A stretch of 64,000 nt of DNA from Defluviicoccus sp. (GTDB lineage Bacteria > Pseudomonadota > Alphaproteobacteria > MPNO01): positions 1 through 64,000 of the forward strand of contig JAJEHI010000008.1 in the NCBI GenBank assembly GCA_022823775.1. Direction: 5' to 3'. The notes beneath the pieces were generated by a model that saw nothing but the letters and a program-made list of their open reading frames with translations, had not been told where the DNA came from and ran no database searches. The translations under genes were made by a program, and so were the position numbers. This document shows positions 1 to 64,000 of the stretch, piece after piece; within the stretch, counting starts at the first letter, position 1; each line of letters starts with the position of its first letter.

Positions 1-786
1 TACGATCCGATCTCGGCGCGTATCGCCGAGGATCTCGGTTTCGAGGTGGGCATGTTCGCGGGCTCCATCGCGTCGATGACGGTGCTCGGCGCGCCCGACC
101 TGATCGTCCTCTCGCTGACCGAATTCGCCGGTCAGGCCTACCGGATCTGCCGGGCCGGCAATCTCGCGCTGATGTGCGATGCCGATCACGGCTACGGCAA
201 TGCGCTCAACGTGATGCGCACCGTCGAGGAGCTGGAGGCCGCCGGCGTCGCCGCGTTCACCATCGAGGACACTGAGCTTCCCCCGCCCTACGGCGCCGAC
301 GGACCGCGCCTGCTCCCGCTCGACGAGGGCGTGGGCAAGATGAAGGCCGCGCTCGCCGCACGGCGCGATCCGAGGCTCGCGATAATCGGCCGGACCAGCG
401 CCGCCACCATCGCGGACATGGACGATGCGATGCGCCGCATCGCGGCCTACGAGGCGGCCGGCGTCGACGCGGTGTTCCTCACCGGTATCAGGACGCGGGA
501 CCAGGTGGAGACCGTCGCCGGGACGGCGGGTATCCCCGTCATTCTCGGCGCGGCGGGGCCGGAGATCCAGGATCTCGACTATCTGGCGCAACACGGCATC
601 CGCATTTGCCTGCAGGGGCATCAGCCCTTCATGGCCGCGGTCGAAGCCGTCCACGCGACCCTGAAGGCGCTGCGCGAAGGGATGTCGCCGGCCGATCTCG
701 AGGGCGTCGCGTCGCCCGAGCTGATGCAGCGGGTTACTCGGGACGGCGATTACCGGCGCTGGATGAAGGACTATCTCGGCGGATGA
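1..786 (+). CDS. Oxaloacetate decarboxylase-like enzyme (isocitrate lyase/PEP mutase superfamily), 5' partial
   Basis: The frame is open from the first base, so the start lies upstream; 261 residues are visible. Superfamily members use a Mg2+-dependent (beta/alpha)8 barrel to cleave or decarboxylate 2-oxo acids. Seen: the metal and substrate segments DADHGYGN and IEDT, then GRTSA. The KKCGH catalytic loop of true isocitrate lyases is absent. From memory the sequence resembles the Pseudomonas PA4872-type oxaloacetate decarboxylase closely (YDPISARIAEDLGFE, DADHGYGNALNVMRTVEEL). It overlaps the next gene by ATGA, so it probably heads or sits inside a four-gene operon with an FAD monooxygenase, a ThDP decarboxylase and a NIPSNAP protein. 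Family is confident; the physiological substrate is inferred and could be another small 2-oxo diacid. Confidence 0.85.
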   Translation, partial: YDPISARIAEDLGFEVGMFAGSIASMTVLGAPDLIVLSLTEFAGQAYRICRAGNLALMCDADHGYGNALNVMRTVEELEAAGVAAFTIEDTELPPPYGADGPRLLPLDEGVGKMKAALAARRDPRLAIIGRTSAATIADMDDAMRRIAAYEAAGVDAVFLTGIRTRDQVETVAGTAGIPVILGAAGPEIQDLDYLAQHGIRICLQGHQPFMAAVEAVHATLKALREGMSPADLEGVASPELMQRVTRDGDYRRWMKDYLGG

Positions 787-1934
787 CCGCGCGGCGTCAT
801 GCCGAGATCGCAGGCGCCGGCTTCGCCGGGCTGGTCGCAGCCGTGGCGCTTGCGGATCGCGGCTGGACGGTCCGCGTGCATGAGCGCGCCGACGCGTTGC
901 GCGCGTTCGGGGCCGGTATCTTCATCTGGGAGAACGGGCTCCGGGTGCTGAAGGCGATCGGCGCCTACGACGACGTGGTCGCCGGCTCGCATGACGGCGA
1001 GGTCTACGAGGTCCGCGACCGCGACCGTGTGGTGGCGGAGACCGCGTTCCACGCCGGCATGGGCAGCCGGATGCTGACCATGACGCGCCAGACTCTCTAC
1101 GCCGCGATCCTCGACTGGGCGGAGCGCCGGGACATCGAGATCCTCACCCGCTCCGAGGTCGTGGGCGCGGAGCCCGAGGGCGTGTTGCTGACCGCGGGCG
1201 GCGGGCGGTACGCGGCCGACCTCGTGGTCGGCGCCGACGGGGTGCATTCGCGGGTGCGCGACTCTCTGGGGCTGCAGAAGGAGCGGAACACCGGCACGCT
1301 CGGACTCGTGCGCGTGCTCGCCCCGCGCTGTCTCGACGAGCTCGGCCCCGGAAGATGGGATCGGGTGATCGACTTCTGGAACCTGCCGCACCGTTCGCTC
1401 CGCATCCTCTACGTGCCGTGCAACGGCGACGACCTCTATCTCGCGATGATGGCGCCGGTCGAGGATGTGGAGGCGACCGCGGTTCCCGTCCGCACCGATA
1501 TCTGGGTGCCGGCGTTTCCCCAGCTCGAGCCCGCCATCCGCCGAGTCTCGGCCGAGGGGCGCTACGACGCCTACGAGACCGGGAAGCTCACGCGCTGGTC
1601 TTCCGGCCGGGTCGCGATCGTGGGCGATTCCGCGCACGCCATGGTGCCCTCGCTCGGGCAGGGGGCCGGGCTCGCCATGGCCAACGCGCTCGGCCTTGCC
1701 GTCGCGCTCGACGAAATCTCCGACGTGCCGGACGCGCTCGCCCGGTGGGAAGAGCGCGAGCGGCCGCTCACCGAATACACCCAGGACATGTCGGCGAAAG
1801 TCGCCCGCGATCGGCTGGGCACGGCCGGACGGATATGGTCGGACGGCACCATCCGGACCGCGCTCAGCGTGCCCACGGGAACCGAACATCTGCCGCCCGT
1901 GCCTGAAGAGGAGGACATTCATGCGCCGCTATGA
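783..1934 (+). CDS. FAD-dependent aromatic-type monooxygenase (group A flavoprotein)
   Basis: 383 residues, using the ATG that overlaps the upstream stop. Features of the PHBH/salicylate-hydroxylase fold are visible: the N-terminal Rossmann motif GAGFAGL near residue 11, the middle DG motif GADGVHS, and the GD motif GDSAHAMVPSLGQGAGLAMA that binds FAD pyrophosphate and ribitol. Such enzymes hydroxylate small aromatic or heteroaromatic acids with NAD(P)H and O2; no membrane anchor is seen. It is translationally coupled on both sides (4-nt overlap upstream, 14-nt overlap downstream), so it likely acts in one route with the neighbouring lyase and ThDP decarboxylase. A frame open further upstream from 606 runs inside the previous gene and lacks a Shine-Dalgarno site. 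The substrate cannot be told; 6-hydroxynicotinate- or salicylate-type compounds are possible. Confidence 0.85.
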   Translation: MTARRHAEIAGAGFAGLVAAVALADRGWTVRVHERADALRAFGAGIFIWENGLRVLKAIGAYDDVVAGSHDGEVYEVRDRDRVVAETAFHAGMGSRMLTMTRQTLYAAILDWAERRDIEILTRSEVVGAEPEGVLLTAGGGRYAADLVVGADGVHSRVRDSLGLQKERNTGTLGLVRVLAPRCLDELGPGRWDRVIDFWNLPHRSLRILYVPCNGDDLYLAMMAPVEDVEATAVPVRTDIWVPAFPQLEPAIRRVSAEGRYDAYETGKLTRWSSGRVAIVGDSAHAMVPSLGQGAGLAMANALGLAVALDEISDVPDALARWEERERPLTEYTQDMSAKVARDRLGTAGRIWSDGTIRTALSVPTGTEHLPPVPEEEDIHAPL

Positions 1935-3102
1935 CGCGCTCGAAGCGGTCGCGCCCAGGGTCGGCGACGCGCTGGTCGTGACCAACCTCGCCAACACGGC
2001 GACCGAATGGCGAACGCTGCGCCCGCATGACGGCAATCTCTATTTCGTCGGCATGGGGATGGTGACGCCCTACGCGCTCGGGCTCGCGCTCGCCCTGCCG
2101 CACCGGCGCGTGCTCGCCTTCGACGGCGACGGCGGGATCCTGTTCGAGATGAGCGTCCTCGGCACGCTCGCCCAGACCGCTCCGAACAACCTCTGTGTCG
2201 TCGTGCTCGACAACGAGGGCTATGTCTCCACCGGCAAATGGCGGTCGATCGCCTCGCTCTCGGCCGGGCCCGTGGATATCGCGGGTGTCGCGCGCGCCTC
2301 CGGCCTCGCCAACGTGTTCGAGGTGCGGACGGTCGAGGAGTTCGAGGCCCAGGTCGCGGCGGGGCTTGAGCGCGAGGACGGTCCCACCGTAATCGTCGCA
2401 AAGACCAGCCCCGAGCAGGCCTTCGTCGGCACCTCGCCCGGCGACGGCAAGGAGAACAAGTACAGCTTCGTCCGCCATATCGAGGCGCTGGAGGGCAAGG
2501 CGATCCTCAAGCCGTCCGCGCGCGAGCACGGCGAGCCGCCGAAGCCCGATCCCGAGTTCAGCCCGGTCGGCGAGGACGATCCGTTCGGCGAGGTGCTGTT
2601 CGACGGGCTGCGCGAGAATTTCGTCGATTTCGTGATCGGCCTGCCCTGCAGCGGCTTCGCGCACACACTGCAGCGCTGCATGGACGACCAGTCGATGCAC
2701 TACGTCGCCGTCGCCAACGAGGGCACCGGAATCGGAATCTGCGCCGGCGCCTGGCTCGGCGGCAAGACACCCGCGGCCGTGGTGGAGAATTTCGGCGTCT
2801 ACGCCGCGACTTACCAGCTCATGCGCGGCCACTACACTTTCGGAATTCCAACGCTGCTGATGACCGAGTACCGGGGCGACGCCGGTGAGACCGAGTTCTT
2901 CGGCGACTCCGGCGACATGACGGAGCCGCTGCTTAAGGCCGCCCGGATCAACTACCGCGTGGTGCGCGACATCCACGAGCTCAAGCCGGCGATCCGGGAC
3001 GGTCTCAGGTGGATGAATTTCGGGCTCCGGCCCTACGCCGTGCTGCCCGGCTTCGACCTGTCCCGTCCGAAGCCGCCGAAATCCCAGGGGACCGCCGCAT
3101 GA
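1921..3102 (+). CDS. ThDP-dependent 2-oxoacid decarboxylase, sulfopyruvate/phosphonopyruvate decarboxylase-like, domains in reversed order
   Basis: 393 residues; ATG preceded by GAGGAGG. Residues 1 to about 170 are the pyrophosphate-binding half (ComE/beta-like): GDG at 69-71 and N98 form the ThDP/Mg2+ motif. Residues about 220 to 390 are the pyrimidine-binding half (ComD/alpha-like), with the cofactor-activating glutamate in VANEGTG at E267. Normal single-chain ThDP decarboxylases have Pyr first and PP last, and ComD/ComE are usually separate, so this is a fusion in reverse order. It probably decarboxylates a small 2-oxo acid bearing an acidic group. It overlaps the FAD monooxygenase by 14 nt and the NIPSNAP gene by 4 nt. 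Family is well supported; the substrate (sulfopyruvate, phosphonopyruvate, other) is not. Confidence 0.85.
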   Translation: MRRYDALEAVAPRVGDALVVTNLANTATEWRTLRPHDGNLYFVGMGMVTPYALGLALALPHRRVLAFDGDGGILFEMSVLGTLAQTAPNNLCVVVLDNEGYVSTGKWRSIASLSAGPVDIAGVARASGLANVFEVRTVEEFEAQVAAGLEREDGPTVIVAKTSPEQAFVGTSPGDGKENKYSFVRHIEALEGKAILKPSAREHGEPPKPDPEFSPVGEDDPFGEVLFDGLRENFVDFVIGLPCSGFAHTLQRCMDDQSMHYVAVANEGTGIGICAGAWLGGKTPAAVVENFGVYAATYQLMRGHYTFGIPTLLMTEYRGDAGETEFFGDSGDMTEPLLKAARINYRVVRDIHELKPAIRDGLRWMNFGLRPYAVLPGFDLSRPKPPKSQGTAA

Positions 3103-3821
3103 TCTTCGAATGCCGCCGCTACACCCTCCAGCCCGGGCGGACGGGAGACTTCATCGATCTCCAGCACCGGCGGGGCTTCGATGGGCCGAATGCAGGCTTC
3201 ATCTCGCGGGTGATCGGCTATTTCGAGACCGTTACCGGCACGCCGGAGCAGATCGTGCACCTCTACCGCTACGACAGTTACGAGGACTGGATCGAGAAGC
3301 TGCACGGGCTCTATGCGATCCCAGAGCTCGCCTTCTACTTCACCGAGGCGCGCGCGATGGTCGACCGTCAGGAGACCGACTTCTTCCAGGCCGCCCCCGT
3401 CGCCGATCTCTGCCCGCTGTGGCACGGCGAGACCGACTGGCTGCCCGGCTCCGGTAAGGAGCGCTGGGACCTGCGCGAAATGCCAGACCTCGTGGTCGAG
3501 GAAACGCTGGAGGCGTTCAGGCCCGGCGGGCTGCCCGCCTACTGGCAGGCGATGGAAGACTGCGGGCTGGAGGCCACCGCCCCGCTTCGTCGGGACACGA
3601 TCGCCACCTGGTGGTCGATGACCGGCCGGCTTCATGTCGCCGCGTCTTACCGGTTGTTCTCCTCGGTCGCCGACCGCGACGAATGCCGGCAAGAGGCAAA
3701 CGGATCGGCGGCAATGGCCGCGTTCAACGAGGTGCTGAGACCGATTCTCCGCGAACGCACCACGACGCTGTTGCGCCCCGTTCGGGTGCCGCAGATGAGC
3801 CCCCTGTTCCGGCTCGGCTGA
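3099..3821 (+). CDS. NIPSNAP family protein with two tandem modules
   Basis: 240 residues, starting at the ATG that overlaps the previous stop (ATGA). NIPSNAP domains are small ferredoxin-like alpha/beta folds of unclear biochemical role, often found next to catabolic enzymes. Here two modules of roughly 105 residues are seen: the first begins MIFECRRYTLQPGR and contains HLYRYDSYEDW; the second begins LPDLVVEETLEAFRPG-like (DLVVEETLEAFRPGG) and ends with the NEVLRPILRER segment. There is no signal peptide or membrane segment. As last gene of the tight operon it probably assists or senses the same compound as the lyase, monooxygenase and decarboxylase upstream. Function is inferred from context only. 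Confidence 0.75.
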   Translation: MIFECRRYTLQPGRTGDFIDLQHRRGFDGPNAGFISRVIGYFETVTGTPEQIVHLYRYDSYEDWIEKLHGLYAIPELAFYFTEARAMVDRQETDFFQAAPVADLCPLWHGETDWLPGSGKERWDLREMPDLVVEETLEAFRPGGLPAYWQAMEDCGLEATAPLRRDTIATWWSMTGRLHVAASYRLFSSVADRDECRQEANGSAAMAAFNEVLRPILRERTTTLLRPVRVPQMSPLFRLG

Positions 3822-3842
3822 GGCCGAATTCGGGTGGACCGG

Positions 3843-3945
3843 CCCTTCGATACGCGGCTTCGCCGCTACTCAGGGTGAGGCATTGGTTGTAGGCGGTAAA
3901 CAACTTCCCTCATCCCGAGTAGGCGCGTCAGCGCCGTATCGAGGG
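3843..3945. repeat. BIME-like repeat, copy 1 (two inverted palindromic units)
   Basis: Two roughly 38-nt units in opposite orientation (3843-3880 and 3907-3945) with a 26-nt spacer. Each unit is an imperfect palindrome running from CCYTCGATACG to CTACTCRGGRTGAGG, and can fold into a hairpin (for example GCGGC-TTC-GCCGC). The same arrangement recurs in inverse orientation at 60202-60293, with a different spacer. It lies between the convergent NIPSNAP and amidase genes, so it may also end transcription. Confidence 0.85.
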
Positions 3946-3962
3946 ACGCGACCGTTCGGCCG

Positions 3963-5240
3963 CTATACCCCCGCACCGCGGCACCCCCCGACCCACTCCG
4001 CGACCGACAGCAGCAGGTCGTCCGCGCCCTGCCGGGAGACGAGCTGGATGCCGACCGGCATGCCGTTGGGGCCGCGATGGGCGGGAAGCGTAATCGCCGG
4101 GACGTGCAGCATCGTCCACAGCGACTGGAAGGCGGGATCGCCGGCATAGTCGAGCCCGAGCGGCGCTTCCCCGTTGACGGCGGGTGCAAGCAGCGCATCC
4201 CGGTCTTCGAACACCGCGTCGAGCAGGCGGCGGCATTGCTCCGTCGCCGCCAGCGCCGCCCGGTAATCGGCATCCGGGATCGCGAAACCGTTGGCCACCG
4301 TCCTTTGCATCGCCGGGCTCAACCGGTCCCGGTCGGTACGCCATTCATGCGCCATCGCACGGGCGCGCTCGTAGTCGTTGATCGCCTGCCGCGCATCGGC
4401 GAGCGCGGCGAAGGCCGCGGGTAGTTCGACCTCGTCCACGAGCGTGCCGGCCTGCCGGATCACGTCGGCCGCGCCCTCGATCGCGGCGACGGTTTCCGGC
4501 TCCGCCAGATGCCAAAGATGGGTGCGGCACACACCGACTCGCGGTGGCCGCCCAAGCCGCGCGATCCGGCCGGGCTCCCGGCCGGTGAGCACGTCGCGGA
4601 CCAGCGCTATGTCCTCCAGGTTGCGCGCGTGCAGGCCGATGGTATCCAGGCTCTCCGCGGCGAACTTGATGCCGGCGCGGTTGAAGGTGCCGAAGGTGGG
4701 CTTGAATCCGACGATCCCGCAATAGGACGACGGGCGCAGCACCGAACCGCCGGTCTGGGTGCCGAGCGCGACCGGGACCATGCCGTCCGCGACCCCCGCC
4801 GCCGAGCCCTGCGACGACCCGCCCGGGGTCCGGGCCGCATCGTGCGGGTTGGCGGTGGCGCCTGGATGGGTGCCGGCGAACTCGGCGGTGACGGTCTTGC
4901 CGAGGATCACCGCGCCGGACGCCCGCAGGATGGCCACCGCCGCCGCGTCCGACGCCGGCCGGTGGCCCGCATAGATCGGAGAGCCCATCTCCGTCGGCAT
5001 GTCGGCGGTGTCGAAAATGTCCTTGATGCCCACCGGCACGCCGTGGAGCGGGCCCACGGGTTTCGCGGCGGCATCGCAGGCGCGCGCCTGGGCGAGAGCG
5101 AGATCGGGGTCGAGGAAGGCCCAGGCCCTGACCGTGGCCTCGCGTTCGGCGATACGCGCGAGGCAGGCGCCGACCACGGCCTCCGAGGTCGTGCGGCCTT
5201 CCGCGATCGCGCGCGCGGCCTCGGCGGCGCCGGGTGTCAC
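3963..5240 (-). CDS. Amidase (amidase signature family)
   Basis: 425 residues. The GTG start at 5240 overlaps the SDR stop (GTGA); an upstream extension of the frame runs antisense-like through the SDR gene and looks non-coding. The amidase signature Ser-cisSer-Lys triad is visible: Lys in VGIKDIFDT, cis-Ser in TPGGSSQGSAAG, and the nucleophile Ser in GTQTGGSVLRPSSYCG. The family hydrolyses carboxamides to acid and ammonia; the chain is cytoplasmic with no leader. The order SDR then amidase on the minus strand makes a two-gene unit. Paralogs lie at 44875-46239 and 48026-49432. The substrate is not predictable. Confidence 0.88.
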   Translation of the reverse strand: MTPGAAEAARAIAEGRTTSEAVVGACLARIAEREATVRAWAFLDPDLALAQARACDAAAKPVGPLHGVPVGIKDIFDTADMPTEMGSPIYAGHRPASDAAAVAILRASGAVILGKTVTAEFAGTHPGATANPHDAARTPGGSSQGSAAGVADGMVPVALGTQTGGSVLRPSSYCGIVGFKPTFGTFNRAGIKFAAESLDTIGLHARNLEDIALVRDVLTGREPGRIARLGRPPRVGVCRTHLWHLAEPETVAAIEGAADVIRQAGTLVDEVELPAAFAALADARQAINDYERARAMAHEWRTDRDRLSPAMQRTVANGFAIPDADYRAALAATEQCRRLLDAVFEDRDALLAPAVNGEAPLGLDYAGDPAFQSLWTMLHVPAITLPAHRGPNGMPVGIQLVSRQGADDLLLSVAEWVGGCRGAGV

Positions 5241-6046
5241 CTGTCGCGGAACGCGTCCATCAGCGGCTTCTGCTGGCCGCCGTCGATCTCGATCATCGTG
5301 CCGTTGACGAAATGCGCGAGCGGCGAGGCGAGATAGGTGACGAGGTTGGCGACCTCGTCGCACTCCGCGATGCGCCCGAGCGGAATGGCGCGCGGGGCGA
5401 GCTGATCGGCCTCCTCGTAAGGGATCTTCATGTCGCGCGACATCGCTTGGACCAGCCCGTCCCAGCGCTCGGTCCTGACCGGGCCGGGGTTGACCGCGCA
5501 GACCGTGATGTTCTCGCGCCCGTACTGGGCCGCGATCGAGATCGTGAAATTCTGGCCGGCGGCGTTAGCGGCGCCCGGCGCGACCTCCCAGTATGAGTGC
5601 TTGACGCCGTCGTTGCCGATCAGGTTGACGATGCGCCCGCCGCCCTGCTTGCGCATATGCGGGACCGCGTAGCGGGTGCAGCGCACATAGCCCATGAACT
5701 TGAGCCCGAGCGCTGCCTCCCAGTCCTCCTCCGAGAGCCCTTCGAGCACGCCGCCCGGCGCGGCGCCCGCGTTGTTGACCAGGATGTCGAGCCGGCCGAA
5801 ATGCTCCACGGTGCCGTCGATGAACGCCTTCGCATCCTCCGGTTTGGTGAGGTCGGCGGCGATGGAATGGATTTCCTGGCCGGTTCGCTGCTGGATCGCC
5901 GCCGCGGCGTTGTCGAGCCGTTGCTTGTCGCGCGCGCAGATCGCGACCTTGCAGCCCTCCGTCGCGAGGCTTTCCGCGATCGCCCGGCCGATGCCGATGC
6001 TGCCGCCGGTCACCGCCGCGATCTTGCCGTCCAGTTGAAGGTCCAT
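5237..6046 (-). CDS. Short-chain dehydrogenase/reductase-fold protein lacking the catalytic tetrad
   Basis: 269 residues; the ATG at 6046 has AAGGAGA upstream. The cofactor-binding parts are normal: TGGSIGIG at 13-20, a D at about 65, and NNAG at 91-94. The active site is not. Aligned by eye to FabG-type SDRs, the Asn-Ser-Tyr-Lys tetrad falls on K116, G144, P157 and N161. The protein may still bind NAD(P)H but is unlikely to use the usual SDR chemistry. It could be a binding or regulatory protein, or a lineage that recruited other residues. It is translationally coupled to the downstream amidase. Confidence 0.8.
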   Translation of the reverse strand: MDLQLDGKIAAVTGGSIGIGRAIAESLATEGCKVAICARDKQRLDNAAAAIQQRTGQEIHSIAADLTKPEDAKAFIDGTVEHFGRLDILVNNAGAAPGGVLEGLSEEDWEAALGLKFMGYVRCTRYAVPHMRKQGGGRIVNLIGNDGVKHSYWEVAPGAANAAGQNFTISIAAQYGRENITVCAVNPGPVRTERWDGLVQAMSRDMKIPYEEADQLAPRAIPLGRIAECDEVANLVTYLASPLAHFVNGTMIEIDGGQQKPLMDAFRDR

Positions 6047-6160
6047 ATCCGTCTCCTTGCCGCCGCTTGCCACGCCCGATGTTTGCGCGCGAATTTCCTC
6101 GCCCCTACCCTAGCGCCGCGCGGCGAAGATGCAAAACCGGCGGGTCGTATGGAGGAGAGG

Positions 6161-8443
6161 ATGATCGGGCGCGCGCTGAGGCGGCGCGAGGACAGGCGGT
6201 TCCTGCGCGGAACCGGCCGTTTCGTCGACGATTTCGTCCCGCCCGGCACCGCGCATATGGCGATCCTCAGAAGCCCCTTCGCCCATGCGCGCATCCGCTC
6301 GGTCGACCTTGGCGCGGCGCGTGCCGCGCCCGGGGCGATCGATGCGTTCTGCGGCGCCGACCTCGACCGCCCGCTGCCGCAAATCCCCTTCAGGCTCGCC
6401 GGACTCTCGGGCTTCGACCGCTTTCTGCAGCAGCCAATCGCCACTTCCAAGGCGCGTTTCGCCGGCGAGCCCGTCGCCGTCGTCGTCGCGTCCGACCGCT
6501 ACGCCGCAGAGGACGCGCTCGCGGCGATCGAGGTCGACTACGACCCGCTGCCGCCGGTGGTCGATCCGGAGACCGCGGCGGAGGCCGAAACTCTCGTCCA
6601 CGAGGACGCCGGCGACAACGTGGCAATCCGCTACACCGTCGGCCGCGGCGACGCCGAGGTCGCCTTCGCCGCCGCGCCCTATCGCCGGAAAGAACGGTTC
6701 AGGACCCATCGCCAGACCGCCCTGCCGCTCGAAACCCGGGGGCTCATCGCCGATTTCTCCGACGGGGAGAGCCTGAGACTGTGGGGTGCCGCCAAGGTCA
6801 CCTACTTCAACAAGCAGGCGCTGGTCCGGGCCTTCGGGTTGCCCGAGGCTGCGGTCGAGCTGATCCAGCTCGATGTCGGCGGCGGCTTCGGCGTGCGGGG
6901 CGAGCTTTACCCCGAGGACTATCTGGTCCCCATCGCGAGCCGCCGCGTGGGCCGCCCCGTCAAGTGGACCGAGGACCGGCGGGAGCATCTGACGGCGGCG
7001 AACCATTCGCGCGACATTGTCTGCACGCTGGAGATCGCGGCCGAGCGGGACGGCACGATCCTCGCCTTGCGCGGCCGGACGGTCGCCGACCTCGGCGCCT
7101 ATGCGCGGACCAACGGCGGTATCGTGCCGGTGCGGACGGTGCAGTTCCTCCCCGGGCCCTATCGCATTCCGAACTTTTCCTGCGAAGCCGAGATCGTGGT
7201 CACCAACCGCACGCCGACGGGCACCTATCGCGGGCCGGGCCGTTTCGAGGCCAATTTTTTCCGCGAGCGGCTGATCGACCTGATGGCGGCGGATCTCGGG
7301 CTCGACCCGGCGGAGGTGCGGCTCGCCAACCTGCTCGGCCCCGACGAGCTTCCCTTCGACATCGGCGAGCTGGTTCCCGGCGACGGCGGGATGGCCTATT
7401 CCGACGGCGACTATCCGGCCGCGCTGCGCCGGCTCCTCGACGAGGCCGGCTACGAGGACTGGCGCGGACGCCAGGGGGAGACCGGCGCCGACGGCCGTCG
7501 TCACGGTCTCGGGATCGCCTGTTTCGTGGAGAGCAGCGCCGCGGGGCCGCCCGAGCATGCGCGTATCGGCGCGGACGAGAGCGGACGGATCGAGGTTCGG
7601 GTCGGATCGTCCTCCTTCGGCCAGGGGGTGGAGACCGGGATGATCCAGATCGCGGCCGAAGCGCTCGGCATCGCGCCCGACGCGATCGACGTCCGTCACG
7701 GCACCACCAGCCTGCTGCCCGACGGCAGCGGCAGCTATCACAGCCGCACCACGGTGATGGCGGGCAACGCGGTCGCCGAAGCCGGCGCCGCCTTCCGCGA
7801 GCGCTGCATCGCGCTCGCCGCGCTCCGCTGGAACGCCGAGCCGGAAAGCCTCGCCTGGCGCGAAGGCGGCGTCGAAAAATCCGATGGCACGACCATCTCC
7901 GTCGCGGCGCTCGCGGCCTTTGCGCGATCCCGCGGCGAGTCGCTCGAAGCCGCCGGCCGGTTCGACAACCGGGGAAGGGTCGCCTGGAGCTCCGGCGCGC
8001 ATGCCGCGCATGTCGCGGTCGATACCGAGACCGGCGAGGTCGCGGTCCTCGGCTACCGCGTGGTCGAAGAGCTCGGCCGGGTTCTGAACCCGATGATGGC
8101 CGAAGGACAGGCCGTCGGTGCGGCGGTCCAGGGGATCGGCGGCGCGCTGTTGGACCGCATCCGCCACGACGCCGACGGCCAGCTCCTGACCGCGAACCTC
8201 GCCGACTATCTGGTCCCCGCGAGCGTGGAGATACCGCGCATCGATACGGTCGCGCTGGAGACCCATCCGGCGACGTCCAACCCGCTCGGTTTCAAGGGGG
8301 CCGGCGAAGGCGGGGTGATCGCCGTCGGCGCCGCCATCGCCAACGCCATCGCCCTCGCGCTCGACAGGTCCGGCGCCGGTCCGACCGAACTGCCCGCCTC
8401 GCCCGGCGACGTCCTTCGGCTTCTGGAGGAAGTCAGGAAATAA
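6161..8443 (+). CDS. Xanthine dehydrogenase/CoxL-family molybdopterin-binding subunit (orphan), copy 1
   Basis: 760 residues, started at the ATG that has GGAGGAG just upstream (an in-frame ATG 12 nt earlier is possible). The opening IGRALRRREDRRFLRGTGRFVDD is typical of the large subunit of CO-dehydrogenase-like molybdenum hydroxylases. Mo-pterin contacts are seen in GSSSFGQGVETG, the YRGPGRFEANFFRERL segment, and the catalytic glutamate in FKGAGEGG (E716). These enzymes hydroxylate N-heterocycles or aldehydes and need FAD and 2Fe-2S partners, which are not adjacent. The CoxL-specific AYXCSFR loop is not seen, so CO oxidation is unlikely. It is divergent from the SDR gene. Confidence 0.88.
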   Translation: MIGRALRRREDRRFLRGTGRFVDDFVPPGTAHMAILRSPFAHARIRSVDLGAARAAPGAIDAFCGADLDRPLPQIPFRLAGLSGFDRFLQQPIATSKARFAGEPVAVVVASDRYAAEDALAAIEVDYDPLPPVVDPETAAEAETLVHEDAGDNVAIRYTVGRGDAEVAFAAAPYRRKERFRTHRQTALPLETRGLIADFSDGESLRLWGAAKVTYFNKQALVRAFGLPEAAVELIQLDVGGGFGVRGELYPEDYLVPIASRRVGRPVKWTEDRREHLTAANHSRDIVCTLEIAAERDGTILALRGRTVADLGAYARTNGGIVPVRTVQFLPGPYRIPNFSCEAEIVVTNRTPTGTYRGPGRFEANFFRERLIDLMAADLGLDPAEVRLANLLGPDELPFDIGELVPGDGGMAYSDGDYPAALRRLLDEAGYEDWRGRQGETGADGRRHGLGIACFVESSAAGPPEHARIGADESGRIEVRVGSSSFGQGVETGMIQIAAEALGIAPDAIDVRHGTTSLLPDGSGSYHSRTTVMAGNAVAEAGAAFRERCIALAALRWNAEPESLAWREGGVEKSDGTTISVAALAAFARSRGESLEAAGRFDNRGRVAWSSGAHAAHVAVDTETGEVAVLGYRVVEELGRVLNPMMAEGQAVGAAVQGIGGALLDRIRHDADGQLLTANLADYLVPASVEIPRIDTVALETHPATSNPLGFKGAGEGGVIAVGAAIANAIALALDRSGAGPTELPASPGDVLRLLEEVRK

Positions 8444-8474
8444 CGGCTACAGCGTTTTCCGACCCGACGGACCG

Positions 8475-8570
8475 CCCTCCCCCGGCCCCTCCCGCAAGCG
8501 GGAGGGGAGAAGATAGGTAGGGGCACCGCAGTCCCCTTCTCCCCCGCGGGGAGAGGGTCGGGGTGAGGGG
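8475..8570. repeat. Dispersed double-hairpin repeat (second family), copy 1
   Basis: Two hairpins: a perfect 10-bp stem at 8486-8495/8498-8507 (CCCCTCCCGC with loop AA) and TCTCCCC-CGC-GGGGAGA at 8538-8554, followed by a GGGGTGAGGGG tail. A related element lies at 46246-46346. Both copies sit between convergent 3' ends, so they may serve as two-way terminators. No U-rich tract is present. Confidence 0.7.
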
Positions 8571-8618
8571 CCTCTCAGGGCAACAGCTGGCCGTGATCGT
8601 GCCTGATCGAAAAATGCT

Positions 8619-9398
8619 TCAGCGGCGCGCCACCATGCGCCGCTTGATCTCGCCGATGGCCTTCGCGGGGTTGAGGTCCTTCGGGCAGGTCTTGGTGCAG
8701 TTCATGATGGTGTGGCAGCGATAGAGCCGGAACGGGTCTTCCAGCGCGTCCAGACGCTCGCCCGTATGCTCGTCCCGCGAATCCGCGATCCAGCGATGGG
8801 CCTGGAGCAGGGCGGCCGGCCCGAGATAGCGGTCGCCGTTCCACCAGTAGCTCGGACAGCTCGTGGTGCAGCAGAAGCAGAGGATGCACTCCCACAACCC
8901 GTCCAGCTTCTCGCGTTCCTCGGGCGATTGCAGACGCTCGGCGTCGGGCGGGGCCGGGGTCTCGGTCTTGAGCCAGGGCTCGATCGAGGCGTATTGCGCG
9001 TAGGCGTCCGTGAGGTCGGGCACCAGGTCCTTGACCACCTTCATGTGCGGCAGCGGGTAGACTTTCACGTCGCCCCGGATGTCGGAGATGAACCGCGTGC
9101 AGGCGAGCGTGTTGGTGCCGTCGATATTCATCGCACAGCTGCCGCAGACGCCCTCGCGGCAGGACCGCCGGAAGGTGAGGGTGGGATCGATCTCGTTCTT
9201 GATCTTGATCACGGCGTCGAGGACCATCGGGCCGCAATCGTCGAGGTCGACGGTGTAGCTGTCGACCCTCGGCGTCTCGCCGGAATCGGGATCCCAGCGA
9301 TAGACCCTGAACGTCCGCGGCCGCCTGGCGTCTTCCGGCGGCTTGTGGTCGGTTCCCTTGCGGATCTTCGAATTCGCGGGCAGCGCGAGCTCGGCCAT
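8619..9398 (-). CDS. sdhB: Succinate dehydrogenase iron-sulfur subunit
   Basis: 259 residues, the usual length. SdhB carries electrons from the flavin of SdhA to quinone through three clusters on the cytoplasmic face of the inner membrane. The 2Fe-2S cluster cysteines are C80, C85, C88 and C100 ([18 protein letters not shown]...C). The 4Fe-4S and 3Fe-4S ligands lie in [16 protein letters not shown] and [17 protein letters not shown]. It is last in the sdhCDAB operon, 13 nt after sdhA. Confidence 0.97.
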
Positions 9399-9411
9399 GG
9401 CGGCTCCCGGA

Positions 9412-11205
9412 TCAGTAGACGCGGTCCTTGGGCGGTACCGCCTGGACCTCGTTGGTCATCGTGTTGGTATGGACCGGACGGTATTCCATGCGTGTCCGGC
9501 CGTCCTCGTCGAGCCAGATCAGCGTGTGCTTCATCCAGTTCTCGTCGTCGCGCTCCGGGAAGTCCTCGCGTGCATGCGCCCCCCGGCTTTCCTCGCGGTC
9601 GAGCGCCGCGTCGACGCTGACCACGGATTGCTCGAGCAGGTTGTCGAACTCGAGGGCCTCGACCAGGTCGGAATTCCAGATCATCGACCGGTCGGACACC
9701 GACATGTCCGACCGTCCGTCCCACACCTTCCCGAGCTTCTCCTTGCCCCCGGCCAGGATCTCGCCGGTGCGGAACACGGCGCAGTGGCTCTGCATGATCT
9801 GCTGCATTTCGAGCCGAAGCGCCGCGCACGGGGTTCCGCCCTTGGCGTGGCGCCGTGAATCGAGCCGGTCCAGCGCCTTGTCTCCGGCATCGGCCGCAAG
9901 CGGAGGCTGGGACGCGCCGGGCTCCAGGATCTCGACGCAGCGATTGGCCGCCGCGCGGCCGAACACGACGAGGTCCAGGAGCGAATTCGAGCCCAGCCGG
10001 TTGGCGCCGTGGACCGAGACGCAGGCCGCCTCGCCGATCGCCATCAGCCCCGGCACCGTGGCTTCCAGCGCGCCGTTGGCGGGCGCGCGGGCCTCGCCCA
10101 GATGGTTGGTCGGCACGCCGCCCATGTTGTAGTGCACGGTAGGGAGCACCGGGACCGGCTCGCGGGTGACGTCGACGCCGGCGAAGATCTTCGCGGTCTC
10201 CGAGATGCCGGGCAGGCGCTCCGCGATCACCTTGGCGTCGAGATGCTCGATATGCAGGTGGATGTGGTCGCGGTTCTCGCCGACGCCCCGCCCCTCGCGC
10301 ATCTCGACGGTCATCGCCCGGGAGACCACGTCGCGCGAGGCGAGATCCTTCACGTTGGGCGCGTAGCGCTCCATGAAACGTTCGCCCTCGGAATTCGTCA
10401 AATAGCCGCCCTCGCCGCGCACGCCTTCGGTGATCAGGCAGCCGGCGCCGTAGATGCCGGTCGGGTGGAACTGGATGAACTCCATGTCTTCCAGCGGCAG
10501 CCCCGCCCTCAGCGCCATCGCGTTGCCGTCCCCGGTCTGGGTATGCGCCCCGGTGCAGGCGAAATAGGACCGGCCGTAGCCGCCGGTCGCGATGACCGTC
10601 ATCTGCGCCTGGAAGCGGTGGACGGTCCCGTCGTCGAGGTTCCACGCCATTACGCCCCGCACCGACCCCGAGTCGTCGGTGAGCAGGTCGATCGCAAAAT
10701 ACTCGATGAAGAATTCCGCATCGTGGCGCAGCGACTGCTGGTAGAGCGTGTGCAGGATCGCGTGCCCGGTCCGGTCGGCGGCGGCCGCGGTGCGCCTTGC
10801 CGGCGGTCCTTCGCCGTAGCGCGTCGTCATGCCCCCGAACGGTCGCTGGTAGATTTTGCCCTCCGGGGTGCGCGAGAACGGCACGCCGTAATGTTCCAGC
10901 TCGATCACCGCCGGGATCGCCTCGCGGCACATATATTCGATCGCGTCCTGGTCGCCGAGCCAGTCGGCGCCCTTGACGGTGTCGTAGAAATGCCAGCGCC
11001 AGTCGTCTTCGCTCATATTGCCGAGCGCGGCGGAAATGCCGCCCTGGGCGGCGACGGTATGGCTGCGGGTCGGGAAGACCTTGGTAATGCAGGCGGTCTT
11101 GAGCCCCTTGACCGCCATGCCGAAGGTCGCGCGCAGCCCCGCCCCGCCGGCGCCGATCACAACGACATCGTAGCTGTGGTCGACGATTTCGTAGGCGGCG
11201 GTCAT
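9412..11205 (-). CDS. sdhA: Succinate dehydrogenase flavoprotein subunit
   Basis: 597 residues, full length. SdhA oxidises succinate to fumarate in the TCA cycle. The Rossmann motif [11 protein letters not shown] is at 14-24, and H49 in [12 protein letters not shown] is the expected covalent FAD attachment site. Substrate-binding segments include [20 protein letters not shown] and the C-terminal [12 protein letters not shown] region. It starts 4 nt after the sdhD stop and is followed by sdhB. Confidence 0.97.
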
Positions 11206-11209
11206 CGCT

Positions 11210-11590
11210 TCAGCCTCCGAGCGCGATCTTGAGGACCGAGAACGCGGCGCCGATCCCGAGCGCGACGGCGGCGAACTTGACCGCCGTCACCAAGGCGAAC
11301 TTGAGCCACTCGGCATGCACGTAGTCCTCGATCACCACCTGCAACCCGAGCTGGGCGTGATGGAATCCGGCGAGGATCAGGAGCAGCATCAATACCGCGG
11401 ACACGGGGTTCCGCAGCCACTCCGCCACCGCCCCGTGCCCGGCGCCCGTCATGACGATCAGCGAGACGACGAACCAGAGGACCAGCGGGATCAGGGCGAG
11501 CGCGGTGAGCCGCTGCGCCCACCAATGCGCGGTCCCTTCCTTCGCCGAACCGAGGCCGCGTACCCGGCCGAGCGGCGTGCGGAGGCTCAT
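11210..11590 (-). CDS. sdhD: Succinate dehydrogenase membrane anchor subunit
   Basis: 126 residues with three predicted membrane helices. The start ATG overlaps the sdhC stop (ATGA). The motif [16 protein letters not shown] holds the probable haem ligand H78 and the quinone-site pair D89/Y90, at the same 11-residue spacing as in the E. coli protein. It anchors the SdhAB head and completes the ubiquinone site with SdhC. An in-frame extension upstream runs through sdhC and is rejected. Confidence 0.93.
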
Positions 11591-11985
11591 CGGAGCGCCC
11601 CCATCGATGCGTAGGCCAGCACCCAGGCCAGAAGGGTCAGCACGGCGGCCGAACCGACCGCCAGCCATCCAGTCACGGACACGGTGTCGAGCTCGAAGCC
11701 CCGCCCCATGTCCCAGAACAGGTGCCGGATGCCGTTGCACAAATGGTAGAACAGCGCGAAGGTCCAGCCGAACAGCAGCAGCCGTCCGAGGAAGGACCCG
11801 ACGGCCGCCTGCGCGGTCTCGAACGCGTCCGGCCCCGACGCGGCGGCCGCCAGCCACCAGAGCAGAAGCAGCAGCCCCGCCGCCAGCACGATCCCCGTCG
11901 CGCGGTGGGCGATCGACAGCACCGATGTGATCTGCGGCCGGTAGACCTGCAGGTGGGGCGACAGGGGCCTGTCCTGGTTGCTCAT
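11587..11985 (-). CDS. sdhC: Succinate dehydrogenase cytochrome b556 subunit
   Basis: 132 residues, three membrane helices. The N-terminal RPLSPHLQVYRPQITSVLS (a hallmark of alphaproteobacterial and mitochondrial SdhC), the quinone-site Ser24 and Arg28 in SIAHRATG, and the haem ligand H81 in YHLCNGIRHLFWDMG are visible. First gene of sdhCDAB, with a promoter-like sequence 56 to 84 nt upstream of its start. Confidence 0.95.
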   Translation of the reverse strand: MSNQDRPLSPHLQVYRPQITSVLSIAHRATGIVLAAGLLLLLWWLAAAASGPDAFETAQAAVGSFLGRLLLFGWTFALFYHLCNGIRHLFWDMGRGFELDTVSVTGWLAVGSAAVLTLLAWVLAYASMGALR

Positions 11986-12040
11986 CGACGCTAACCCTGA
12001 TGGATGCGGCGGCGCGAGGCCTCGGGCCGAACGGCGGTCC

Positions 12041-12069
12041 GGTTTAGACCGGGACCGGGGTCAAGTCAA
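12041..12069 (-). promoter_or_regulatory. Predicted sigma-70 promoter of sdhCDAB
   Basis: On the minus strand, TTGACT (12069-12064) and TAAACC (12046-12041) are separated by 17 nt, upstream of sdhC. The -35 box matches 5 of 6 consensus bases; the -10 box is weaker (3 of 6). It is the only good candidate in the 195-nt gap shared with the divergent toxin-antitoxin genes. Confidence 0.45.
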
Positions 12070-12114
12070 ATTGGGGCGGTTAGGACGCCTGCGCGGTCGC
12101 GAGCCCCCAACTCG

Positions 12115-12143
12115 TTGACATGGAACCGGATCCATCGTACATA
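12115..12143 (+). promoter_or_regulatory. Predicted promoter of the tacAT operon
   Basis: Perfect TTGACA (12115-12120), 17-nt spacer, then TACATA (12138-12143) about 38 nt before the antitoxin ATG. The -10 box overlaps a direct repeat (TACAT-ACACCG at 12138-12148 and TACAT-CT-ACACCG at 12153-12165). Autorepressing ribbon-helix-helix antitoxins commonly bind such repeats, so the repeat pair may be the operator. That link is inferred. Confidence 0.5.
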
Positions 12144-12180
12144 CACCGTCATTACATCTACACCGGAGACGAGGCCTTCC

Positions 12181-12465
12181 ATGCCGGTTCCCGAGCGGGC
12201 CCTGCAAAGTCAAACGATCAATCTGCGCGCTTCGGTCGAGCAGAAGACCCTGATCGACCGTGCGGCGAAGCGCCTCGGCAAGTCGCGCACCGAGTTCGTC
12301 CTCGATACGATGCGCGAGGCGTCGGAGAACGTGCTGCTCGACCAACGCCTGCTCATTCTCGACGACGTCGCGTTCGGGGCGTTCGAAGCGATGCTCGATG
12401 CGCCCGCCGAGCCGGGCGAAGGACTGCGCCGGACCCTGACGACACCCCCGCCCTGGAGCGAGTGA
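12181..12465 (+). CDS. tacA: DUF1778/TacA-type antitoxin
   Basis: 94 residues from the ATG at 12181. The N-terminal half is a ribbon-helix-helix DNA-binding domain (TINLRASVEQKTLIDRAAKRLGKSRTEFVL region), as in DUF1778 antitoxins. The C-terminal half (LLDQRLLILDDVAFGAFEAM) matches the toxin-neutralising segment that wraps the partner acetyltransferase. These antitoxins form a complex with the toxin and repress their own promoter. The toxin gene starts 10 nt downstream. It is the only DNA-binding protein recognised in the window. Confidence 0.9.
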   Translation: MPVPERALQSQTINLRASVEQKTLIDRAAKRLGKSRTEFVLDTMREASENVLLDQRLLILDDVAFGAFEAMLDAPAEPGEGLRRTLTTPPPWSE

Positions 12466-12475
12466 TCGCCCGGGC

Positions 12476-12973
12476 ATGAGTCCGACCGCCCCCGAGCCCG
12501 TCGCCGCCCATCACGTATTCGCCGATTTCGACAGCGGCCAACCCACGCTCGACAACTGGCTGACGGCCCGCGCCCTCAAGAACGAGCGGGACGGCGCTTC
12601 GCGTACCTATGTTGTTTGCGACGACGGTGCCGTCGTCGCGTATTACTGCCTCGCCGCGGGTTCGGTGCAGCACCGGGACGTGCCCGGGAGGCTCAGACGC
12701 AACATGCCCGATCCGATCCCGGTGATGCTGATGGGCCGTTTGGCTGTCGTCAGATCCCATCAAGGCAGGGGACTCGCGCGCGGTCTGGTGCGGGACGCCA
12801 TTCTGCGCACGCTGAAAGCTGCGGAGATCGCTGGGATCAGGGCGCTGCTCGTTCACGCCCTAGACGATGATGCCGCGCGGTTCTACCGACACCTGGGATT
12901 TCTGGAGTCGCCCGTCGATCCCCTCGTTCTTGCCTTGCCCGTGGCGACAGCGCGAAAGGCGCTCGATCCCTGA
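12476..12973 (+). CDS. tacT: TacT-like GNAT acetyltransferase toxin
   Basis: 165 residues. GNAT fold: the acetyl-CoA pyrophosphate loop is SHQGRGLARGL (about 94-104), and the catalytic-type tyrosine Y137 lies in ARFYRHLGF. TacT toxins acetylate the amino group of aminoacyl-tRNA and block translation, giving growth arrest. Preceded by its DUF1778 antitoxin, a standard type II arrangement. The family match is strong; activity in this host is assumed. An ordinary GNAT enzyme is possible, but the antitoxin neighbour argues against that. Confidence 0.88.
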   Translation: MSPTAPEPVAAHHVFADFDSGQPTLDNWLTARALKNERDGASRTYVVCDDGAVVAYYCLAAGSVQHRDVPGRLRRNMPDPIPVMLMGRLAVVRSHQGRGLARGLVRDAILRTLKAAEIAGIRALLVHALDDDAARFYRHLGFLESPVDPLVLALPVATARKALDP

Positions 12974-13018
12974 CGATGCGGTCGGTAATGCCGACGCAAT
13001 CCGGTCGGGGGATTGCGG

Positions 13019-13906
13019 TCATCCCGCCTCCCGCTCCAGCGCCGCGATTCCCTCCGCCAGGACCAGGATGCGCTCGGCTTCTTCGACGTGGAGGGCCTCG
13101 ATCAGCTTGCCGTCGACCAGTGTGACGCCCTTGCCTTCGGCGGCGGCCTGGCGCCATGCGGTGCTTATCCTCCGCGCCCATTCGATGTCCGCTTCCGACG
13201 GGCCGAATACCGCGTTGGCGACGGCGATGGTCCTGGGGTGCAGGAGGGACTTGCCGTCGAAGCCGAAGCTTTTTCCCTGACGGCAGGAGCGCTCGAAGCC
13301 CTCGTCGTCCGACAGGTCGAAATGGGGCGCGTCCAGCACGGCGAGCCCGGCCTCGCGCGCCGCCAGCACGCAGAGCCCGATGCTCGTCAGGAGCGGCAAC
13401 CGGTCGGGCGCGTGCAGGTCGGCCTGAAGCGCCTTCGAGAGATCGGCCGTGCCGAGAGTCAGCACCGCCATGCGCGGGTGCGCGTTGGCGATGAGGCGCG
13501 CATCGAGAATGCCCCTCGGCGTTTCCAGCATGCACCAGATGCCCATGCCGTCCGGCGCGCCGGCGCCTTCCAGGACGGCGGCAGCCTGCGCCACCGTCGC
13601 CGGGTCCTCGACCTTGGGCAGCATCGCCGCGTCGGCGCCGCTCGCTCCGACTGCGGCGAGGTCGTCCTCGAACCACGGCGTGCCGATCCCGTTGACCCGG
13701 ATCACGATCTCGCGCGAACCGTAGCCGCCTTCGGCGAGGAAACTCATGACCCGGCCGCGCGCGTCGACCTTCGCGTCGGGAAGCACGCCGTCTTCCAGGT
13801 CCATGATCAGGACGTCCGCCGGAAGGCTCCGCCCCTTCTCCAGCGCGCGCGCATTGGCGCCCGGCATGTAGAGGGCGCTGCGCCTCGGTCGGATGGGGCG
13901 GGACAC
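13019..13906 (-). CDS. HpcH/HpaI-type CoA-ester lyase (CitE/malyl-CoA lyase-like)
   Basis: 295 residues from GTG at 13906, 5 nt after the stop of the TPR gene. The N-terminus RSALYMPGANARALEK and the DLEDGVLPDAK motif (Mg2+-binding acidic residues), GIWCMLETPRGI (metal Glu) and KSLLHPRTI are typical of the CitE/MclA/CoA-lyase family, which makes or cleaves beta-hydroxyacyl-CoA esters such as (S)-citramalyl-CoA or malyl-CoA. No acyl-carrier or citrate lyase alpha subunit is adjacent, so free citrate cleavage is unlikely. Exact substrate unknown. Confidence 0.87.
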   Translation of the reverse strand: MSRPIRPRRSALYMPGANARALEKGRSLPADVLIMDLEDGVLPDAKVDARGRVMSFLAEGGYGSREIVIRVNGIGTPWFEDDLAAVGASGADAAMLPKVEDPATVAQAAAVLEGAGAPDGMGIWCMLETPRGILDARLIANAHPRMAVLTLGTADLSKALQADLHAPDRLPLLTSIGLCVLAAREAGLAVLDAPHFDLSDDEGFERSCRQGKSFGFDGKSLLHPRTIAVANAVFGPSEADIEWARRISTAWRQAAAEGKGVTLVDGKLIEALHVEEAERILVLAEGIAALEREAG

Positions 13907-13911
13907 GGGGG

Positions 13912-14640
13912 CTATTCCCCGGTCGCCGAGAGTGCATCGGCGCGCCGCTCGTAGTCCGCCGCCTCGCCGTCGCGGCCGGTGTGGCGGAGAACGGCGGCGA
14001 GAAGCCTCATGGAATCCACCTGCTCCGGATCGATCTCCACGGACCGCCGCGCATTCGCCTCGGCGAGATCGAATTCTTCCCTGGCGACGTGGATGCCGCT
14101 CAGGAGATTGTAGAGATCCGCGTTCGTATCGTCCGCCGAGATCGCCGCCGTCGCGCATTCGAGCGCCTCGTCATGGCGCTCCAGCGTGACCAGCAGGGAG
14201 CCGAGGCTTCCGAGGGCCAGGCTCGAGTCCGGTTCCAGCGCAACCGCGCACCGGCAGGCATCGACCGCCGTTTCCGTCTCGTCGAGCCGGTCGAGCGCGC
14301 CGCTCAGGCCGAGCCAATATTCCGCATTGTCGGGCTTGAGACGGATCGCTGCCCAAAAGGCTTCGCGCGCGTCTTCCATCCGCTCCGCGATTCCGAGCAG
14401 CAGGGCGCGGGTACCGTGAAACCTGGCGATCGAGGAGTCGGCCGCGACCGCGGCGTCGAGCAGATCGAGCGCAGCCTCGAATTCCCCCTGCCCGAAGGCG
14501 ATGATTCCCCTGAGATACTTCGCTTCGCCGTTTCCGGGATCGAGGGTCTCGACCCGATCCAGCACGCGCCTGGCCTTGCGGATCCGGTCTTTCAGATAGA
14601 GGTCGAGGGCCCGTTCGAGCAACTCGTACACGTCCGCCAT
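13912..14640 (-). CDS. Tetratricopeptide repeat protein
   Basis: 242 residues from the ATG at 14640. The chain is almost entirely helical TPR hairpins, about six units of 34 residues, with repeats such as LDPGNGEAKYLRGIIAFGQGEFEAALD-like stretches and RLKPDNAEYWLGLSGALDRL. TPR arrays mediate protein-protein contacts. There is no signal peptide and no enzymatic domain. It is cotranscribed with the CoA-ester lyase 5 nt downstream and divergent from the second molybdenum hydroxylase gene. Its partner is unknown. Confidence 0.85.
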   Translation of the reverse strand: MADVYELLERALDLYLKDRIRKARRVLDRVETLDPGNGEAKYLRGIIAFGQGEFEAALDLLDAAVAADSSIARFHGTRALLLGIAERMEDAREAFWAAIRLKPDNAEYWLGLSGALDRLDETETAVDACRCAVALEPDSSLALGSLGSLLVTLERHDEALECATAAISADDTNADLYNLLSGIHVAREEFDLAEANARRSVEIDPEQVDSMRLLAAVLRHTGRDGEAADYERRADALSATGE

Positions 14641-14752
14641 GCCGGACCTTATAGGTTCGCGGTCGGAACCCGGCAAGCGACGCCCCCCGCTTTCGCCCGC
14701 AGCCGTGCGCGCCCTACACTCCGCCGGCCCGAGGAACACACCGGAGGCGGCG

Positions 14753-17053
14753 ATGACGAATGCCGGGCCGATCGGCCGGCCGGTTCCGCGCAAGGAGGAT
14801 GCGCGGCTGCTGCGCGGGCGGGCATGCTTCGTCGACGACCTTCACCTCGACCGCATGCTGCATGGCGTTTTCGTCCGCAGCCCCCACCCGCACGCGGCGA
14901 TCGGCGGCATCGATACCGCCGCCGCGCTCGCCGCCGGAGCCCGTCTGGTGCTCACCGCGGACGATCTCCCCTTCGCCGACCGGGGCTTCGTGGTGCGTTA
15001 CTGGCACACGGCGATCCGGGGCGGCACCCAGCCCTTCCTCGCGCGCGGACGGGTCCGCTATGTCGGCGAGCCGGTGGCGCTCGTGGTCGCCGACGACGCG
15101 TACCGGGCCGAGGATATCGCCCCGCTGGTGGAGGTCGACTACCGCCCGCTCCAGTCCGTCGCCGGGATAGAGGCGGCGATGGCGGACGGCGCGCCCGCCC
15201 TCCACGATCCCTGGACCGGCAACGTCGCTGCCCGGTTTTCCTACCGGCGCGGCGACGCGGCCGGCACGCTCGAACGGGCGGCGCGCCGCGTCAACCACGA
15301 AACCCGCTTCGCGCGGCAGGTTCCGCTGCCGCTGGAGACCCGGGGCGCGGTGGCCGATTTCGACCGGGCGCGCGGGACGCTGACCGTCCGGCTCTCCACC
15401 CAGGCGCATTACAACGTCCGCGAAAACCTCGCCTCGCTTCTCGACCTGCCCGAGAGCGCCGTCCGGGTGATCTGCGAGGATGTCGGCGGCGGCTTCGGCG
15501 CCAAGTCGCGCTGCTACGGAGAGGAGATCGTTCTCGCCGAGGCGAGCCGCCGGCTCGGCCGTCCGGTCAAGTGGATCGAGGACCGGCGCGAGAACATGCT
15601 GGCCACGACCCATTCGCGCGGGATCGACGTGGCGCTCGAGCTCGGGCTCTCCGAAGATGGGCGTTTCGAGGCGCTGCGGGCGACGGTCGCGCTCGATACC
15701 GGCGCCTATGTGTTCACCAGCGGGATCGCCACCGCCGAGCTCTGCGGCGCCCTGATACCCGGGGCCTACCGCATTCCCGACTTCTCCGTCGAGGTGCTGG
15801 CGGTCGGGACCAACAAGACGCCGGCGGCGACCTATCGCGGCGCGGGTCAGCCGGAAGCCGCGCTCGCTGTCGAAACCCTGGTCGACCGCGCCGCCCTCCA
15901 GCTCGGTATCGACGCGGCCGAGCTCCGCCGGCGCAACCTGGTAAGGCCGGGCGACCTGCCCTATGCGACGGCAACCGGTTTCGGCGGCCTCGGTTTCGAC
16001 TTCCTTGGCGGCGACTTTCCCGCGCTGCTCGACCGGACGATCGAGGAGAGCGGCTACGGCGAGGCCGTGCAAACCCGTTTAGACGGCGCGCGGATCGCCT
16101 GGGGGCTTGCCGGCGGCGTCGATGTCTCCGGCGTGGTCGATTACGAGTCCGCGCGGGTCCGCATCGACCCGTCGGGCGACGTGCTCGTCCACTCCGGAAT
16201 GAGCTCGCAGGGGCAGGGGCAGGCGACGACCTTCGCGCAGATCGCGGCGGAAGCGCTGGGCGCGGAGACCGACCGCGTTTCCGTCGCGATGGGCGACACC
16301 GCGCTCCTGTCCTTCGGACGGGGGGCGTTCGCGAGCCGGGGCGCGATCATGGGCGGCAGCGCGGTCCTCGAGGCGGCGAGGGCGCTGCGATCCCGGACTC
16401 TGGAAATCGCCGCGCAACTCCTGCAGGACGAGGGCGGCGGGCTCGACATCGTCGGCGGGCGCATCGTCCGGCGGAAGGGCGGCGATACCGGGCTGACGCT
16501 CGGGGACGCGGCGCGCGCCGTAGCGCCCGGCGGGCCGCTGTTCGACGGCGGCGCGGGTCTCGAAGCGGAGACCGTGTGGCGTGCCGACCGGCCCGCGACG
16601 CTGGCGTACTCGGTCCATGCGGCGCGCGTGGCGGTGGACCCGGAAACCGGTGCCGTCGAGGTCGTGGATTATGCGGTCGGCCACGATATCGGGCGCGCGC
16701 TCAACCCCGCGATCGTCGACGGCCAGGTCGCGGGCGGCGCGGCGGAGGGGATTGCGAACGCGCTGCTCACCGAAATGGTCTTCGCGTCCGACGGGCAGCC
16801 GCTCACCCTGACGCTCGCCGATTACCTCGCGGGCACCGCGGACGGCGCGCTCGCTCCGCGCCTGGTCGAACGGGACACGCCGTCGCCCACGAACCCGCTC
16901 GGTATCCGGGGCGTCGGCGAAAGCGCCGCCATCGCGCCGCCCGCGGCGATCTGGAACGCCGTGGCCCGGGCGATGGGATGGGACGCCGCACCGGCCCGCA
17001 TCCCCATCTCCCCCGCAGCGCTGGCCGTGACCCGGGTGAGGAATGCGAGCTAA
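14753..17053 (+). CDS. Xanthine dehydrogenase/CoxL-family molybdopterin-binding subunit (orphan), copy 2
   Basis: 766 residues; ATG with GGAGG upstream. The opening IGRPVPRKEDARLLRGRACFVDD parallels the copy at 6161-8443. Mo-cofactor segments are DVGGGFGAKSR, TYRGAGQPEAALAVETLVD and MSSQGQGQATTFAQIA, and the catalytic Glu is E723 in IRGVGESAA. It is a large subunit of a molybdenum hydroxylase for N-heterocycles or aldehydes. As with copy 1, no FAD or 2Fe-2S subunit gene lies next to it. Its stop codon overlaps the stop of the convergent outer-membrane gene. Confidence 0.88.
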   Translation: MTNAGPIGRPVPRKEDARLLRGRACFVDDLHLDRMLHGVFVRSPHPHAAIGGIDTAAALAAGARLVLTADDLPFADRGFVVRYWHTAIRGGTQPFLARGRVRYVGEPVALVVADDAYRAEDIAPLVEVDYRPLQSVAGIEAAMADGAPALHDPWTGNVAARFSYRRGDAAGTLERAARRVNHETRFARQVPLPLETRGAVADFDRARGTLTVRLSTQAHYNVRENLASLLDLPESAVRVICEDVGGGFGAKSRCYGEEIVLAEASRRLGRPVKWIEDRRENMLATTHSRGIDVALELGLSEDGRFEALRATVALDTGAYVFTSGIATAELCGALIPGAYRIPDFSVEVLAVGTNKTPAATYRGAGQPEAALAVETLVDRAALQLGIDAAELRRRNLVRPGDLPYATATGFGGLGFDFLGGDFPALLDRTIEESGYGEAVQTRLDGARIAWGLAGGVDVSGVVDYESARVRIDPSGDVLVHSGMSSQGQGQATTFAQIAAEALGAETDRVSVAMGDTALLSFGRGAFASRGAIMGGSAVLEAARALRSRTLEIAAQLLQDEGGGLDIVGGRIVRRKGGDTGLTLGDAARAVAPGGPLFDGGAGLEAETVWRADRPATLAYSVHAARVAVDPETGAVEVVDYAVGHDIGRALNPAIVDGQVAGGAAEGIANALLTEMVFASDGQPLTLTLADYLAGTADGALAPRLVERDTPSPTNPLGIRGVGESAAIAPPAAIWNAVARAMGWDAAPARIPISPAALAVTRVRNAS

Positions 17054-18366
17054 AAGCTGTAGGCGACGTTGAGAACGACGTACCCGTCGCGCCGCGTCTC
17101 GTAGATCAGGTCTTTTTCGTCGACTTCGAGCATGACCGCCGCCTCCACGGTTGCCGCCCAGCTGTCCGACAGGTCCCGCTTCGCTTCGAAGCCCATGAGG
17201 TATGTCGAATAATCCAAGTCGGCGACGAAGCTCGCCACGAACTCGGTGGCCTCCACGTCGTTCAGCGCGAGGCGGGACGCGAAGAACACGTCGTTCTGGT
17301 ACCTGTTGGTCGACCGGCGCCCGCGCTCGTCGTAGCTCCATTCGCCCAGCAGGCTGATATCGGCCTCCGAATCGAACACCCCGCCGAACGTGTACTCGAC
17401 GCCGCCGACGAAGGCGGCATAAGCCTTTTCCTTGCCCAAAAGAGCGCCGGGCGGAGGACGGTCGATGGCTCCCTCGCGGCGAATGGCTTCGAGCTTGAAC
17501 AGCCAGGATTCGACGGTGAGCTGGGCGTCGAGCCCGTACTGCCTGATCTGCGCGTAGTGCGGCACGAGGGTGCGCGGCACCGGAAAGGGCAAGCCCGGGA
17601 TCGTTTCCAGTGTCGGTATGAACGACGGCTCGCGGCTGGTCCCGTCGAACACGCTCGCACCCACGTCGAGCGGCCCCACGGTGCGGCTGTAGCGCGCGGC
17701 GAGGTCGACATGCCATTCCCCGGCCGCGCTCTCATAGGAAACCCGCTCCCGGTCGAACGGGACGCCGGACCGGAGGCGGCCCTCGCGCCCGGGCAGGGTG
17801 CGTTCGCGGTGGAGCGGCATGGCGAAAAACTCCAGCACGCCCCAGTCGGCGGACCAGGTGAGGTGGGCCATGAGCTGGCCCATCCGGGTCTCCTCGTTCG
17901 GGTGGTCGGTCAGGTCGATCTGGTTGACGATGTTGACCAGATGATGGAATTCGGTGACGCCCCAGAACACCCGGTCTACGCCGAGCCGCGCCTCCCACTC
18001 GCCCTCGCCGAGCTCTCCGAACAACAGGAGATAGGCCTCGCGCAGGTCGGCGTTGCTGCGTTCGGGATCTGCGCTGTCGTGGCGGTAATGCGGGGTCAAG
18101 GTAAAGCTCCCGCCGTCCTCGTGTTCGAGGTAGAGCGTGGGTTCGGCGGTAAAGCCCAGGCTCCCGTCGCGCTGGCCGCGATGCCCCGCCTCGTTGGGGA
18201 ACCAGCGGCCTTCCACGGCCAGGCGGCCGGAAAGCTCCGTCTCGATCTTGCCGGTTTCGGCGGCGGCAAAGGCGTTCAGGAACGTATAGGCCGCAACGCA
18301 CGTTGCGACGGCGCCGAGGGTGCGATGAAAATTGCGTGTCAGCGGCATGCCAATCGATGTCCCCAT
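17050..18366 (-). CDS. Predicted outer-membrane beta-barrel protein
   Basis: 438 residues from ATG at 18366 (a second ATG at 18348 would also keep the leader). Residues to about 35 form a signal peptide (positive MPLTRNFHR, hydrophobic core, AFAAA-E cleavage-like site). The mature part alternates short polar and aromatic strands and ends in YSF. A C-terminal Phe after alternating hydrophobics is the BAM recognition signature. I do not recognise a named family; an alginate-export/porin-like barrel or DUF1302-like protein is possible. It is convergent with the molybdenum hydroxylase gene and divergent from the ATPase gene. Transport of a small solute is a guess. Confidence 0.7.
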   Translation of the reverse strand: MGTSIGMPLTRNFHRTLGAVATCVAAYTFLNAFAAAETGKIETELSGRLAVEGRWFPNEAGHRGQRDGSLGFTAEPTLYLEHEDGGSFTLTPHYRHDSADPERSNADLREAYLLLFGELGEGEWEARLGVDRVFWGVTEFHHLVNIVNQIDLTDHPNEETRMGQLMAHLTWSADWGVLEFFAMPLHRERTLPGREGRLRSGVPFDRERVSYESAAGEWHVDLAARYSRTVGPLDVGASVFDGTSREPSFIPTLETIPGLPFPVPRTLVPHYAQIRQYGLDAQLTVESWLFKLEAIRREGAIDRPPPGALLGKEKAYAAFVGGVEYTFGGVFDSEADISLLGEWSYDERGRRSTNRYQNDVFFASRLALNDVEATEFVASFVADLDYSTYLMGFEAKRDLSDSWAATVEAAVMLEVDEKDLIYETRRDGYVVLNVAYSF

Positions 18367-18601
18367 CTCTAGTGTGCGTCGCTGGGCGGCAGGATCATAG
18401 CTGCCCTCACATGGCTTGGCACGCTTGGGGCGCACCGACTTAGGATCACCCTCCACAGGCCACCTCCTTATTCTTGTTTCTGATCGATCATGGACTGTTA
18501 TGCTCGGACGGAGTATTTGAAGCGCGAGTACCGCGCGAGAACATCGTCCAAGTCTGTCCGACGCGAATATCGGCACTTCGGATCCTAGGCGGGAGACACA
18601 G

Positions 18602-19963
18602 ATGTTGAAGCGACTGAAACTGACCAATTTCAAGGCGTGGAAGGAAGCCGATCTGCGATTCGGCAAGGTGACCGGTTTCTTTGGCACCAACAGCGCAGGC
18701 AAGAGCAGCGTGCTACAACTCTTACTGCTGCTCAAACAGACTAGGAATGCGACGGACCGCGGCCTAGTGCTCGATTTCGGCGGGCCTTCCGACTTCGTGA
18801 ATCTTGGAACCTTTGGCGACGTCGTACACCGGCATCACGAGAAGAGGAAAATAAGTTGGCTCCTCGACTGGTCTCTTCCTGAGACACTGAAGATCAGCCA
18901 ACGAGCGGCATCCCCAAGCCCTCTCTCATTGGAGGGAAATTCTCTTGAGACTCGATGTGCGGTTGGTCTGTGGCGCGAACGCCTGTGGCCGCATTCGTTG
19001 GCCTACAAGTTCGATCAGGTGGAATTTCTTGTGGAATCTCAAGTTGGGTCGGAGAACAAGTTCAAGCTTGATACGACGGCTGCTGATTTCAGGTTTGTAC
19101 GTAATCAGGGTCGAGCATGGCCCCTTTCGCACCCAATCAAAACGCATTTGTTTCCAAATGAAATGATGCGCTTTTATCAGAATGCGGACTTTCTACGCAA
19201 TTTCGAGCTAGAATATGAACGTTTAATGGACTCAATATACTACTTGGGGCCGCTCCGGGAGTATCCGCAGCGAGAATACGGTTGGGCAGGCTCAAGCCCT
19301 GGAGATGTTGGACGGCGCGGAGAAAGTACCGTGGATGCAATACTCGCCGCCACTCGCGACGGACAGACGAGGAGCCTTGGCTATAAGAAGCGGAAAAAGA
19401 CATTCCAGGAGATGATAGCGTATTGGCTAAGCGAGCTGGGGCTGATTCAGGAGTTTGAAATCAAGGAAATTGCGAAAGGCACGAACCTATATCGAGCGAG
19501 AGTAAAGACCTCCCAGTCAAGTCCTTGGACCCTCTTGACCGACGTCGGGTTCGGGGTCTCCCAAGTTCTTCCGGCGCTGGTTCTCCTGTACTACGTCCCG
19601 GAGGGTTCAACCGTGCTAATGGAGCAGCCCGAGATACATCTCCATCCGGCCGTGCAGAGTGAACTGGCAGATGTCATGTTGAATGTCGCCGAGGCCCGGA
19701 ACGTGCAGATCATCGTCGAGAGCCATAGCGAACACCTGATGCGGCGCTTGCAGCGCCGAGTGGCCGAGGAGGAGGCGGCTTCCGAGGATGTCAGGTTGTA
19801 TTTCGTCTCCACCAACGGAAGCCAGGCACAGGCTTGCGATCTGCATCTCAACAGATGGGGTGAAATCGAGAACTGGCCGGATAATTTTTTTGGGGACGAA
19901 CTGGGAGAGATCACGGCGATTAGCGAAGCATCTTTGAAAAGAAAATTGGAGCAATCTCAATGA
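18602..19963 (+). CDS. AAA-family (OLD/SMC-like, DUF3696-type) ATPase of a candidate defence module
   Basis: 453 residues; GGGAG lies 6 nt before the ATG. Walker A is GTNSAGKS at 28-35, after the typical LKRLKLTNFKAWKEADLRFG strand. The C-terminal half has an ABC-like signature region (GFGVSQVLPAL), a Walker B variant VLMEQPEIHLHP with E341/Q342 in place of the usual D/E, and a switch His in IIVESHSEHLMRRLQRR. The end (RWGEIENWPDNFF) fits the DUF3696 tail. No TOPRIM, HNH, HEPN or helicase domain is seen. G+C is near half (29 of 60 in the line at 18841) against about two thirds around it, so transfer is likely. Its stop overlaps the PIN gene start (ATGA). Probably a sensor or gate for the nuclease; that role is inferred. 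Confidence 0.85.
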   Translation: MLKRLKLTNFKAWKEADLRFGKVTGFFGTNSAGKSSVLQLLLLLKQTRNATDRGLVLDFGGPSDFVNLGTFGDVVHRHHEKRKISWLLDWSLPETLKISQRAASPSPLSLEGNSLETRCAVGLWRERLWPHSLAYKFDQVEFLVESQVGSENKFKLDTTAADFRFVRNQGRAWPLSHPIKTHLFPNEMMRFYQNADFLRNFELEYERLMDSIYYLGPLREYPQREYGWAGSSPGDVGRRGESTVDAILAATRDGQTRSLGYKKRKKTFQEMIAYWLSELGLIQEFEIKEIAKGTNLYRARVKTSQSSPWTLLTDVGFGVSQVLPALVLLYYVPEGSTVLMEQPEIHLHPAVQSELADVMLNVAEARNVQIIVESHSEHLMRRLQRRVAEEEAASEDVRLYFVSTNGSQAQACDLHLNRWGEIENWPDNFFGDELGEITAISEASLKRKLEQSQ

Positions 19964-20433
19964 TGGTTTATGTCATGGATACAAATGTTGCCGTAGCTGC
20001 TAACGGTAGAGACACTCACGCCGATACTGCGTGTCAGTTGGCCTGTGTGAAAAGGATAAGGGCCTTGATCGACGAGGGGATCCTAGGCGTCGATGATAAA
20101 GGCTTGATTGTAAAAGAATACGCCGATCGTTTGAACTTTTCAGGCGCTCCCGGTGCTGGCGATGCGTTTTTCCGGTACGTCTTTGATCAGCAATATCGGG
20201 AAGACCGTATTCGTCGAGTCACCGTGCATCCGTCAAGCGACGTTGATCGGGGGTTTGAAGAACTACCCACAAACGACTTCGACCCGTCGGACCGGAAGTT
20301 CCTGGCCGTCGCGGTGGTCGCCGATGCGGTGGTGCTGAACGCCACCGACAGCGACTGGGAAGAACACGCTGACCTGATGAACGAGTTGGGTGTGGGGGTC
20401 GAACAGCTTTGTCCCCAGCATGCCAACAAGTGA
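19960..20433 (+). CDS. PIN-like domain nuclease partner of the AAA ATPase
   Basis: 157 residues, started at the ATG overlapping the ATPase stop (a second ATG follows at once). The fold pattern is PIN: first strand VYVMDTNVAVAANG with D7, then E53 in LIVKEYADRL, D111 in DPSDRKFLAVAV, and D130/D132 in NATDSDW. That gives the four acidic residues that bind Mg2+ or Mn2+ in ribonucleases such as VapC. No antitoxin gene is adjacent; the translationally coupled ATPase takes that place. From memory, PIN-like proteins with DTNV..VANG and DPSDRKF recur beside DUF3696 ATPases, but I know of no assigned function. RNA cleavage is inferred from the fold. Confidence 0.75.
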   Translation: MMVYVMDTNVAVAANGRDTHADTACQLACVKRIRALIDEGILGVDDKGLIVKEYADRLNFSGAPGAGDAFFRYVFDQQYREDRIRRVTVHPSSDVDRGFEELPTNDFDPSDRKFLAVAVVADAVVLNATDSDWEEHADLMNELGVGVEQLCPQHANK

Positions 20434-20460
20434 AGTCGATCGAGAAAAAATAACGGTGCA

Positions 20461-21123
20461 ATGCCTTTGAACCGGAAGTATCCCAGAACACCGTACTGGC
20501 CCTACTCCCCTGCCGTCGGTCGCGAGGACGGGTTGCATCCTGATCCCCGCTGGTTCGTAGGGACGCCTGTCATCGTAACCGAGAAACTCGACGGCAGCAA
20601 TATTCTCCTGCACGACGGCAAGGTCTATGGGCGCAGCGTGTCCGCCCCGTCCGAAGCGAAATGGACGGCGATGGTCAAGAAGCACCATGCTTGGAAAGTG
20701 ACCGAACGCGATGTCTATCTCTATGGCGAGGACATCTACGGCGTGCACAGCATCGCCTACGGGCCCGTGCCGGAGGACCGGACGTTCTATGCTTTCGCAC
20801 TCCGCGACAGAGCTGGCGCATTCGCCTCGTTCGCCGATGTAGAGGCCTATGCCAGTCGGTACATTATCCCTGTGGTGCCCGTGCTGTTCAGAGGAGAATT
20901 TTGTTCCGTTTCAGAGCTACGCGCTTTCATCGAGAACGCTCACGCCGAGCCATCCATCCTCGGCGGGCCTCGCGAAGGCGTCGTGGTGCGGCTGGCGTCT
21001 GGGTTTCCCGCATCCGAGTTCCCGCTCAGTGTCTGCAAGAGCGTTCGCGCCGGCCATGTGCAGAGCGACGCGCATTGGACGAAAAACTGGCAGCCCTGCA
21101 AGATCGCGCCAAGCCCTGCCTAG
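20461..21123 (+). CDS. ATP-dependent RNA ligase (Rnl2/Rnl5-like nucleotidyltransferase)
   Basis: 220 residues. All core motifs of the RNA ligase nucleotidyltransferase family can be read: motif I EKLDGSN with the adenylated Lys K42, the GRS at 57-59, motif III LYGEDIYGVHSIAY (87-100), motif IIIa FYAFALRD, motif IV EGVVVR (172-177), and motif V CKSVRAGHVQSDAHW (192-206). Such enzymes seal nicked or broken RNA via ligase-AMP and RNA-adenylate. There is no N- or C-terminal extra domain, so this is a minimal ligase. It begins 27 nt after the PIN gene on the same strand and shares the lowered G+C, which suggests one operon with the ATPase and nuclease. Confidence 0.85.
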   Translation: MPLNRKYPRTPYWPYSPAVGREDGLHPDPRWFVGTPVIVTEKLDGSNILLHDGKVYGRSVSAPSEAKWTAMVKKHHAWKVTERDVYLYGEDIYGVHSIAYGPVPEDRTFYAFALRDRAGAFASFADVEAYASRYIIPVVPVLFRGEFCSVSELRAFIENAHAEPSILGGPREGVVVRLASGFPASEFPLSVCKSVRAGHVQSDAHWTKNWQPCKIAPSPA

Positions 21124-21177
21124 CGAATGGATGTCTCTCGGAGAACCCGATACGCGGCCTCACAAAGGAAACACCCG

Positions 21178-21606
21178 ATGAAAATCACCCCCGTCCATCC
21201 CGGCACGCCGCTGCCGGAGCACAACATGCCGTTCGTGCCGGCGTTTTCGGTCGAGGGCGGGCGGACGCTCTGGCTCGCCGGGATGGGGCCGGTGCCGATC
21301 TACCACAAGCACCCGCACGACCCGGTCGAGGAAGCGCAATGGTACGAGGGCGGATTCCGCGTCCAGTGCGAGCGGACCTTCGAGAATATCGAGCGGATCC
21401 TCGGCGCCGCCGGCGCCGACCTCGCCAACATCGTGAAGATGACCCAGTACCTCACCCACGTGATGCGCGACCAGGACACGCTCAACGAGATCACGTGGGA
21501 GCTGTTCGGGCGCGAGCGCATGCCGCCCCGGACGCTGCTCGGCGTGCCGACGCTGGCGCACGAGGACATGCTGCTGGAGATCGACGTGGTGGCGCAGGTT
21601 CCCTAG
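21178..21606 (+). CDS. RidA/YjgF/YER057c family protein
   Basis: 142 residues from the ATG after AAGGAA; G+C returns to the window norm here. RidA enzymes deaminate reactive enamine/imine intermediates as trimers. The conserved C-terminal PPRTLLGVPTLAHEDMLLEI block carries the Arg that holds the substrate carboxylate and the acidic residue near the end. It is 57 nt before the TauD-type dioxygenase and likely belongs to that operon rather than to the RNA ligase. The subfamily and native substrate are uncertain. Confidence 0.85.
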   Translation: MKITPVHPGTPLPEHNMPFVPAFSVEGGRTLWLAGMGPVPIYHKHPHDPVEEAQWYEGGFRVQCERTFENIERILGAAGADLANIVKMTQYLTHVMRDQDTLNEITWELFGRERMPPRTLLGVPTLAHEDMLLEIDVVAQVP

Positions 21607-21663
21607 CGTCCGGCCGCGAAATGTCGTCTAATCCGACGCGCGAGAAGACCGGATGGAGAGGCC

Positions 21664-22494
21664 ATGTCCATCATCGTAAGTCCGCTTTCCGAGACGATCG
21701 GAGCCCGGATCGAGGGCGTCGATCTGAGTCGCGAGCTCGATGCCCGGACCTTCGATACCATCAAGAACGCGCTGTTCGAGCACGCCATCATCGTGGTCCC
21801 CCGCCAGACGCTCGACGAGGACGACCAGGAGCGTTTCTGCCGCTATTTCGGCGAGCTCGAGATGGTACGCTCCGGCCAGGCGCTGGGCCGCGACCATCCG
21901 GCGGTGCTGATGATCACCAATGTCACGGACTCCGGCCGTCCGACCGCGCTCGAGGACGGCGAGATGATGTTTCACTACGACCAGTGCTATTACGAGAACC
22001 CGGCGCTGGGCTCGACGCTCTACGCCATCGAGGTGCCGGACGAGGGCGGCAACACGCTGTTCGCAAACTGCCGGCTCGCGTACGAGGCGCTGGACGACGG
22101 CTGGAAGGCGCGGCTCGACGGGCTGAAGGCGCTACATTACTACGACTACAAGCGCGACCCGACGCTCCGCCCGTCGACGATCAACCCGGACGCGCCGCAA
22201 TGGGTCCATCCGGTGGTGCGCACCCACCCCGAGACCGGGCGCAAGGCGATCTACGTCAACCGGCTGATGACGCTCTGGATCGAGGGCATCGACTGCGACG
22301 AGAGCGATGAGATCCTCGACCACCTGTTCGCCCATATCGAGAAACCGGAATTCGTCTACGAGCACGAATGGACGGTGGGTGAGTTGATCATGTGGGACAA
22401 TCGCTGTTCGGCGCACGCGCGCACCTGGTTTTCGCCCGAGAAGCGGCGGATGATGCGCCGGGTGACGGTGCGCGATCCCCACCCCGTCGTCTAG
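21664..22494 (+). CDS. TauD/TfdA family Fe(II)/2-oxoglutarate dioxygenase
   Basis: 276 residues; GGAGAGG precedes the ATG. The iron triad is H104-x-D106 (FHYDQ) and H251 (WDNRCSAHART); R265/R266 in RRMMRRVTV binds 2-oxoglutarate. Members oxidise small substrates such as taurine, 2,4-D or other carboxylates and sulfonates, releasing CO2 and succinate. Neighbours are a RidA protein upstream and a reductive-dehalogenase-like iron-sulfur protein 8 nt downstream, which suggests breakdown of a halogenated or N-containing acid. The substrate is not deducible. Confidence 0.9.
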   Translation: MSIIVSPLSETIGARIEGVDLSRELDARTFDTIKNALFEHAIIVVPRQTLDEDDQERFCRYFGELEMVRSGQALGRDHPAVLMITNVTDSGRPTALEDGEMMFHYDQCYYENPALGSTLYAIEVPDEGGNTLFANCRLAYEALDDGWKARLDGLKALHYYDYKRDPTLRPSTINPDAPQWVHPVVRTHPETGRKAIYVNRLMTLWIEGIDCDESDEILDHLFAHIEKPEFVYEHEWTVGELIMWDNRCSAHARTWFSPEKRRMMRRVTVRDPHPVV

Positions 22495-22502
22495 GGCAAG
22501 AC

Positions 22503-23471
22503 GTGGGCACGATCGACGTCGAAAAGGCCGAACGACCCACGCGCGGTCGTGTCGGCGGTACCGACAAGGACCGGGCGGCCCGGTTCCGCGCCCGCTTCCC
22601 GCCATCGGCCAAGCGGAGCCTCTATATCCGCGACAAGATCCTGCTCCCCGCCCGCGAGCCGCCGGTCAATCCCGAGCGCAGCGAGGTCGGCGACCCGGCC
22701 GAGACCGCCCGGCAAATCCGCGACATGGCGCGCGAGATGGGGGCGGACGCGGTCGGCATCGCCGAATACGACCCGCGCTTCGCCTTCACCCAGGCCGGCG
22801 ATCCGGAGCACACGGCGGTCGTCGTGTTCGGGATCGCCATGTCCTACGACAACATGGCCGATATCGGCCCGCGCTCGCAGGAGGAGGTGCACCGGGTCTA
22901 CCACGCGCTCGACGATATCGGGGTGAGGCTCGCCCACCAGATCGCCGCGTTCGGCTACTCGGCGAGGATGCAGCCCAACGAGGGCGACATCCCGCTCCCG
23001 GCGCTCGCCTGGCTCGCCGGCCTCGGCGAGCTCGGCAAGCACGGCTCGTTGATCTCGCCCGAGCTCGGTTCCTCCTTCCGGCTCGGCGCGGTGACCACCG
23101 ACATGCCGCTCGAGCCCGACGGGCCGGCCGATTTCGGCATCGACGAGGTGTGCGCCAAGTGCGGGGTGTGCACCCGCTTCTGTCCCGGCGACGCGATCAA
23201 GCCCGACAAGGAGACCGTCAACGGGATCGAGCGCTGGCACGTCGACACGCCGGCCTGCGAGCCGTGGTTTCACAAGCTCTACGGCTGCAAGATCTGCCTG
23301 ATGGTGTGCCCGCTCAACAGCCGCGGCGTGTTCGGCGAGGACTTCAAGCGCGCCTCGCGCGTCCTCGTCGACGCGAAGGATGCGGACGGGATGCTGCGCC
23401 TGATCGAGGAGCGCACCGACATGCGCTACGAGGACTTCGACGACACGGCGAAGCCCGGCGAGGACGGTTAG
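22503..23471 (+). CDS. Reductive dehalogenase/QueG-like 4Fe-4S protein
   Basis: 322 residues from GTG at 22503; an earlier in-frame ATG lies inside the dioxygenase gene and is rejected. The N-terminal two thirds resembles the B12-binding domain of reductive dehalogenases and epoxyqueuosine reductases (AREMGADAVGIAEYDPRFAF, GLGELGKHGSLISPELGSSFRLG). The C-terminus has two clusters: C217, C220, C223, C227 and C262, C265, C269. No Tat signal is seen, so it is cytoplasmic, as in the respiration-independent dehalogenases. It overlaps the end of the convergent TRAP permease gene by 4 nt. Cobalamin use and dehalogenation are inferred from the family. Confidence 0.8.
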   Translation: MGTIDVEKAERPTRGRVGGTDKDRAARFRARFPPSAKRSLYIRDKILLPAREPPVNPERSEVGDPAETARQIRDMAREMGADAVGIAEYDPRFAFTQAGDPEHTAVVVFGIAMSYDNMADIGPRSQEEVHRVYHALDDIGVRLAHQIAAFGYSARMQPNEGDIPLPALAWLAGLGELGKHGSLISPELGSSFRLGAVTTDMPLEPDGPADFGIDEVCAKCGVCTRFCPGDAIKPDKETVNGIERWHVDTPACEPWFHKLYGCKICLMVCPLNSRGVFGEDFKRASRVLVDAKDADGMLRLIEERTDMRYEDFDDTAKPGEDG

Positions 23472-24826
23472 CCCATCGTCCTGGGCAGCCAGAGGACGAT
23501 CCCCGGGAACGCCAACAGCACCGCGACCGTGACCACGTCGGCGACGAAGAACGGGCCGATCCCGCGGAACACGTCCTGAAGCGGAATCGCGAGCGAGCGG
23601 CCTTCGGCGTCGCGAAGCTCGCGCGATACCCCCGCGACGACGAAGCAGTTGAGCCCGATCGGCGGAGTGATCAGGCAGATCTCCGCCATCTTGACGACGA
23701 TGATCCCGAACCAGATCGGGTCGTAGCCGAGCGCGACCACCGCCGGGAACACCACCGGCAGGGTGAGCACCAGCATCCCGATCGCGTCCATGAACATGCC
23801 GAGCACGGCATAGGCGAGCAGGATGCAGATCATGATCAGGATGGGCGGCATGTCGAGCGTGACCACCCAGTCGGCGAAGGCGCTCGGCAGCCCGGCGAAG
23901 CCGAGGAAGCGGACGAACAGGAAGACGCCCCAGATCAGCGTGAAGATCATCACGGTGAGCTTGGCCGTTTCCATCAGCGCCTCATGGAGCCGGCCGCGCA
24001 TCTCGCCCAGCGCGCGTTCGCGCCAGGCCCTGAGCGCGTAGAAGCCGAACACCACCATCGCGCCCAGCGCGCCCGCCTCGGTCGGGGTCGCCGCGCCGGT
24101 ATAGAGCGCCCCGAAGATGACGCCGACGACGATGAAGATCGGCAGCGTGCCCGGCAGGCTCCCGAAGCGCTCGCGCCAGGTGAAGCCGCCGATCGGCCGG
24201 CCGAGCTCGGGGCGGAGCTTGCACATGCCGACGATCAGCCCGGCATAGATCAGCGCCGACACGATCCCCGGCAGGAAGCCGGCGAGCAGCAGCCGGCCCA
24301 CCGATTCCTCCACGATGATGGCGTAGACGACGAGGATCGCCGACGGCGGTATCAGCGAGGCGAGGGTGCCGCCCGCGGCGATCACCCCGGCCGTGAGCCG
24401 CCGGTCGTAGCCGTTGCGCAGCATGTCGGGGATCGCCACGCGCGAGAAGACGGCCGCCGTCGCGGTCGAGGCGCCGGAGACCGCGGCGAATCCGGCGGTC
24501 GCGAACACGGTCGCCACCGCGAGCCCGCCCGGCACCCAGCCGAACCAGCGCCTCGCCGCCTCGAACAGCCGCGAGGTGAGCCCGGCATAGAAGGCGAGAA
24601 AACCGATCAGGATGAACAGCGGCAGCACCGAGAGCGGGTAGGTGACGGTCTTCGAGTGCGGGATCGTGCCGGCGATGGCGCCCGCGATGTCCCAGTTCTT
24701 GAGGGCGAGCAGGCCGAGAAAGCCGGTCAGCGCCGCGGCGACGAAAACCCGAACCCCGACGACCACCATCGCGATGAGGAGGCACACCCCGCCGATGCCG
24801 ATGGTGAAATTGTCGAGGCCGAACAT
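23468..24826 (-). CDS. TRAP transporter large permease (DctM-type), system 1
   Basis: 452 residues, about a dozen membrane helices. Seen: the DctM hallmarks VSGASTATAAVFSRVAIPDMLRNGY, IPPSAILVVYA, GLPSAFADWVV and MFMDAIGMLVLTLPVVFPAV. It forms the Na+-coupled channel with the DctQ partner. The start ATG at 24826 lies 2 nt after the DctQ stop. A longer frame open upstream is antisense-like noise through the small permease. It is last in a receptor-Q-M operon. Confidence 0.93.
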   Translation of the reverse strand: MFGLDNFTIGIGGVCLLIAMVVVGVRVFVAAALTGFLGLLALKNWDIAGAIAGTIPHSKTVTYPLSVLPLFILIGFLAFYAGLTSRLFEAARRWFGWVPGGLAVATVFATAGFAAVSGASTATAAVFSRVAIPDMLRNGYDRRLTAGVIAAGGTLASLIPPSAILVVYAIIVEESVGRLLLAGFLPGIVSALIYAGLIVGMCKLRPELGRPIGGFTWRERFGSLPGTLPIFIVVGVIFGALYTGAATPTEAGALGAMVVFGFYALRAWRERALGEMRGRLHEALMETAKLTVMIFTLIWGVFLFVRFLGFAGLPSAFADWVVTLDMPPILIMICILLAYAVLGMFMDAIGMLVLTLPVVFPAVVALGYDPIWFGIIVVKMAEICLITPPIGLNCFVVAGVSRELRDAEGRSLAIPLQDVFRGIGPFFVADVVTVAVLLAFPGIVLWLPRTMG

Positions 24827-24828
24827 CG

Positions 24829-25464
24829 CTAACCGCTCCGACCCCGGCCGGCGCCGGGTGCGCCGCGCACGATGTCTTCCTCCGCGTGGCTGATTTCCTC
24901 GGCCGCCGTCTGCTCGGCATCCTTGAGGAGCGGCACCGCCACCGGCTCGATGTCCGGATGCGCCGCGAGGCGGAAATAGCCCGCCATCTGCAGGACGAGG
25001 CGGAGCAGAAGGACGGAAAGCGCGACCGGAACCGCCAGCTTGGCCGGCCAGGTCACGATCTCGATGTCGATCGTCGAGTCCCCGAAATCGAAGGCGCGTT
25101 CGAAGTGGCGGTAGGCGTAGGGGATCAGCACGGCCACGATGAAGATCGCCAGCGCGGTTCCCACCGTCTCCGCGATCCAGAGCGCCCGCCCCTTGAAGCG
25201 GGCCACGACGAGTTCCATCCGGACATGGCCGCCGACCCGCTGGACGAAGGAGATCGCGAGGACCGCGAACCCGACCATCGAAACCTCGACGATGTCGATA
25301 TAACCGAAGATCGGAGCGCGGAAGACCGTGCGGAGCACGATCTGGGCGACCCCCAGCAGCATTAGCGCGAAAATCAGGATGCCGGCCAGCAGGTTGAGCC
25401 GGTTCTCGACCCACCCGAGCCAGAGATCGGCCCGTGCGAGGCCGCGTCCGAAGGCATCGCTCAC
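24829..25464 (-). CDS. TRAP transporter small permease (DctQ-type), system 1
   Basis: 211 residues, with four membrane helices (for example LAGILIFALMLLGVAQIVL) and a cytoplasmic C-terminal tail rich in Glu and Gly that is longer than usual (about 35 residues). The Q subunit couples the M subunit to the periplasmic receptor. Its gene sits between receptor and M, 64 nt after the receptor gene; the gap holds a hairpin. Confidence 0.88.
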   Translation of the reverse strand: MSDAFGRGLARADLWLGWVENRLNLLAGILIFALMLLGVAQIVLRTVFRAPIFGYIDIVEVSMVGFAVLAISFVQRVGGHVRMELVVARFKGRALWIAETVGTALAIFIVAVLIPYAYRHFERAFDFGDSTIDIEIVTWPAKLAVPVALSVLLLRLVLQMAGYFRLAAHPDIEPVAVPLLKDAEQTAAEEISHAEEDIVRGAPGAGRGRSG

Positions 25465-25491
25465 GATGTCGATCCGGGTGGAAATCCCCGA

Positions 25492-25529
25492 GCCCGGCGC
25501 GGGGCCCGGGGAGTTCGCAGGCGCCGGGC
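25492..25529 (-). promoter_or_regulatory. Hairpin between TRAP receptor and permease genes (system 1)
   Basis: A perfect 9-bp inverted repeat GCCCGGCGC / GCGCCGGGC at 25492-25500 and 25521-25529 encloses a GC-rich loop with a further GGGGCCCGGGG palindrome. It lies just after the receptor stop codon. Such intercistronic stems often block 3' exonucleases and keep receptor mRNA more abundant than permease mRNA. Confidence 0.5.
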
Positions 25530-26560
25530 TAGTAGGTCCGCCCGACCGCCTTGAAGATCGTCTGGATCACGCCGCGGGCGTCGAACTTGCTCTCGTTCTC
25601 CTTGATCCAGGCCTCGATCACCGGCTTGCCCGCCGCGGCGCGGAATTTGGCGAGCTCCTCCTCGGAGTAGCGCACCTCCTTCAGCTTCTGTTTCAGCATC
25701 GGCACGTTCTTCTTGTCGATCGAGATATAGGCCGCGATCTGGGTCTCGATCACGTCCTCCTTCACGTCGTCGAGCAGCTTCTTGTACTGCGCGGGCAGCG
25801 CCTCATAGGCCTTGATCGAGAAGGCCAGCGGGCAATCCGACGTGCCCGGCGACAGGTTGGCGGTGTACCACTGAGAGACCTCGTGGATCTTGTAGGCGAC
25901 ATGGCTGTAGGTGAACGGGAAGGACGCGGCGTCCATCGTTCCCTGCTGCACGCCGGTATAGACCTCGGTCGCGGTGGAGCTCGTCGGCGTCGCGCCCAGC
26001 ACCTTCATCGCGCGGCCGACGCCTCCGCCCGCGCGCACCGTCAGGCCCTTCCAGTCGGCGAGCGTCGCCGGCGGCTTGCCGCGGCCCAGGAACTCGTATT
26101 GCGGCAGATAGGACGAGACGTAGGTCATCGCGTTCCACTTCGCGAGTTCCTTCTTCACCGCGGGGTGCGCATAGACCGCGTCGCGGATCTTGCGGTTGTT
26201 GGCCCAGTCGCTCATCGGCAGGAACGGCATGGTGAGCGACATCAGCGCCGGATTCTTCTTGGGGTGGTAGAAGTTGCAGAACATCGCCGCCTGGAACGCA
26301 TCCACGGACAGCCCGTCGAGGTTCTCGCGCGATTTCGACAGCGCGCCGCCGTAGTGCAGCTTGACGGTCCAGTTCCCGCCGGTCTTCTCCTTGACCAGCG
26401 CCGAAAGCCGCTCGACGCCCGCGGTGAACGCCCGCTTCTTGCCCCAGAGCGAGACATCCCAGTTCAGCTTAGGCCCGGCGACCTCCGCCGCCTGCGCCCC
26501 CGATACGGCGAACCCGACGGCCGCGAGCAGGGCCAGCCCCCTTGCACCGATTCTCGTCAT
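25529..26560 (-). CDS. TRAP transporter periplasmic solute-binding protein (DctP-type), system 1
   Basis: 343 residues from the ATG with GGGAGA upstream. Signal peptide of about 24 residues (TRIGARGLALLAAVGFAVSGAQA). The mature protein shows DctP features: VKLHYGGALSKSRENLDGL, AGGGVGRAMKVLGATPTSST (the Arg that binds the substrate carboxylate) and YTGVQQGTMDAASFPFTYSHV. It binds an organic acid in the periplasm and delivers it to the QM permease. First gene of the operon. Ligand unknown. Confidence 0.93.
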   Translation of the reverse strand: MTRIGARGLALLAAVGFAVSGAQAAEVAGPKLNWDVSLWGKKRAFTAGVERLSALVKEKTGGNWTVKLHYGGALSKSRENLDGLSVDAFQAAMFCNFYHPKKNPALMSLTMPFLPMSDWANNRKIRDAVYAHPAVKKELAKWNAMTYVSSYLPQYEFLGRGKPPATLADWKGLTVRAGGGVGRAMKVLGATPTSSTATEVYTGVQQGTMDAASFPFTYSHVAYKIHEVSQWYTANLSPGTSDCPLAFSIKAYEALPAQYKKLLDDVKEDVIETQIAAYISIDKKNVPMLKQKLKEVRYSEEELAKFRAAAGKPVIEAWIKENESKFDARGVIQTIFKAVGRTY

Positions 26561-26672
26561 TGCACCTGATCTCCCTTGTGCGTGCGGTCCGGACGGGTCC
26601 CCGACCGGCGGACCCAATTTAGATTATCTCGGAGTGGAGTCGACCCCGTTCCGCGGCGCCGTCACGAGATCG

Positions 26673-27686
26673 TTACGTCCCGCGCAGCGCGGGCATGACA
26701 TGGTCCGCGAACAGCATGATGGAGCGCGTCGCCTCCTCCAGGCCGAGGTCGCCGAAGACCATCTGGCCGACCATGTAATTCGCCTCCGCGACCGCCATCC
26801 GCTCGCCGATGAACGCGGCGACCGTGTCGGGGCTTCCCGCGATCGCGCGGCCCTGACCCGCCATCTCGTCGAAGGTAGGCGGTCGCTGATGTCTGGGCGG
26901 CTCGGTGTCGTGGCGCACGAACAGGTAGTTGAAGCTCTCGTGCCACACCGGGTAGGCGCGCCGGGCGGCGTCGAGCGCGTCCGCGTCGGTCTCGCCCACC
27001 ACGACGAACATGCCGAGCCCGACGAGGCCGGGGGCGCTGTCGGGGCCGTGCTCCTCCGTCCACGCGGCGCGGTAGCCGCGGGCGAACGTGCCGGTCTCCT
27101 CCGCGCTGTCGAGGCTCACGATATGGCTCCCCATGCGCGCCGCCCGCGCCGCGCTTTCCGTCGCATGGACGCCGTACCAGAGCGGCGGGTGGGGTTTCTG
27201 GTAGGGCGCCACCAGAAGCGGGATGTCGTCGAAGTTCGCATACTCCCCCCGGTGATGGAGCCTGCCGGTCTTGAGCCCGTTCAGGACGATCTCGAGATAT
27301 TCGCGGTAGACCGGCTCGGCCTCCGCGTGGTCGTTGCCGAAATAGGCCGACTCGATCGCCGACGCGCCGCGCCCGAAGCCGATCTCCAGCCGGCCGCCGC
27401 TCATCTGGTCCAGCATGCAGATCTCCTGCACCAGCCTGAGCGGGTGGTAGAGCGGCAGCGCGAAGACCAGCGGGCCGAAGCGCAGCGTCTCAGTCTGCAT
27501 CGCCACCGCGCTCAGAAACAGGTTGGGCGACGGCGCCATGCCGAGCGGCGTCGAATGATGCTCCGCGATGTGGTAGCTGCGGAAGCCGGCCCGCTCGAAC
27601 AGGCGGATCAGCGCAAGCCGGTCGGCGTAATAGGCGTCGAGCGGCTGGCCCGTCGCATCCAGATGGTCGAATATGCCGAATTCCAC
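26673..27686 (-). CDS. LLM class flavin-dependent oxidoreductase, paralog 1
   Basis: 337 residues from GTG at 27686 (AAGGGGACC upstream). Luciferase-like (beta/alpha)8 barrel: MEFGIFDHLDATG, ERAGFRSYHIAEHHSTP, GFGRGASAIE and GSPDTVAAFI. These are FMNH2-dependent monooxygenases or F420-type reductases; the AEHH..P motif is typical of the bacterial luciferase alpha-like group. Divergent from the cupin-CMD pair, which a second LLM gene also flanks. Substrate unknown. Confidence 0.88.
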   Translation of the reverse strand: MEFGIFDHLDATGQPLDAYYADRLALIRLFERAGFRSYHIAEHHSTPLGMAPSPNLFLSAVAMQTETLRFGPLVFALPLYHPLRLVQEICMLDQMSGGRLEIGFGRGASAIESAYFGNDHAEAEPVYREYLEIVLNGLKTGRLHHRGEYANFDDIPLLVAPYQKPHPPLWYGVHATESAARAARMGSHIVSLDSAEETGTFARGYRAAWTEEHGPDSAPGLVGLGMFVVVGETDADALDAARRAYPVWHESFNYLFVRHDTEPPRHQRPPTFDEMAGQGRAIAGSPDTVAAFIGERMAVAEANYMVGQMVFGDLGLEEATRSIMLFADHVMPALRGT

Positions 27687-27785
27687 GCGCCGGTCCCCTT
27701 GTGTGGAAATGGAATTCCCGAAGCCCGGGATTGTTGCAGGGGACCGGACGACCTTCAATCGCGGCCGCGCGCCGGAGGAGGCAGG

Positions 27786-28304
27786 ATGACAACGATCTCC
27801 AACCCACCCGAAATCCGCCGGATCGTGACCGGCCACGGCGACGACCGCGTCGCTCGCGTGATAGAGGACGGTTTCGCCACCAACGCCAAGCAGGCCGGCA
27901 ACGGCGCGGTCTCGACCCTGATCTGGTCGACCGATCGGACTCCGGCCGACATCGCCCTCGGCACCGGCTTCGAGGACATGGGCGCGCGCATCATCGGCAC
28001 GCAACCCCCGCCCTCGGGTTCCAGGTTCGCCGTCATCGAGTTTCCGCCCGGCGCGCCGACCGCGATGCACCGGACCGAATCCATCGATTATGTGATTTGC
28101 ATCGCCGGCGAGGTCGACATGGACATGGACGAGTCCACAGTGACGATGAGGGCGGGCGACGTGATGGTGCAACGCGGCACCAACCATTCCTGGGTCAACC
28201 GCTCGTCCCAGCCCGCGCGGCTCGCGTTCGTGCTGATCGACGCCGAACCGCTCGGGATCGGCGAACCGGTCAGGCACGGGCGGAACGCGGGAGACAATCG
28301 ATGA
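27786..28304 (+). CDS. Cupin-domain protein
   Basis: 172 residues from the ATG after GGAGGAGG. Cupin motif 1 is partly kept (PGAPTAMHRTESIDYVICIAGE, with one His and the Glu), and motif 2 is GDVMVQRGTNHSWVNRS (His). Cupins of this length are mononuclear metal dioxygenases, isomerases or small-molecule sensors. It overlaps the next gene by ATGA. It could be an oxygenase acting with the LLM proteins or a ligand-binding protein. Confidence 0.82.
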   Translation: MTTISNPPEIRRIVTGHGDDRVARVIEDGFATNAKQAGNGAVSTLIWSTDRTPADIALGTGFEDMGARIIGTQPPPSGSRFAVIEFPPGAPTAMHRTESIDYVICIAGEVDMDMDESTVTMRAGDVMVQRGTNHSWVNRSSQPARLAFVLIDAEPLGIGEPVRHGRNAGDNR

Positions 28305-28879
28305 AACCCCAGAGGATCCCCGATCTGCGGCCGGACGAGATGGACGACCGCCAGCGCGCCCTGTTCGAGGCGATCGCGGGCCCGCGCGGCGGTGTCGTGC
28401 GGGGGCCGTTCGCGATCTGGCTGCGCCATCCGGACCTCGTGGAGAAGGCCAACGAGATCGGCAATCACCTGCGCCACGGCACGTCGCTCTCGAAGCGCCT
28501 GTCGGAGCTCGCGATCCTGGTCACGGCGCGCTTCTGGGACGCGCGCTACGAATGGTTCGCGCACGAGGGCCAAGCCGCCGCCGCGGGGGTCGCTCCGGAG
28601 GTCATAGAGGCGATCCGCAACGGCGAGGAGCCCCGGCTCGAGGATCCCGAAGCCGCGGCCGTCTACGAGGTGAGCCGCGAGATTTACCGGTCGAAGGAAA
28701 TTCCCGAAGAGACCTACCGCAGGGGGATCGAGGTTCTCGGACAGACCCGGATGATCGACCTGGTCGCGATCCTCGGCTTCTACACCATGGTCGCCATGAC
28801 GCTGAACGCCTTCAACGCGCCGCTGCCGGAGGGCGCGTCCGACCCCTTCGCGCGAACCGGAAAGACAGCCGGCGAATAG
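28301..28879 (+). CDS. Carboxymuconolactone decarboxylase family protein without redox cysteines
   Basis: 192 residues, translationally coupled to the cupin gene. The AhpD-like helical fold is suggested by LSELAILVTARFWDARYEWFAHEGQAAAAG, where the catalytic-type His is kept, but the CxxC of alkylhydroperoxidases is absent (no Cys in the chain). This fits the decarboxylase/lactone branch and not a peroxidase. Context with LLM and cupin genes suggests ring-cleavage or lactone chemistry, which is inferred. Confidence 0.82.
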   Translation: MKPQRIPDLRPDEMDDRQRALFEAIAGPRGGVVRGPFAIWLRHPDLVEKANEIGNHLRHGTSLSKRLSELAILVTARFWDARYEWFAHEGQAAAAGVAPEVIEAIRNGEEPRLEDPEAAAVYEVSREIYRSKEIPEETYRRGIEVLGQTRMIDLVAILGFYTMVAMTLNAFNAPLPEGASDPFARTGKTAGE

Positions 28880-29088
28880 CGCCCCGAGGAAGGTCGGCGC
28901 CGATTGCCCTCCACGGACGAGGCGCGCGAGCACGCGGCCGGCGCGCTCCGGAAACGGCGATGCCGGGCGGGAAGGCACATCCGGCACGGGCGGTCGCGTC
29001 GAGGCGGATGTCCGGCCGCCCGCGGCGGGTTAGGATCGGAGGTCCGCCGGGCGGACGGCATCCGGCACCCTGATGGAGCGACGACGCC

Positions 29089-30111
29089 ATGAAGTTCGGA
29101 GTGTTCGACCATGTCGACCGGGGCGGCCTTGCGCTCGCCGACCAGTTCGACCGGCGGCTGGAATACGTCGCCGCCCTCGAGGAGGCCGGGTTCTTCTGCT
29201 ACCACGTCGCGGAGCACCACGCGACGCCCCTCAACATGGTGCCGGTTCCGGGCGTCTGGCTCGGCGCGGTGGCCAGGAGCACCTCGACCATCCGCCTCGG
29301 ACCCCTCTGCTACCTTCTGCCGCTCTATTCGCCGCTGCGCCTGATCGAGGAAATCGCGATGCTCGATCACCTGTCGCGCGGCCGGTTCGATGTCGGCGTC
29401 GGCCGCGGCGTGTCGCCGTTCGAGCTGAATTTCCACAAGGTCGATCCCGCGAACTCTCAGGCGATCTTCCTCGACGCGCTCGACGCGGTCGTTCGCGGGC
29501 TCACCCATGACGAGTTGAACCACGACGGCCCCTATTTCAGCTATAGCGGCGTTCCGATGGAGTTGAGCCCGCTGCAGGAGCCCCACCCGCCCATCTGGTA
29601 CCCGACCTCGAACCCGGCGAGCGCCGCTGCGGCCGGCAAGGCGGGATACAATTTCGTGACGCTGGGCGCCATGGATGACGCCAGGGCGTGCATCGACGCC
29701 TTTCTGGACAATTTCTCCCGGCCGTTCGGACCCGCGCTCGGTTTTCCGGGCGGGGCGGCGGTCGGCGTCTCGCGCCACGTGGTGGTCGGCGACAGCGACG
29801 AGGACGCGATGCGGATCGCGCGGCCGGCATACCGGACCTGGCATGCGAGCCTGACCAAGCTGTTTCGCGACCGCGGCGTGGCCGGGCCGACCTTCGCGCG
29901 CGGCACGCTCGAGACCGTCGAAGGCGCGATGGAGGCGGGCACCGACATCGTGGGGTCGCCCGATACGGTGCGCGCGGAAATCGAACGCCAGATCGACGCG
30001 CTCGGCGTCAACTACATGATCTGCCAGTTCTATTTCGGCGACATGACGCACGAAGACGCGATGCGTTCGGTCGCGCTGTTCCGGACGGGGGTCATGCCCC
30101 GCATCGGCTAG
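29089..30111 (+). CDS. LLM class flavin-dependent oxidoreductase, paralog 2
   Basis: 340 residues. Parallels paralog 1 along its length (MKFGVFDHVDRGG, EEAGFFCYHVAEHHATP, GVGRGVSPFE, GSPDTVRAEI), so the two probably arose by duplication. It lies 209 nt after the CMD gene; that gap shows no gene or clear signal. Flavin-dependent monooxygenase family; the substrate is unknown. It is convergent with the VOC pair (stop codons overlap by 4 nt). Confidence 0.88.
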   Translation: MKFGVFDHVDRGGLALADQFDRRLEYVAALEEAGFFCYHVAEHHATPLNMVPVPGVWLGAVARSTSTIRLGPLCYLLPLYSPLRLIEEIAMLDHLSRGRFDVGVGRGVSPFELNFHKVDPANSQAIFLDALDAVVRGLTHDELNHDGPYFSYSGVPMELSPLQEPHPPIWYPTSNPASAAAAGKAGYNFVTLGAMDDARACIDAFLDNFSRPFGPALGFPGGAAVGVSRHVVVGDSDEDAMRIARPAYRTWHASLTKLFRDRGVAGPTFARGTLETVEGAMEAGTDIVGSPDTVRAEIERQIDALGVNYMICQFYFGDMTHEDAMRSVALFRTGVMPRIG

Positions 30112-30572
30112 GCGGGGCCGGCACGCTCGCCGGTCTCGATATCCATCGGCACGCTCATCGGACCCAGCGTCCGCATCGCCTCGAAGCCGTTCTCCCAGCG
30201 ATCGGAGTAAAGCTCTACGGTGTGGCCGTCGGGGTCCTGGACATAGATGCTGTGCGTCACGTTGTGCAGCGTGGTCCGCGGCTCCATCCCCATGCCGCGC
30301 AGCGCGCGGCAGGCATCCTGGACCTGGCGGAAATCCTCCAGCCGCCAGGCGAAATGGAGCAGGCCCGGCGCTTCCCCGTCCGGCCGGTCCGCCGTCGGGG
30401 CGCGGCAGAGGACGATATCGCGCCGCCCCGGCTCCAGGCCGAGCGTGCATTCGCCGGTTTCCGGGTCCTCCGACGTGACCTTCATGTTCAGCACCGCGGC
30501 GTAAAAGTCGCGCGACCGCTCGATGTCGCCGACCCTGAGCGCGATATGCCCGAGCTTCCCGGTCCGTATCAC
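30108..30572 (-). CDS. VOC family (glyoxalase/extradiol dioxygenase-like) protein, tandem copy B
   Basis: 154 residues from GTG at 30572, overlapping the upstream VOC stop (GTGA) with GGGAGAG as Shine-Dalgarno site. Metal positions of the VOC fold: His in LGHIALRV, His in LLHFAWRL and Glu in HTVELYSD, as in single-domain extradiol dioxygenases or glyoxalases. The C-terminus extends about 20 residues past the fold. Its partner is the overlapping VOC gene; together they may form a heterodimer or two enzymes of one pathway. Confidence 0.85.
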   Translation of the reverse strand: MIRTGKLGHIALRVGDIERSRDFYAAVLNMKVTSEDPETGECTLGLEPGRRDIVLCRAPTADRPDGEAPGLLHFAWRLEDFRQVQDACRALRGMGMEPRTTLHNVTHSIYVQDPDGHTVELYSDRWENGFEAMRTLGPMSVPMDIETGERAGPA

Positions 30573-30988
30573 GATCCGTCTCTCCCAACGCGCCCTCCGG
30601 TGTCGGTGTCGCAGTAGAGTTCGACGCGGTTGCCGTCGGGATCCGGGAACAGGATGCTGCGCCGCCCGGCGGCATCCGTACGTTGCTCGACCTCCATGCC
30701 TTCGGACTCGAGCGCCTCGCGGGCCGCGTCCAGCGCGCGCGGATCCTCGACTTCCCAACCCGTGTGGCTCATACCCGTCAGCCGGCGGTCGACCGGACCG
30801 GCATCGTCCCGCCCGCCCTCGAACAGGGCCAGGGCGTGGTGGTCGTCGCCGTAGCTGAGGAAGGACTGGCCGGTCTCCCGCTTGTCGGCCGCGATCTTCA
30901 GACCGGTCACCCGGGTGTAGAAGGCGAGCGACCTGTCGAGGTCCCGGACGCGGAGCACGACATGTCCCAGGCGCTGCGGCCGAATCAT
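30569..30988 (-). CDS. VOC family protein, tandem copy A
   Basis: 139 residues from the ATG at 30988. VOC ligand positions: His in LGHVVLRV, His in MSHTGWEV and Glu in NRVELYCD. The pattern matches copy B closely, so the pair is a tandem duplication. The C-terminus is short. No regulator is adjacent. The start of the TAXI receptor gene lies 182 nt away on the other strand. Confidence 0.85.
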   Translation of the reverse strand: MIRPQRLGHVVLRVRDLDRSLAFYTRVTGLKIAADKRETGQSFLSYGDDHHALALFEGGRDDAGPVDRRLTGMSHTGWEVEDPRALDAAREALESEGMEVEQRTDAAGRRSILFPDPDGNRVELYCDTDTGGRVGRDGS

Positions 30989-31170
30989 CGCGGCTTCTCC
31001 GTCTTCGTCGCCGGGCGGGCGCACGGCATCGTATCTGCGGCCGAACAGATTTTCCACTCCCAGGGCCGGTTTGCATCGGGCCCGTGAGTTGCAAGAATGC
31101 CCGCCCAACAAGGCACTCCCCGAAGCGCCGTGGCTGGCACGGACGTTTCGCGGGACGAAGGGAGGACACC

Positions 31171-32133
31171 ATGAAGCTTATCAGAATCTGTAGCGTCGGC
31201 CTGTTGGCGGCTTGCGTTGCCGGGGCGGCGCACGCTCAATCCGTCGGCATCGGGACCGGCCCAGCGGCTTCGCTCACCAACCGGATCGGTTCCGGTATCG
31301 CCAAGGTGATCGCCGACGGCGCCGGCCTCAATACCCGCGCGATCCCGCACACCTCGAACGCGCATCACGCGCCGCTCGTCGCCAAGGGCACTCTCGCCTT
31401 CGGGGTCAATTCGACCGGCGACGTGAACGACGCGATCGCCGGGACCGGCGGCTTCAAGGGCCGTCCGATCTCGAAGGACTGGGTCGCCGCGGCCCGCATG
31501 GTGCCGCTTCCGGTCGGTACCCTGGTGCGCAAGGATTCGCCCTTCCAGACCCTGAAAGACCTGACGGGCAAGAGGATGACCGTCGGCTACACCGCCCAGA
31601 AGACGGTTCTCAACATTCTCAACGCCTTCGTCGGAAACGCCGGCATGAAGATCGGGGACTTCAAGGGCGTGCCGGTTCCCAACACCACGGCGGGCGCGGA
31701 GCTGTTCCTCAAGGGTTCGGTCGACGGCACCCTGTCCTCGCTGGGCGGCGCGCGGCTCCGCAACGCCGCGGCCAAGGTGGGCGGCATCCGGATCCTCAAG
31801 ATGAACAACACGCCGGAGGGGCGCGCGGCGCTGCAGAAGTCGTATCCCAACTCCTATCTCGTCAAGCTCGACGACAAGACCATCGGGGTCGAAGGCGAGA
31901 CCTGGGTCATGGCGTTCGACATGCTGCTGATGACCTCGACCAAGCTGTCCGCCGATGTCGTGTACAAATCGGTCAAGGCGCTGCATGCCGGCAAGAAGGG
32001 GCTCGTTGCGGTCTCGCCGGTGTTCCGCGGCTTCCACCCGAAGAACATGGTGCCCGAACTCAAGGGGGTGGGACTCCATCCCGGCGCGGAGAAGTTCTAC
32101 AAGGAGGCCGGGCTGATGAAGGGGAAAATGTAG
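31171..32133 (+). CDS. TAXI-family TRAP solute receptor, system 2
   Basis: 320 residues; GGGAGG before the ATG. A signal peptide of about 22 residues (MKLIRICSVGLLAACVAGAAHA) precedes a TAXI-type receptor body (VGIGTGPAASLTNRIGSGIAKV, LAFGVNSTGDV, GALF-like LFLKGSVDGTLSSLGG). TAXI receptors pair with fused QM permeases and bind glutamate-like or other organic acids. The permease follows after a strong hairpin. Ligand unknown. Confidence 0.9.
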   Translation: MKLIRICSVGLLAACVAGAAHAQSVGIGTGPAASLTNRIGSGIAKVIADGAGLNTRAIPHTSNAHHAPLVAKGTLAFGVNSTGDVNDAIAGTGGFKGRPISKDWVAAARMVPLPVGTLVRKDSPFQTLKDLTGKRMTVGYTAQKTVLNILNAFVGNAGMKIGDFKGVPVPNTTAGAELFLKGSVDGTLSSLGGARLRNAAAKVGGIRILKMNNTPEGRAALQKSYPNSYLVKLDDKTIGVEGETWVMAFDMLLMTSTKLSADVVYKSVKALHAGKKGLVAVSPVFRGFHPKNMVPELKGVGLHPGAEKFYKEAGLMKGKM

Positions 32134-32154
32134 CCGCGCCCCGGCTCCGGACAG

Positions 32155-32190
32155 GACGCGGCGGCGGGTCGAAGGGACCGCCGCCGCGTC
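32155..32190 (+). promoter_or_regulatory. Strong intercistronic hairpin between TAXI receptor and permease
   Basis: A perfect 13-bp stem GACGCGGCGGCGG / CCGCCGCCGCGTC with a 10-nt loop, directly between the receptor stop and the permease ATG, and no U-tract. The permease has no good Shine-Dalgarno site. The hairpin probably lowers permease expression relative to receptor by RNA processing or attenuation. Confidence 0.65.
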
Positions 32191-32213
32191 CGCGGCCGGT
32201 AGCCGCTGCCTAG

Positions 32214-34148
32214 ATGGCGGATCGGACCGACAGCGAGGAAGCCAGGTCGATCTCCCCGGCCGGGCCGCGGGTGCGGTGGCTGGTGATCGCGCTCGCGGCG
32301 ATTCTCGTCGTCGCGGCGATCTTCAAGTCTCTCGACCTCTATCGCAGCCTTCTCGGGTTGCAGCTCTACGATCAGCAGTTCCTTTTCCCGATGATCGGGG
32401 TGGCGCTGCTGCTTACCTTCGTCCATGTCCCGGCGAACCGGGGCAAACGCGCGGGAAAGGTGCCCTGGTACGACTGGCTGGCCGGGCTTTCCGGGCTCGC
32501 GGCCTGCCTCTATCTCGCGGTGGAGTATCCGCGGCTCGCCGACATCGTCGTCTACCAGCCGTTCGACGCGGTGCTGTGCGCGATCGTCGTGCTGTCGCTC
32601 TGCGCCGAGGGGTTGCGTCGCACCGTGGGCATGGTCCTGATGGCGGTGCTGTTCGCCTTCATCCTGTTCGGCGTCGCCGGACAGTTTGTGCCAGGCAAGC
32701 TCCAGGGGCAGACCATCGAGTTCGGCGATCTCGTCACCTACCTGACCTTCGACACCAACGCGTTGATGGGCCTGCCGACGCAGATCGTGACGACGATCGT
32801 CGTCGCCTTCCTGCTGATGGCATCGCTGATGCACCGTTCGGGCGCCGGCGAGTTCCTGAACGACGTGTCGATCGCGCTGATGGGGCGCTATCGGGGCGGG
32901 GCGGCCAAGGTCGCCATTACCGGATCCAGCCTGTTCGGCTCGATCTCCGGCTCGACGGTTTCCAACGTCATGTCGACCGGCGCGGTCACGATTCCGCTGA
33001 TGAAGCGCGGCGGCTATCGCGCCGAATCCGCGGGCGCGATCGAAGCGGTGGCCTCCACCGGCGGCCAGCTGATGCCGCCGGTGATGGGGGCGGTCGCCTT
33101 CCTGATGGCGGAGGACCTCGACGTCGAGTACCGCGTGGTCGCCATCGCCGCGCTGGTCCCTTCGTTGCTCTACTATGTGGGGCTCTTCGTCCAGGCCGAT
33201 CTCGAGGCGGCGCGCGAGGGGATATCGCGGGTCGAGGAGTCGCTGATCCCGCGGCTGTGGACCGTGCTCAAGCAGGGCTGGATCTTCCTGATCCCCTTCG
33301 CGGTGCTGATCGTCGGCCTGTTCTGGCTCAATTTCGAGCCCGACGAGGCCGCGCTCGACGCCTGCCTGGTCCTCGTCGTGCTCGGTCTCGTCTTCGGCTA
33401 CCGGGGCCGCCGCATGCGTCTCCGGGACGTGTTCTGGGCGGTGGCCGAGACCGGGGTGCTGGTGATCGACCTGGTGATGATCGGCGCCGCGGTGGGCATG
33501 ATCATCGGCATCATTTCCAAGTCCGGGCTCGGCTTCGCGCTGACCCTGGTGCTCTCGCAGATCGGCGCCGGCAATTTCGCGCTCCTGCTCGCGCTGGCCG
33601 GGGTCGTCTGCATCGTGCTCGGCATGGGGATGCCGACCATCGGGGTCTACGTGCTGGTCTCCGCGCTGGTCGCGCCGGCGATGATCGAGGTCGGGGTGAC
33701 GCCGATGGCGGCGCACATGTACGTGCTCTATTTCGGCATGCTGTCCTTCATCACGCCGCCGATCTGCATCGCCGCCTTCGCCGCGGCCAAGCTAGCCGAC
33801 AGCCACCCGATGGCGACCGGCTGGGCCGCGACCCGGTTCGGCTGGTCGGCCTTCGTGGTGCCGGTTCTTTTCGTCTTTTCGCCGAGCCTGTTGCTCGACG
33901 GCACGCTGCTCCAGCTGCTGCACGACATCCCGACCGCCATCGCCGGTGTCTGGCTGGTGACGATCGGCATCGTCGGGTACTACCGCCGACTCCTGTCCTG
34001 GCCGGTCCGGGCGTCGTTCGTCGTGGCCGGGTTCTGTCTGCTGATCCCCGCCGGGTCGTTCGAAGGCGGGTTCTGGACCGATCTCCTCGGTCTGGGCATC
34101 GCCGGATTCCTGCTGGTCCGCGAATACGCCGCGACACGGGCCGGATAA
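32214..34148 (+). CDS. TRAP transporter fused permease (DctQM), system 2
   Basis: 644 residues. The first four helices (about 20-150) correspond to DctQ; the rest is the DctM-like 12-helix domain, with GSSLFGSISGSTVSNVMSTG, STGGQLMPPVMGAVAFLMAEDL and LGMGMPTIGVYVLVSALVAP. This is the standard partner of TAXI receptors, with Na+ or H+ coupling. The C-terminus carries extra helices, usual in the group. Confidence 0.93.
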   Translation: MADRTDSEEARSISPAGPRVRWLVIALAAILVVAAIFKSLDLYRSLLGLQLYDQQFLFPMIGVALLLTFVHVPANRGKRAGKVPWYDWLAGLSGLAACLYLAVEYPRLADIVVYQPFDAVLCAIVVLSLCAEGLRRTVGMVLMAVLFAFILFGVAGQFVPGKLQGQTIEFGDLVTYLTFDTNALMGLPTQIVTTIVVAFLLMASLMHRSGAGEFLNDVSIALMGRYRGGAAKVAITGSSLFGSISGSTVSNVMSTGAVTIPLMKRGGYRAESAGAIEAVASTGGQLMPPVMGAVAFLMAEDLDVEYRVVAIAALVPSLLYYVGLFVQADLEAAREGISRVEESLIPRLWTVLKQGWIFLIPFAVLIVGLFWLNFEPDEAALDACLVLVVLGLVFGYRGRRMRLRDVFWAVAETGVLVIDLVMIGAAVGMIIGIISKSGLGFALTLVLSQIGAGNFALLLALAGVVCIVLGMGMPTIGVYVLVSALVAPAMIEVGVTPMAAHMYVLYFGMLSFITPPICIAAFAAAKLADSHPMATGWAATRFGWSAFVVPVLFVFSPSLLLDGTLLQLLHDIPTAIAGVWLVTIGIVGYYRRLLSWPVRASFVVAGFCLLIPAGSFEGGFWTDLLGLGIAGFLLVREYAATRAG

Positions 34149-34182
34149 GGCCGCGACCGGAACAGGCCGGACGGGTGCGCGC

Positions 34183-35727
34183 TTAAATCTTCCTGTCCCG
34201 CTCCCGCCAGAACTCTTCCTTGAGCACGGTCTTTTGTATCTTGCCGACGGGGGTTTTCGGGAAATCCGGGACGAACCTGACCAGGCGCGGCCGCTTGAAC
34301 CGGGCCAGGCGCCGCGCGCAGTGTTCCGCCACGAAGTCCTCGTTCAGGGACGTCCCCGGTTTGAGGGACACGTAGGCCGCCGGCACTTCGCCCCAGCGGT
34401 CGTCCGGGATGCCGAACACCGCGCATTCGTCGACACCGACGATCTCGTAAATCGCGGTCTCGATTTCCTTGGGGTAGACGTTTTCCCCGCCGGAAATGAT
34501 CATGTCCTTCGACCGGTCGACCAGCGTGATGAAACCGTCTTCGTCGACGGTCGCCAGATCGCCCGACCAGCCCCACCCGTCCCCGAGCCTGAAGAACTCC
34601 CGGGTCTGGTCGGGCTCGTTGTAATATTCCAGCATCAGATTGTCGCCGCGGCTCACCACTTCGCCGATCTCCCCGACATCGACATCCGTGCCGTCCGGGC
34701 GCACGACGCGGGTATCGACGTTGTAGGACTGCCTGCCCACGGCGCCGAGCTTGGCGGGCAGGTACCAGTGGCGCAACACCGCGATCACGCCCATTTCCGA
34801 CTGGCCGTAGATCTGCGTAAGACGCAGGTCGGGCAGCCGCGCGCGCAGCTCCTTCTGGACCCAGTCAGGCATCGGTGCGCCCGCGAAGCTGACCTTGCGC
34901 CATGTGGCGAGCCTCGCCGCGTCGAAATGCGGGTGGTTGAGCAGCATCGCCGCCTGGGTCGGCACCATGAAATTCGCGGTCATGTAGGTGCGCTCGACCA
35001 TCGCGACGAAATCGGCCGGATCCCACCTGGTCAGGAAAGTCGTAGTCGCACCCGCCAGAATGGCGGGCTGGAACATGATGTTGAGCGCCGCGACATGGAA
35101 CAGCGGCGTGACGATCCCGACGATGTCCCGCTCGTCGATCGCCTCCTCGACCATCACCGTATGCGCCGTGACATCGCGGGCCCGGTGGCTGCACAGCACC
35201 CCCTTGGGCCGCCCGGTCGTGCCGCCGGTGTAGGTCATGCAGAACGGATCGTCCTCGCTCAGCGCGATTTCCGGATAGGTGTCCGGGCGGCCGCGGACGA
35301 AGTCGTCGAACCGGACCGCATTCTTCACCGCGCCGGGGTCGCCGATGGCGACATAGGTCCCGATCCCTGGCAGGGCGTCCTGCACCGCGACGACCTTCCC
35401 GGCCAGGAACCCGTCATAGATCAGCACCTCCACGTCGGCCTTGTCGAGCACATAGGCAAGCTCGTCGGGCGCGTAGAGGACCGAGACGTTGGTCAGCACA
35501 TAGCCGGTGCGCGCGGCGCCGAAGAAGACGATGCCGTATTCCGGCAGGTTGCGGCTGAGGATGGCGATCTTGGCGCCCTTCGCGAGATCCAGACGGAGCA
35601 GCGCGTGGGCGAGCCGGTTGGCCGCCGCGTCCAGCTCGCGATAGAGCATCGTCGTCCCGCCGCACAGGATCGCGGGCTTGTCGGGGAAACGGTGCGCCGA
35701 ACGGCGCAGCATGTCGCCTGCGAGCAC
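34183..35727 (-). CDS. Class I adenylate-forming acyl-CoA ligase
   Basis: 514 residues from GTG at 35727, preceded by GGGAGGA. The P-loop is MTYTGGTTGRPKGV; A5-like motif YGQSEMGV; A7/A8 hinge WGWSGDLATVDEDGF and VDRSKDMIISGGENVYPKEIE; C-terminal catalytic Lys in PKTPVGKIQKT. It activates a carboxylic acid as acyl-AMP and then acyl-CoA. It forms a minus-strand unit with the SDR gene 33 nt upstream. Substrate chain length is unknown; a medium or aryl acid is possible. Confidence 0.92.
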   Translation of the reverse strand: MLAGDMLRRSAHRFPDKPAILCGGTTMLYRELDAAANRLAHALLRLDLAKGAKIAILSRNLPEYGIVFFGAARTGYVLTNVSVLYAPDELAYVLDKADVEVLIYDGFLAGKVVAVQDALPGIGTYVAIGDPGAVKNAVRFDDFVRGRPDTYPEIALSEDDPFCMTYTGGTTGRPKGVLCSHRARDVTAHTVMVEEAIDERDIVGIVTPLFHVAALNIMFQPAILAGATTTFLTRWDPADFVAMVERTYMTANFMVPTQAAMLLNHPHFDAARLATWRKVSFAGAPMPDWVQKELRARLPDLRLTQIYGQSEMGVIAVLRHWYLPAKLGAVGRQSYNVDTRVVRPDGTDVDVGEIGEVVSRGDNLMLEYYNEPDQTREFFRLGDGWGWSGDLATVDEDGFITLVDRSKDMIISGGENVYPKEIETAIYEIVGVDECAVFGIPDDRWGEVPAAYVSLKPGTSLNEDFVAEHCARRLARFKRPRLVRFVPDFPKTPVGKIQKTVLKEEFWRERDRKI

Positions 35728-35760
35728 GGAATCCTCCCGGAGTCGCTGTTGCCGGCCGGC

Positions 35761-36543
35761 CTAGAACAGGCCTCGGATCAGACCGCCGTCGACGGCCAGG
35801 TTCTGCGCGGTGATGTAGCCCGCGTGCCGGGAACACAGAAACGCGCATGCGGGTCCGAAATCCTCCGCCAGCCCCAGCCGGCCGGCGGGGATCGACGCGG
35901 CCATGCGCGCGCGGACCGCCGCCTCGTCCACCCCGTCCTTCTCCATGCGCGCCCTGAACACCCGCCGAAGGGCGCCGGTGTCGATCAGCCCCGGAAGCAG
36001 GTTGTTGACCGTCACCCCCCTGTCGGCGACCTCCCGCGCCAGGGTCGACATCGCGCCGTGCAGGCCGGCGCGCACGGCATTGGCGAGCGCCATGTTGGGG
36101 TAGGGCTCCTTGGCGGCGAAAGACGTGATGTTGACGATGCGACCGAAACCGCGCCCGGTCATGCCCGGCAGCAGCGTCCGGGCGATCTCCAGATGCCCCA
36201 GCATGTTGACCTCGAGCGCCGCGAGCCAGGCATCGGTCGAATGCTCGGCGAACTCCCCCGTCGGAGGGCCGCCCGCGTTGGTCACCAGGATCGAGACCGG
36301 CTCTCCCAGCAGGGCGGCCGCGTCTTCGACCAGGCGGCCTCGGTCGGCCGCGACCGACAGATCGGCGCGAACGTATACCGCCCGCCCGCCAATCGACTTG
36401 GCGGCCGCTGCGCCGGCGGCGGGATCGCGGCCGACCGCGGCGACCGCGACGCCTTCGTTCGCCAGCGCCCGGGCGCATGACAGGCCCAACCCTTGGGTGC
36501 CCCCCAGCACGATCGCCCGTTCACCGGAAATTCCCAGGTCCAC
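35761..36543 (-). CDS. SDR-family protein with altered Tyr/Lys
   Basis: 260 residues from GTG at 36543, with AGGAGGAGG a few nt upstream, which decides the start. Rossmann motif LGGTQGLG, TNAGG, and N113 and S141 of the tetrad are kept, but the Tyr and Lys positions hold A154 and R158 (NMALANAVRAG). This A/S-N-x-x-R variant is known from a subgroup of SDRs often annotated as FabG-like; NAD(P)-dependent activity is uncertain. Co-directional with the CoA ligase. Confidence 0.82.
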   Translation of the reverse strand: MDLGISGERAIVLGGTQGLGLSCARALANEGVAVAAVGRDPAAGAAAAKSIGGRAVYVRADLSVAADRGRLVEDAAALLGEPVSILVTNAGGPPTGEFAEHSTDAWLAALEVNMLGHLEIARTLLPGMTGRGFGRIVNITSFAAKEPYPNMALANAVRAGLHGAMSTLAREVADRGVTVNNLLPGLIDTGALRRVFRARMEKDGVDEAAVRARMAASIPAGRLGLAEDFGPACAFLCSRHAGYITAQNLAVDGGLIRGLF

Positions 36544-36779
36544 CTGCCTCCTCCTGATGCCGTGCGCGGACCCCCGTGCCGGGACGGGCCCCGCGATGTC
36601 GGCGTCGAGCGTCCCGCAGGTTTCTACGGCAAAGCCGCCGACCGTGCACGCATGGCGAAGCGCCGGGGACCGGCGTTCCGGAAGCCCGGCGATTCCGCCG
36701 CTTGCGGTTCGCGGCGTTTCGACCTCAAGATCGGGCCCGCATGTCAGATGTGCGACGCAGTCGATTGGAGAGCGCGCGG

Positions 36780-37994
36780 ATGACTTCGGGCGACACGATG
36801 GCCGGCCGCCCCGATGGCGAAGCGCTGATCGCGGCCGCGCGGGCGCTCTCGCCGACCGTCCGGGACGACGCCGAGAGCGCGGAAAACGCGCGCAGGCTAA
36901 CGCCGCGCGTGTATGCCGCGATGAGGGATGCCGGTTTCCTGCGAATCTTGCTTCCGCGCCGGTTCGGCGGGTACGAGCTCGACCTCGAGACCGCGATAAA
37001 CGTGATCCTCGAATTGTCCGCGGCGTGCGGATCCACCGGCTGGGTCGCGAGCTGTGGGATTTCGCACCAGTGGATGGTCGCCCAGTTCCCGCTGGCCTGC
37101 CAGGAAGAGATCTGGGCCGACGGTCCGGACAAGCTGGTCGTGACCTCGTTCCCGGCGACCGGCAGCTGCCGGCGGGTCGACGGCGGCTTCCGGATCGATG
37201 GGACCTGGCGCTATGCCAGCGGCGTCGACTACGCCGATGTCGCCCTGCTCGGCGTCGCGCTCCCCCCGGCACGAGATGGCGACGAGGCGCTCCCCGGTTT
37301 CGTCGTCGTCCCGATGTCGGAGTGCGGAATCGCCGAGGATTGGGACACGATGGGGCTCGCGGCCACCGGCAGCCACGCGGTGGTCGCCGACGACGTGTTC
37401 GTGCCGGTTCATCGGAGCCTGCCGGCGGAGATATTCGTTTCGACCGACGCGCCCGGCCAGACTGCCTTCGAGACCAATCTCGGGCGGTACCCCGTTTTTT
37501 CGCTCGGCGCCCACGGGCTGTCGGCGACTGCGGTCGGATGTCTCCAGGGCGGGCTGGACCGGTTCGTCGCGCTGTCGGCCGACTGGCAGGTCCGCGGCAG
37601 CGGGGTCGGCGCCGGTGCCAGGGTGGCGGAGTTCCCCGCCGTCCAGAAGCGGGTCGGGCAGGCCGCGATGGCCCTCAAGGCGGCCAAGGCGTTGATGTTC
37701 TCGCAAATCGAGGACACGCGGCGCGCCGTCATCGATCGGGGCGCGTTGTTGGATCGAGACGAGCGGCTGGAGAACCGGGTCGTCCAGGCCTATGTCGTGC
37801 AACTCGCCCTGCAGGGGCTCGACGCCTTGTGGGGCGCGACCGGCGCGGCCGGCATTCATCGCGCCGAACCGGTCCAGCGGGCGTGGCGCGACGCGTATGC
37901 GGTTTCCCACCACGCGTTCTTCAACTGGGATGTCCACGCGGCGATGTACGGCCAGGCGCGGCTCGGCATCGAACCGCGCGGCGCGCCCTATTGA
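36780..37994 (+). CDS. Acyl-CoA-dehydrogenase-fold flavoprotein, group D monooxygenase-like, copy 1
   Basis: 404 residues; TTGGAG before the ATG. The pattern matches the oxygenase component of two-component flavin monooxygenases (HsaA, HpaB/C2-like): LSPTVRDDAESAENARRLTP, RRFGGYELD, ACGSTGWVAS, DGTWRYASGVDYADV and the GLAATGSHAVV loop. The acyl-CoA dehydrogenase catalytic Glu is not evident, favouring monooxygenation with reduced FMN or FAD supplied by a separate reductase. No reductase gene is adjacent. Divergent from the SDR gene. Confidence 0.82.
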   Translation: MTSGDTMAGRPDGEALIAAARALSPTVRDDAESAENARRLTPRVYAAMRDAGFLRILLPRRFGGYELDLETAINVILELSAACGSTGWVASCGISHQWMVAQFPLACQEEIWADGPDKLVVTSFPATGSCRRVDGGFRIDGTWRYASGVDYADVALLGVALPPARDGDEALPGFVVVPMSECGIAEDWDTMGLAATGSHAVVADDVFVPVHRSLPAEIFVSTDAPGQTAFETNLGRYPVFSLGAHGLSATAVGCLQGGLDRFVALSADWQVRGSGVGAGARVAEFPAVQKRVGQAAMALKAAKALMFSQIEDTRRAVIDRGALLDRDERLENRVVQAYVVQLALQGLDALWGATGAAGIHRAEPVQRAWRDAYAVSHHAFFNWDVHAAMYGQARLGIEPRGAPY

Positions 37995-38081
37995 CCGCGC
38001 GCGTCTCCGGGCGCAGCGTGCGGCTCCCGGGTTCGCGCGGGACGCGCCCGGAACCGGCACGGCAACCGGGAGAGGACGGCG

Positions 38082-39167
38082 ATGGAAATCAGGGCCGCAG
38101 TGTTTCGCGATACCAGTCTCAAACCCTCCATCGAGACGCTGGAGATGTCGGAACCGGGCGCCGACGAGGTCTTGGTCAAGCTGACCGCGACCGGCGTCTG
38201 CCATACGGACCTGAAGACCGCCCAGACGCCCGGCCGCTCGCCCCGGCCGGTGGTTCTGGGACACGAGGGCGCGGGCGTCGTCGAGGCGGTGGGCTCGGGC
38301 GTTACCGACCTGGAGCCGGGCGATCACGTCGTGATGAGCTTTACCTGGTGCGGAGGTTGCCCGAGTTGCCAGAGCGCCAGGCCGGCCTATTGCTACAACA
38401 CCGACCACTTCGCCTGCACCCGTCCCGACGGGAGCCATTATCTGCACGGCGCCGACGGCCCGGTACATGGCGATTTTTTCAATCAGTCTTCCTTCGCCAC
38501 CCATGCGCTGGGGCGCCGGCGGGGCGTGGTCAAGGTGCGCAAGGATGCGCCCCTGAACATCCTGGGTCCGCTCGGTTGCGGCATTCAGACCGGCGCGGGC
38601 GCGGTGCTGAACGTGTTCCGGATGAAGCCCGGACAGACGCTGGCCGTCTTCGGCGCCGGGTCTCTCGGCCTTTCCGCGGTGATGGCGGCCCGGATCGCCG
38701 GCGCCAAGGAGGTGGTTGCCGTCGACCTCCATCCCAACCGGCTGCAACTCGCGGCTGAGCTGGGCGCCGACCACGCGATCCGCGCCGATGGCGGGCCTGT
38801 GCACGAGCGGATTCGCGACCTGATCCCCCACGGCGTCGATTTCGCGCTGGATACCACTACCATCGGCCCGGCGATGCTGGACGCGATCGCCAGTCTGGCG
38901 CCCCACGGCACGTTCGGATTCGTGGCGCCGACGGAAAGCGGGGAGCTGACCGTCCCGCTCCGGCCGCTGATGATGAACCGCAGGGTTCTCGGCATCATGG
39001 AGGGAAACAGCAACCCGAACGTCTTCATCCCCCAGCTGGTCGATTTCCACATGCGGGGCGTATTTCCGTTCGACCGGCTGGTCAGGTTCTACCCGTTCGA
39101 CGAGATCGAGCAGGCGTTCCACGACAGCGAGGAGGGCACGACGGTCAAGCCGGTCCTCGAGATGTGA
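38082..39167 (+). CDS. Zinc-dependent alcohol dehydrogenase (aryl-alcohol/class III-like)
   Basis: 361 residues. Catalytic zinc ligands: Cys in TGVCHTDLK, the GHEGAGVVEAVG His-Glu, and a later Cys in LGPLGCGIQTGAGAV. Structural zinc lobe: CGGCPSCQSARPAYC (C-x2-C-x2-C-x7-C). NAD site: VFGAGSLGLSA. It resembles benzyl-alcohol dehydrogenases such as XylB. It could turn an aryl or alkyl alcohol to the aldehyde. It is convergent with the Baeyer-Villiger-type gene, 18 nt between stops. Confidence 0.92.
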   Translation: MEIRAAVFRDTSLKPSIETLEMSEPGADEVLVKLTATGVCHTDLKTAQTPGRSPRPVVLGHEGAGVVEAVGSGVTDLEPGDHVVMSFTWCGGCPSCQSARPAYCYNTDHFACTRPDGSHYLHGADGPVHGDFFNQSSFATHALGRRRGVVKVRKDAPLNILGPLGCGIQTGAGAVLNVFRMKPGQTLAVFGAGSLGLSAVMAARIAGAKEVVAVDLHPNRLQLAAELGADHAIRADGGPVHERIRDLIPHGVDFALDTTTIGPAMLDAIASLAPHGTFGFVAPTESGELTVPLRPLMMNRRVLGIMEGNSNPNVFIPQLVDFHMRGVFPFDRLVRFYPFDEIEQAFHDSEEGTTVKPVLEM

Positions 39168-39185
39168 CCGGCCGGGGACCCCGCT

Positions 39186-40787
39186 TCAGGCCGGGGTCAG
39201 TTCGAACCCTTCGTAGCCGGCCGCCGCGACGGCGGCGCATTTTTCCATGTAGGACGGCATTCCGCCGATATAGGGCATGAAGACCCGCGGCTTGCCCGGC
39301 ACGTTGGCGCCGAGATACCAGGAGCTGCAGGTATAGCGCAGCGTCCGGGACGCGACTTCGTTGCCGTGCTCCACCCATGACTCCTGCGCTTCGAGATGCG
39401 GTTCGATCTCGCGGATGTCGTTCTCGCGCAGGAAGCCGATGCACCCGGCGATCCACTCCACGTGGTGTTCGATGGTCGGCATCATGTTCGACAGGACGGA
39501 GGGGCTCCCGGGACCGGTAATGGCGAACAGGTTGGGGAAGCCGCTGGACATCAGGCCGAGATACATGCGGGGCCCGGCCTCCCACGCCTTCGTGAGCGCC
39601 ATGCCGCTCCTGCCGCGGATGTCGATGCGGGAGAGCGCCCCGGTCATGGCGTCGAAGCCGGTCGCGAGCACGAGGTCGTCAAACCTGAATTCTCTGCCCG
39701 CGGCCGTGAGCCCGTCCACCGCGATCCGGCCGATTCCTTCTTCGCCCAGCGGCACCAGTTCGACGTTGGGGCGATTGTAGGTGGCGTAATAGTCGTCACC
39801 GAGGCTGAGCCGCTTGCAGCCGATCGTGTGACGGGGCAGCAGCTTCTCCGCCGTTTCGGGATCGTCGACGATCTCGCGGATCTTGTCCCGGACGAACGCC
39901 TGCGCCCGCACATTGGCCTGTTCGTCGATCCCGAAATCGATGTACGAGTTGAGGAAGCCGATCCCGCCCTGGTTCCACGCGCGGCCGAGCGTCTCGCGGC
40001 ATTCCTCCTCCGACACGGAGAGCGCCGACTCCCGGCCGGTCGGCACCGCGAACCCGCCGAACGTCTTCCTGGCGGCGGCCCGGAGCTCGGGATAGCGCGC
40101 CTTTATGTCCCGCTGTTCCCCGGCATCCAGCGGCCGGTTGTTCGCTGGAATGACGTAGGTGGCGGTCCGTTGAAATACCGTGACATGGGAGGCCTGCCTG
40201 GCGATTTCCGGGATCGCCTGCACCGCCGAGGAGCCGGTGCCTATGACGCCGACCCGCCGGCCGGTGAAATCGACCGGCTCGTGCGGCCAGTGCCCGGTGT
40301 GGAACACCCGGCCCTCGAAATCGTCGAGCCCCTCGAAATCGGGCCTGTTCGCCGCCGACAGGCAGCCGGTCGCCATGATGCAGTAGCTCGCCAGGAACGT
40401 CTCGCCGGTGTCCGTCTCGACCCGCCAGACGGCTCCTGTCTCGTCATAGACCGCCGAGGCGACGCGGGTGTTCAATTGGATGTCGGGCCAGAGGTCGAAC
40501 CGGTCGGCCACATGATTGGCGTAGCGCAGGATCTCGGACTGCGCGGGGTAGCGCTCCGTCCATTCCCATTCCTGCGAGAGCCCGTCGTCGAACTGGTAGC
40601 AATAGAACATGCTTTCGACGTCGCAGCGGGCGCCGGGATAGCGGTTCCAGTACCAGGTTCCTCCGACGCCGGACGCCGCGTCGAGCGCCCGCGCGGCAAA
40701 TCCCATGCCCCTCAGCTTGTGCAGCATGTAGAGCCCGGCGAACCCCGCGCCGACGATCAGCGCGTCGAGTCTGGTCGCGTCAGCCAT
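39186..40787 (-). CDS. Flavin-containing monooxygenase, Baeyer-Villiger (cyclohexanone monooxygenase) type
   Basis: 533 residues. FAD motif GAGFAGL (13-19), the BVMO GGTWYWNRYPGARCD segment, the fingerprint FEGRVFHTGHWP, and the NADPH motif GVIGTGSSAVQ. These enzymes insert oxygen next to a ketone, giving an ester or lactone. The gene lies 15 nt downstream of the PuuD-like hydrolase on the same strand. With the nearby alcohol dehydrogenase, this suggests an alcohol to ketone to ester sequence; substrates are unknown. Confidence 0.9.
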   Translation of the reverse strand: MADATRLDALIVGAGFAGLYMLHKLRGMGFAARALDAASGVGGTWYWNRYPGARCDVESMFYCYQFDDGLSQEWEWTERYPAQSEILRYANHVADRFDLWPDIQLNTRVASAVYDETGAVWRVETDTGETFLASYCIMATGCLSAANRPDFEGLDDFEGRVFHTGHWPHEPVDFTGRRVGVIGTGSSAVQAIPEIARQASHVTVFQRTATYVIPANNRPLDAGEQRDIKARYPELRAAARKTFGGFAVPTGRESALSVSEEECRETLGRAWNQGGIGFLNSYIDFGIDEQANVRAQAFVRDKIREIVDDPETAEKLLPRHTIGCKRLSLGDDYYATYNRPNVELVPLGEEGIGRIAVDGLTAAGREFRFDDLVLATGFDAMTGALSRIDIRGRSGMALTKAWEAGPRMYLGLMSSGFPNLFAITGPGSPSVLSNMMPTIEHHVEWIAGCIGFLRENDIREIEPHLEAQESWVEHGNEVASRTLRYTCSSWYLGANVPGKPRVFMPYIGGMPSYMEKCAAVAAAGYEGFELTPA

Positions 40788-40802
40788 GGCAAACGACCCT
40801 CT

Positions 40803-41582
40803 TCACGAAGCTTGTCGCGCCCGGGCGCCTTCGCCGACCGCCTCGCCGAAGGCGCGGAACAGGGCGCGGTTGACCGGGTTGGTTTGCGGATCGTGCTCGG
40901 CGTGCCACTGCACGCCCAGCGCGAAGCCGGACGCGCCGGCGATCCGGATGGCCTCGATGGTGCCGTCCTCCGCCACCCCCTCGACCACGACGCGGTCCCC
41001 CGCCTCCAGAATGCCCTGGCCGTGGAGCGAGTTGACGCGAACGGTCGCCCGTCCGAACAATCGCGCGAAGACGCCGCCGGGAACCAGGCGGACCTCGTGG
41101 CGATCCGCGAAAACGACCTCCTGGTCGGGATGGATCTCCCCGTTTTCCAGCCGGATCGCCCTGTGGTTCATGCGTCCGGGCAAGTCGCGGATTTCCGGAT
41201 GCAGGGTACTGCCGAAGGCGACGCCCATCTCCTGGATGCCGCGGCAGAGCCCCAGGATCGGGACGCCCCGCTCGACACAGGCCTCCGTCACCCGCAGCGC
41301 CACCGCATCCCGGTTCTCGTCGTAGGGTTCGTGGCTTGGATGCGGTTCGACGTTGAAATGCGCCGGGTGGACGTTGGAGCGCCCGCCCGTCAGCATGATT
41401 CCGTCCACCGCGTCCAGCAGGGACCCGATATCCGTGATGTCCGGCGCGCCCGCGAACATTACCGGCAAGGCATCGGCGACATCCGCCACGGCGCGAAGGT
41501 TCTTTTCTCCCACCAGCTGCGCGGGGTAGCGATCGTTGACGAGATGTCCGTGTCCGATGACGCCGACCAATGGCTTGGGCAT
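40803..41582 (-). CDS. PuuD-like class I glutamine amidotransferase/gamma-glutamyl hydrolase
   Basis: 259 residues. Cys nucleophile in ILGLCRGIQEMG, followed by the His-x-Glu in VQWHAEHDP; MLTGGRSNVHP fits the peptidase C26 group (gamma-glutamyl-GABA hydrolase). It removes a gamma-glutamyl group from an amine or amino acid. It precedes the BVMO gene on the same strand. No polyamine pathway genes are visible, so PuuD function itself is not supported. Confidence 0.88.
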   Translation of the reverse strand: MPKPLVGVIGHGHLVNDRYPAQLVGEKNLRAVADVADALPVMFAGAPDITDIGSLLDAVDGIMLTGGRSNVHPAHFNVEPHPSHEPYDENRDAVALRVTEACVERGVPILGLCRGIQEMGVAFGSTLHPEIRDLPGRMNHRAIRLENGEIHPDQEVVFADRHEVRLVPGGVFARLFGRATVRVNSLHGQGILEAGDRVVVEGVAEDGTIEAIRIAGASGFALGVQWHAEHDPQTNPVNRALFRAFGEAVGEGARARQAS

Positions 41583-41765
41583 GGTTTTGCTCGCGTCTCC
41601 CCGGAAACCGTCCGCGTTGGCAGTTCGTAAAACGCCAAGCCCGCCGTGTCCAGATCGCGGCGTTCAGGCGGGTTCTCCGACACGGGGCCCGGCGCCGGAG
41701 CGCCGCGCCCGATTGCACCGGCCGGTATCCCATGCCAGCCTTGAGCGGCAGACGCGGGGGCGTTC

Positions 41766-43148
41766 TTGAGGACCGACTTCAGCGCCGATCAGCTAGCCGA
41801 CCCCGGGATCGCGGCGGCCGACGGCATTCTGAAGACCTGCGTGCATTACGGCTTCTGCACCGCGGTCTGTCCGACCTACGTGCTCACCCGCGACGAGAAC
41901 GAAGCGCCGCGCGGGCGGATCGACCTCATCAAGGCGATGCTGGAGAAAGGCGGCCGGCCCGACCCCCGGACGGTCGGCCATATCGACAGCTGCCTGTCCT
42001 GCAACAGCTGCATGACGACCTGCGCGGTCGACGTGGACTATTTGCATCTCTCCGACATAGCCCGCGCCCATATCGAAGAGAACTACCGCCGCCCGCTCGG
42101 CGACCGTCTGCTGCGGGGCCTGGTCGCGCGGACGATACCGGACCCCGCTCGTTTCACGCGAATGTCCCGTCTGGCGCGCCTCGCCTGGCCCATCCGGGCG
42201 CTGCTGCCGCGCCGCCTGCGCAACCTGGTCGACCTGGCGCCGGCCTCGCTGCCGCCGGCCCCGGACCTGACCGGCGTCCACCCCGCCGAAGGCCCGCGGC
42301 GGGGGCGCGTCGCCCTGCTGCAGGGCTGTGTCCAGCAGGCGCTGGCGCCGGAGATCAACGTGGCGACGGTCCGCCTGCTCACCCGCCACGGCTTCGAGGT
42401 TACGGTGCCGGAGGGGGCGGGCTGCTGCGGTGCGTTTACCCTCCATATGGGCAAGACGGGGATGGCGACGTCGGCGGCGGCGCGCGTCGTCGACGCCTTG
42501 ACCGCGGAGCTGGAGGCCGGCAGCCTCGATGCCGTCGCGGTCAACGCGTCCGGCTGCGGGACCGTGGTCAAAGACTATGAGCGCGTTCTCGAACGCGATC
42601 CGTCGCGGCGCGGCAAGGCCGCGGCGCTCGCGGCCATCGCCCGCGACGTCACCGAATTGCTGGCGCCGGAAGATTTGCGCCTGCCGGAAACCGCCGTACC
42701 GCTCGTCGTCGCCTATCACGATGCCTGCTCTCTGCAACACGCGCAGAAGATCCGCAAGCGGCCCCGCGCCCTGCTTCGTGCCGTCGGCTTCGAGGTGAAG
42801 GATATTCCCGAAGCCCATTTCTGTTGCGGCTCGGCGGGCGCCTACAACCTGCTTCAGCCCGATATGGCCGAGGCCCTGGGCCGGCGCAAGGCCGCCCATA
42901 TCGAGAGCACCGGGGCGGCGGCGACAGCCGCGGGCAATCTCGGCTGCCTCGCCCAGATCGCCAGGTTCACCGCCCTGCCGCGGCTCCACACCGCGGTGCT
43001 CCTGGACTGGGCCACCGGCGGGCCGCTGCCCGCCGCGCTGCGCGATACGGACCTGCCCGCGCCGGTCCCCCGCGCGAGCCCGCCGGGGTCGCCCGAACCG
43101 CCGGCGCCGCCGCGGCCGTCCGGGTCCGGCGGTCCGGGCATCTGGTAA
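41766..43148 (+). CDS. GlcF-like iron-sulfur oxidoreductase subunit
   Basis: 460 residues from a TTG start at 41766, a GCGGGGGCG stretch upstream. Two 4Fe-4S clusters: CVHYGFCTAVCPTY and CLSCNSCMTTCAVD. Two CCG-type cysteine-rich modules: GCCGAFTLHMG and FCCGSAGAYN, as in glycolate oxidase GlcF and heterodisulfide-reductase-like proteins. It normally passes electrons from a flavoprotein to quinone. The partner here is a VAO/PCMH flavoprotein 27 nt downstream, and no glcD or glcE is present. The C-terminus has a long Pro/Ser-rich tail. Confidence 0.9.
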   Translation: MRTDFSADQLADPGIAAADGILKTCVHYGFCTAVCPTYVLTRDENEAPRGRIDLIKAMLEKGGRPDPRTVGHIDSCLSCNSCMTTCAVDVDYLHLSDIARAHIEENYRRPLGDRLLRGLVARTIPDPARFTRMSRLARLAWPIRALLPRRLRNLVDLAPASLPPAPDLTGVHPAEGPRRGRVALLQGCVQQALAPEINVATVRLLTRHGFEVTVPEGAGCCGAFTLHMGKTGMATSAAARVVDALTAELEAGSLDAVAVNASGCGTVVKDYERVLERDPSRRGKAAALAAIARDVTELLAPEDLRLPETAVPLVVAYHDACSLQHAQKIRKRPRALLRAVGFEVKDIPEAHFCCGSAGAYNLLQPDMAEALGRRKAAHIESTGAAATAAGNLGCLAQIARFTALPRLHTAVLLDWATGGPLPAALRDTDLPAPVPRASPPGSPEPPAPPRPSGSGGPGIW

Positions 43149-43175
43149 TCTGGCGCCGCGAGGGGGAACGAAGCG

Positions 43176-44690
43176 ATGAGCATGGATGGTTTTCTCCGGG
43201 CCGCCCAATCCGAGCTGGGCGCGGAGCACGTCAACACGGCGGACGAAACGCTTGCCCGCTACGGGGAGAACACCATGCCGGGCGGGGACCGGAGGCCGGC
43301 GGCGGTGCTCTATCCCGGCTCGACCGGGGAGGTCGCCGCGGCGGTCCGCCTCGCGAACGAGCACAAGGTGCCGCTCTTCCCCACCTCCACCGGCAACAAC
43401 ATGGGCCTCGGCACCCGCTCCGCGCCGGCCGAGGGCATGGCGGTGCTCGATCTGGGCCGGCGAATGAACCGGATCCTCGAGATCGACGAGCGCCTCGGCT
43501 TCGCCGCGGTCGAGCCCGGGGTGAGCTTCCAGATGCTGGCCGACGAGTTGAAGCGGCGGGGCGGCCAATGGATGAATTCCACTACCTCCGGTCCGCCGCA
43601 GGGTGGCATGATCGGCAACGCGCTCGACAAGGGCGCCGGCTACGGCCCCTATTTCGACCATTTCGGCTTCAGCTGCGGCATGGAGGTCGTGCTCGGGACG
43701 GGCGCCACGATCCGGACGGGCGACGGATCGATCGCGGGCGAGAGCCTGGTCAACTGGCACGTCTCGAAATACTCCTTCGGGCCGATCCTGGACGGGCTGT
43801 TCGCCCAGTCGAACTACGGAATCGTCACCCGCCTGGGCATCTGGCTGCTGCCGCGGCCGCCGGCGATCCGCTCCTTCCACTTCACGTTCCCGGACGACGA
43901 CGATCTGGAAGCTATCGTCGAGCTCTGTCGGCCGCTCAAGATGTCGAACTTCGTGCCGACGCTGTTCCGCGTCTCCAACGACCTGTACCTGATCGGGAGC
44001 GAGGTGCCGAGCCCGGCCTACGCGGCCTCGGGCGGCCGGGAGTCGATCGCCGACGAGGCGCGCAAAGCCCTGCAGGCGGAGCACGGGCTGGGCTCCTGGA
44101 CCGTTTCCGGCGCGTTCTACGGGCCGTCGATGGAGGCGATGGAGCCGCAGATCCAGAGGGCGGTCGATCATTTCGGGAGCGCCGGCAAGGCTACCTACAT
44201 CCCGCACGAGGAGGCGCTGGCGAAGCCGGCGCTGGAATGCGCCATCGCCTCCTTCTCCGGCGAGCCCACCCACACCGAGCTGGGTTTGCTGAAATGGCGG
44301 CCCGGCGGCGGCAACGCCTGGTTCACTCCCGGTACGCCGATGGACGGGCGGATCGCCAACGAATTCCAGAAGCTCGGTCGCGGCATCTACGAGGCCAACG
44401 GGCTCGACTATCAGGTCATGAACGTGGCCGGACCCCGCTTCGCCCGTGGTCTCCACGTGATCTCGTTCAACCGGGAAGACCCGGACGAGTGCGCCCGCGC
44501 GGATACCGCCTATCGGGCGCTGGCCGAAGCGTTCTTCGCACGCGGCGTGGCCGTCGGCCGGGCGCCGATAGACTGGTACGATTTTCACATGGACAAGCTG
44601 ATGCCGTCCTTCAGGGATGCGTGCGGCGCGATCAAGCGCGCGCTCGATCCCAACGGCGTGATCGCGCCCGGCCGATACGGCATCTACTGA
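43176..44690 (+). CDS. VAO/PCMH-family FAD oxidoreductase (p-cresol methylhydroxylase/vanillyl-alcohol oxidase-like)
   Basis: 504 residues; GAGGGGG before the ATG. The FAD-binding domain holds VPLFPTSTGNNMGLG; NALDKGAGYGPYFDHFGF and SFGPILDGLFAQSNYGIVT are the VAO/PCMH signatures, and the C-terminus ends GVIAPGRYGIY as in PchF. Such enzymes oxidise 4-alkylphenols or benzylic alcohols. The standard electron acceptor, a c-type cytochrome (PchC), is not encoded here; the preceding GlcF-like protein probably replaces it. Confidence 0.88.
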   Translation: MSMDGFLRAAQSELGAEHVNTADETLARYGENTMPGGDRRPAAVLYPGSTGEVAAAVRLANEHKVPLFPTSTGNNMGLGTRSAPAEGMAVLDLGRRMNRILEIDERLGFAAVEPGVSFQMLADELKRRGGQWMNSTTSGPPQGGMIGNALDKGAGYGPYFDHFGFSCGMEVVLGTGATIRTGDGSIAGESLVNWHVSKYSFGPILDGLFAQSNYGIVTRLGIWLLPRPPAIRSFHFTFPDDDDLEAIVELCRPLKMSNFVPTLFRVSNDLYLIGSEVPSPAYAASGGRESIADEARKALQAEHGLGSWTVSGAFYGPSMEAMEPQIQRAVDHFGSAGKATYIPHEEALAKPALECAIASFSGEPTHTELGLLKWRPGGGNAWFTPGTPMDGRIANEFQKLGRGIYEANGLDYQVMNVAGPRFARGLHVISFNREDPDECARADTAYRALAEAFFARGVAVGRAPIDWYDFHMDKLMPSFRDACGAIKRALDPNGVIAPGRYGIY

Positions 44691-44874
44691 CCCGGGTTTT
44701 TCCGGCGGAAGAGGGGGCGATCTGGACACGCCCTCGCGATATCGGCAGGTTGGGGCGAGCCCCGGCACGCAATCCCGTCTGCCGCGTACGCCCCGCGCGG
44801 GTTTCATCCCCGCGCTATCCGAACCGGTCGCCGAAGCGCCGGTGCGCGATCCCGTCAACGTTCGGAAAACAGAG

Positions 44875-46239
44875 ATGGCAAGCTACGATCCCAGGACGCA
44901 CCGGCTGATGACATTCCACGACCGCGCGGTCGCATTCCGCGACGGTTCCGACACGCCGCGCGCGCTTCTCGAGCGCTGCATCGAGGCCATCGAGGCGCGC
45001 GAGGAGGAGATCGTGGCGTGGGCCTTTCTCGATCTCGAAGGCGCGCGCAAGGCCGCGGACGCCGCGACCGCCCGCTACCGGGCCGGCGCCCCGCTGTCCC
45101 CCGTCGACGGTCTCCCGGTCGGGATCAAGGACCTGATTGATACCGTCGATATGCCGACCGAGTACGGCTCGACGCTGTTCGCCGGGCACCGCCCGAAGCA
45201 GGACGCCGCCGCGGTGCTCGCCCTCAGGGAGGGCGGGGCGGCGATCCTCGGCAAGACGGTGACCGTCACCTTCGGCGGCGGCGACCCGGCCAGGACGCGG
45301 AACCCCCACGACACGAGGCGCACGCCCGGGGGCTCGTCGAGCGGTTCCGCCGCCGCGGTCGGCGCGCCCACGATCCCGGTCGCCATCGGCACCCATGCGC
45401 GGGGCTCGACTGTCCGCCCGGCGAGCTTCTGCGGCGCCTACGCGCTCAAGCCCACCTTCGGGGCGATCAACCGGCAGGGCGTCTTTTCCGCCGCCGACAG
45501 CATGGATCATCTCGGAACCTTCGCCGGTTCGCTCCGCGACGTGTGGATTATCGCCCGCCACATGGCGCGGCTCGCCGGCGGCGACCCCGGCCATCCCGGG
45601 CTCTACGGAGGCGCCGCGCCGCCCGCGCCCCGCAAGCCCGCGCGTCTGGTCCGCCTCGACATGGCGGGCTGGGCCCGGACCGACGAGGCGACGCGGGCCG
45701 CGTTCGAGGAGGTCGTCGGCGATCTTGCCTCGGCCGGCGTCGAGATCTACGGGCGCGGGGACGATCCGACGATCGACGCCTACGAGGCGCTTCTCGCCCG
45801 AATGCCGGAGCTCTGGCGCGACCTCTACCGCTTCGAGATGCGCTGGCCGATGCTGCAATATCTCGCGCTCTATCCCGACGACGTGCCGCCCCGGCTGAAG
45901 CGCGGGCTGGAAGAGGGCGCCGGGCTCACCCAGGAGACCTACCGCGCCGCGCTCGTCCAGCGCGCGCACGCGAAGAACCTCCACGCCGCGCTCGCCAGCC
46001 GTGTCGACGGGTTCGTCACGCTGGCCTCGCCCGGCCCCGGCCCGGTGGGCATGGACCAGGGAAGCGCCATTTTCAACGAGCCGTCCTCCGTGCTCGGCGC
46101 GCCGGCGCTGTCGCTGCCGCTGATGGCCGTCGAGGACGTTCCGGTCGGGGTTCAGCTGATGGGCCGGATCGGCGGCGACGAGGCGCTCACCGCCCGCGGC
46201 CTGTGGATCGCCGAGCACGTCCTCGGCAGGCCGGCGTAG
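44875..46239 (+). CDS. Amidase (amidase signature family), second copy
   Basis: 454 residues from the ATG at 44875. Triad: Lys in VGIKDLIDT, cis-Ser in TPGGSSSGSAAAV, and the nucleophile in GTHARGSTVRPASFCG, where the usual TxGGS is changed to ARGS but the Ser is kept. This may alter the oxyanion hole. 185 nt after the VAO-type gene, so possibly an independent transcript. Substrate unknown. Confidence 0.85.
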   Translation: MASYDPRTHRLMTFHDRAVAFRDGSDTPRALLERCIEAIEAREEEIVAWAFLDLEGARKAADAATARYRAGAPLSPVDGLPVGIKDLIDTVDMPTEYGSTLFAGHRPKQDAAAVLALREGGAAILGKTVTVTFGGGDPARTRNPHDTRRTPGGSSSGSAAAVGAPTIPVAIGTHARGSTVRPASFCGAYALKPTFGAINRQGVFSAADSMDHLGTFAGSLRDVWIIARHMARLAGGDPGHPGLYGGAAPPAPRKPARLVRLDMAGWARTDEATRAAFEEVVGDLASAGVEIYGRGDDPTIDAYEALLARMPELWRDLYRFEMRWPMLQYLALYPDDVPPRLKRGLEEGAGLTQETYRAALVQRAHAKNLHAALASRVDGFVTLASPGPGPVGMDQGSAIFNEPSSVLGAPALSLPLMAVEDVPVGVQLMGRIGGDEALTARGLWIAEHVLGRPA

Positions 46240-46245
46240 GCCCGG

Positions 46246-46346
46246 CCCTCCACCTTCTCCCCTCCCGCGTGCGGGAGGAGAGAAGGTGGAGAGGAGTAGC
46301 CGAGCGAATCCCCTCTCCCCCGCGGGGAGAGGGTTAGGGTGAGGGG
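46246..46346. repeat. Dispersed double-hairpin repeat (second family), copy 2
   Basis: The first hairpin has 21-nt arms (46248-46268 and 46271-46291) that match in 20 of 21 positions; the second is a perfect 10-bp stem (46311-46320/46324-46333, loop CGC), then GGGTGAGGGG. Same design as the element at 8475-8570. It sits between the convergent amidase and VOC genes and could terminate both. Confidence 0.75.
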
Positions 46347-46350
46347 GCGC

Positions 46351-46884
46351 TCAGGTAATGGTCGGCGCGATCTCCGCGCGCCATTCCTCGACCGGGCGGA
46401 ACGAGTCCTCACCCCCGAACCGCGCCTCCGTGGTCGCATGGATTTCCTCGTCCGAAAGCGAGAAATCCAGCACTTCGCGCTGGGGCTGCTGGACGTACCA
46501 CGGCGTGTCCATGAACACCTCCAGCCGGTTGCCCTCCGGATCGCGGAAATAGATCGACCAGGCGTTGCCGTGGTCGGTGGGGTCGAACCCCTCCACGCCC
46601 TCCGCCAGGAGCGCGTCGTGATAGACGCGGAGGTCCGCGAGGGACGACACCTTGAACGAGATCTGGTTGATCGTGTTGTAGGATTCCGCCGGCCGTCCGG
46701 TGATAAAGACGATCTGGTGGTGGTGGCCCGCATTGCGGCTCAGGAACGCCATCCGGTTCTCGCCGAGCGGCCCGCCGTCGGTGATCTTGAAGCCGAGCAC
46801 CCGACCGTAGAAATCGGTCATCCTGTCGATGTCGGTGACGTAGACGCCGATATGGCCCATTTCGAATCTGGGGGCATCCGTCAT
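46351..46884 (-). CDS. VOC family dioxygenase-like protein
   Basis: 177 residues from the ATG with GGGAGGAAA upstream. One VOC module: His in MGHIGVYV and Glu in NRLEVFMD, with RMAFLSRNAGHHHQIVF between; the second metal His position reads QISF, so the metal triad may be incomplete or use the HHH stretch. A C-terminal tail of about 45 residues follows. It resembles glyoxalase or catechol 2,3-dioxygenase-like proteins. It lies 240 nt downstream of the CmcJ-like gene. Confidence 0.82.
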   Translation of the reverse strand: MTDAPRFEMGHIGVYVTDIDRMTDFYGRVLGFKITDGGPLGENRMAFLSRNAGHHHQIVFITGRPAESYNTINQISFKVSSLADLRVYHDALLAEGVEGFDPTDHGNAWSIYFRDPEGNRLEVFMDTPWYVQQPQREVLDFSLSDEEIHATTEARFGGEDSFRPVEEWRAEIAPTIT

Positions 46885-47092
46885 CTCGGTTTCCTCCCTC
46901 TCGCGCCGACCGTCCACGCATCTTAATTAACGGACCGCGGCGCAAAAGACAAAGGCGCCGACCGGGATCCGCGCGCCGTTTCGCCGCTCTGCCGGCGGTC
47001 GCGACCGCCCCGACCGTCGGCACGGAGGTCGTTCCGAAGTTAAACCGGACAGTAATGGAACGAGTCCGGCCATGACGCGCCGGGGGTGCCTT

Positions 47093-47108
47093 GTTCGCGG
47101 TCGCGAAC
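47093..47108. other. Perfect-arm palindrome GTTCGCG-GT-CGCGAAC
   Basis: Seven-base arms in a two-base centre, in the 239-nt gap (46885-47123) between two minus-strand genes. It could be an operator for the VOC gene downstream or a short terminator stem for the CmcJ-like gene upstream. No partner regulator is in the window. The rest of the gap shows no ORF. Confidence 0.35.
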
Positions 47109-47123
47109 TTCCCGGACAGGACA

Positions 47124-47945
47124 CTAGAAGAACGCGATCGTCCGCATCTCGATGCTCTCGCGCTCCGGCGCGCCCTCCCGCGTGTTCGGGTCCTCGAAGG
47201 CGGTGTGGGCGGTGAACCTTGCCCTTCCGTCCTTCTCGGAGTCGTAGACCTTGAATACCAGCGCCTCGTCGCGGGTCATGCGCGGGAAGTAGTACCACTT
47301 GTGATCGGGCCCCCAGGAAACCTGGTAGGTCTCGCCCACCCGGTCGGGGTAGCGCCGCTCCGAGGCGACGAGGTTCCCGGGCGCGAGGCTCCGCGCGTCG
47401 GCGATGGCGAGCGGATGGGACTCGATCGGACGTGCGATCGCGCGCCAGACCTGGACGATGGCGAAGCGGCGCTCGAGCAACTCCTCCGCCTCGTCCGGCA
47501 GCAGGTCGCGGACGCGCTGCGGGCCCGACCATTCGGTGTAGTCGTTGTGGACCTGGGTGACCGGCTCGCGGACCTTGCGCTCCTCGCGCGTCTCCTCGCT
47601 GCCCGAGCGCAGCGTGTGGTCGAAGATCAGCACCCGCTTCGCGCCGGTCTGCTCCGCGATCAGCCTCTCCACCTCCGGGTAGTAGGTCGAGGCGAGATGC
47701 TCGGGGTTGAAGAAATCCTCCGTCGCGGTCTCGTGGTCGACGAAGACGAAGCCGGTCTCGTCGAGCGAGAACGTGTCGCGCAGCGGGCGCCCGTTGCGGA
47801 TGGTCGTTTCGTGCGTCTCGTACGTGCCGGTGCGGACACGGGCCATGTTGCTCGCCTCCATGGTCCGGTTGACCGGCTTCACCCCGGTATCGACGACGTA
47901 GTTCAGCGCGGCGGTCACGCTGTCGATCGCGGCGGTGTCCGGCAT
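47124..47945 (-). CDS. CmcJ/NvfI family putative oxygenase, copy 1
   Basis: 273 residues. The family (linked to cephamycin CmcJ and fungal NvfI non-haem Fe/2-oxoglutarate enzymes) shows VHNDYTEWSGPQR (HxD iron motif) and a C-terminal RVGETYQVSWGPDHKWYYF-like block, with a later His (FTAHTAFEDP) that could be the third iron ligand. It lies 80 nt downstream of an amidase gene on the same strand. It probably acts on a small hydroxylated or methoxylated substrate, which is inferred. Confidence 0.8.
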   Translation of the reverse strand: MPDTAAIDSVTAALNYVVDTGVKPVNRTMEASNMARVRTGTYETHETTIRNGRPLRDTFSLDETGFVFVDHETATEDFFNPEHLASTYYPEVERLIAEQTGAKRVLIFDHTLRSGSEETREERKVREPVTQVHNDYTEWSGPQRVRDLLPDEAEELLERRFAIVQVWRAIARPIESHPLAIADARSLAPGNLVASERRYPDRVGETYQVSWGPDHKWYYFPRMTRDEALVFKVYDSEKDGRARFTAHTAFEDPNTREGAPERESIEMRTIAFF

Positions 47946-48025
47946 GGCGATGCTCCCGGTTCTTGGCGTTCGAATTCCATCGCAGCCAGATAGGACGCCG
48001 CGCCCGCCCCGGCAACCCGCTCCGG

Positions 48026-49432
48026 CTAAGACAGCGGCGGGCGGCGGTCGGTCGTCGGGTGGGCGGCCTCGTAGGCCCTGGCGGCGCGCAGCACGGTGGC
48101 CTCGTCGTGATACTGGCCGACGATCTGCAGGCCCACCGGGAGCCCCGCCCCGGTGAAGCCGCAGGGAACCGAGATGGCCGGCTGGCCGGTCAGGTTGAAC
48201 GGGTAGGTGAAGGGCGACCATTCCATCCAGTTTTCCGGGTCGTAGCCTTCCGGCGACAGTTTGCCCACCTCGAAGGGCGGCACCGCCATCGTCGGCGTCA
48301 CCAGCACGTCGCAGGTTTCCATGAACTGCTTCGCGGTCCGCGAAAACCCGACGCGCCAGTCGATGGCCTCCATGTACTCGGCGCGGCCGATCCCGCGCGA
48401 CGCTTCGAGGATCGGAAGGATGCCCGGGTCTATCAGGCCGCGCTGTTCCGGCGTCAGGTTCCTGAGCGCGTGCGAGATGCCGGAGAAGAAATGGATCCGG
48501 AAACACTCGCTCGGGTTCTCGAAAGGGGTCTCGATTTCCTCGACCTCGGCGCCGAGCCCGGCGAACGCCTCCGCCGCGCGCGCGGCAAGCGCCGCGACTT
48601 CCGGATCGACCCGGGCATAGCCCAGCGTGGGACTGAAGGCGACGCGGAGCCCTTCCACCCCGTCCTCGATGCCGTCGCGGAAGTCGCGCCCGTCATACGG
48701 CAGGTTCGCGGGGTCGCGCGCGTCCGGCCGCGCCATGACGTTCAGCATCAGCGCGGCATCGGCGACGGTGCGGGTCATCGGGCCGATATGGCTGAGCGTG
48801 CCCGCCGCGCTCAGCGGATAGTTGGCCACGCGCCCGTAGGAAGCCTTGATCGCCACCAGACCGGAAAAGCTGCCCGGGATGCGGACCGAGCCGCCCGCGT
48901 CCGTGCCGATGGCGGCGTTGCCGATCCCGGCCGCGAGCGCCGCCGCCGATCCGCCGCTCGACCCGCCCGGGGTCACGGACAGGTCCCACGGGCTTCGCGT
49001 GATCCCGCTTAGCGGGCAGTCGGTGACCCCCTTCCAGCCGAATTCCGGCATGGTAGTCTTGCCGATGACGATGGCGCCGGCCTCGCGGGCGCGCGCGACG
49101 GCCGGCGAATCCTCGGAATCCGGGGTGTCGGGGTCGGAGAGCCTCGATCCCCTGAGGGTCGCCCAGCCGGTGGCGAGCAGCGCGTCCTTCACCGTGATCG
49201 GCACGCCGTCGAGCGGCCCCGCCGGCGCGCCTTGCGACCAGCGCCGCTCCGCCTCCCGCGCGGCCGCCAGCGCCTCGTCCTCGTCGAGCAGGTGGCAAAA
49301 GGCGTTGAGGTCGGACTCATGGCGGTCGATGCGCGCATAGGCGGTCCGCACCGCGTCGACGGGCGAGGCCTCTTCGGTTTCGAACGCCGCGACCAGATCG
49401 GTCAGCGCCATGAAGGCGGTCGGTTCGTTCAT
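48026..49432 (-). CDS. Amidase (amidase signature family), third copy
   Basis: 468 residues from ATG at 49432 with GGAG upstream; a longer frame beyond it runs into the divergent TRAP receptor region. Canonical triad: Lys in ITVKDALLAT, cis-Ser in TPGGSSGGSAAALAAG, nucleophile in GTDAGGSVRIPGSFSG. This copy is closest to the family consensus. It is upstream of the CmcJ/NvfI gene (80-nt gap), suggesting amide hydrolysis and oxidation in one route. Confidence 0.92.
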   Translation of the reverse strand: MNEPTAFMALTDLVAAFETEEASPVDAVRTAYARIDRHESDLNAFCHLLDEDEALAAAREAERRWSQGAPAGPLDGVPITVKDALLATGWATLRGSRLSDPDTPDSEDSPAVARAREAGAIVIGKTTMPEFGWKGVTDCPLSGITRSPWDLSVTPGGSSGGSAAALAAGIGNAAIGTDAGGSVRIPGSFSGLVAIKASYGRVANYPLSAAGTLSHIGPMTRTVADAALMLNVMARPDARDPANLPYDGRDFRDGIEDGVEGLRVAFSPTLGYARVDPEVAALAARAAEAFAGLGAEVEEIETPFENPSECFRIHFFSGISHALRNLTPEQRGLIDPGILPILEASRGIGRAEYMEAIDWRVGFSRTAKQFMETCDVLVTPTMAVPPFEVGKLSPEGYDPENWMEWSPFTYPFNLTGQPAISVPCGFTGAGLPVGLQIVGQYHDEATVLRAARAYEAAHPTTDRRPPLS

Positions 49433-49565
49433 CGGAACTCCAGGTCGGGGTTTGGTTGACTTGCCCGCGGGCGCACAGGAAGATCGCCCCGGTACAACCA
49501 GAATTATTGTTGGAATCCCGCAACCCGCAAGGGATGCGGCAACCGTTCCGGCCAAGGAGGCGACC

Positions 49566-50564
49566 ATGAAGCTGGCGAGACTCGTATTCGGGAGCGTGAT
49601 CCTTTCCTTCGCGCTTTCGGCCCTGCCGGCGGCGGCGGACAGCGTATCGTGGAAATCGATCACCGCCTTCCCGCGCAAGCACCCGTTCAACGCGCCGTTG
49701 CACGATTTCGCCAAGCGGGCGGCGCAATACTCCAACAACGAGATCAAGATCAACTATGTCGGCGGTCCCGACGTCACCCCGGTCGACCAGCAGATGAAGG
49801 CCGTCGCGCGCGGCGTGATCGACGTCTATTACGGGCCGATGTCCTATTTTCTCGGCGAGATTCCCGAGATCCAGGCGTTCAACGGCTCCAACCTGCACGC
49901 GATGGAAGTCCGCTCCACCGGCGGTCTCGCGCTGATGAACGAGCAGGTCCGCAGACGCCTCAATTCCGAGCTGCTGGGCTATTACGGGTCGGGCTACACG
50001 TTCTACGTCTATCTCACCGAGAAGCCCAAATTCGACGCCGACGGCGCGCCCGACTTCAACGGGATGAAGATCCGCGGCGTCGCGATCTACCGCGAGTTCC
50101 TCAAGCGGTTCGGCGGCAGCGCGGTGCCGATCCACGTGGCGGAGATGTATTCCGGCCTCGAGCGCGGCATCGTCAAGGGCGCGGCATGGATCGGGCCCGG
50201 CGTCACCAATTTCGGCTGGGACAAGTTCCTCAAGTACCGCATCACCCCGGCCTACTGGCAGGGCGACATCATCATCGCCAGCAACAAGCCGAAATGGGAC
50301 AAGCTGTCGACCGCGCACAAGCGGGCGATCACCCGGGCGGCGATCGAGTCCGAGATCTGGGCGCACGCCCTGTTCGCCAAGATGAGCGCCGACGAGAAGG
50401 TCAAGCTCAAGAAGCGCGGCATGGTCGACATCGACCTGAAGGGCAAGGCGGCCGAGATCTATCTCGACGCGGCCTACGATATCGGCGTGTGGCAGGCGCT
50501 CGCCAAGAACAAGATCCCGGCGGAGCTGATCGAGGACTTCCAGGCCAAGCTGTTCCGCAAGTAG
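49566..50564 (+). CDS. TRAP transporter periplasmic solute-binding protein (DctP-type), system 3
   Basis: 332 residues, AAGGAGG before the ATG. Signal peptide of about 24 residues ending PAAA. The mature part shows KINYVGGPDVTPVDQQMKAV and FNGMKIRGVAIYREFLKRFGGSA, where the Arg positions the substrate carboxylate. First gene of a P-Q-M operon; permease genes follow after 34 nt. Ligand unknown. Divergent from the amidase gene with a 133-nt spacer. Confidence 0.93.
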   Translation: MKLARLVFGSVILSFALSALPAAADSVSWKSITAFPRKHPFNAPLHDFAKRAAQYSNNEIKINYVGGPDVTPVDQQMKAVARGVIDVYYGPMSYFLGEIPEIQAFNGSNLHAMEVRSTGGLALMNEQVRRRLNSELLGYYGSGYTFYVYLTEKPKFDADGAPDFNGMKIRGVAIYREFLKRFGGSAVPIHVAEMYSGLERGIVKGAAWIGPGVTNFGWDKFLKYRITPAYWQGDIIIASNKPKWDKLSTAHKRAITRAAIESEIWAHALFAKMSADEKVKLKKRGMVDIDLKGKAAEIYLDAAYDIGVWQALAKNKIPAELIEDFQAKLFRK

Positions 50565-50598
50565 CGGCGCCGGAGGGTTCCACCCGGCACGCCGCGCG

Positions 50599-51111
50599 AT
50601 GCGGGGCCTTGCGCGGGCTTACGATGCCGTGATCGCGGGGCTGGCCGTTCTCGGCGGCCTCGTGCTCACCGCGATCTTCCTCGCCATCGTCTACGACGTG
50701 ACGGTCCGGACGGCGGGCATCCCGTCGCCGCTCTGGACCGTCACGCTCGCCGAGTACGGGCTCCTGCACTCGACCCTCTACGCGACGCCCTGGGTGCTGA
50801 GACGCAAGAGCCACGTCTTCATCACCATCTTCATCGGGCGCCTGAAAGGCACGCCGAAGCTCTGGGTCGAGCGGCTGGTCTATGTCGCGGGGATCGCGAT
50901 CTGCCTCCTGCTCGCCTGGTACTCGCTCACCGTGGTGATCGCGGAATATATCCGCGGCTTCGAGGACATCCGGTCCTTCGCGATGCCGGGCTGGATCGTC
51001 ACCGCGCCGGTGCCGCTCGCCTTCTTTCTGCTGGCGACCGAGTTCGCCCGCTTCCTGTTCGGGCCGGACTCGATGCTGACGGGCGACCAGGCCGGCGCCG
51101 AGGGCCTCTGA
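50599..51111 (+). CDS. TRAP transporter small permease (DctQ-type), system 3
   Basis: 170 residues, four predicted helices (AGLAVLGGLVLTAIFLAIVYD, and others). Typical DctQ features: VRTAGIPSPLWTVTLAEYGL and TPWVLRRKSHVFITIF. No clear Shine-Dalgarno site, as in system 2. The next gene begins 1 nt after its stop. Confidence 0.9.
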   Translation: MRGLARAYDAVIAGLAVLGGLVLTAIFLAIVYDVTVRTAGIPSPLWTVTLAEYGLLHSTLYATPWVLRRKSHVFITIFIGRLKGTPKLWVERLVYVAGIAICLLLAWYSLTVVIAEYIRGFEDIRSFAMPGWIVTAPVPLAFFLLATEFARFLFGPDSMLTGDQAGAEGL

Positions 51112-51112
51112 G

Positions 51113-52438
51113 GTGGAGTGGTACACCGCCGGTATCCTGATGCTCGGCTTGGTGGTCGGGCTGATGGCGCTGTCGATCCCCGTCGCCTTCGCCTTCCTGA
51201 TCGCCAACGTGGTCGGCGCGGTGGTGTTCATGGGCGGCGTCGCCGGGATCGAGCAGCTGATCAACAACGCGACCCGGTCGATCTCCAACTTCCTGCTGAT
51301 TCCGGTGCCGCTGTTCATCCTGATGGGCGAGCTGTTCTTCCACTGCGGCATCGCCGAGCGCATCTTCTCCACTCTCGACCGGGTGTTCGGACGCGTGCCG
51401 GGCCGGCTGTCCTACATGGCGGTCGCCGGCGGGACGATCTTCGCCGCGCTGTCGGGCTCCAGCATCTCGACGACCGCGATGATGGGCTCCTCGATGGTGC
51501 CGGAGATGACCCGGCGCGGTTACAAGAAATACATGTCGATGGGCCCCATCCTGGGCTCGGGCAGCCTCGCCATCCTGATCCCGCCGTCCGCGCTCGTCGT
51601 CCTGCTCGGCAGCCTGATGGGGGCGCTGACGACGATCGATATCGGCCGGCTGCTCATCGGCGGCGTGGTGCCCGGGCTGATCCTCGCGACGTTCTACGCG
51701 ATCCTGATCTTCGTCCAGGTCAAGCTCGATCCCGAAGCCGCGCCCCGCTACGACGTGGATCCCACCGATTTCGGCACCAAAATCTTGCTGACCGCGGTCA
51801 ATATCCTGCCGCTCGGCCTCGTCTTCTTCTGCGTCGTCGGGCTGATCCTGATCGGTGTCGCCACCCCGTCGGAAGCGGCCGCGTTCGGCGTGGTCGGTGT
51901 GCTGGTGCTGGCCGCCGCCTTCCGCGTCCTGAGCTGGCGGGTGATCCGGAAGTCGATCGAGGGGACGCTGGTGGTGACCACCATGGTCTTCATGATCCTG
52001 ATGGCGTCATCCACCTTCAGCCAGATCATGGCCTTCTCGGGCGCGAGCGCGGGCATCGTCGACTGGGTGACGAGTTTCGAGCTGCCCAGGCTGGCGATGC
52101 TGCTGTTCATGTTCGCCGTGCTGCTCTTCCTCGGCATGTTCGTCGACCAGATCTCGCAGATGATGCTCACCATCCCGATCTTCGTGCCGCTCGCCATCTC
52201 GCTCAACTTCGACCCGGTGTGGTTCGGGGTGATCGTCGTGCTGGCGCTGGAGATTTCGACCACCACGCCGCCGTTCGGCCTGCTGCTGTTCGTGATGATG
52301 GGGGTGGCGCCGCCGGGGACCACGTTCTCGCAGGTCGTCTATGCGGGGCTGCCCTATATCGGCTGCGCCTTCGTGCTGCTGGCATTGCTGATCGCGGTGC
52401 CGGAGGTGGTGCTGTTCCTGCCGGGCCTGATGGGCTGA
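51113..52438 (+). CDS. TRAP transporter large permease (DctM-type), system 3
   Basis: 441 residues from GTG at 51113. About 12 helices; ALSGSSISTTAMMGSSMVPEM, ILGSGSLAILIPPSALVV and FLGMFVDQISQMMLTIPIFVP are DctM hallmarks. It completes the receptor-Q-M system and is followed 12 nt later by the haem-oxygenase-like gene, perhaps acting on the imported compound. Confidence 0.93.
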   Translation: MEWYTAGILMLGLVVGLMALSIPVAFAFLIANVVGAVVFMGGVAGIEQLINNATRSISNFLLIPVPLFILMGELFFHCGIAERIFSTLDRVFGRVPGRLSYMAVAGGTIFAALSGSSISTTAMMGSSMVPEMTRRGYKKYMSMGPILGSGSLAILIPPSALVVLLGSLMGALTTIDIGRLLIGGVVPGLILATFYAILIFVQVKLDPEAAPRYDVDPTDFGTKILLTAVNILPLGLVFFCVVGLILIGVATPSEAAAFGVVGVLVLAAAFRVLSWRVIRKSIEGTLVVTTMVFMILMASSTFSQIMAFSGASAGIVDWVTSFELPRLAMLLFMFAVLLFLGMFVDQISQMMLTIPIFVPLAISLNFDPVWFGVIVVLALEISTTTPPFGLLLFVMMGVAPPGTTFSQVVYAGLPYIGCAFVLLALLIAVPEVVLFLPGLMG

Positions 52439-52450
52439 GGAGACCGAGAT

Positions 52451-53137
52451 ATGACCCAATCGTTCCGCGAAGAGCTGCAAGGCGTCGTGGATGCGCGCCA
52501 CCAGGCGGACCACCCGCTGATCGAGAAGTGGGCCGCCGGCGAGGCCAGGCGCGAGACCGTCGCGGGGGCAATCCGCGAGCATTGGTACTGGATCGGCAAC
52601 CTGATCCCGACCGCGCTGTTCAACATTTGCGCCAACGCGCCGGCGGACGTGGTCGAGATGGAGATGGAGAATTACCGGGAGGAGACCGATCCCGCCAATC
52701 CGCATGTCGAGCTCCTGCTCCGGTTTTGCGAGGCCTGCGGGATGACTCGCGAGCGGCTCGACCGGGAACGCGGCCTGCCCACGACTGAGTGCTGGCTCAA
52801 CTGGGAGCTCAACACGTCGGCGACCCAACACTGGATCGCCGGCGTCGCCGGCGTCCATATCGCGAGCGAGGCGCAGGAGCCCAGGCTGTTCTCCAAGGTG
52901 CTGCCGGCGCTCCGCGAGAGCTACAAATTCACCGAGCACGAGCTCGAATACTGGTGGGTCCACGCCGAGGCCGATATCGAGCATGGCGGGCGGGCCTTCG
53001 AGATCCTGATGAAGCACTGCGACACGCGCGAGAAGCAGGAGATGGCGCTCCACTACGCGGCGGAGGGCGCGCGACTCAAGTACATGTTCTGGGACGGCAT
53101 CAACCTGCACTACGAGGTCGGCTACCGCCTGCAATAG
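52451..53137 (+). CDS. Haem-oxygenase-like (TenA/PqqC/CADD) diiron-type oxidase
   Basis: 228 residues, all helical. The N-terminal VVDARHQADHPLIEKWAAG and AIREHWYWIGN (E43/H44), followed by ESYKFTEHELEYWWVHAEAD and a late KHC segment, place Glu and His ligands as in haem-oxygenase-like diiron oxidases and PqqC-like proteins. The family cleaves C-C or oxidises small substrates with O2. Cotranscribed after the TRAP permease. Substrate unknown; a TenA thiaminase role is less likely, because its usual Cys is not obvious. Confidence 0.78.
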   Translation: MTQSFREELQGVVDARHQADHPLIEKWAAGEARRETVAGAIREHWYWIGNLIPTALFNICANAPADVVEMEMENYREETDPANPHVELLLRFCEACGMTRERLDRERGLPTTECWLNWELNTSATQHWIAGVAGVHIASEAQEPRLFSKVLPALRESYKFTEHELEYWWVHAEADIEHGGRAFEILMKHCDTREKQEMALHYAAEGARLKYMFWDGINLHYEVGYRLQ

Positions 53138-53179
53138 CGGGTCTCTATTCGCTGGAACCGCTTCTCCCGGTCCTTTCCG

Positions 53180-54316
53180 TCACTCCGCGACCTCCAGCGA
53201 ACAGCCGTTGCGCTCGGCCTCCGCCGAGAATCTCGGCGCCATCTTGCGCAGTCGCTCCGGAGTGATCCGTCCGGCGCGGCGGATATAGTCGAGCGCGAAC
53301 GGCCACGGCGCTTTCTTCATGTGCGTTCCGAAATCGTCGTACCAATCCGCCGATTTGCGGGCCGCGTTCACGATTTTTGCAAGGATGGGCGCCCGCTTCG
53401 ATCGATAGCGCGGGAGCGCCTTTTCGGTAGCCCATTCGCAGTCCCGCAATGCGGTGCAGAGCGCCACCGCATCTTCCAGGGCCAGCCGCGTGCCCGACCC
53501 GATCGAAAAATGCGCGGTGTGCAGCGCGTCTCCGACCAGCACCTTGTTTCCGTCGAACCACCGCTCGCAGGACAGATGCGGGAACCGGCGCCAGAGCGAG
53601 TTGTTGGGGATCAGTATTGCGCCGTCCAGCACGTCTCCGAAGATCTCCTCGCAGCGCTTTCGGTATTCGGGTTCTTCCATGTCTCCGAAGCCGGCCCGGT
53701 CGAAGGTGGTGGGTGCGGCTTCGATCAGGAAGGTCGCGCGGCCCGGCGCATAGGAATAGTGGTGCACGTTCATCGGTCCCCACTCGGTCTCGACGAAGCT
53801 CTGGGTCAGGGCGTCGAACTCCCGGTTCGTCCCGTACCAGACGAAATAGTTCGCCTGCATGTGGACCTTTTCGCCAAAGTCGCCGCTGGCGCGGACCCGC
53901 GAATTCAAACCGTCGGCGCCTATGATCAGGTCGGCGCGGATCGATCCGATGTCTTCGAGACGCGTGTTGTAGGTCGGGCGGATGCCCAGCTGTCCGGCCC
54001 GCCGCCGGAAGAGTTCCAACAGCTCGAGGCGTCCGATTCCCGAGAAACCGACGCCGTCGATGTCGATCCGCCGGTTCCGGTGGACGACGGCAATGTCGTT
54101 CCACCGCATCATGTGCGGTTCGATCAGGTCCACGGTTTCGGGATCGTCCCGGCGCAGGAAGGCCAGACCGTCATCCGAAAAGACGACTCCGAATCCGAAG
54201 GTAGCATCCGGCGGGTTCTGTTCGGCCACCGCTATTTCGAGGTCGCCGCGCATCCGCTTGAGAAGAATCGCGGCATAGAGCCCGGCGGGACCGGCGCCGA
54301 CGATCGACACCTTCAT
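53180..54316 (-). CDS. FAD monooxygenase of the salicylyl-CoA/anthraniloyl-CoA hydroxylase type
   Basis: 378 residues from ATG at 54316 (GGGGGG upstream). Motifs: GAGPAGLYAAILLKR (7-21), GADGLNSRVR and GDALHTAHFSIGSGTRLALED, with FGFGVVFSDDGLAFL near residue 40. The pattern is that of the N-terminal flavin domain of salicylyl-CoA 5-hydroxylase and anthraniloyl-CoA monooxygenase, here as a stand-alone enzyme without the OYE-like second domain. Hydroxylation of an aromatic (possibly CoA-linked) acid is likely. Convergent with the diiron gene. Confidence 0.87.
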   Translation of the reverse strand: MKVSIVGAGPAGLYAAILLKRMRGDLEIAVAEQNPPDATFGFGVVFSDDGLAFLRRDDPETVDLIEPHMMRWNDIAVVHRNRRIDIDGVGFSGIGRLELLELFRRRAGQLGIRPTYNTRLEDIGSIRADLIIGADGLNSRVRASGDFGEKVHMQANYFVWYGTNREFDALTQSFVETEWGPMNVHHYSYAPGRATFLIEAAPTTFDRAGFGDMEEPEYRKRCEEIFGDVLDGAILIPNNSLWRRFPHLSCERWFDGNKVLVGDALHTAHFSIGSGTRLALEDAVALCTALRDCEWATEKALPRYRSKRAPILAKIVNAARKSADWYDDFGTHMKKAPWPFALDYIRRAGRITPERLRKMAPRFSAEAERNGCSLEVAE

Positions 54317-54401
54317 CGACACCCCCCTTCGGAAACCCCCCGCGGCATTCTCGCAAATCTCAATTTGTCCGGCATGGCGAAAGGCGTCCCCGGCGGGTCC
54401 G

Positions 54402-54632
54402 TCAGGCGAGGCGCCGGGCAACCTGCCAGCGGCGCGCGGCGACGACCGCCCAGATTGCCTCGGCGACCAGGAAGGGATAGGAGCCGATCAGGTAGGCGTA
54501 GACCGCGGCCAGGGCGCAGCCGGCCGCGAAGGCCGCGATGAAGAACGTGCCGCGTTTCTCGAGGGCGTAGCACGTGACCATCGTCGCGATGGCAACGATG
54601 CCGAGGATTTCTACCGGGGGCGGGACCGTCAT
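54402..54632 (-). CDS. Small conserved-type membrane protein, function unknown
   Basis: 76 residues from ATG at 54632, with three hydrophobic segments (VEILGIVAIATMVTCYALEK, FFIAAFAAGCALAAVYAYLI, PFLVAEAIWAVVAARRW). I recall similar short YgaP-like or DUF proteins in alphaproteobacteria but no function. It has no signal peptide and lies alone, 85 nt upstream of the flavoprotein start on the same strand. The gap 54633-54890 to the next gene shows no further feature. Confidence 0.7.
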   Translation of the reverse strand: MTVPPPVEILGIVAIATMVTCYALEKRGTFFIAAFAAGCALAAVYAYLIGSYPFLVAEAIWAVVAARRWQVARRLA

Positions 54633-54890
54633 GGCCGCTTGCCCCCGGGCCCATCGACAAGCCGTGCCGCGACCCCGCCGTTCGTCATCGTCGAACTCCC
54701 TTCCGTCTTGCCCGCCTGTGTGCATTCTTAGCGCGACGGGCAGGCTGGCGCCGCCGGCGCGGTGCCGTCCCAAGGCCGTATTTGGCACCCCGCGCACCGG
54801 TTCGCTAAAATCGTCGCGGTCGGGCCCGCGTCCTGGATATTGTGCATCCTTGCGTGCCGCGATGAAGCGTTTCTAACCGGAGGGCATGTC

Positions 54891-56168
54891 ATGGACGGGC
54901 AAGAAGCGATCGGGAACCTCGTGGCGCCGGGTACGGAAACGGATTCGTCCGCTTATGTACCGTCGCTTCAGCTCACGAAAGGACAACCGCCGCCCGTCGC
55001 GGCGAATGGCGGCTTGTCGTACATGTCGTTCGATCGGAACGGGGACGCGGGAACGGAAGCGGCGATCCGGGCGGCGCTCGACCAGGCCGCCGAGGGGAGC
55101 GTGCAGGCGTTCATCGACCGGATCGAAGGCGCACCCCCCGGCCCCGTCGAGACCGAGTGGGGCCCCGCGTTCCGCGAGTACGAGGAATGCCTGGAATATA
55201 TTCGGGAGAGCGGCATCGAGGCGCCCGAAGGCGGGCTGGCGCTGCCGCTGCGCTACACCGCGCACGAGCAGCCGTCCTACTCCATCGTTACGTCCAACGC
55301 GCTTTGGCGCGACCCGGCCCGCGCGGCGGAAGCGGAAGTGTTGCGCAAGGCCGAAGAGAACAACGGGCGGCGCGCCCTTTACTTCCCGCAGGTGATGCGC
55401 GACGCACGCCGCATCGGGGAGTACTACCCCGGCCTGTCGGTCGAGAGCCCCGAATGCATGGACAGGCTCGGCGTCTCGCTTGCGCATCTCGAATCCGACT
55501 GCGGGAACTTCTACGACTCCGCCGAGGTGGAACGCGTGTTCTACCCGGAGATCGAGAAGCTCCTGCTGGCATTCTTCCCAGATGCGACCGATGCGCTGGT
55601 CTACAACCACGACATCTTCGACAAGGACTATCGGGGCGACCGCACGGAAGACCAGGAGGCCAAGAATCCGGGCGTGAACGCCCAATACGTCAACCTCGTG
55701 CACAACGACCTGAACGACAATAGCGGCCGGGTACGCTGCCGCGAGCTGCTGACGAAGAACCTGCGCAACTTCGGGCGCGAGCAGCGCTACACGGAGGCGG
55801 AGGCCGACGAGAAGATGTCGCGCCGGTACATGTCGATCAATCTCGCCAAGCCGATGGAGACCGTGGGCCAGTTCCCCTTCGTGCTCTGCGCCTGGCCCTC
55901 TTTCGCCGATCAGCCTTACATCACGAATTACCGCATCTACGACGACCGGGTCGGCGAGACCACGCGCTTCACCTACCGGCCGGACCACGAGTGGTACTGG
56001 TTCCCCCGGCAGAAGCCGACCGAGGTCTCGATGCTCAAATGCTACGATTCCATCGCCGACGGCTCGGTCTCGCGCTGGTCTTTCCACACGGCCTGCATCG
56101 ACCCGACCGCGCCCGCCGACGCGCCCTGCCGCAAAAACATAGTGGTCCGCGCCTTCGTCTTCTTCTAG
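54891..56168 (+). CDS. CmcJ/NvfI family putative oxygenase, copy 2 (long form)
   Basis: 425 residues; GGAGGG before ATG. The C-terminal part matches copy 1: VHNDLNDNSGRVRC, YDDRVGETTRFTYRPDHEWYW and SFHTACIDP, with the same HxD and late His. The N-terminal 150 residues are an extension that copy 1 lacks, of unclear origin. The iron-dependent oxygenase role is inferred. Convergent with the BNR-repeat gene (stops overlap by 4 nt). Confidence 0.8.
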   Translation: MDGQEAIGNLVAPGTETDSSAYVPSLQLTKGQPPPVAANGGLSYMSFDRNGDAGTEAAIRAALDQAAEGSVQAFIDRIEGAPPGPVETEWGPAFREYEECLEYIRESGIEAPEGGLALPLRYTAHEQPSYSIVTSNALWRDPARAAEAEVLRKAEENNGRRALYFPQVMRDARRIGEYYPGLSVESPECMDRLGVSLAHLESDCGNFYDSAEVERVFYPEIEKLLLAFFPDATDALVYNHDIFDKDYRGDRTEDQEAKNPGVNAQYVNLVHNDLNDNSGRVRCRELLTKNLRNFGREQRYTEAEADEKMSRRYMSINLAKPMETVGQFPFVLCAWPSFADQPYITNYRIYDDRVGETTRFTYRPDHEWYWFPRQKPTEVSMLKCYDSIADGSVSRWSFHTACIDPTAPADAPCRKNIVVRAFVFF

Positions 56169-57316
56169 ATGCTTGAGGCGCGACGAAGCGCCATCGCGGC
56201 CTCGCGCTCGGCCTTCGGATACCAGGCCAGGTGGTGGTGGTCCTTGGAGACCGGTCCCGCGTTGTCCTCGATGCAGGTCCACGACCCGCCATCGTCCTCG
56301 CTGACGTAGATCTCTCCCGTCGCGGTGCCGACGGCAAGCATCGTCCCGCCGTCCCAATGGTGCAAGCAGAGCGCCTCGAAGGCCGGTGCCATCGGGCTCG
56401 GCATGCCGTGGTCGAGCTCGAGCCAGGTGCGGCCGCCGTCGGTGCTGCGCGCCATGATCGAATCCGCCATCGGATCGCCGAACCACTTGCCCGGGTCGTT
56501 GCGCGCGCCGCCCAGGAACAGCGTGTCCTCGTCGCGCGGATCGAAGAACAGGAAGTCGGGATAGCCGATCCGCCCGGACCGCGGAATCAGGTGCTCCCAA
56601 CTCTGTCCGCCATCGCCGCTGCGGTAGAGCCCCTCGCCGGTGGCGAGATAGAACAGAAGCGGGTCGTTCGTGCCGATCGCGAGCCGGTGGACGTCGCGAT
56701 AGGCGATGTCGTCGTCGGCGGCGTAGCCGGCGAGCTCGGTCCAGGTCTCGCCGTCGTCGTCGGTCTGCAGCAGCGCGCCCTGCTCGATCAGGGCATAGAA
56801 GGTCCGCTCCCGCGTCGGGTGGAAGACGACCGATTTCACATGCGCCAGATGCGGCGGCGGCGGAAAGGTCCATTTGTCGGTGCCGGGGACCTCGCGCAGG
56901 CTTTTCGCCTCGCTCCAGGTCTCGCCGAAATCCTCGCTGCGGTAGAGCGCCGCGGGCTCGGTGCCGGCAAAGAGCGTCACCCGATCGCCGATCCGGCGCG
57001 CGGCGAGGCTGTAGATGTGCGGCCGGTCGAGCCCGTCCGTCAGTCGGCGCCACGAACCGGCTTCGTCCTCGCTGACCCACAGCCCGCCATCGGCGTGGGC
57101 GCCGGCGAACAGCCTGCCCGAGACCGGCTCGAAGAGCAGCGATCCGACGTGGCACTCCGACAGCGAGCGGTCGGTCAGCCGCCACGGCGCGCTCTCGCCC
57201 GCGCGCCGAAAGGTCGCGACACCTTCGACCGTCGCCACCACAAGACGGGTCGCCGGCCCGTCGGCCCGGCTCGAATTGTCTCCGTTGGGGGAAAGATACG
57301 CGGTCGTCTCGCCCAT
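56165..57316 (-). CDS. BNR/Asp-box repeat beta-propeller protein
   Basis: 383 residues. Six Asp-box motifs of the form S-x-D-x-G-x-T/S-W can be read (SEDEAGSW, SEDFGETW, TDDDGETW, SGDGGQSW, STDGGRTW, SEDDGGSW), giving a sialidase-like or photosynthesis-stability-like propeller. The sialidase Arg triad and RIP motif are not seen, so it is probably not a sialidase. No leader peptide is evident. Function unknown. Confidence 0.8.
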   Translation of the reverse strand: MGETTAYLSPNGDNSSRADGPATRLVVATVEGVATFRRAGESAPWRLTDRSLSECHVGSLLFEPVSGRLFAGAHADGGLWVSEDEAGSWRRLTDGLDRPHIYSLAARRIGDRVTLFAGTEPAALYRSEDFGETWSEAKSLREVPGTDKWTFPPPPHLAHVKSVVFHPTRERTFYALIEQGALLQTDDDGETWTELAGYAADDDIAYRDVHRLAIGTNDPLLFYLATGEGLYRSGDGGQSWEHLIPRSGRIGYPDFLFFDPRDEDTLFLGGARNDPGKWFGDPMADSIMARSTDGGRTWLELDHGMPSPMAPAFEALCLHHWDGGTMLAVGTATGEIYVSEDDGGSWTCIEDNAGPVSKDHHHLAWYPKAEREAAMALRRASSI

Positions 57317-57435
57317 CGATCGATCCTCCGCTCCATGGTCCGTCGGCGCCGATCTAAGCACGGTTCGACGCGGCACCGATACCGTTCGTTTCCACGGTTC
57401 CCGAGGCGCGGCGACCGGAAAAGCGAGGGTCCGGG

Positions 57436-58179
57436 TCAGCCACCGCGGTTGGGGTGGCCTTCGAGCATCTCCGCGCAGCCGGCCCGCGTCGCCCAGTATT
57501 CCCAGGCGCGCCAGAATTCCGGACCGTCGGGGTTCATTCTGAGCCGCCTGGCGATCTCGCCCTCGGAGAGCTCCTTTACCCGGCCGAACCGGAGAGCGGT
57601 CGTCAGGATTCGTGCGTTCCTCGGCAGCATCACCGAAAGCCGCACGACCTCGGACAGAGACCGCGCGGCGGCCGTAAAGCCGTGGCCGCGCATCAGGACG
57701 ACGCGGTGTTCGTCGAGCGCGCCCGCGAGGTCGCGCCCCTGCTCCATGTCGATCACGAGGAGCGTGGTGTCGCCGAACCTGTCGGCGATATCCCACACCG
57801 GCACCCGCGCGCCCATCAGCCCGGCGGAATGAATCACCGGGCGCAGCGGCTCCTCGGTGATGCTGTAGGGCAGCACCTCCTCGGCGTGGCTGTGGACGAC
57901 CGCCACCGCATCGGGGTTCCGCTCGTAGACACCGGCGTGGATGAAGCGTTCCAGATAGGGCGTACGGTCGTCCCCGCCCGAGGGTTCGCCGTCGAGCCCG
58001 AACTCCATGATGTCCTCGCGCGATACCAGCTCGGGACTGCGCGAGCATGACAGGAAGAAACGCTCCGGGTCGTCGGGTCTGCGGACGCTGACGTGGCCAT
58101 AGGCGTCGACCACGTTCTCGTTGGCGAGGATACGGTTGGCGACGACGAGATCGCCCAGCGCGGTTTCGATGTCGGTCAT
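57436..58179 (-). CDS. Class II aldolase/adducin family protein
   Basis: 247 residues; AGGGGAAA before the ATG. Zn2+ ligands: His-x-His in VVHSHAEEV and a third His in MRGHGFTAA, after the GHVSVR N-terminal loop (phosphate or carboxylate binding). Class II aldolases cleave sugar phosphates or decarboxylate hydroxy diacids. It is downstream of TRAP system 4 on the same strand (109-nt gap), which suggests its substrate is imported there. Confidence 0.88.
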   Translation of the reverse strand: MTDIETALGDLVVANRILANENVVDAYGHVSVRRPDDPERFFLSCSRSPELVSREDIMEFGLDGEPSGGDDRTPYLERFIHAGVYERNPDAVAVVHSHAEEVLPYSITEEPLRPVIHSAGLMGARVPVWDIADRFGDTTLLVIDMEQGRDLAGALDEHRVVLMRGHGFTAAARSLSEVVRLSVMLPRNARILTTALRFGRVKELSEGEIARRLRMNPDGPEFWRAWEYWATRAGCAEMLEGHPNRGG

Positions 58180-58288
58180 GGCATTTCCCCTGCTTGCCGG
58201 CGGTCTCCGGGTCCGTCCCGCCGCATCGAATGTCGGGAGAAAACGACCCTGTATCGGGCGGTCGGCACCGAAGGCGCGCTGGCGGGCG

Positions 58289-59626
58289 TCAGAGCTTTAC
58301 CGAGACCAACCAGGTCGCGATCGGCGGGAACGCGATGACCAGGATCAGCACGAACAGCATCGCCAGCGCGAAGGGCGCCGAGCCGATGAAGATGTCCTTG
58401 AGCGTGATGTCGGGGCGCGCCAGAGTCGAGTGAACCACATAGACCGCGATGCCGAGCGGCGGGGTCAGCAGCCCGATCTCGGTCGCGATCACGGTCACGA
58501 TCCCGAACCATACCAGGTCGATTTCGAAGAATTTGAGCGCCGCCAGGAACAGCGGGACCATGATCAGCATGATCGAGACCGAATCGATGATGGTGCCCAG
58601 CACGATCACCACGAACACGTAGAAGGCGAGCATGCCGTAGAAGCCCGCGCCCAGATTGTCGAAGATCGCGGCCATCTCCGACGGCAGCCCCGACATCCCC
58701 AGCATGCGGGAGTACATGCTGGCCGAGCAGATCAGGAAGAGCAGCGTCGCGGTGATGTTCCCGGAATCGAGCAGCACGTTCCAGAAGCTGCGCCACGTCA
58801 GCGCGCGGCGGGCGAGCGCGAAGATCAGCGCCAGCAACGCGCCGGCGGCGCCCGCCTCGACCGGGGTGAACACGCCGCCATAGAGACCGCCCAGCACCAG
58901 CAGCACCAGCGACGTGATCGGCAGCGCCTTGCGCCACAGATCGCCGGCGGCGAGGGTTTCTTCCTCTTCCTCCGCCGCGCCGCCATGGGCTTCCCGGTCG
59001 GCATGGACGAGACGCGGGAACAGCGTCGCCATGATGTAGATCAGGCCGCAGAACGCGATCGTCAGCAGGATGCCGGGGCCGATGCCGGCGATGAAAAGAT
59101 CGCCCACCGATTCCTCGGCGATCAGCGCGTAGATGATCAGGAGCACGCTCGGCGGGATCAGCATGCCGAGCACCGACGACCCCGCGACCGTCCCGACGGC
59201 GAAGCGCCCGAAATAGCCGTGCCGCATCATTTCGGGCACGGCGACCTTGGAGAACACCGAGGCCGACGCCACGGAGGCGCCGGTGATCGAGGCGAAGATC
59301 GCGTTGGCGACCACGGTCGCCATGCCGAGCCCGCCGCGCACCTTGCGCAGCATGATCTGGCCGATGTCGTAGGCGTCCCGCCCCATCCCCGCCGCGGCGA
59401 CCAGGAAGCCCATCAGGACGAAGAGCGGAATGACCGCGAAGACGAAATTGTTGACCGTCTTCTCGGCGGCGATCAGCAGCAGGCTGAAGGCGATCGCCGC
59501 GTTGCCCGTGATCACCCAGGCGCCGACGAATGAAATCAGCGCCAGCGTGACCGAGATGTGCATGCCGAAATAGATCAGCAGCAGCATCGCGAACACCGAC
59601 ACCAGGGCGATTTCGAAGGCTTCCAT
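58289..59626 (-). CDS. TRAP transporter large permease (DctM-type), system 4
   Basis: 445 residues, about 12 helices. SITGASVASASVFSKVAVPEMM, LGMLIPPSVLLIIYA and VLGTIIDSVSIMLIMVPLF are DctM motifs. The central cytoplasmic stretch EEEEETLAAGDL is unusually acidic. Starts 10 nt after the DctQ stop; last permease gene of the operon. Confidence 0.93.
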   Translation of the reverse strand: MEAFEIALVSVFAMLLLIYFGMHISVTLALISFVGAWVITGNAAIAFSLLLIAAEKTVNNFVFAVIPLFVLMGFLVAAAGMGRDAYDIGQIMLRKVRGGLGMATVVANAIFASITGASVASASVFSKVAVPEMMRHGYFGRFAVGTVAGSSVLGMLIPPSVLLIIYALIAEESVGDLFIAGIGPGILLTIAFCGLIYIMATLFPRLVHADREAHGGAAEEEEETLAAGDLWRKALPITSLVLLVLGGLYGGVFTPVEAGAAGALLALIFALARRALTWRSFWNVLLDSGNITATLLFLICSASMYSRMLGMSGLPSEMAAIFDNLGAGFYGMLAFYVFVVIVLGTIIDSVSIMLIMVPLFLAALKFFEIDLVWFGIVTVIATEIGLLTPPLGIAVYVVHSTLARPDITLKDIFIGSAPFALAMLFVLILVIAFPPIATWLVSVKL

Positions 59627-59636
59627 CGGCGGTCGC

Positions 59637-60158
59637 CTAGGGGCTTGCCGCCGGGCGGACCAGCGCCCGCGCGCTGCCCGCGGCGAGCGCGAGGAACTGG
59701 AGCCCGGTGAGCGTGCAGCCGAGGAACACGACCAGGAGCCTGGGCCAGTCGGGAAAGGTGAACACGCCCACCACCCCGACGTAGAAGTCGAGCTCGTAGG
59801 ACTTGATCCATTTCGGCCAGGCGCCCCGCACGATCGCCGCCATCAGGGCCGCGCCCGCGAGGTAGAAGACGAGCGACATCGCGTGGCCGACGCGCGGGTA
59901 GTTGGCGATCAGCCGGTTCAGCACGGTGTCCGACCGCGTCATGCTGCCCGAGCGCAGGGTGTAGGCGAGCTGGAGATAGAGGACGGCCACCACCGACATG
60001 GTTACCAGCTCGGTGGTGCCGTCGATCGGGGCGTTGAACAGGAAGCGCATCGCGATGTCCGCCGAGATCGCCAGCATCATCACGAAGATCCAGGCCGAGC
60101 CGAGGCTGTTGCCGGAAATCACCAGCGCCCCGAGGACGCGGTCGAGAGTTCTCAGCAT
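59637..60158 (-). CDS. TRAP transporter small permease (DctQ-type), system 4
   Basis: 173 residues, four helices. Started at ATG 60158 (MLRTLDRVLGALV); a GTG-started extension would begin inside the repeat element and is less likely. Typical Q motifs: FLFNAPIDGTTELVTMSVVA. The upstream 153 nt to the receptor gene are filled mostly by the BIME-like repeat. Confidence 0.88.
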   Translation of the reverse strand: MLRTLDRVLGALVISGNSLGSAWIFVMMLAISADIAMRFLFNAPIDGTTELVTMSVVAVLYLQLAYTLRSGSMTRSDTVLNRLIANYPRVGHAMSLVFYLAGAALMAAIVRGAWPKWIKSYELDFYVGVVGVFTFPDWPRLLVVFLGCTLTGLQFLALAAGSARALVRPAASP

Positions 60159-60201
60159 GGCGCCGGGCGGATCATGCCGGCGCCCCGCGGGCACGGTGCG
60201 T

Positions 60202-60293
60202 CCCTCGATACGGCGCTGACGCGCCTACTCCGGATGAGGGGGTATTCAAAGATTCCCTCACCCTGAGTAGCCGCGAAGCGGCGTATCGAAGGG
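60202..60293. repeat. BIME-like repeat, copy 2 (at a TRAP receptor-permease junction)
   Basis: Units at 60202-60240 and 60256-60293 in inverted orientation with a 15-nt spacer. It is the reverse complement arrangement of the element at 3843-3945; the units agree at almost every position while the spacers differ. It sits inside the TRAP system 4 operon, between the receptor and DctQ genes, so transcription probably runs through it and it forms RNA hairpins. Confidence 0.85.
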
Positions 60294-60311
60294 CGCGCCG
60301 TGAAATCGCGG

Positions 60312-61385
60312 CTACTCGCGGTCCCAGTTGCGGGTCACGATCTGCTTCTTGTCCCGCATGTAGTCCATGTAGCTCGCCAGCATCTTGGTGCCGGGGAGAC
60401 CCGCCTTGTCCTGACGCTTGGCCCATTGCTGCGCGATGTTGGGGATCGCGAAGGCCCAGGTCTTCTTCTCGGCGGCCGAGAGCGCGTGGGTTTCCTGGCC
60501 GTATTTCTTCTCGCACACGCCGAGGCCCCACTTGCCGCCGCCGATGATTTTCTGGTTGCCGGCCGCCGACCAGGTGGCGGTGGCCTCCTTGATCGCCGCC
60601 TGCACCTCGCGCGGAATCTTGGGCCATGAGTCCATGTTGGCGGTCAGGAGCGCGTTGGCGACCGCCCCGAACCCGGCCTCCAGCTTGTACTTGGTGATCT
60701 CGCAGAACTTGAACCCCGCCATCGCCTGCTGCCAGAGGACGCCGCCCTCGTAGATGCCGGTCTTGAGCGAGTTGTACATCGTCGCCAGGCCCTTGATGAC
60801 CACGGGCGTGGCGCCGGCGGCGGTGACCCAGGGAATGTTCGCGCCCACGGCGCCGATTTTCATGCCCTTGAGGTCGGCGAACTTGGTGATCTTCTTCCTG
60901 GTCCAGAGCTCGTAGAAATCGGCCGTCCCGGTGATGCCGAGGAGCGACTGGTTGAATCGTTCCACCTGTTTTCCCATCGCCGGGAATTGTTCGTAGAGAT
61001 GGTTCATCGCGTCGGTGGCGACCTGGACGTCGAGCGTGGTGAACGGCGTCACGTAGGCGATCTGGTAGAGCGACAGTTCCGACTGGTGGAACGGCCCCGG
61101 CACGACGCCGAGATCGCCGAGTCCCGTCTGCACGCCGTCGAGCTCGCCCCGCACCTTGACGATCTGCCCGCCGAAGCCCTGCACCCAGGACACCTTGTAC
61201 TTGCCGGTCCTGGCGAGGATTTCGTCGACCTTCGGGACGAAGTCCTTGATCGCCGCGCCGACCGGAGCGTAGTTGTGGTTGTTGCCCGAAATGATGGTCA
61301 GGCGAACTCTCTCGGCCGCCTGGGCCGAGCCGAAGATAAGCGCCGCGCTCGAAAGGGCGGCGGCGGCGAATCCGATCCTGCGCAT
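60312..61385 (-). CDS. TRAP transporter periplasmic solute-binding protein (DctP-type), system 4
   Basis: 357 residues from the ATG with GAGGGGAGAAA upstream. Signal peptide about 22 residues (MRRIGFAAAALSSAALIFGSAQA). Body: IISGNNHNYAPVGAAIKDFV, LKGMKIGAVGANIPWVTAAGAT and YNSLKTGIYEGGVLW. The usual carboxylate-binding Arg in the GMK-R region is replaced (KIGAVGAN), so the ligand may be atypical. First gene of the operon. Confidence 0.88.
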   Translation of the reverse strand: MRRIGFAAAALSSAALIFGSAQAAERVRLTIISGNNHNYAPVGAAIKDFVPKVDEILARTGKYKVSWVQGFGGQIVKVRGELDGVQTGLGDLGVVPGPFHQSELSLYQIAYVTPFTTLDVQVATDAMNHLYEQFPAMGKQVERFNQSLLGITGTADFYELWTRKKITKFADLKGMKIGAVGANIPWVTAAGATPVVIKGLATMYNSLKTGIYEGGVLWQQAMAGFKFCEITKYKLEAGFGAVANALLTANMDSWPKIPREVQAAIKEATATWSAAGNQKIIGGGKWGLGVCEKKYGQETHALSAAEKKTWAFAIPNIAQQWAKRQDKAGLPGTKMLASYMDYMRDKKQIVTRNWDRE

Positions 61386-61545
61386 GGTTTCTCCCCTCGC
61401 AATGTCCTTGCTCGTACCCGGTCCTCTTCCGGGACCTTGGCGTGGATACCACAGCAATTGCGGAAACCGGTCAAGCGCGCCGCAGTGACAGCCCGCGGCG
61501 GCGGCCGCATAATCGGACGCCAAGGAACCAGCGAGAGGCGCCCCG

Positions 61546-62751
61546 ATGGACGCCCCCAGCCAGGATCTGACCGCGCTCGATACCGATGCCTGGCTCGCCC
61601 GGGTGGCGGAGGCCGGGCCGGTCGTGGAGTCGCTCGCGCCCGAGGCCGACCGGGCCCGGCGGTTGAGCGGGGAGGCGATGGCTGCGCTCCACGAGCAGGC
61701 CCTGTTCCGGCTCCTCCTGCCGGTGGCCTATGGCGGTGCCGAGATGACGCTGCCGGTCTTTCTCCCGGTAATCGAGGCGGTGGCCCGCTATGACGGCAGC
61801 GCTGCCTGGTGCGTCGCCCAGGGCAACGGATGCGCCTCGCTCGCCGGGTTCCTGGAGCCCGCCCTGGCACAGCAGATCTGGGGGCGCGACCCGTCGGGCG
61901 TGCTGGCCTGGGGCCCCGGCAAGGCGGAGGCGCGCGCGGTCGAGGGCGGCTACCGCGTCACCGCCCGGACCGGCTTCGCGAGCGGCAGCCACCACGCGAC
62001 CTGGCTTGCCGCGCATTGCACGGTGTTCGACGACGACGGCACTCCGAGGCTCGACGCCCGGAGCGTGCCGGAGAACCGGACCGCGCTGGTCCCGGCGGAG
62101 ACGGTCGAGCTGTCCGACGGTTGGGACGCCGTCGGGCTGCGCGGCACCGGCAGCGACGGGTTCGCGTGCGACGGCCTGTTCGTGCCCGAGGAGCGCACGG
62201 TTGTCCGCGCGACGATGATCGAGGAGAGGCCCGCGATCTCCTCCCTGCACGGCATGCCGCTGATGTCGGTCTACGCGATCGGCTTCGCCGCCGTCGCCCT
62301 CGGCATCGCGCGCGGCGTGTTCGAGTCGTTCGTCGCGCTGGCGCAGGAGAAACGTCCGCGCGGCGCCCGGTTCACGCTCAAGGAAAACCCGGCCGTCCAC
62401 GACGAGGTCGCCCGCGCCGACGCGAGGCTCCGCGGCGCCCGCGCCTTTCTCGTCGAGGCGGCGGAAGCGGGCGCCGCCGATCTCGCCGCCGAAGGCCGCA
62501 TGTCGGTGGATACGCTGATGACGATCCGGCTTGCCGGCACGCACGCGATCCACGAGGCCAAGGCGGCCGCCGACATCCTTTACGACACCGCCGGCACCAG
62601 CGCGGTATTGGCCTCCAGCCCCTTCGAGCGGCGCTTCCGCGATATCCACGCCGTGGCGCTGCAGATGCAGGCAAGAAAGACGCATTTCCAGACCTGGGGA
62701 TCCTGGGCGCTCGGCAACCCGATCGTCTCGGACGGGGTCAATGTCGGGTGA
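61546..62751 (+). CDS. Acyl-CoA-dehydrogenase-fold flavoprotein, group D monooxygenase-like, copy 2
   Basis: 401 residues. PVVESLAPEADRARRLSGEAM, YGGAEMTLPVFLPVIEAV, YDGSAAWCVAQG and VGLRGTGSDGFAC parallel the copy at 36780-37994. Like that copy, it lacks an evident acyl-CoA dehydrogenase catalytic Glu, so a flavin-dependent hydroxylase supplied by a separate reductase is likely. It is divergent from TRAP system 4 and 37 nt before the M20-fold gene. Confidence 0.83.
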   Translation: MDAPSQDLTALDTDAWLARVAEAGPVVESLAPEADRARRLSGEAMAALHEQALFRLLLPVAYGGAEMTLPVFLPVIEAVARYDGSAAWCVAQGNGCASLAGFLEPALAQQIWGRDPSGVLAWGPGKAEARAVEGGYRVTARTGFASGSHHATWLAAHCTVFDDDGTPRLDARSVPENRTALVPAETVELSDGWDAVGLRGTGSDGFACDGLFVPEERTVVRATMIEERPAISSLHGMPLMSVYAIGFAAVALGIARGVFESFVALAQEKRPRGARFTLKENPAVHDEVARADARLRGARAFLVEAAEAGAADLAAEGRMSVDTLMTIRLAGTHAIHEAKAAADILYDTAGTSAVLASSPFERRFRDIHAVALQMQARKTHFQTWGSWALGNPIVSDGVNVG

Positions 62752-62788
62752 GGGGATGGTCTAAACCGGACGGCAATGGGGATCGGGT

Positions 62789-63982
62789 ATGGACATCGAA
62801 TCGCTGATCGGCCGGATTGACCGGCGTTTCCTGGTCGACACGCTGGTCGAGCTGGCACGGGTCCCGGCCGACGTGCCGATGGGGCACGAGGTCTTCATGG
62901 AGCCGGACGATCCGAAGCTCGTCCACTACGTGCAGAACGTGCTGCGGCCGAAGCTCGCCCGAGCCGGCGCCTACGATTTGATCGACGTGCCGGGCAACCA
63001 GATCGTCGCGCGCCACGGTGCCGGGACGAGCGGGAAGTCGCTGCTGGTCCAGGTCTACACGCCGGTCCAGCACCACAATCTGATGGACGATCCGTGGTCG
63101 GGGAAGATCGCGTCCGGCGCCGCGTGGGGCCGCGACGAGCCTTGCGTGTTCGGAATGGGGGTGGGGCAGAACAAGTCGCACCAGGCGATCGCGCTCGCCA
63201 TCCTGAAGATGCTCAACGACACCCGGACGGAACTCCCCGGCACGCTCTATGTCGCGATCAACAACGAAGGAAGATCGAGCCACAAATGCACCGAGGCGAT
63301 CCTCGCCGCGCTCGACGAGAAGCCCGATTTCGCGTTGCTGATGACCGCGACCGGCGAGCGGATATCGATGGGCAATCGCGGCCGGGTCGACGTCAACGTC
63401 ACGGTGCGCGGCAAGGCGGTCCATTCGAGCGTCCCCGACACCGGTCTGAGCGCCATCGAGGGCGCGTGGGAGGCAATGAACCGCCTGAAGCGGATGACCT
63501 TCGAGGGGACCCACCCCCAGCTCGGCGGCCGCCACGTGCTGCCCTACCAGATCGCCTATTCGCCGCTCGCGCCGCACACGATCCCCGATACCGCGCGGAT
63601 GCGCGTCGACCGGCGCCTACTGCCAGGCGACGATCCCGCGGTCGCCACCGAAGAGGTGCGGGAGGCGATCGGCGACCTCTCGCCCTGGGAGGTGACCGTG
63701 GAGCAGGGCCATCACATGTGGCCCGCGATGGTCGATCCGGAAAACCCGGCGGTCCGAACGCTAGCCCGCTCGCATGAGGCGGTTCACGGCGCGCCGCCCG
63801 GAACCTATTACGGGCAGGGCACATTCGATGCCGGCGGGCCGTGCGCCGCCGGCGTCCCGGCGGTAATGTACGGCGTGCAAGGCGGGGCGGGCGTGCTCGA
63901 TACCGATCTGGTCGCGCTTTCCTGTCTCGACCGGGTCTCGCGCACGGTCGCCCGCACGATCCTTTCCTATCTTGGAGCGTGA
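62789..63982 (+). CDS. M20 peptidase-fold protein with substituted metal ligands
   Basis: 397 residues. The overall M20 order is visible: catalytic domain, dimerisation lid (RGKAVHSSVPDTGLSAIEGAW) and return to the catalytic domain (GTYYGQGTFDAGGPCAAGVPAV). But the metal ligands are gone by alignment to DapE: the HxD pair is Y90/P92, the bridging Asp is Q127, the EE pair is E160/G161, the fourth acid is A187, and the terminal His is absent. Only the general-base Glu (E160) is kept. It may bind a peptide-like ligand or use a different metal site. Its stop is 1 nt before the next gene start. Confidence 0.82.
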   Translation: MDIESLIGRIDRRFLVDTLVELARVPADVPMGHEVFMEPDDPKLVHYVQNVLRPKLARAGAYDLIDVPGNQIVARHGAGTSGKSLLVQVYTPVQHHNLMDDPWSGKIASGAAWGRDEPCVFGMGVGQNKSHQAIALAILKMLNDTRTELPGTLYVAINNEGRSSHKCTEAILAALDEKPDFALLMTATGERISMGNRGRVDVNVTVRGKAVHSSVPDTGLSAIEGAWEAMNRLKRMTFEGTHPQLGGRHVLPYQIAYSPLAPHTIPDTARMRVDRRLLPGDDPAVATEEVREAIGDLSPWEVTVEQGHHMWPAMVDPENPAVRTLARSHEAVHGAPPGTYYGQGTFDAGGPCAAGVPAVMYGVQGGAGVLDTDLVALSCLDRVSRTVARTILSYLGA

Positions 63983-63983
63983 C

Positions 63984-64000
63984 ATGGCCGAAGCGGTTCC
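63984..64000 (+). CDS. Start of a further gene, truncated by the window edge
   Basis: ATG at 63984 with GGAG 7 nt upstream, five codons visible (MAEAV). It is likely cotranscribed with the M20-fold gene. Nothing can be said of the product. Confidence 0.4.

Follow-up and report, generated by a model that had tools for sequence, protein, structure and literature searches.

We describe a real and conserved three-gene module, consisting of the two genes of the candidate defense system HEC-03 together with a gene for an RNA ligase that is unlisted in that system, and represented by a copy in the 64,000-nucleotide stretch of Defluviicoccus sp. DNA analyzed here (contig JAJEHI010000008.1; henceforth the window). 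The ligase is the new element in this association, the ATPase-PIN pair being a listed candidate already. We tentatively propose that the three products form a defense module in which RNA cleavage is gated by the ATPase and accompanied by a built-in repair ligase.

The three genes and their products

Three ORFs on the + strand, within positions 18602-21123 of the window, code for an ATPase of the DUF3696 type, followed by a protein with a PIN fold and then by an ATP-dependent RNA ligase. Their coordinates agree with an earlier note on this DNA, which had described three co-directional genes with an ATGA coupling between the first two and a 27-nt spacer ahead of the third. The features of the locus are as follows:

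18602..19963, + strand: DUF3696-type SMC/ABC-like ATPase (HEC-03B), 453 aa; from PADLOC, Pfam and motifs
19960..19963, + strand: ATGA stop/start overlap of the ATPase and PIN genes; from the sequence
19960..20433, + strand: predicted PIN-fold nuclease (HEC-03A), 157 aa; from PADLOC, AlphaFold model and acidic residues
20434..20460, + strand: 27-nt spacer between the PIN and ligase genes; from the sequence
20461..21123, + strand: predicted ATP-dependent RNA ligase, 220 aa; from Pfam, model neighbors and motifs
18268..21169, no strand: inserted block with exactly the three genes; from collinearity with relatives in the genus

The 4-nt overlap between the ATPase and PIN genes is the commonest arrangement among relatives too. 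The 27-nt spacer of the window is atypical, as most relatives have a 4-nt overlap at that junction (the median PIN-ligase gap is -4 nt, with values from -20 to +30 nt in 78 of 79 loci). The module coincides with a dip in GC content, which is 0.53-0.54 in the ATPase and PIN genes and 0.61 in the ligase gene, as against 0.64-0.73 in the flanking genes.

The first product was identified by PADLOC as HEC-03B, with a match of 674 bits (E 2e-203) covering residues 1-451 of 453, and Pfam recovered AAA_15/AAA_21 along with DUF3696 (32.6 bits; cut-off 22), in agreement with the family assigned to it earlier. It displays a Walker A motif (...AGKSS, with G33 and K34), a Walker B motif (...EQPEIHLHP, 341-349) and an ESHSEH motif (373), and the key Walker residues are kept in 95-99 of 99 homologues. 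The protein falls in the RecF/SMC/OLD-like group of ATPases and also matches the PADLOC models NsnB (222 bits), AriA (91 bits) and GajA (40 bits), its HEC-03B score being about three times that obtained with NsnB.

The second product matches HEC-03A (215 bits, E 1e-64) over residues 2-157 of its 157 aa. The pair is therefore already listed as a candidate defense system, and the statement of the earlier note that known relatives do not fit has to be given up. HEC denotes an Hma-embedded candidate, identified via guilt by embedding (PMC12988326), and the founding preprint is cited in that article as doi 10.1101/2024.01.29.577857. Pfam returned only sub-threshold PIN matches for this protein (E 0.04), and a PDB sequence search with its profile gave spurious matches only, so that the fold was assigned by structure. 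The AlphaFold (AF2) model has a pLDDT of 96.6, and its top PDB neighbors consist almost entirely of PIN nucleases, VapC toxins included, the best being VapC21 (Z 10.1, 123 residues, 3.5 A); the majority of its structural neighbors are ribonucleases. Going by this model, the product of the second gene is a PIN-fold protein, as had been supposed from the sequence, and the four acidic residues then singled out, D7, E53, D111 and D130, are kept in 103-105 of 105 homologues. Further acidic residues are found at D108 and D45.

The third product had been read as an ATP-dependent RNA ligase with K42 and motifs III, IV and V, and it is indeed recovered by the Pfam model RNA_ligase (PF09414) with 71 bits (cut-off 27). 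K42 of motif I is present in 93 of 93 ligases, and the remaining motifs, YGE at 88-90 (III), EGVVVR at 172-177 (IV) and K193 (V), are kept in 92-93 of 93, including E90, E172-G173 and K193. The structural model is weaker than that of the PIN protein (pLDDT 80.9), and its neighbors include the Naegleria RNA ligase (Z 15.0) and T4 Rnl2 (Z 13.7), with the alignment limited to the nucleotidyltransferase domain. This domain makes up the whole of the 220-aa protein, which is devoid of the extra domain of T4 Rnl2 (C-terminal) or of the Naegleria ligase. The Pfam, PHROGs and structural comparisons all place it nearest to RNA ligases, and no PADLOC model was matched by it or by six other operon ligases.

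A relative of the ligase from D. radiodurans, DRB0100, which shares 31% identity with it and belongs to the HD-Pnk/ligase repair operon DRB0098-DRB0100, forms an AMP adduct at the motif I lysine, yet no ligation of RNA or DNA by it was seen (PMC1997131). Taken with the presence of a nucleotidyltransferase domain only, this raises the alternative that the ligase-like protein is an effector adenylyltransferase, which would AMPylate and block the 5'-phosphate ends of the PIN products or some other target, or would join RNA into a signal. We consider this unlikely, given that the Rnl-type motifs I, III, IV and V are all retained and that the nearest solved structures are nick-sealing RNA ligases.

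Linkage of the ligase to the ATPase-PIN pair across genomes

In evenly drawn genome samples HEC-03A was detected in 11 of 385 genomes of the class, 15 of 398 of the phylum and 6 of 369 of a second class, and the ligase gene lies directly behind the PIN gene in 16 of the 27 HEC-03A genomes of these samples, each genome being counted once. Across 85,000 species genomes, 413 HEC-03A relatives were detected; in the best 80 of these 413, a set that leans to one clade, the ligase directly follows the PIN gene in 76 loci, and two of the four ligase-less loci stop near a contig edge. Conservation of the ligase beside the ATPase-PIN pair in other genomes, on which the earlier note had staked its idea of a module, is thus borne out. 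A search with the ligase in the 385-genome class sample matched six genomes, with five of the six matches adjoining HEC-03 and one not. Likewise, a ligase of more than 45% identity was met in nine plasmid records, each of which also has HEC-03A (five of these loci were read), and the full ATPase-PIN-ligase block occurs in three of three IMG/VR contigs classed as viral (L137-L139). An integrase-like gene lies directly upstream of the block in L138 and L139, which suggests carriage on integrating elements. Phage records gave no match to HEC-03A, and a pattern search drew no relatives of the window ligase from viral contigs; in the phage collection, relatives of this ligase are present in jumbo phages (38% identity). 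Among the hosts are Proteobacteria, a Rhodococcus plasmid (Actinomycetota) and conjugative plasmids of Aeromonas; the names in database records add Sphaerochaeta and cyanobacterial and Chloroflexota MAGs. Recurrence of the operon in several phyla, together with the narrow range of PIN-ligase gaps, goes beyond what chance would produce.

The distance matrices of the three proteins are correlated, with coefficients of 0.60 for ligase and ATPase, 0.71 for ligase and PIN and 0.75 for ATPase and PIN. At the level of sequence, then, all three proteins diverge together, and the predicted catalytic sites are near-invariant in each of them, which points to selection acting on the activity of each protein. 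No gene fusions among the ATPase, PIN and ligase were found in the loci compared. Within the main clade, a copy normally comprises all three genes. There also exist two-gene ATPase-PIN forms devoid of the ligase, including 8 of 8 sampled members of the subclade to which the window belongs, and because of these the ligase is not strictly required. Three loci (L046, L047 and L049) combine very divergent ATPase-PIN pairs with ordinary main-clade ligases, hinting at an exchange of ligases between HEC-03 lineages.

Placement in defense operons

The immediate neighbors of the module loci were read case by case, and some of them are genes of defense systems. In L074, which clusters with L089 and L099, the block is flanked by HsdS and HsdR; it comes after a type III Res gene in the L083 group and after GmrSD in L112; and in L044 it is preceded by a DUF1156 methylase and followed by an SNF2 helicase, the L044 and L051 copies both being embedded in methylase/helicase operons. 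Within defense operons of these kinds (type I, type III, GmrSD and Hma-like), all three genes, that of the ligase among them, stay together as one block.

The presence of the block in DNA restriction operons, and the fact that many known members of the RecF/SMC/OLD-like group act on DNA, bring up the alternative that the PIN protein nicks phage or host DNA under the SMC-like ATPase, with the ligase sealing the nicks in host DNA. The affinities of the ligase, which by Pfam, PHROGs and structure are to RNA ligases, and those of the PIN model, whose neighbors are mostly ribonucleases, render this quite improbable.

HNH_2-type genes recur near the block in 13 loci. In an Acinetobacter soli plasmid (L051:4639-7296) an HNH_2 endonuclease gene occupies the ligase slot behind the PIN gene, and in other loci (L064, L075, L079, L090 and L134) the HNH_2 gene comes after the ligase. 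This gene could belong to the host defense operon, as its next member, or represent an alternative third part. Separately, of 22 module genomes, the two represented by L080 and L084 have genes of the RlaP family (genome hits L188-L191), which code for polymerase-beta-like proteins of an RNA repair pathway; in both cases the contig coordinates seem to place these genes near the module.

Insertion of the window copy and the origin of its ligase

Two genomes of the same genus are collinear with the window up to position 18267 and again from 21170-21174. Between these flanks one of them has 290 bp and no module, and the other has a Phd/VapC toxin-antitoxin pair at the module site (L177:9543-10224). 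As relatives in the genus are thus collinear on both sides without the module, the block 18268-21169 is an insertion; a search for HEC-03B in four genomes of the genus found none. The module is flanked by a DUF1302-type gene and a RidA-type gene, and does not lie inside an Hma operon. The site between these two genes has the appearance of a small hotspot, being occupied by the module, by Phd/VapC or by next to nothing.

In a tree of the ATPase and PIN proteins the window belongs to a fully supported subclade, and the members sampled from it have no ligase. In an unconstrained ligase tree its ligase lies outside the clade of 28 operon ligases, near those of jumbo phages and free-standing ligases. 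Since the subclade is devoid of the ligase and the window ligase is phage-like, the simplest reading is a second recruitment, and the sequences suggest that the window copy acquired its ligase independently from a phage-type enzyme. An AU test does not reject the joining of the window ligase with the operon ligases (p 0.28), so that a common origin is to be kept alongside this suggestion, and we dropped the stronger claim of a proven independent recruitment. We likewise dropped GC content by itself as a sign of separate origin, because a ligase GC excess like that of the window is within the range of true operons, being seen in 11 of 71.

For the window alone, one could also suppose that an unrelated phage-like ligase gene came by chance to lie behind a two-gene HEC-03. 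The ligase shares its strand with the pair, is separated from it by 27 nt, lies in the same inserted block and takes the same slot as in the main clade. Moreover, the family is rare, with one match away from HEC-03 in the 385 class genomes. A chance neighbor is hence very improbable, even though the ligase groups with phage and free-standing ligases, has a GC content above that of the ATPase-PIN pair and is missing from the nearest ATPase-PIN relatives, the first and second of these points being weakened by the AU test and by the GC excess of true operons, respectively.

A proposed mechanism

The computed features of the module are its conserved operon, its PIN and ligase folds, the intact catalytic sites of all three proteins, their co-divergence and their placement in defense operons. 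From these we infer the remaining parts of the proposal, namely the trigger, the RNA substrate, the gating by the ATPase, the sealing of the PIN product and the anti-phage effect. In the proposed scheme the DUF3696 ATPase would hold or license the PIN nuclease; upon a trigger linked to phage, the PIN enzyme would hydrolyze RNA and translation would stop. By analogy, the RNA cut would most likely be a structured one, for instance in the anticodon loop of a tRNA or in a loop of rRNA, with tRNA foremost. The small ligase, made in step with the nuclease, would reseal breaks with 3'-OH and 5'-phosphate ends; if it does so, it would set a threshold against leaky activation and allow the cell to recover, and the cleavage would be reversible.

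Control of a self-harming RNase by an ATPase is known from PrrC and RloC (PMC3710099). PIN domains are described as employing two-metal catalysis (PMC12923823), and two-metal nucleases yield 5'-P/3'-OH ends (PMC12409363); by this analogy the PIN products should be sealable by an ATP-dependent RNA ligase with neither a kinase nor end healing. For VapC, one paper reports products with 5'-OH ends (PMC6459853); ends of this kind would not be directly ligatable, which counts against the model. Further points that would weigh against it are the non-obligatory nature of the ligase, its single domain and the non-ligating behavior of DRB0100.

End healing also bears on another explanation. Of six cousins of the ligase that were examined away from the module, four adjoin HD-Pnk end-healing enzymes. 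The HD-Pnk proteins (HD + AAA_33 kinase) pair with small ligases of the sister group at L056:4992-7695, L145:4001-5892, L192:4956-6974 and L193:5082-7015, in compact RNA-repair operons on plasmids of Deinococcus, Pseudomonas aeruginosa and Bosea. A tblastn search with four HD-Pnk proteins found none in 112 module loci, and, judged by the neighboring genes, no end-healing kinase or phosphatase lies beside the window ligase. The ligase might be an independent repair arm for host RNA cut by ribotoxins of phages or competitors, or by other anticodon nucleases, with the ATPase-PIN pair being separate and the operon ensuring joint expression only. The persistence of two-gene forms is compatible with this, as are the ligase cousins in HD-Pnk operons and jumbo phages. 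We nevertheless regard it as rather unlikely, since many ribotoxins leave ends that need healing and no end-healing enzyme accompanies the module in the 112 loci, and since the ligase co-diverges with the PIN protein and in the class sample is found almost only beside it.

Returning to gated cleavage with built-in repair, the cut-and-seal module of the earlier note stands insofar as the operon is conserved and fits the expected PIN and ligase chemistry; it has to be amended in that the pair was already known as HEC-03 and the ligase is not obligatory. RNA-cutting defense systems are usually treated as one-way switches to dormancy or suicide, with the repair enzyme on the side of the phage. A reading in terms of reversible immunity is plausible: if true, the joint retention of a nuclease and its matching ligase across phyla would make RNA damage by an immune system a reversible state. 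With more reserve, we consider it possible that this is an immune system made reversible by its own RNA-resealing enzyme, in which a ligase joined the pair on two or more occasions, the source for the window copy being a phage-type repair enzyme with a possible role in counter-defense elsewhere. In practical terms, a widely used defense database has no model for a conserved third component of HEC-03.

Comparison with known systems

No description of a three-gene ATPase-PIN-ligase system was found in the literature searched. The module resembles PARIS, Gabija and Septu in the general similarity of their AAA_15/AAA_21 ATPases; these systems were rejected, as there is no TOPRIM or HNH effector among the three genes. 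Menshen (NsnABC) was rejected because NsnB scores 222 bits versus 674 for HEC-03B, and the PIN protein and ligase match no Nsn model. The likeness to VapBC lies in the PIN fold (Z about 10) and in its acidic site, which is the same in both; membership was rejected, as there is no VapB/Phd-type antitoxin and the PIN gene is preceded by the ATPase and followed by the ligase.

The ligase shares motifs I, III, IV and V with Rnl2-like RNA ligases but does not possess the C-terminal domain of T4 Rnl2. The HD-Pnk/ligase operons, as typified by DRB0098-DRB0100 of D. radiodurans, have a related small adenylation-domain ligase; its partners there are HD-Pnk and a macrodomain protein, whereas those of the window ligase are a PIN nuclease and an ATPase. 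With PrrC and RloC, which are countered by T4 Pnkp-Rnl1, the module shares the logic of an RNase controlled by an ATPase and of an RNA ligase as antidote. In these systems a HEPN domain is fused to the ATPase, whereas the window has a separate PIN gene and the ligase in the same operon, with no kinase/phosphatase. HEC-03, as defined in PADLOC-DB 2.0.0, has no ligase model, and the window copy lies outside an Hma operon, unlike the context behind the name; the HEC-03B and HEC-03A matches nonetheless cover the full length of the ATPase and of the PIN protein of the window, whose genes are adjacent and co-directional and overlap by 4 nt.
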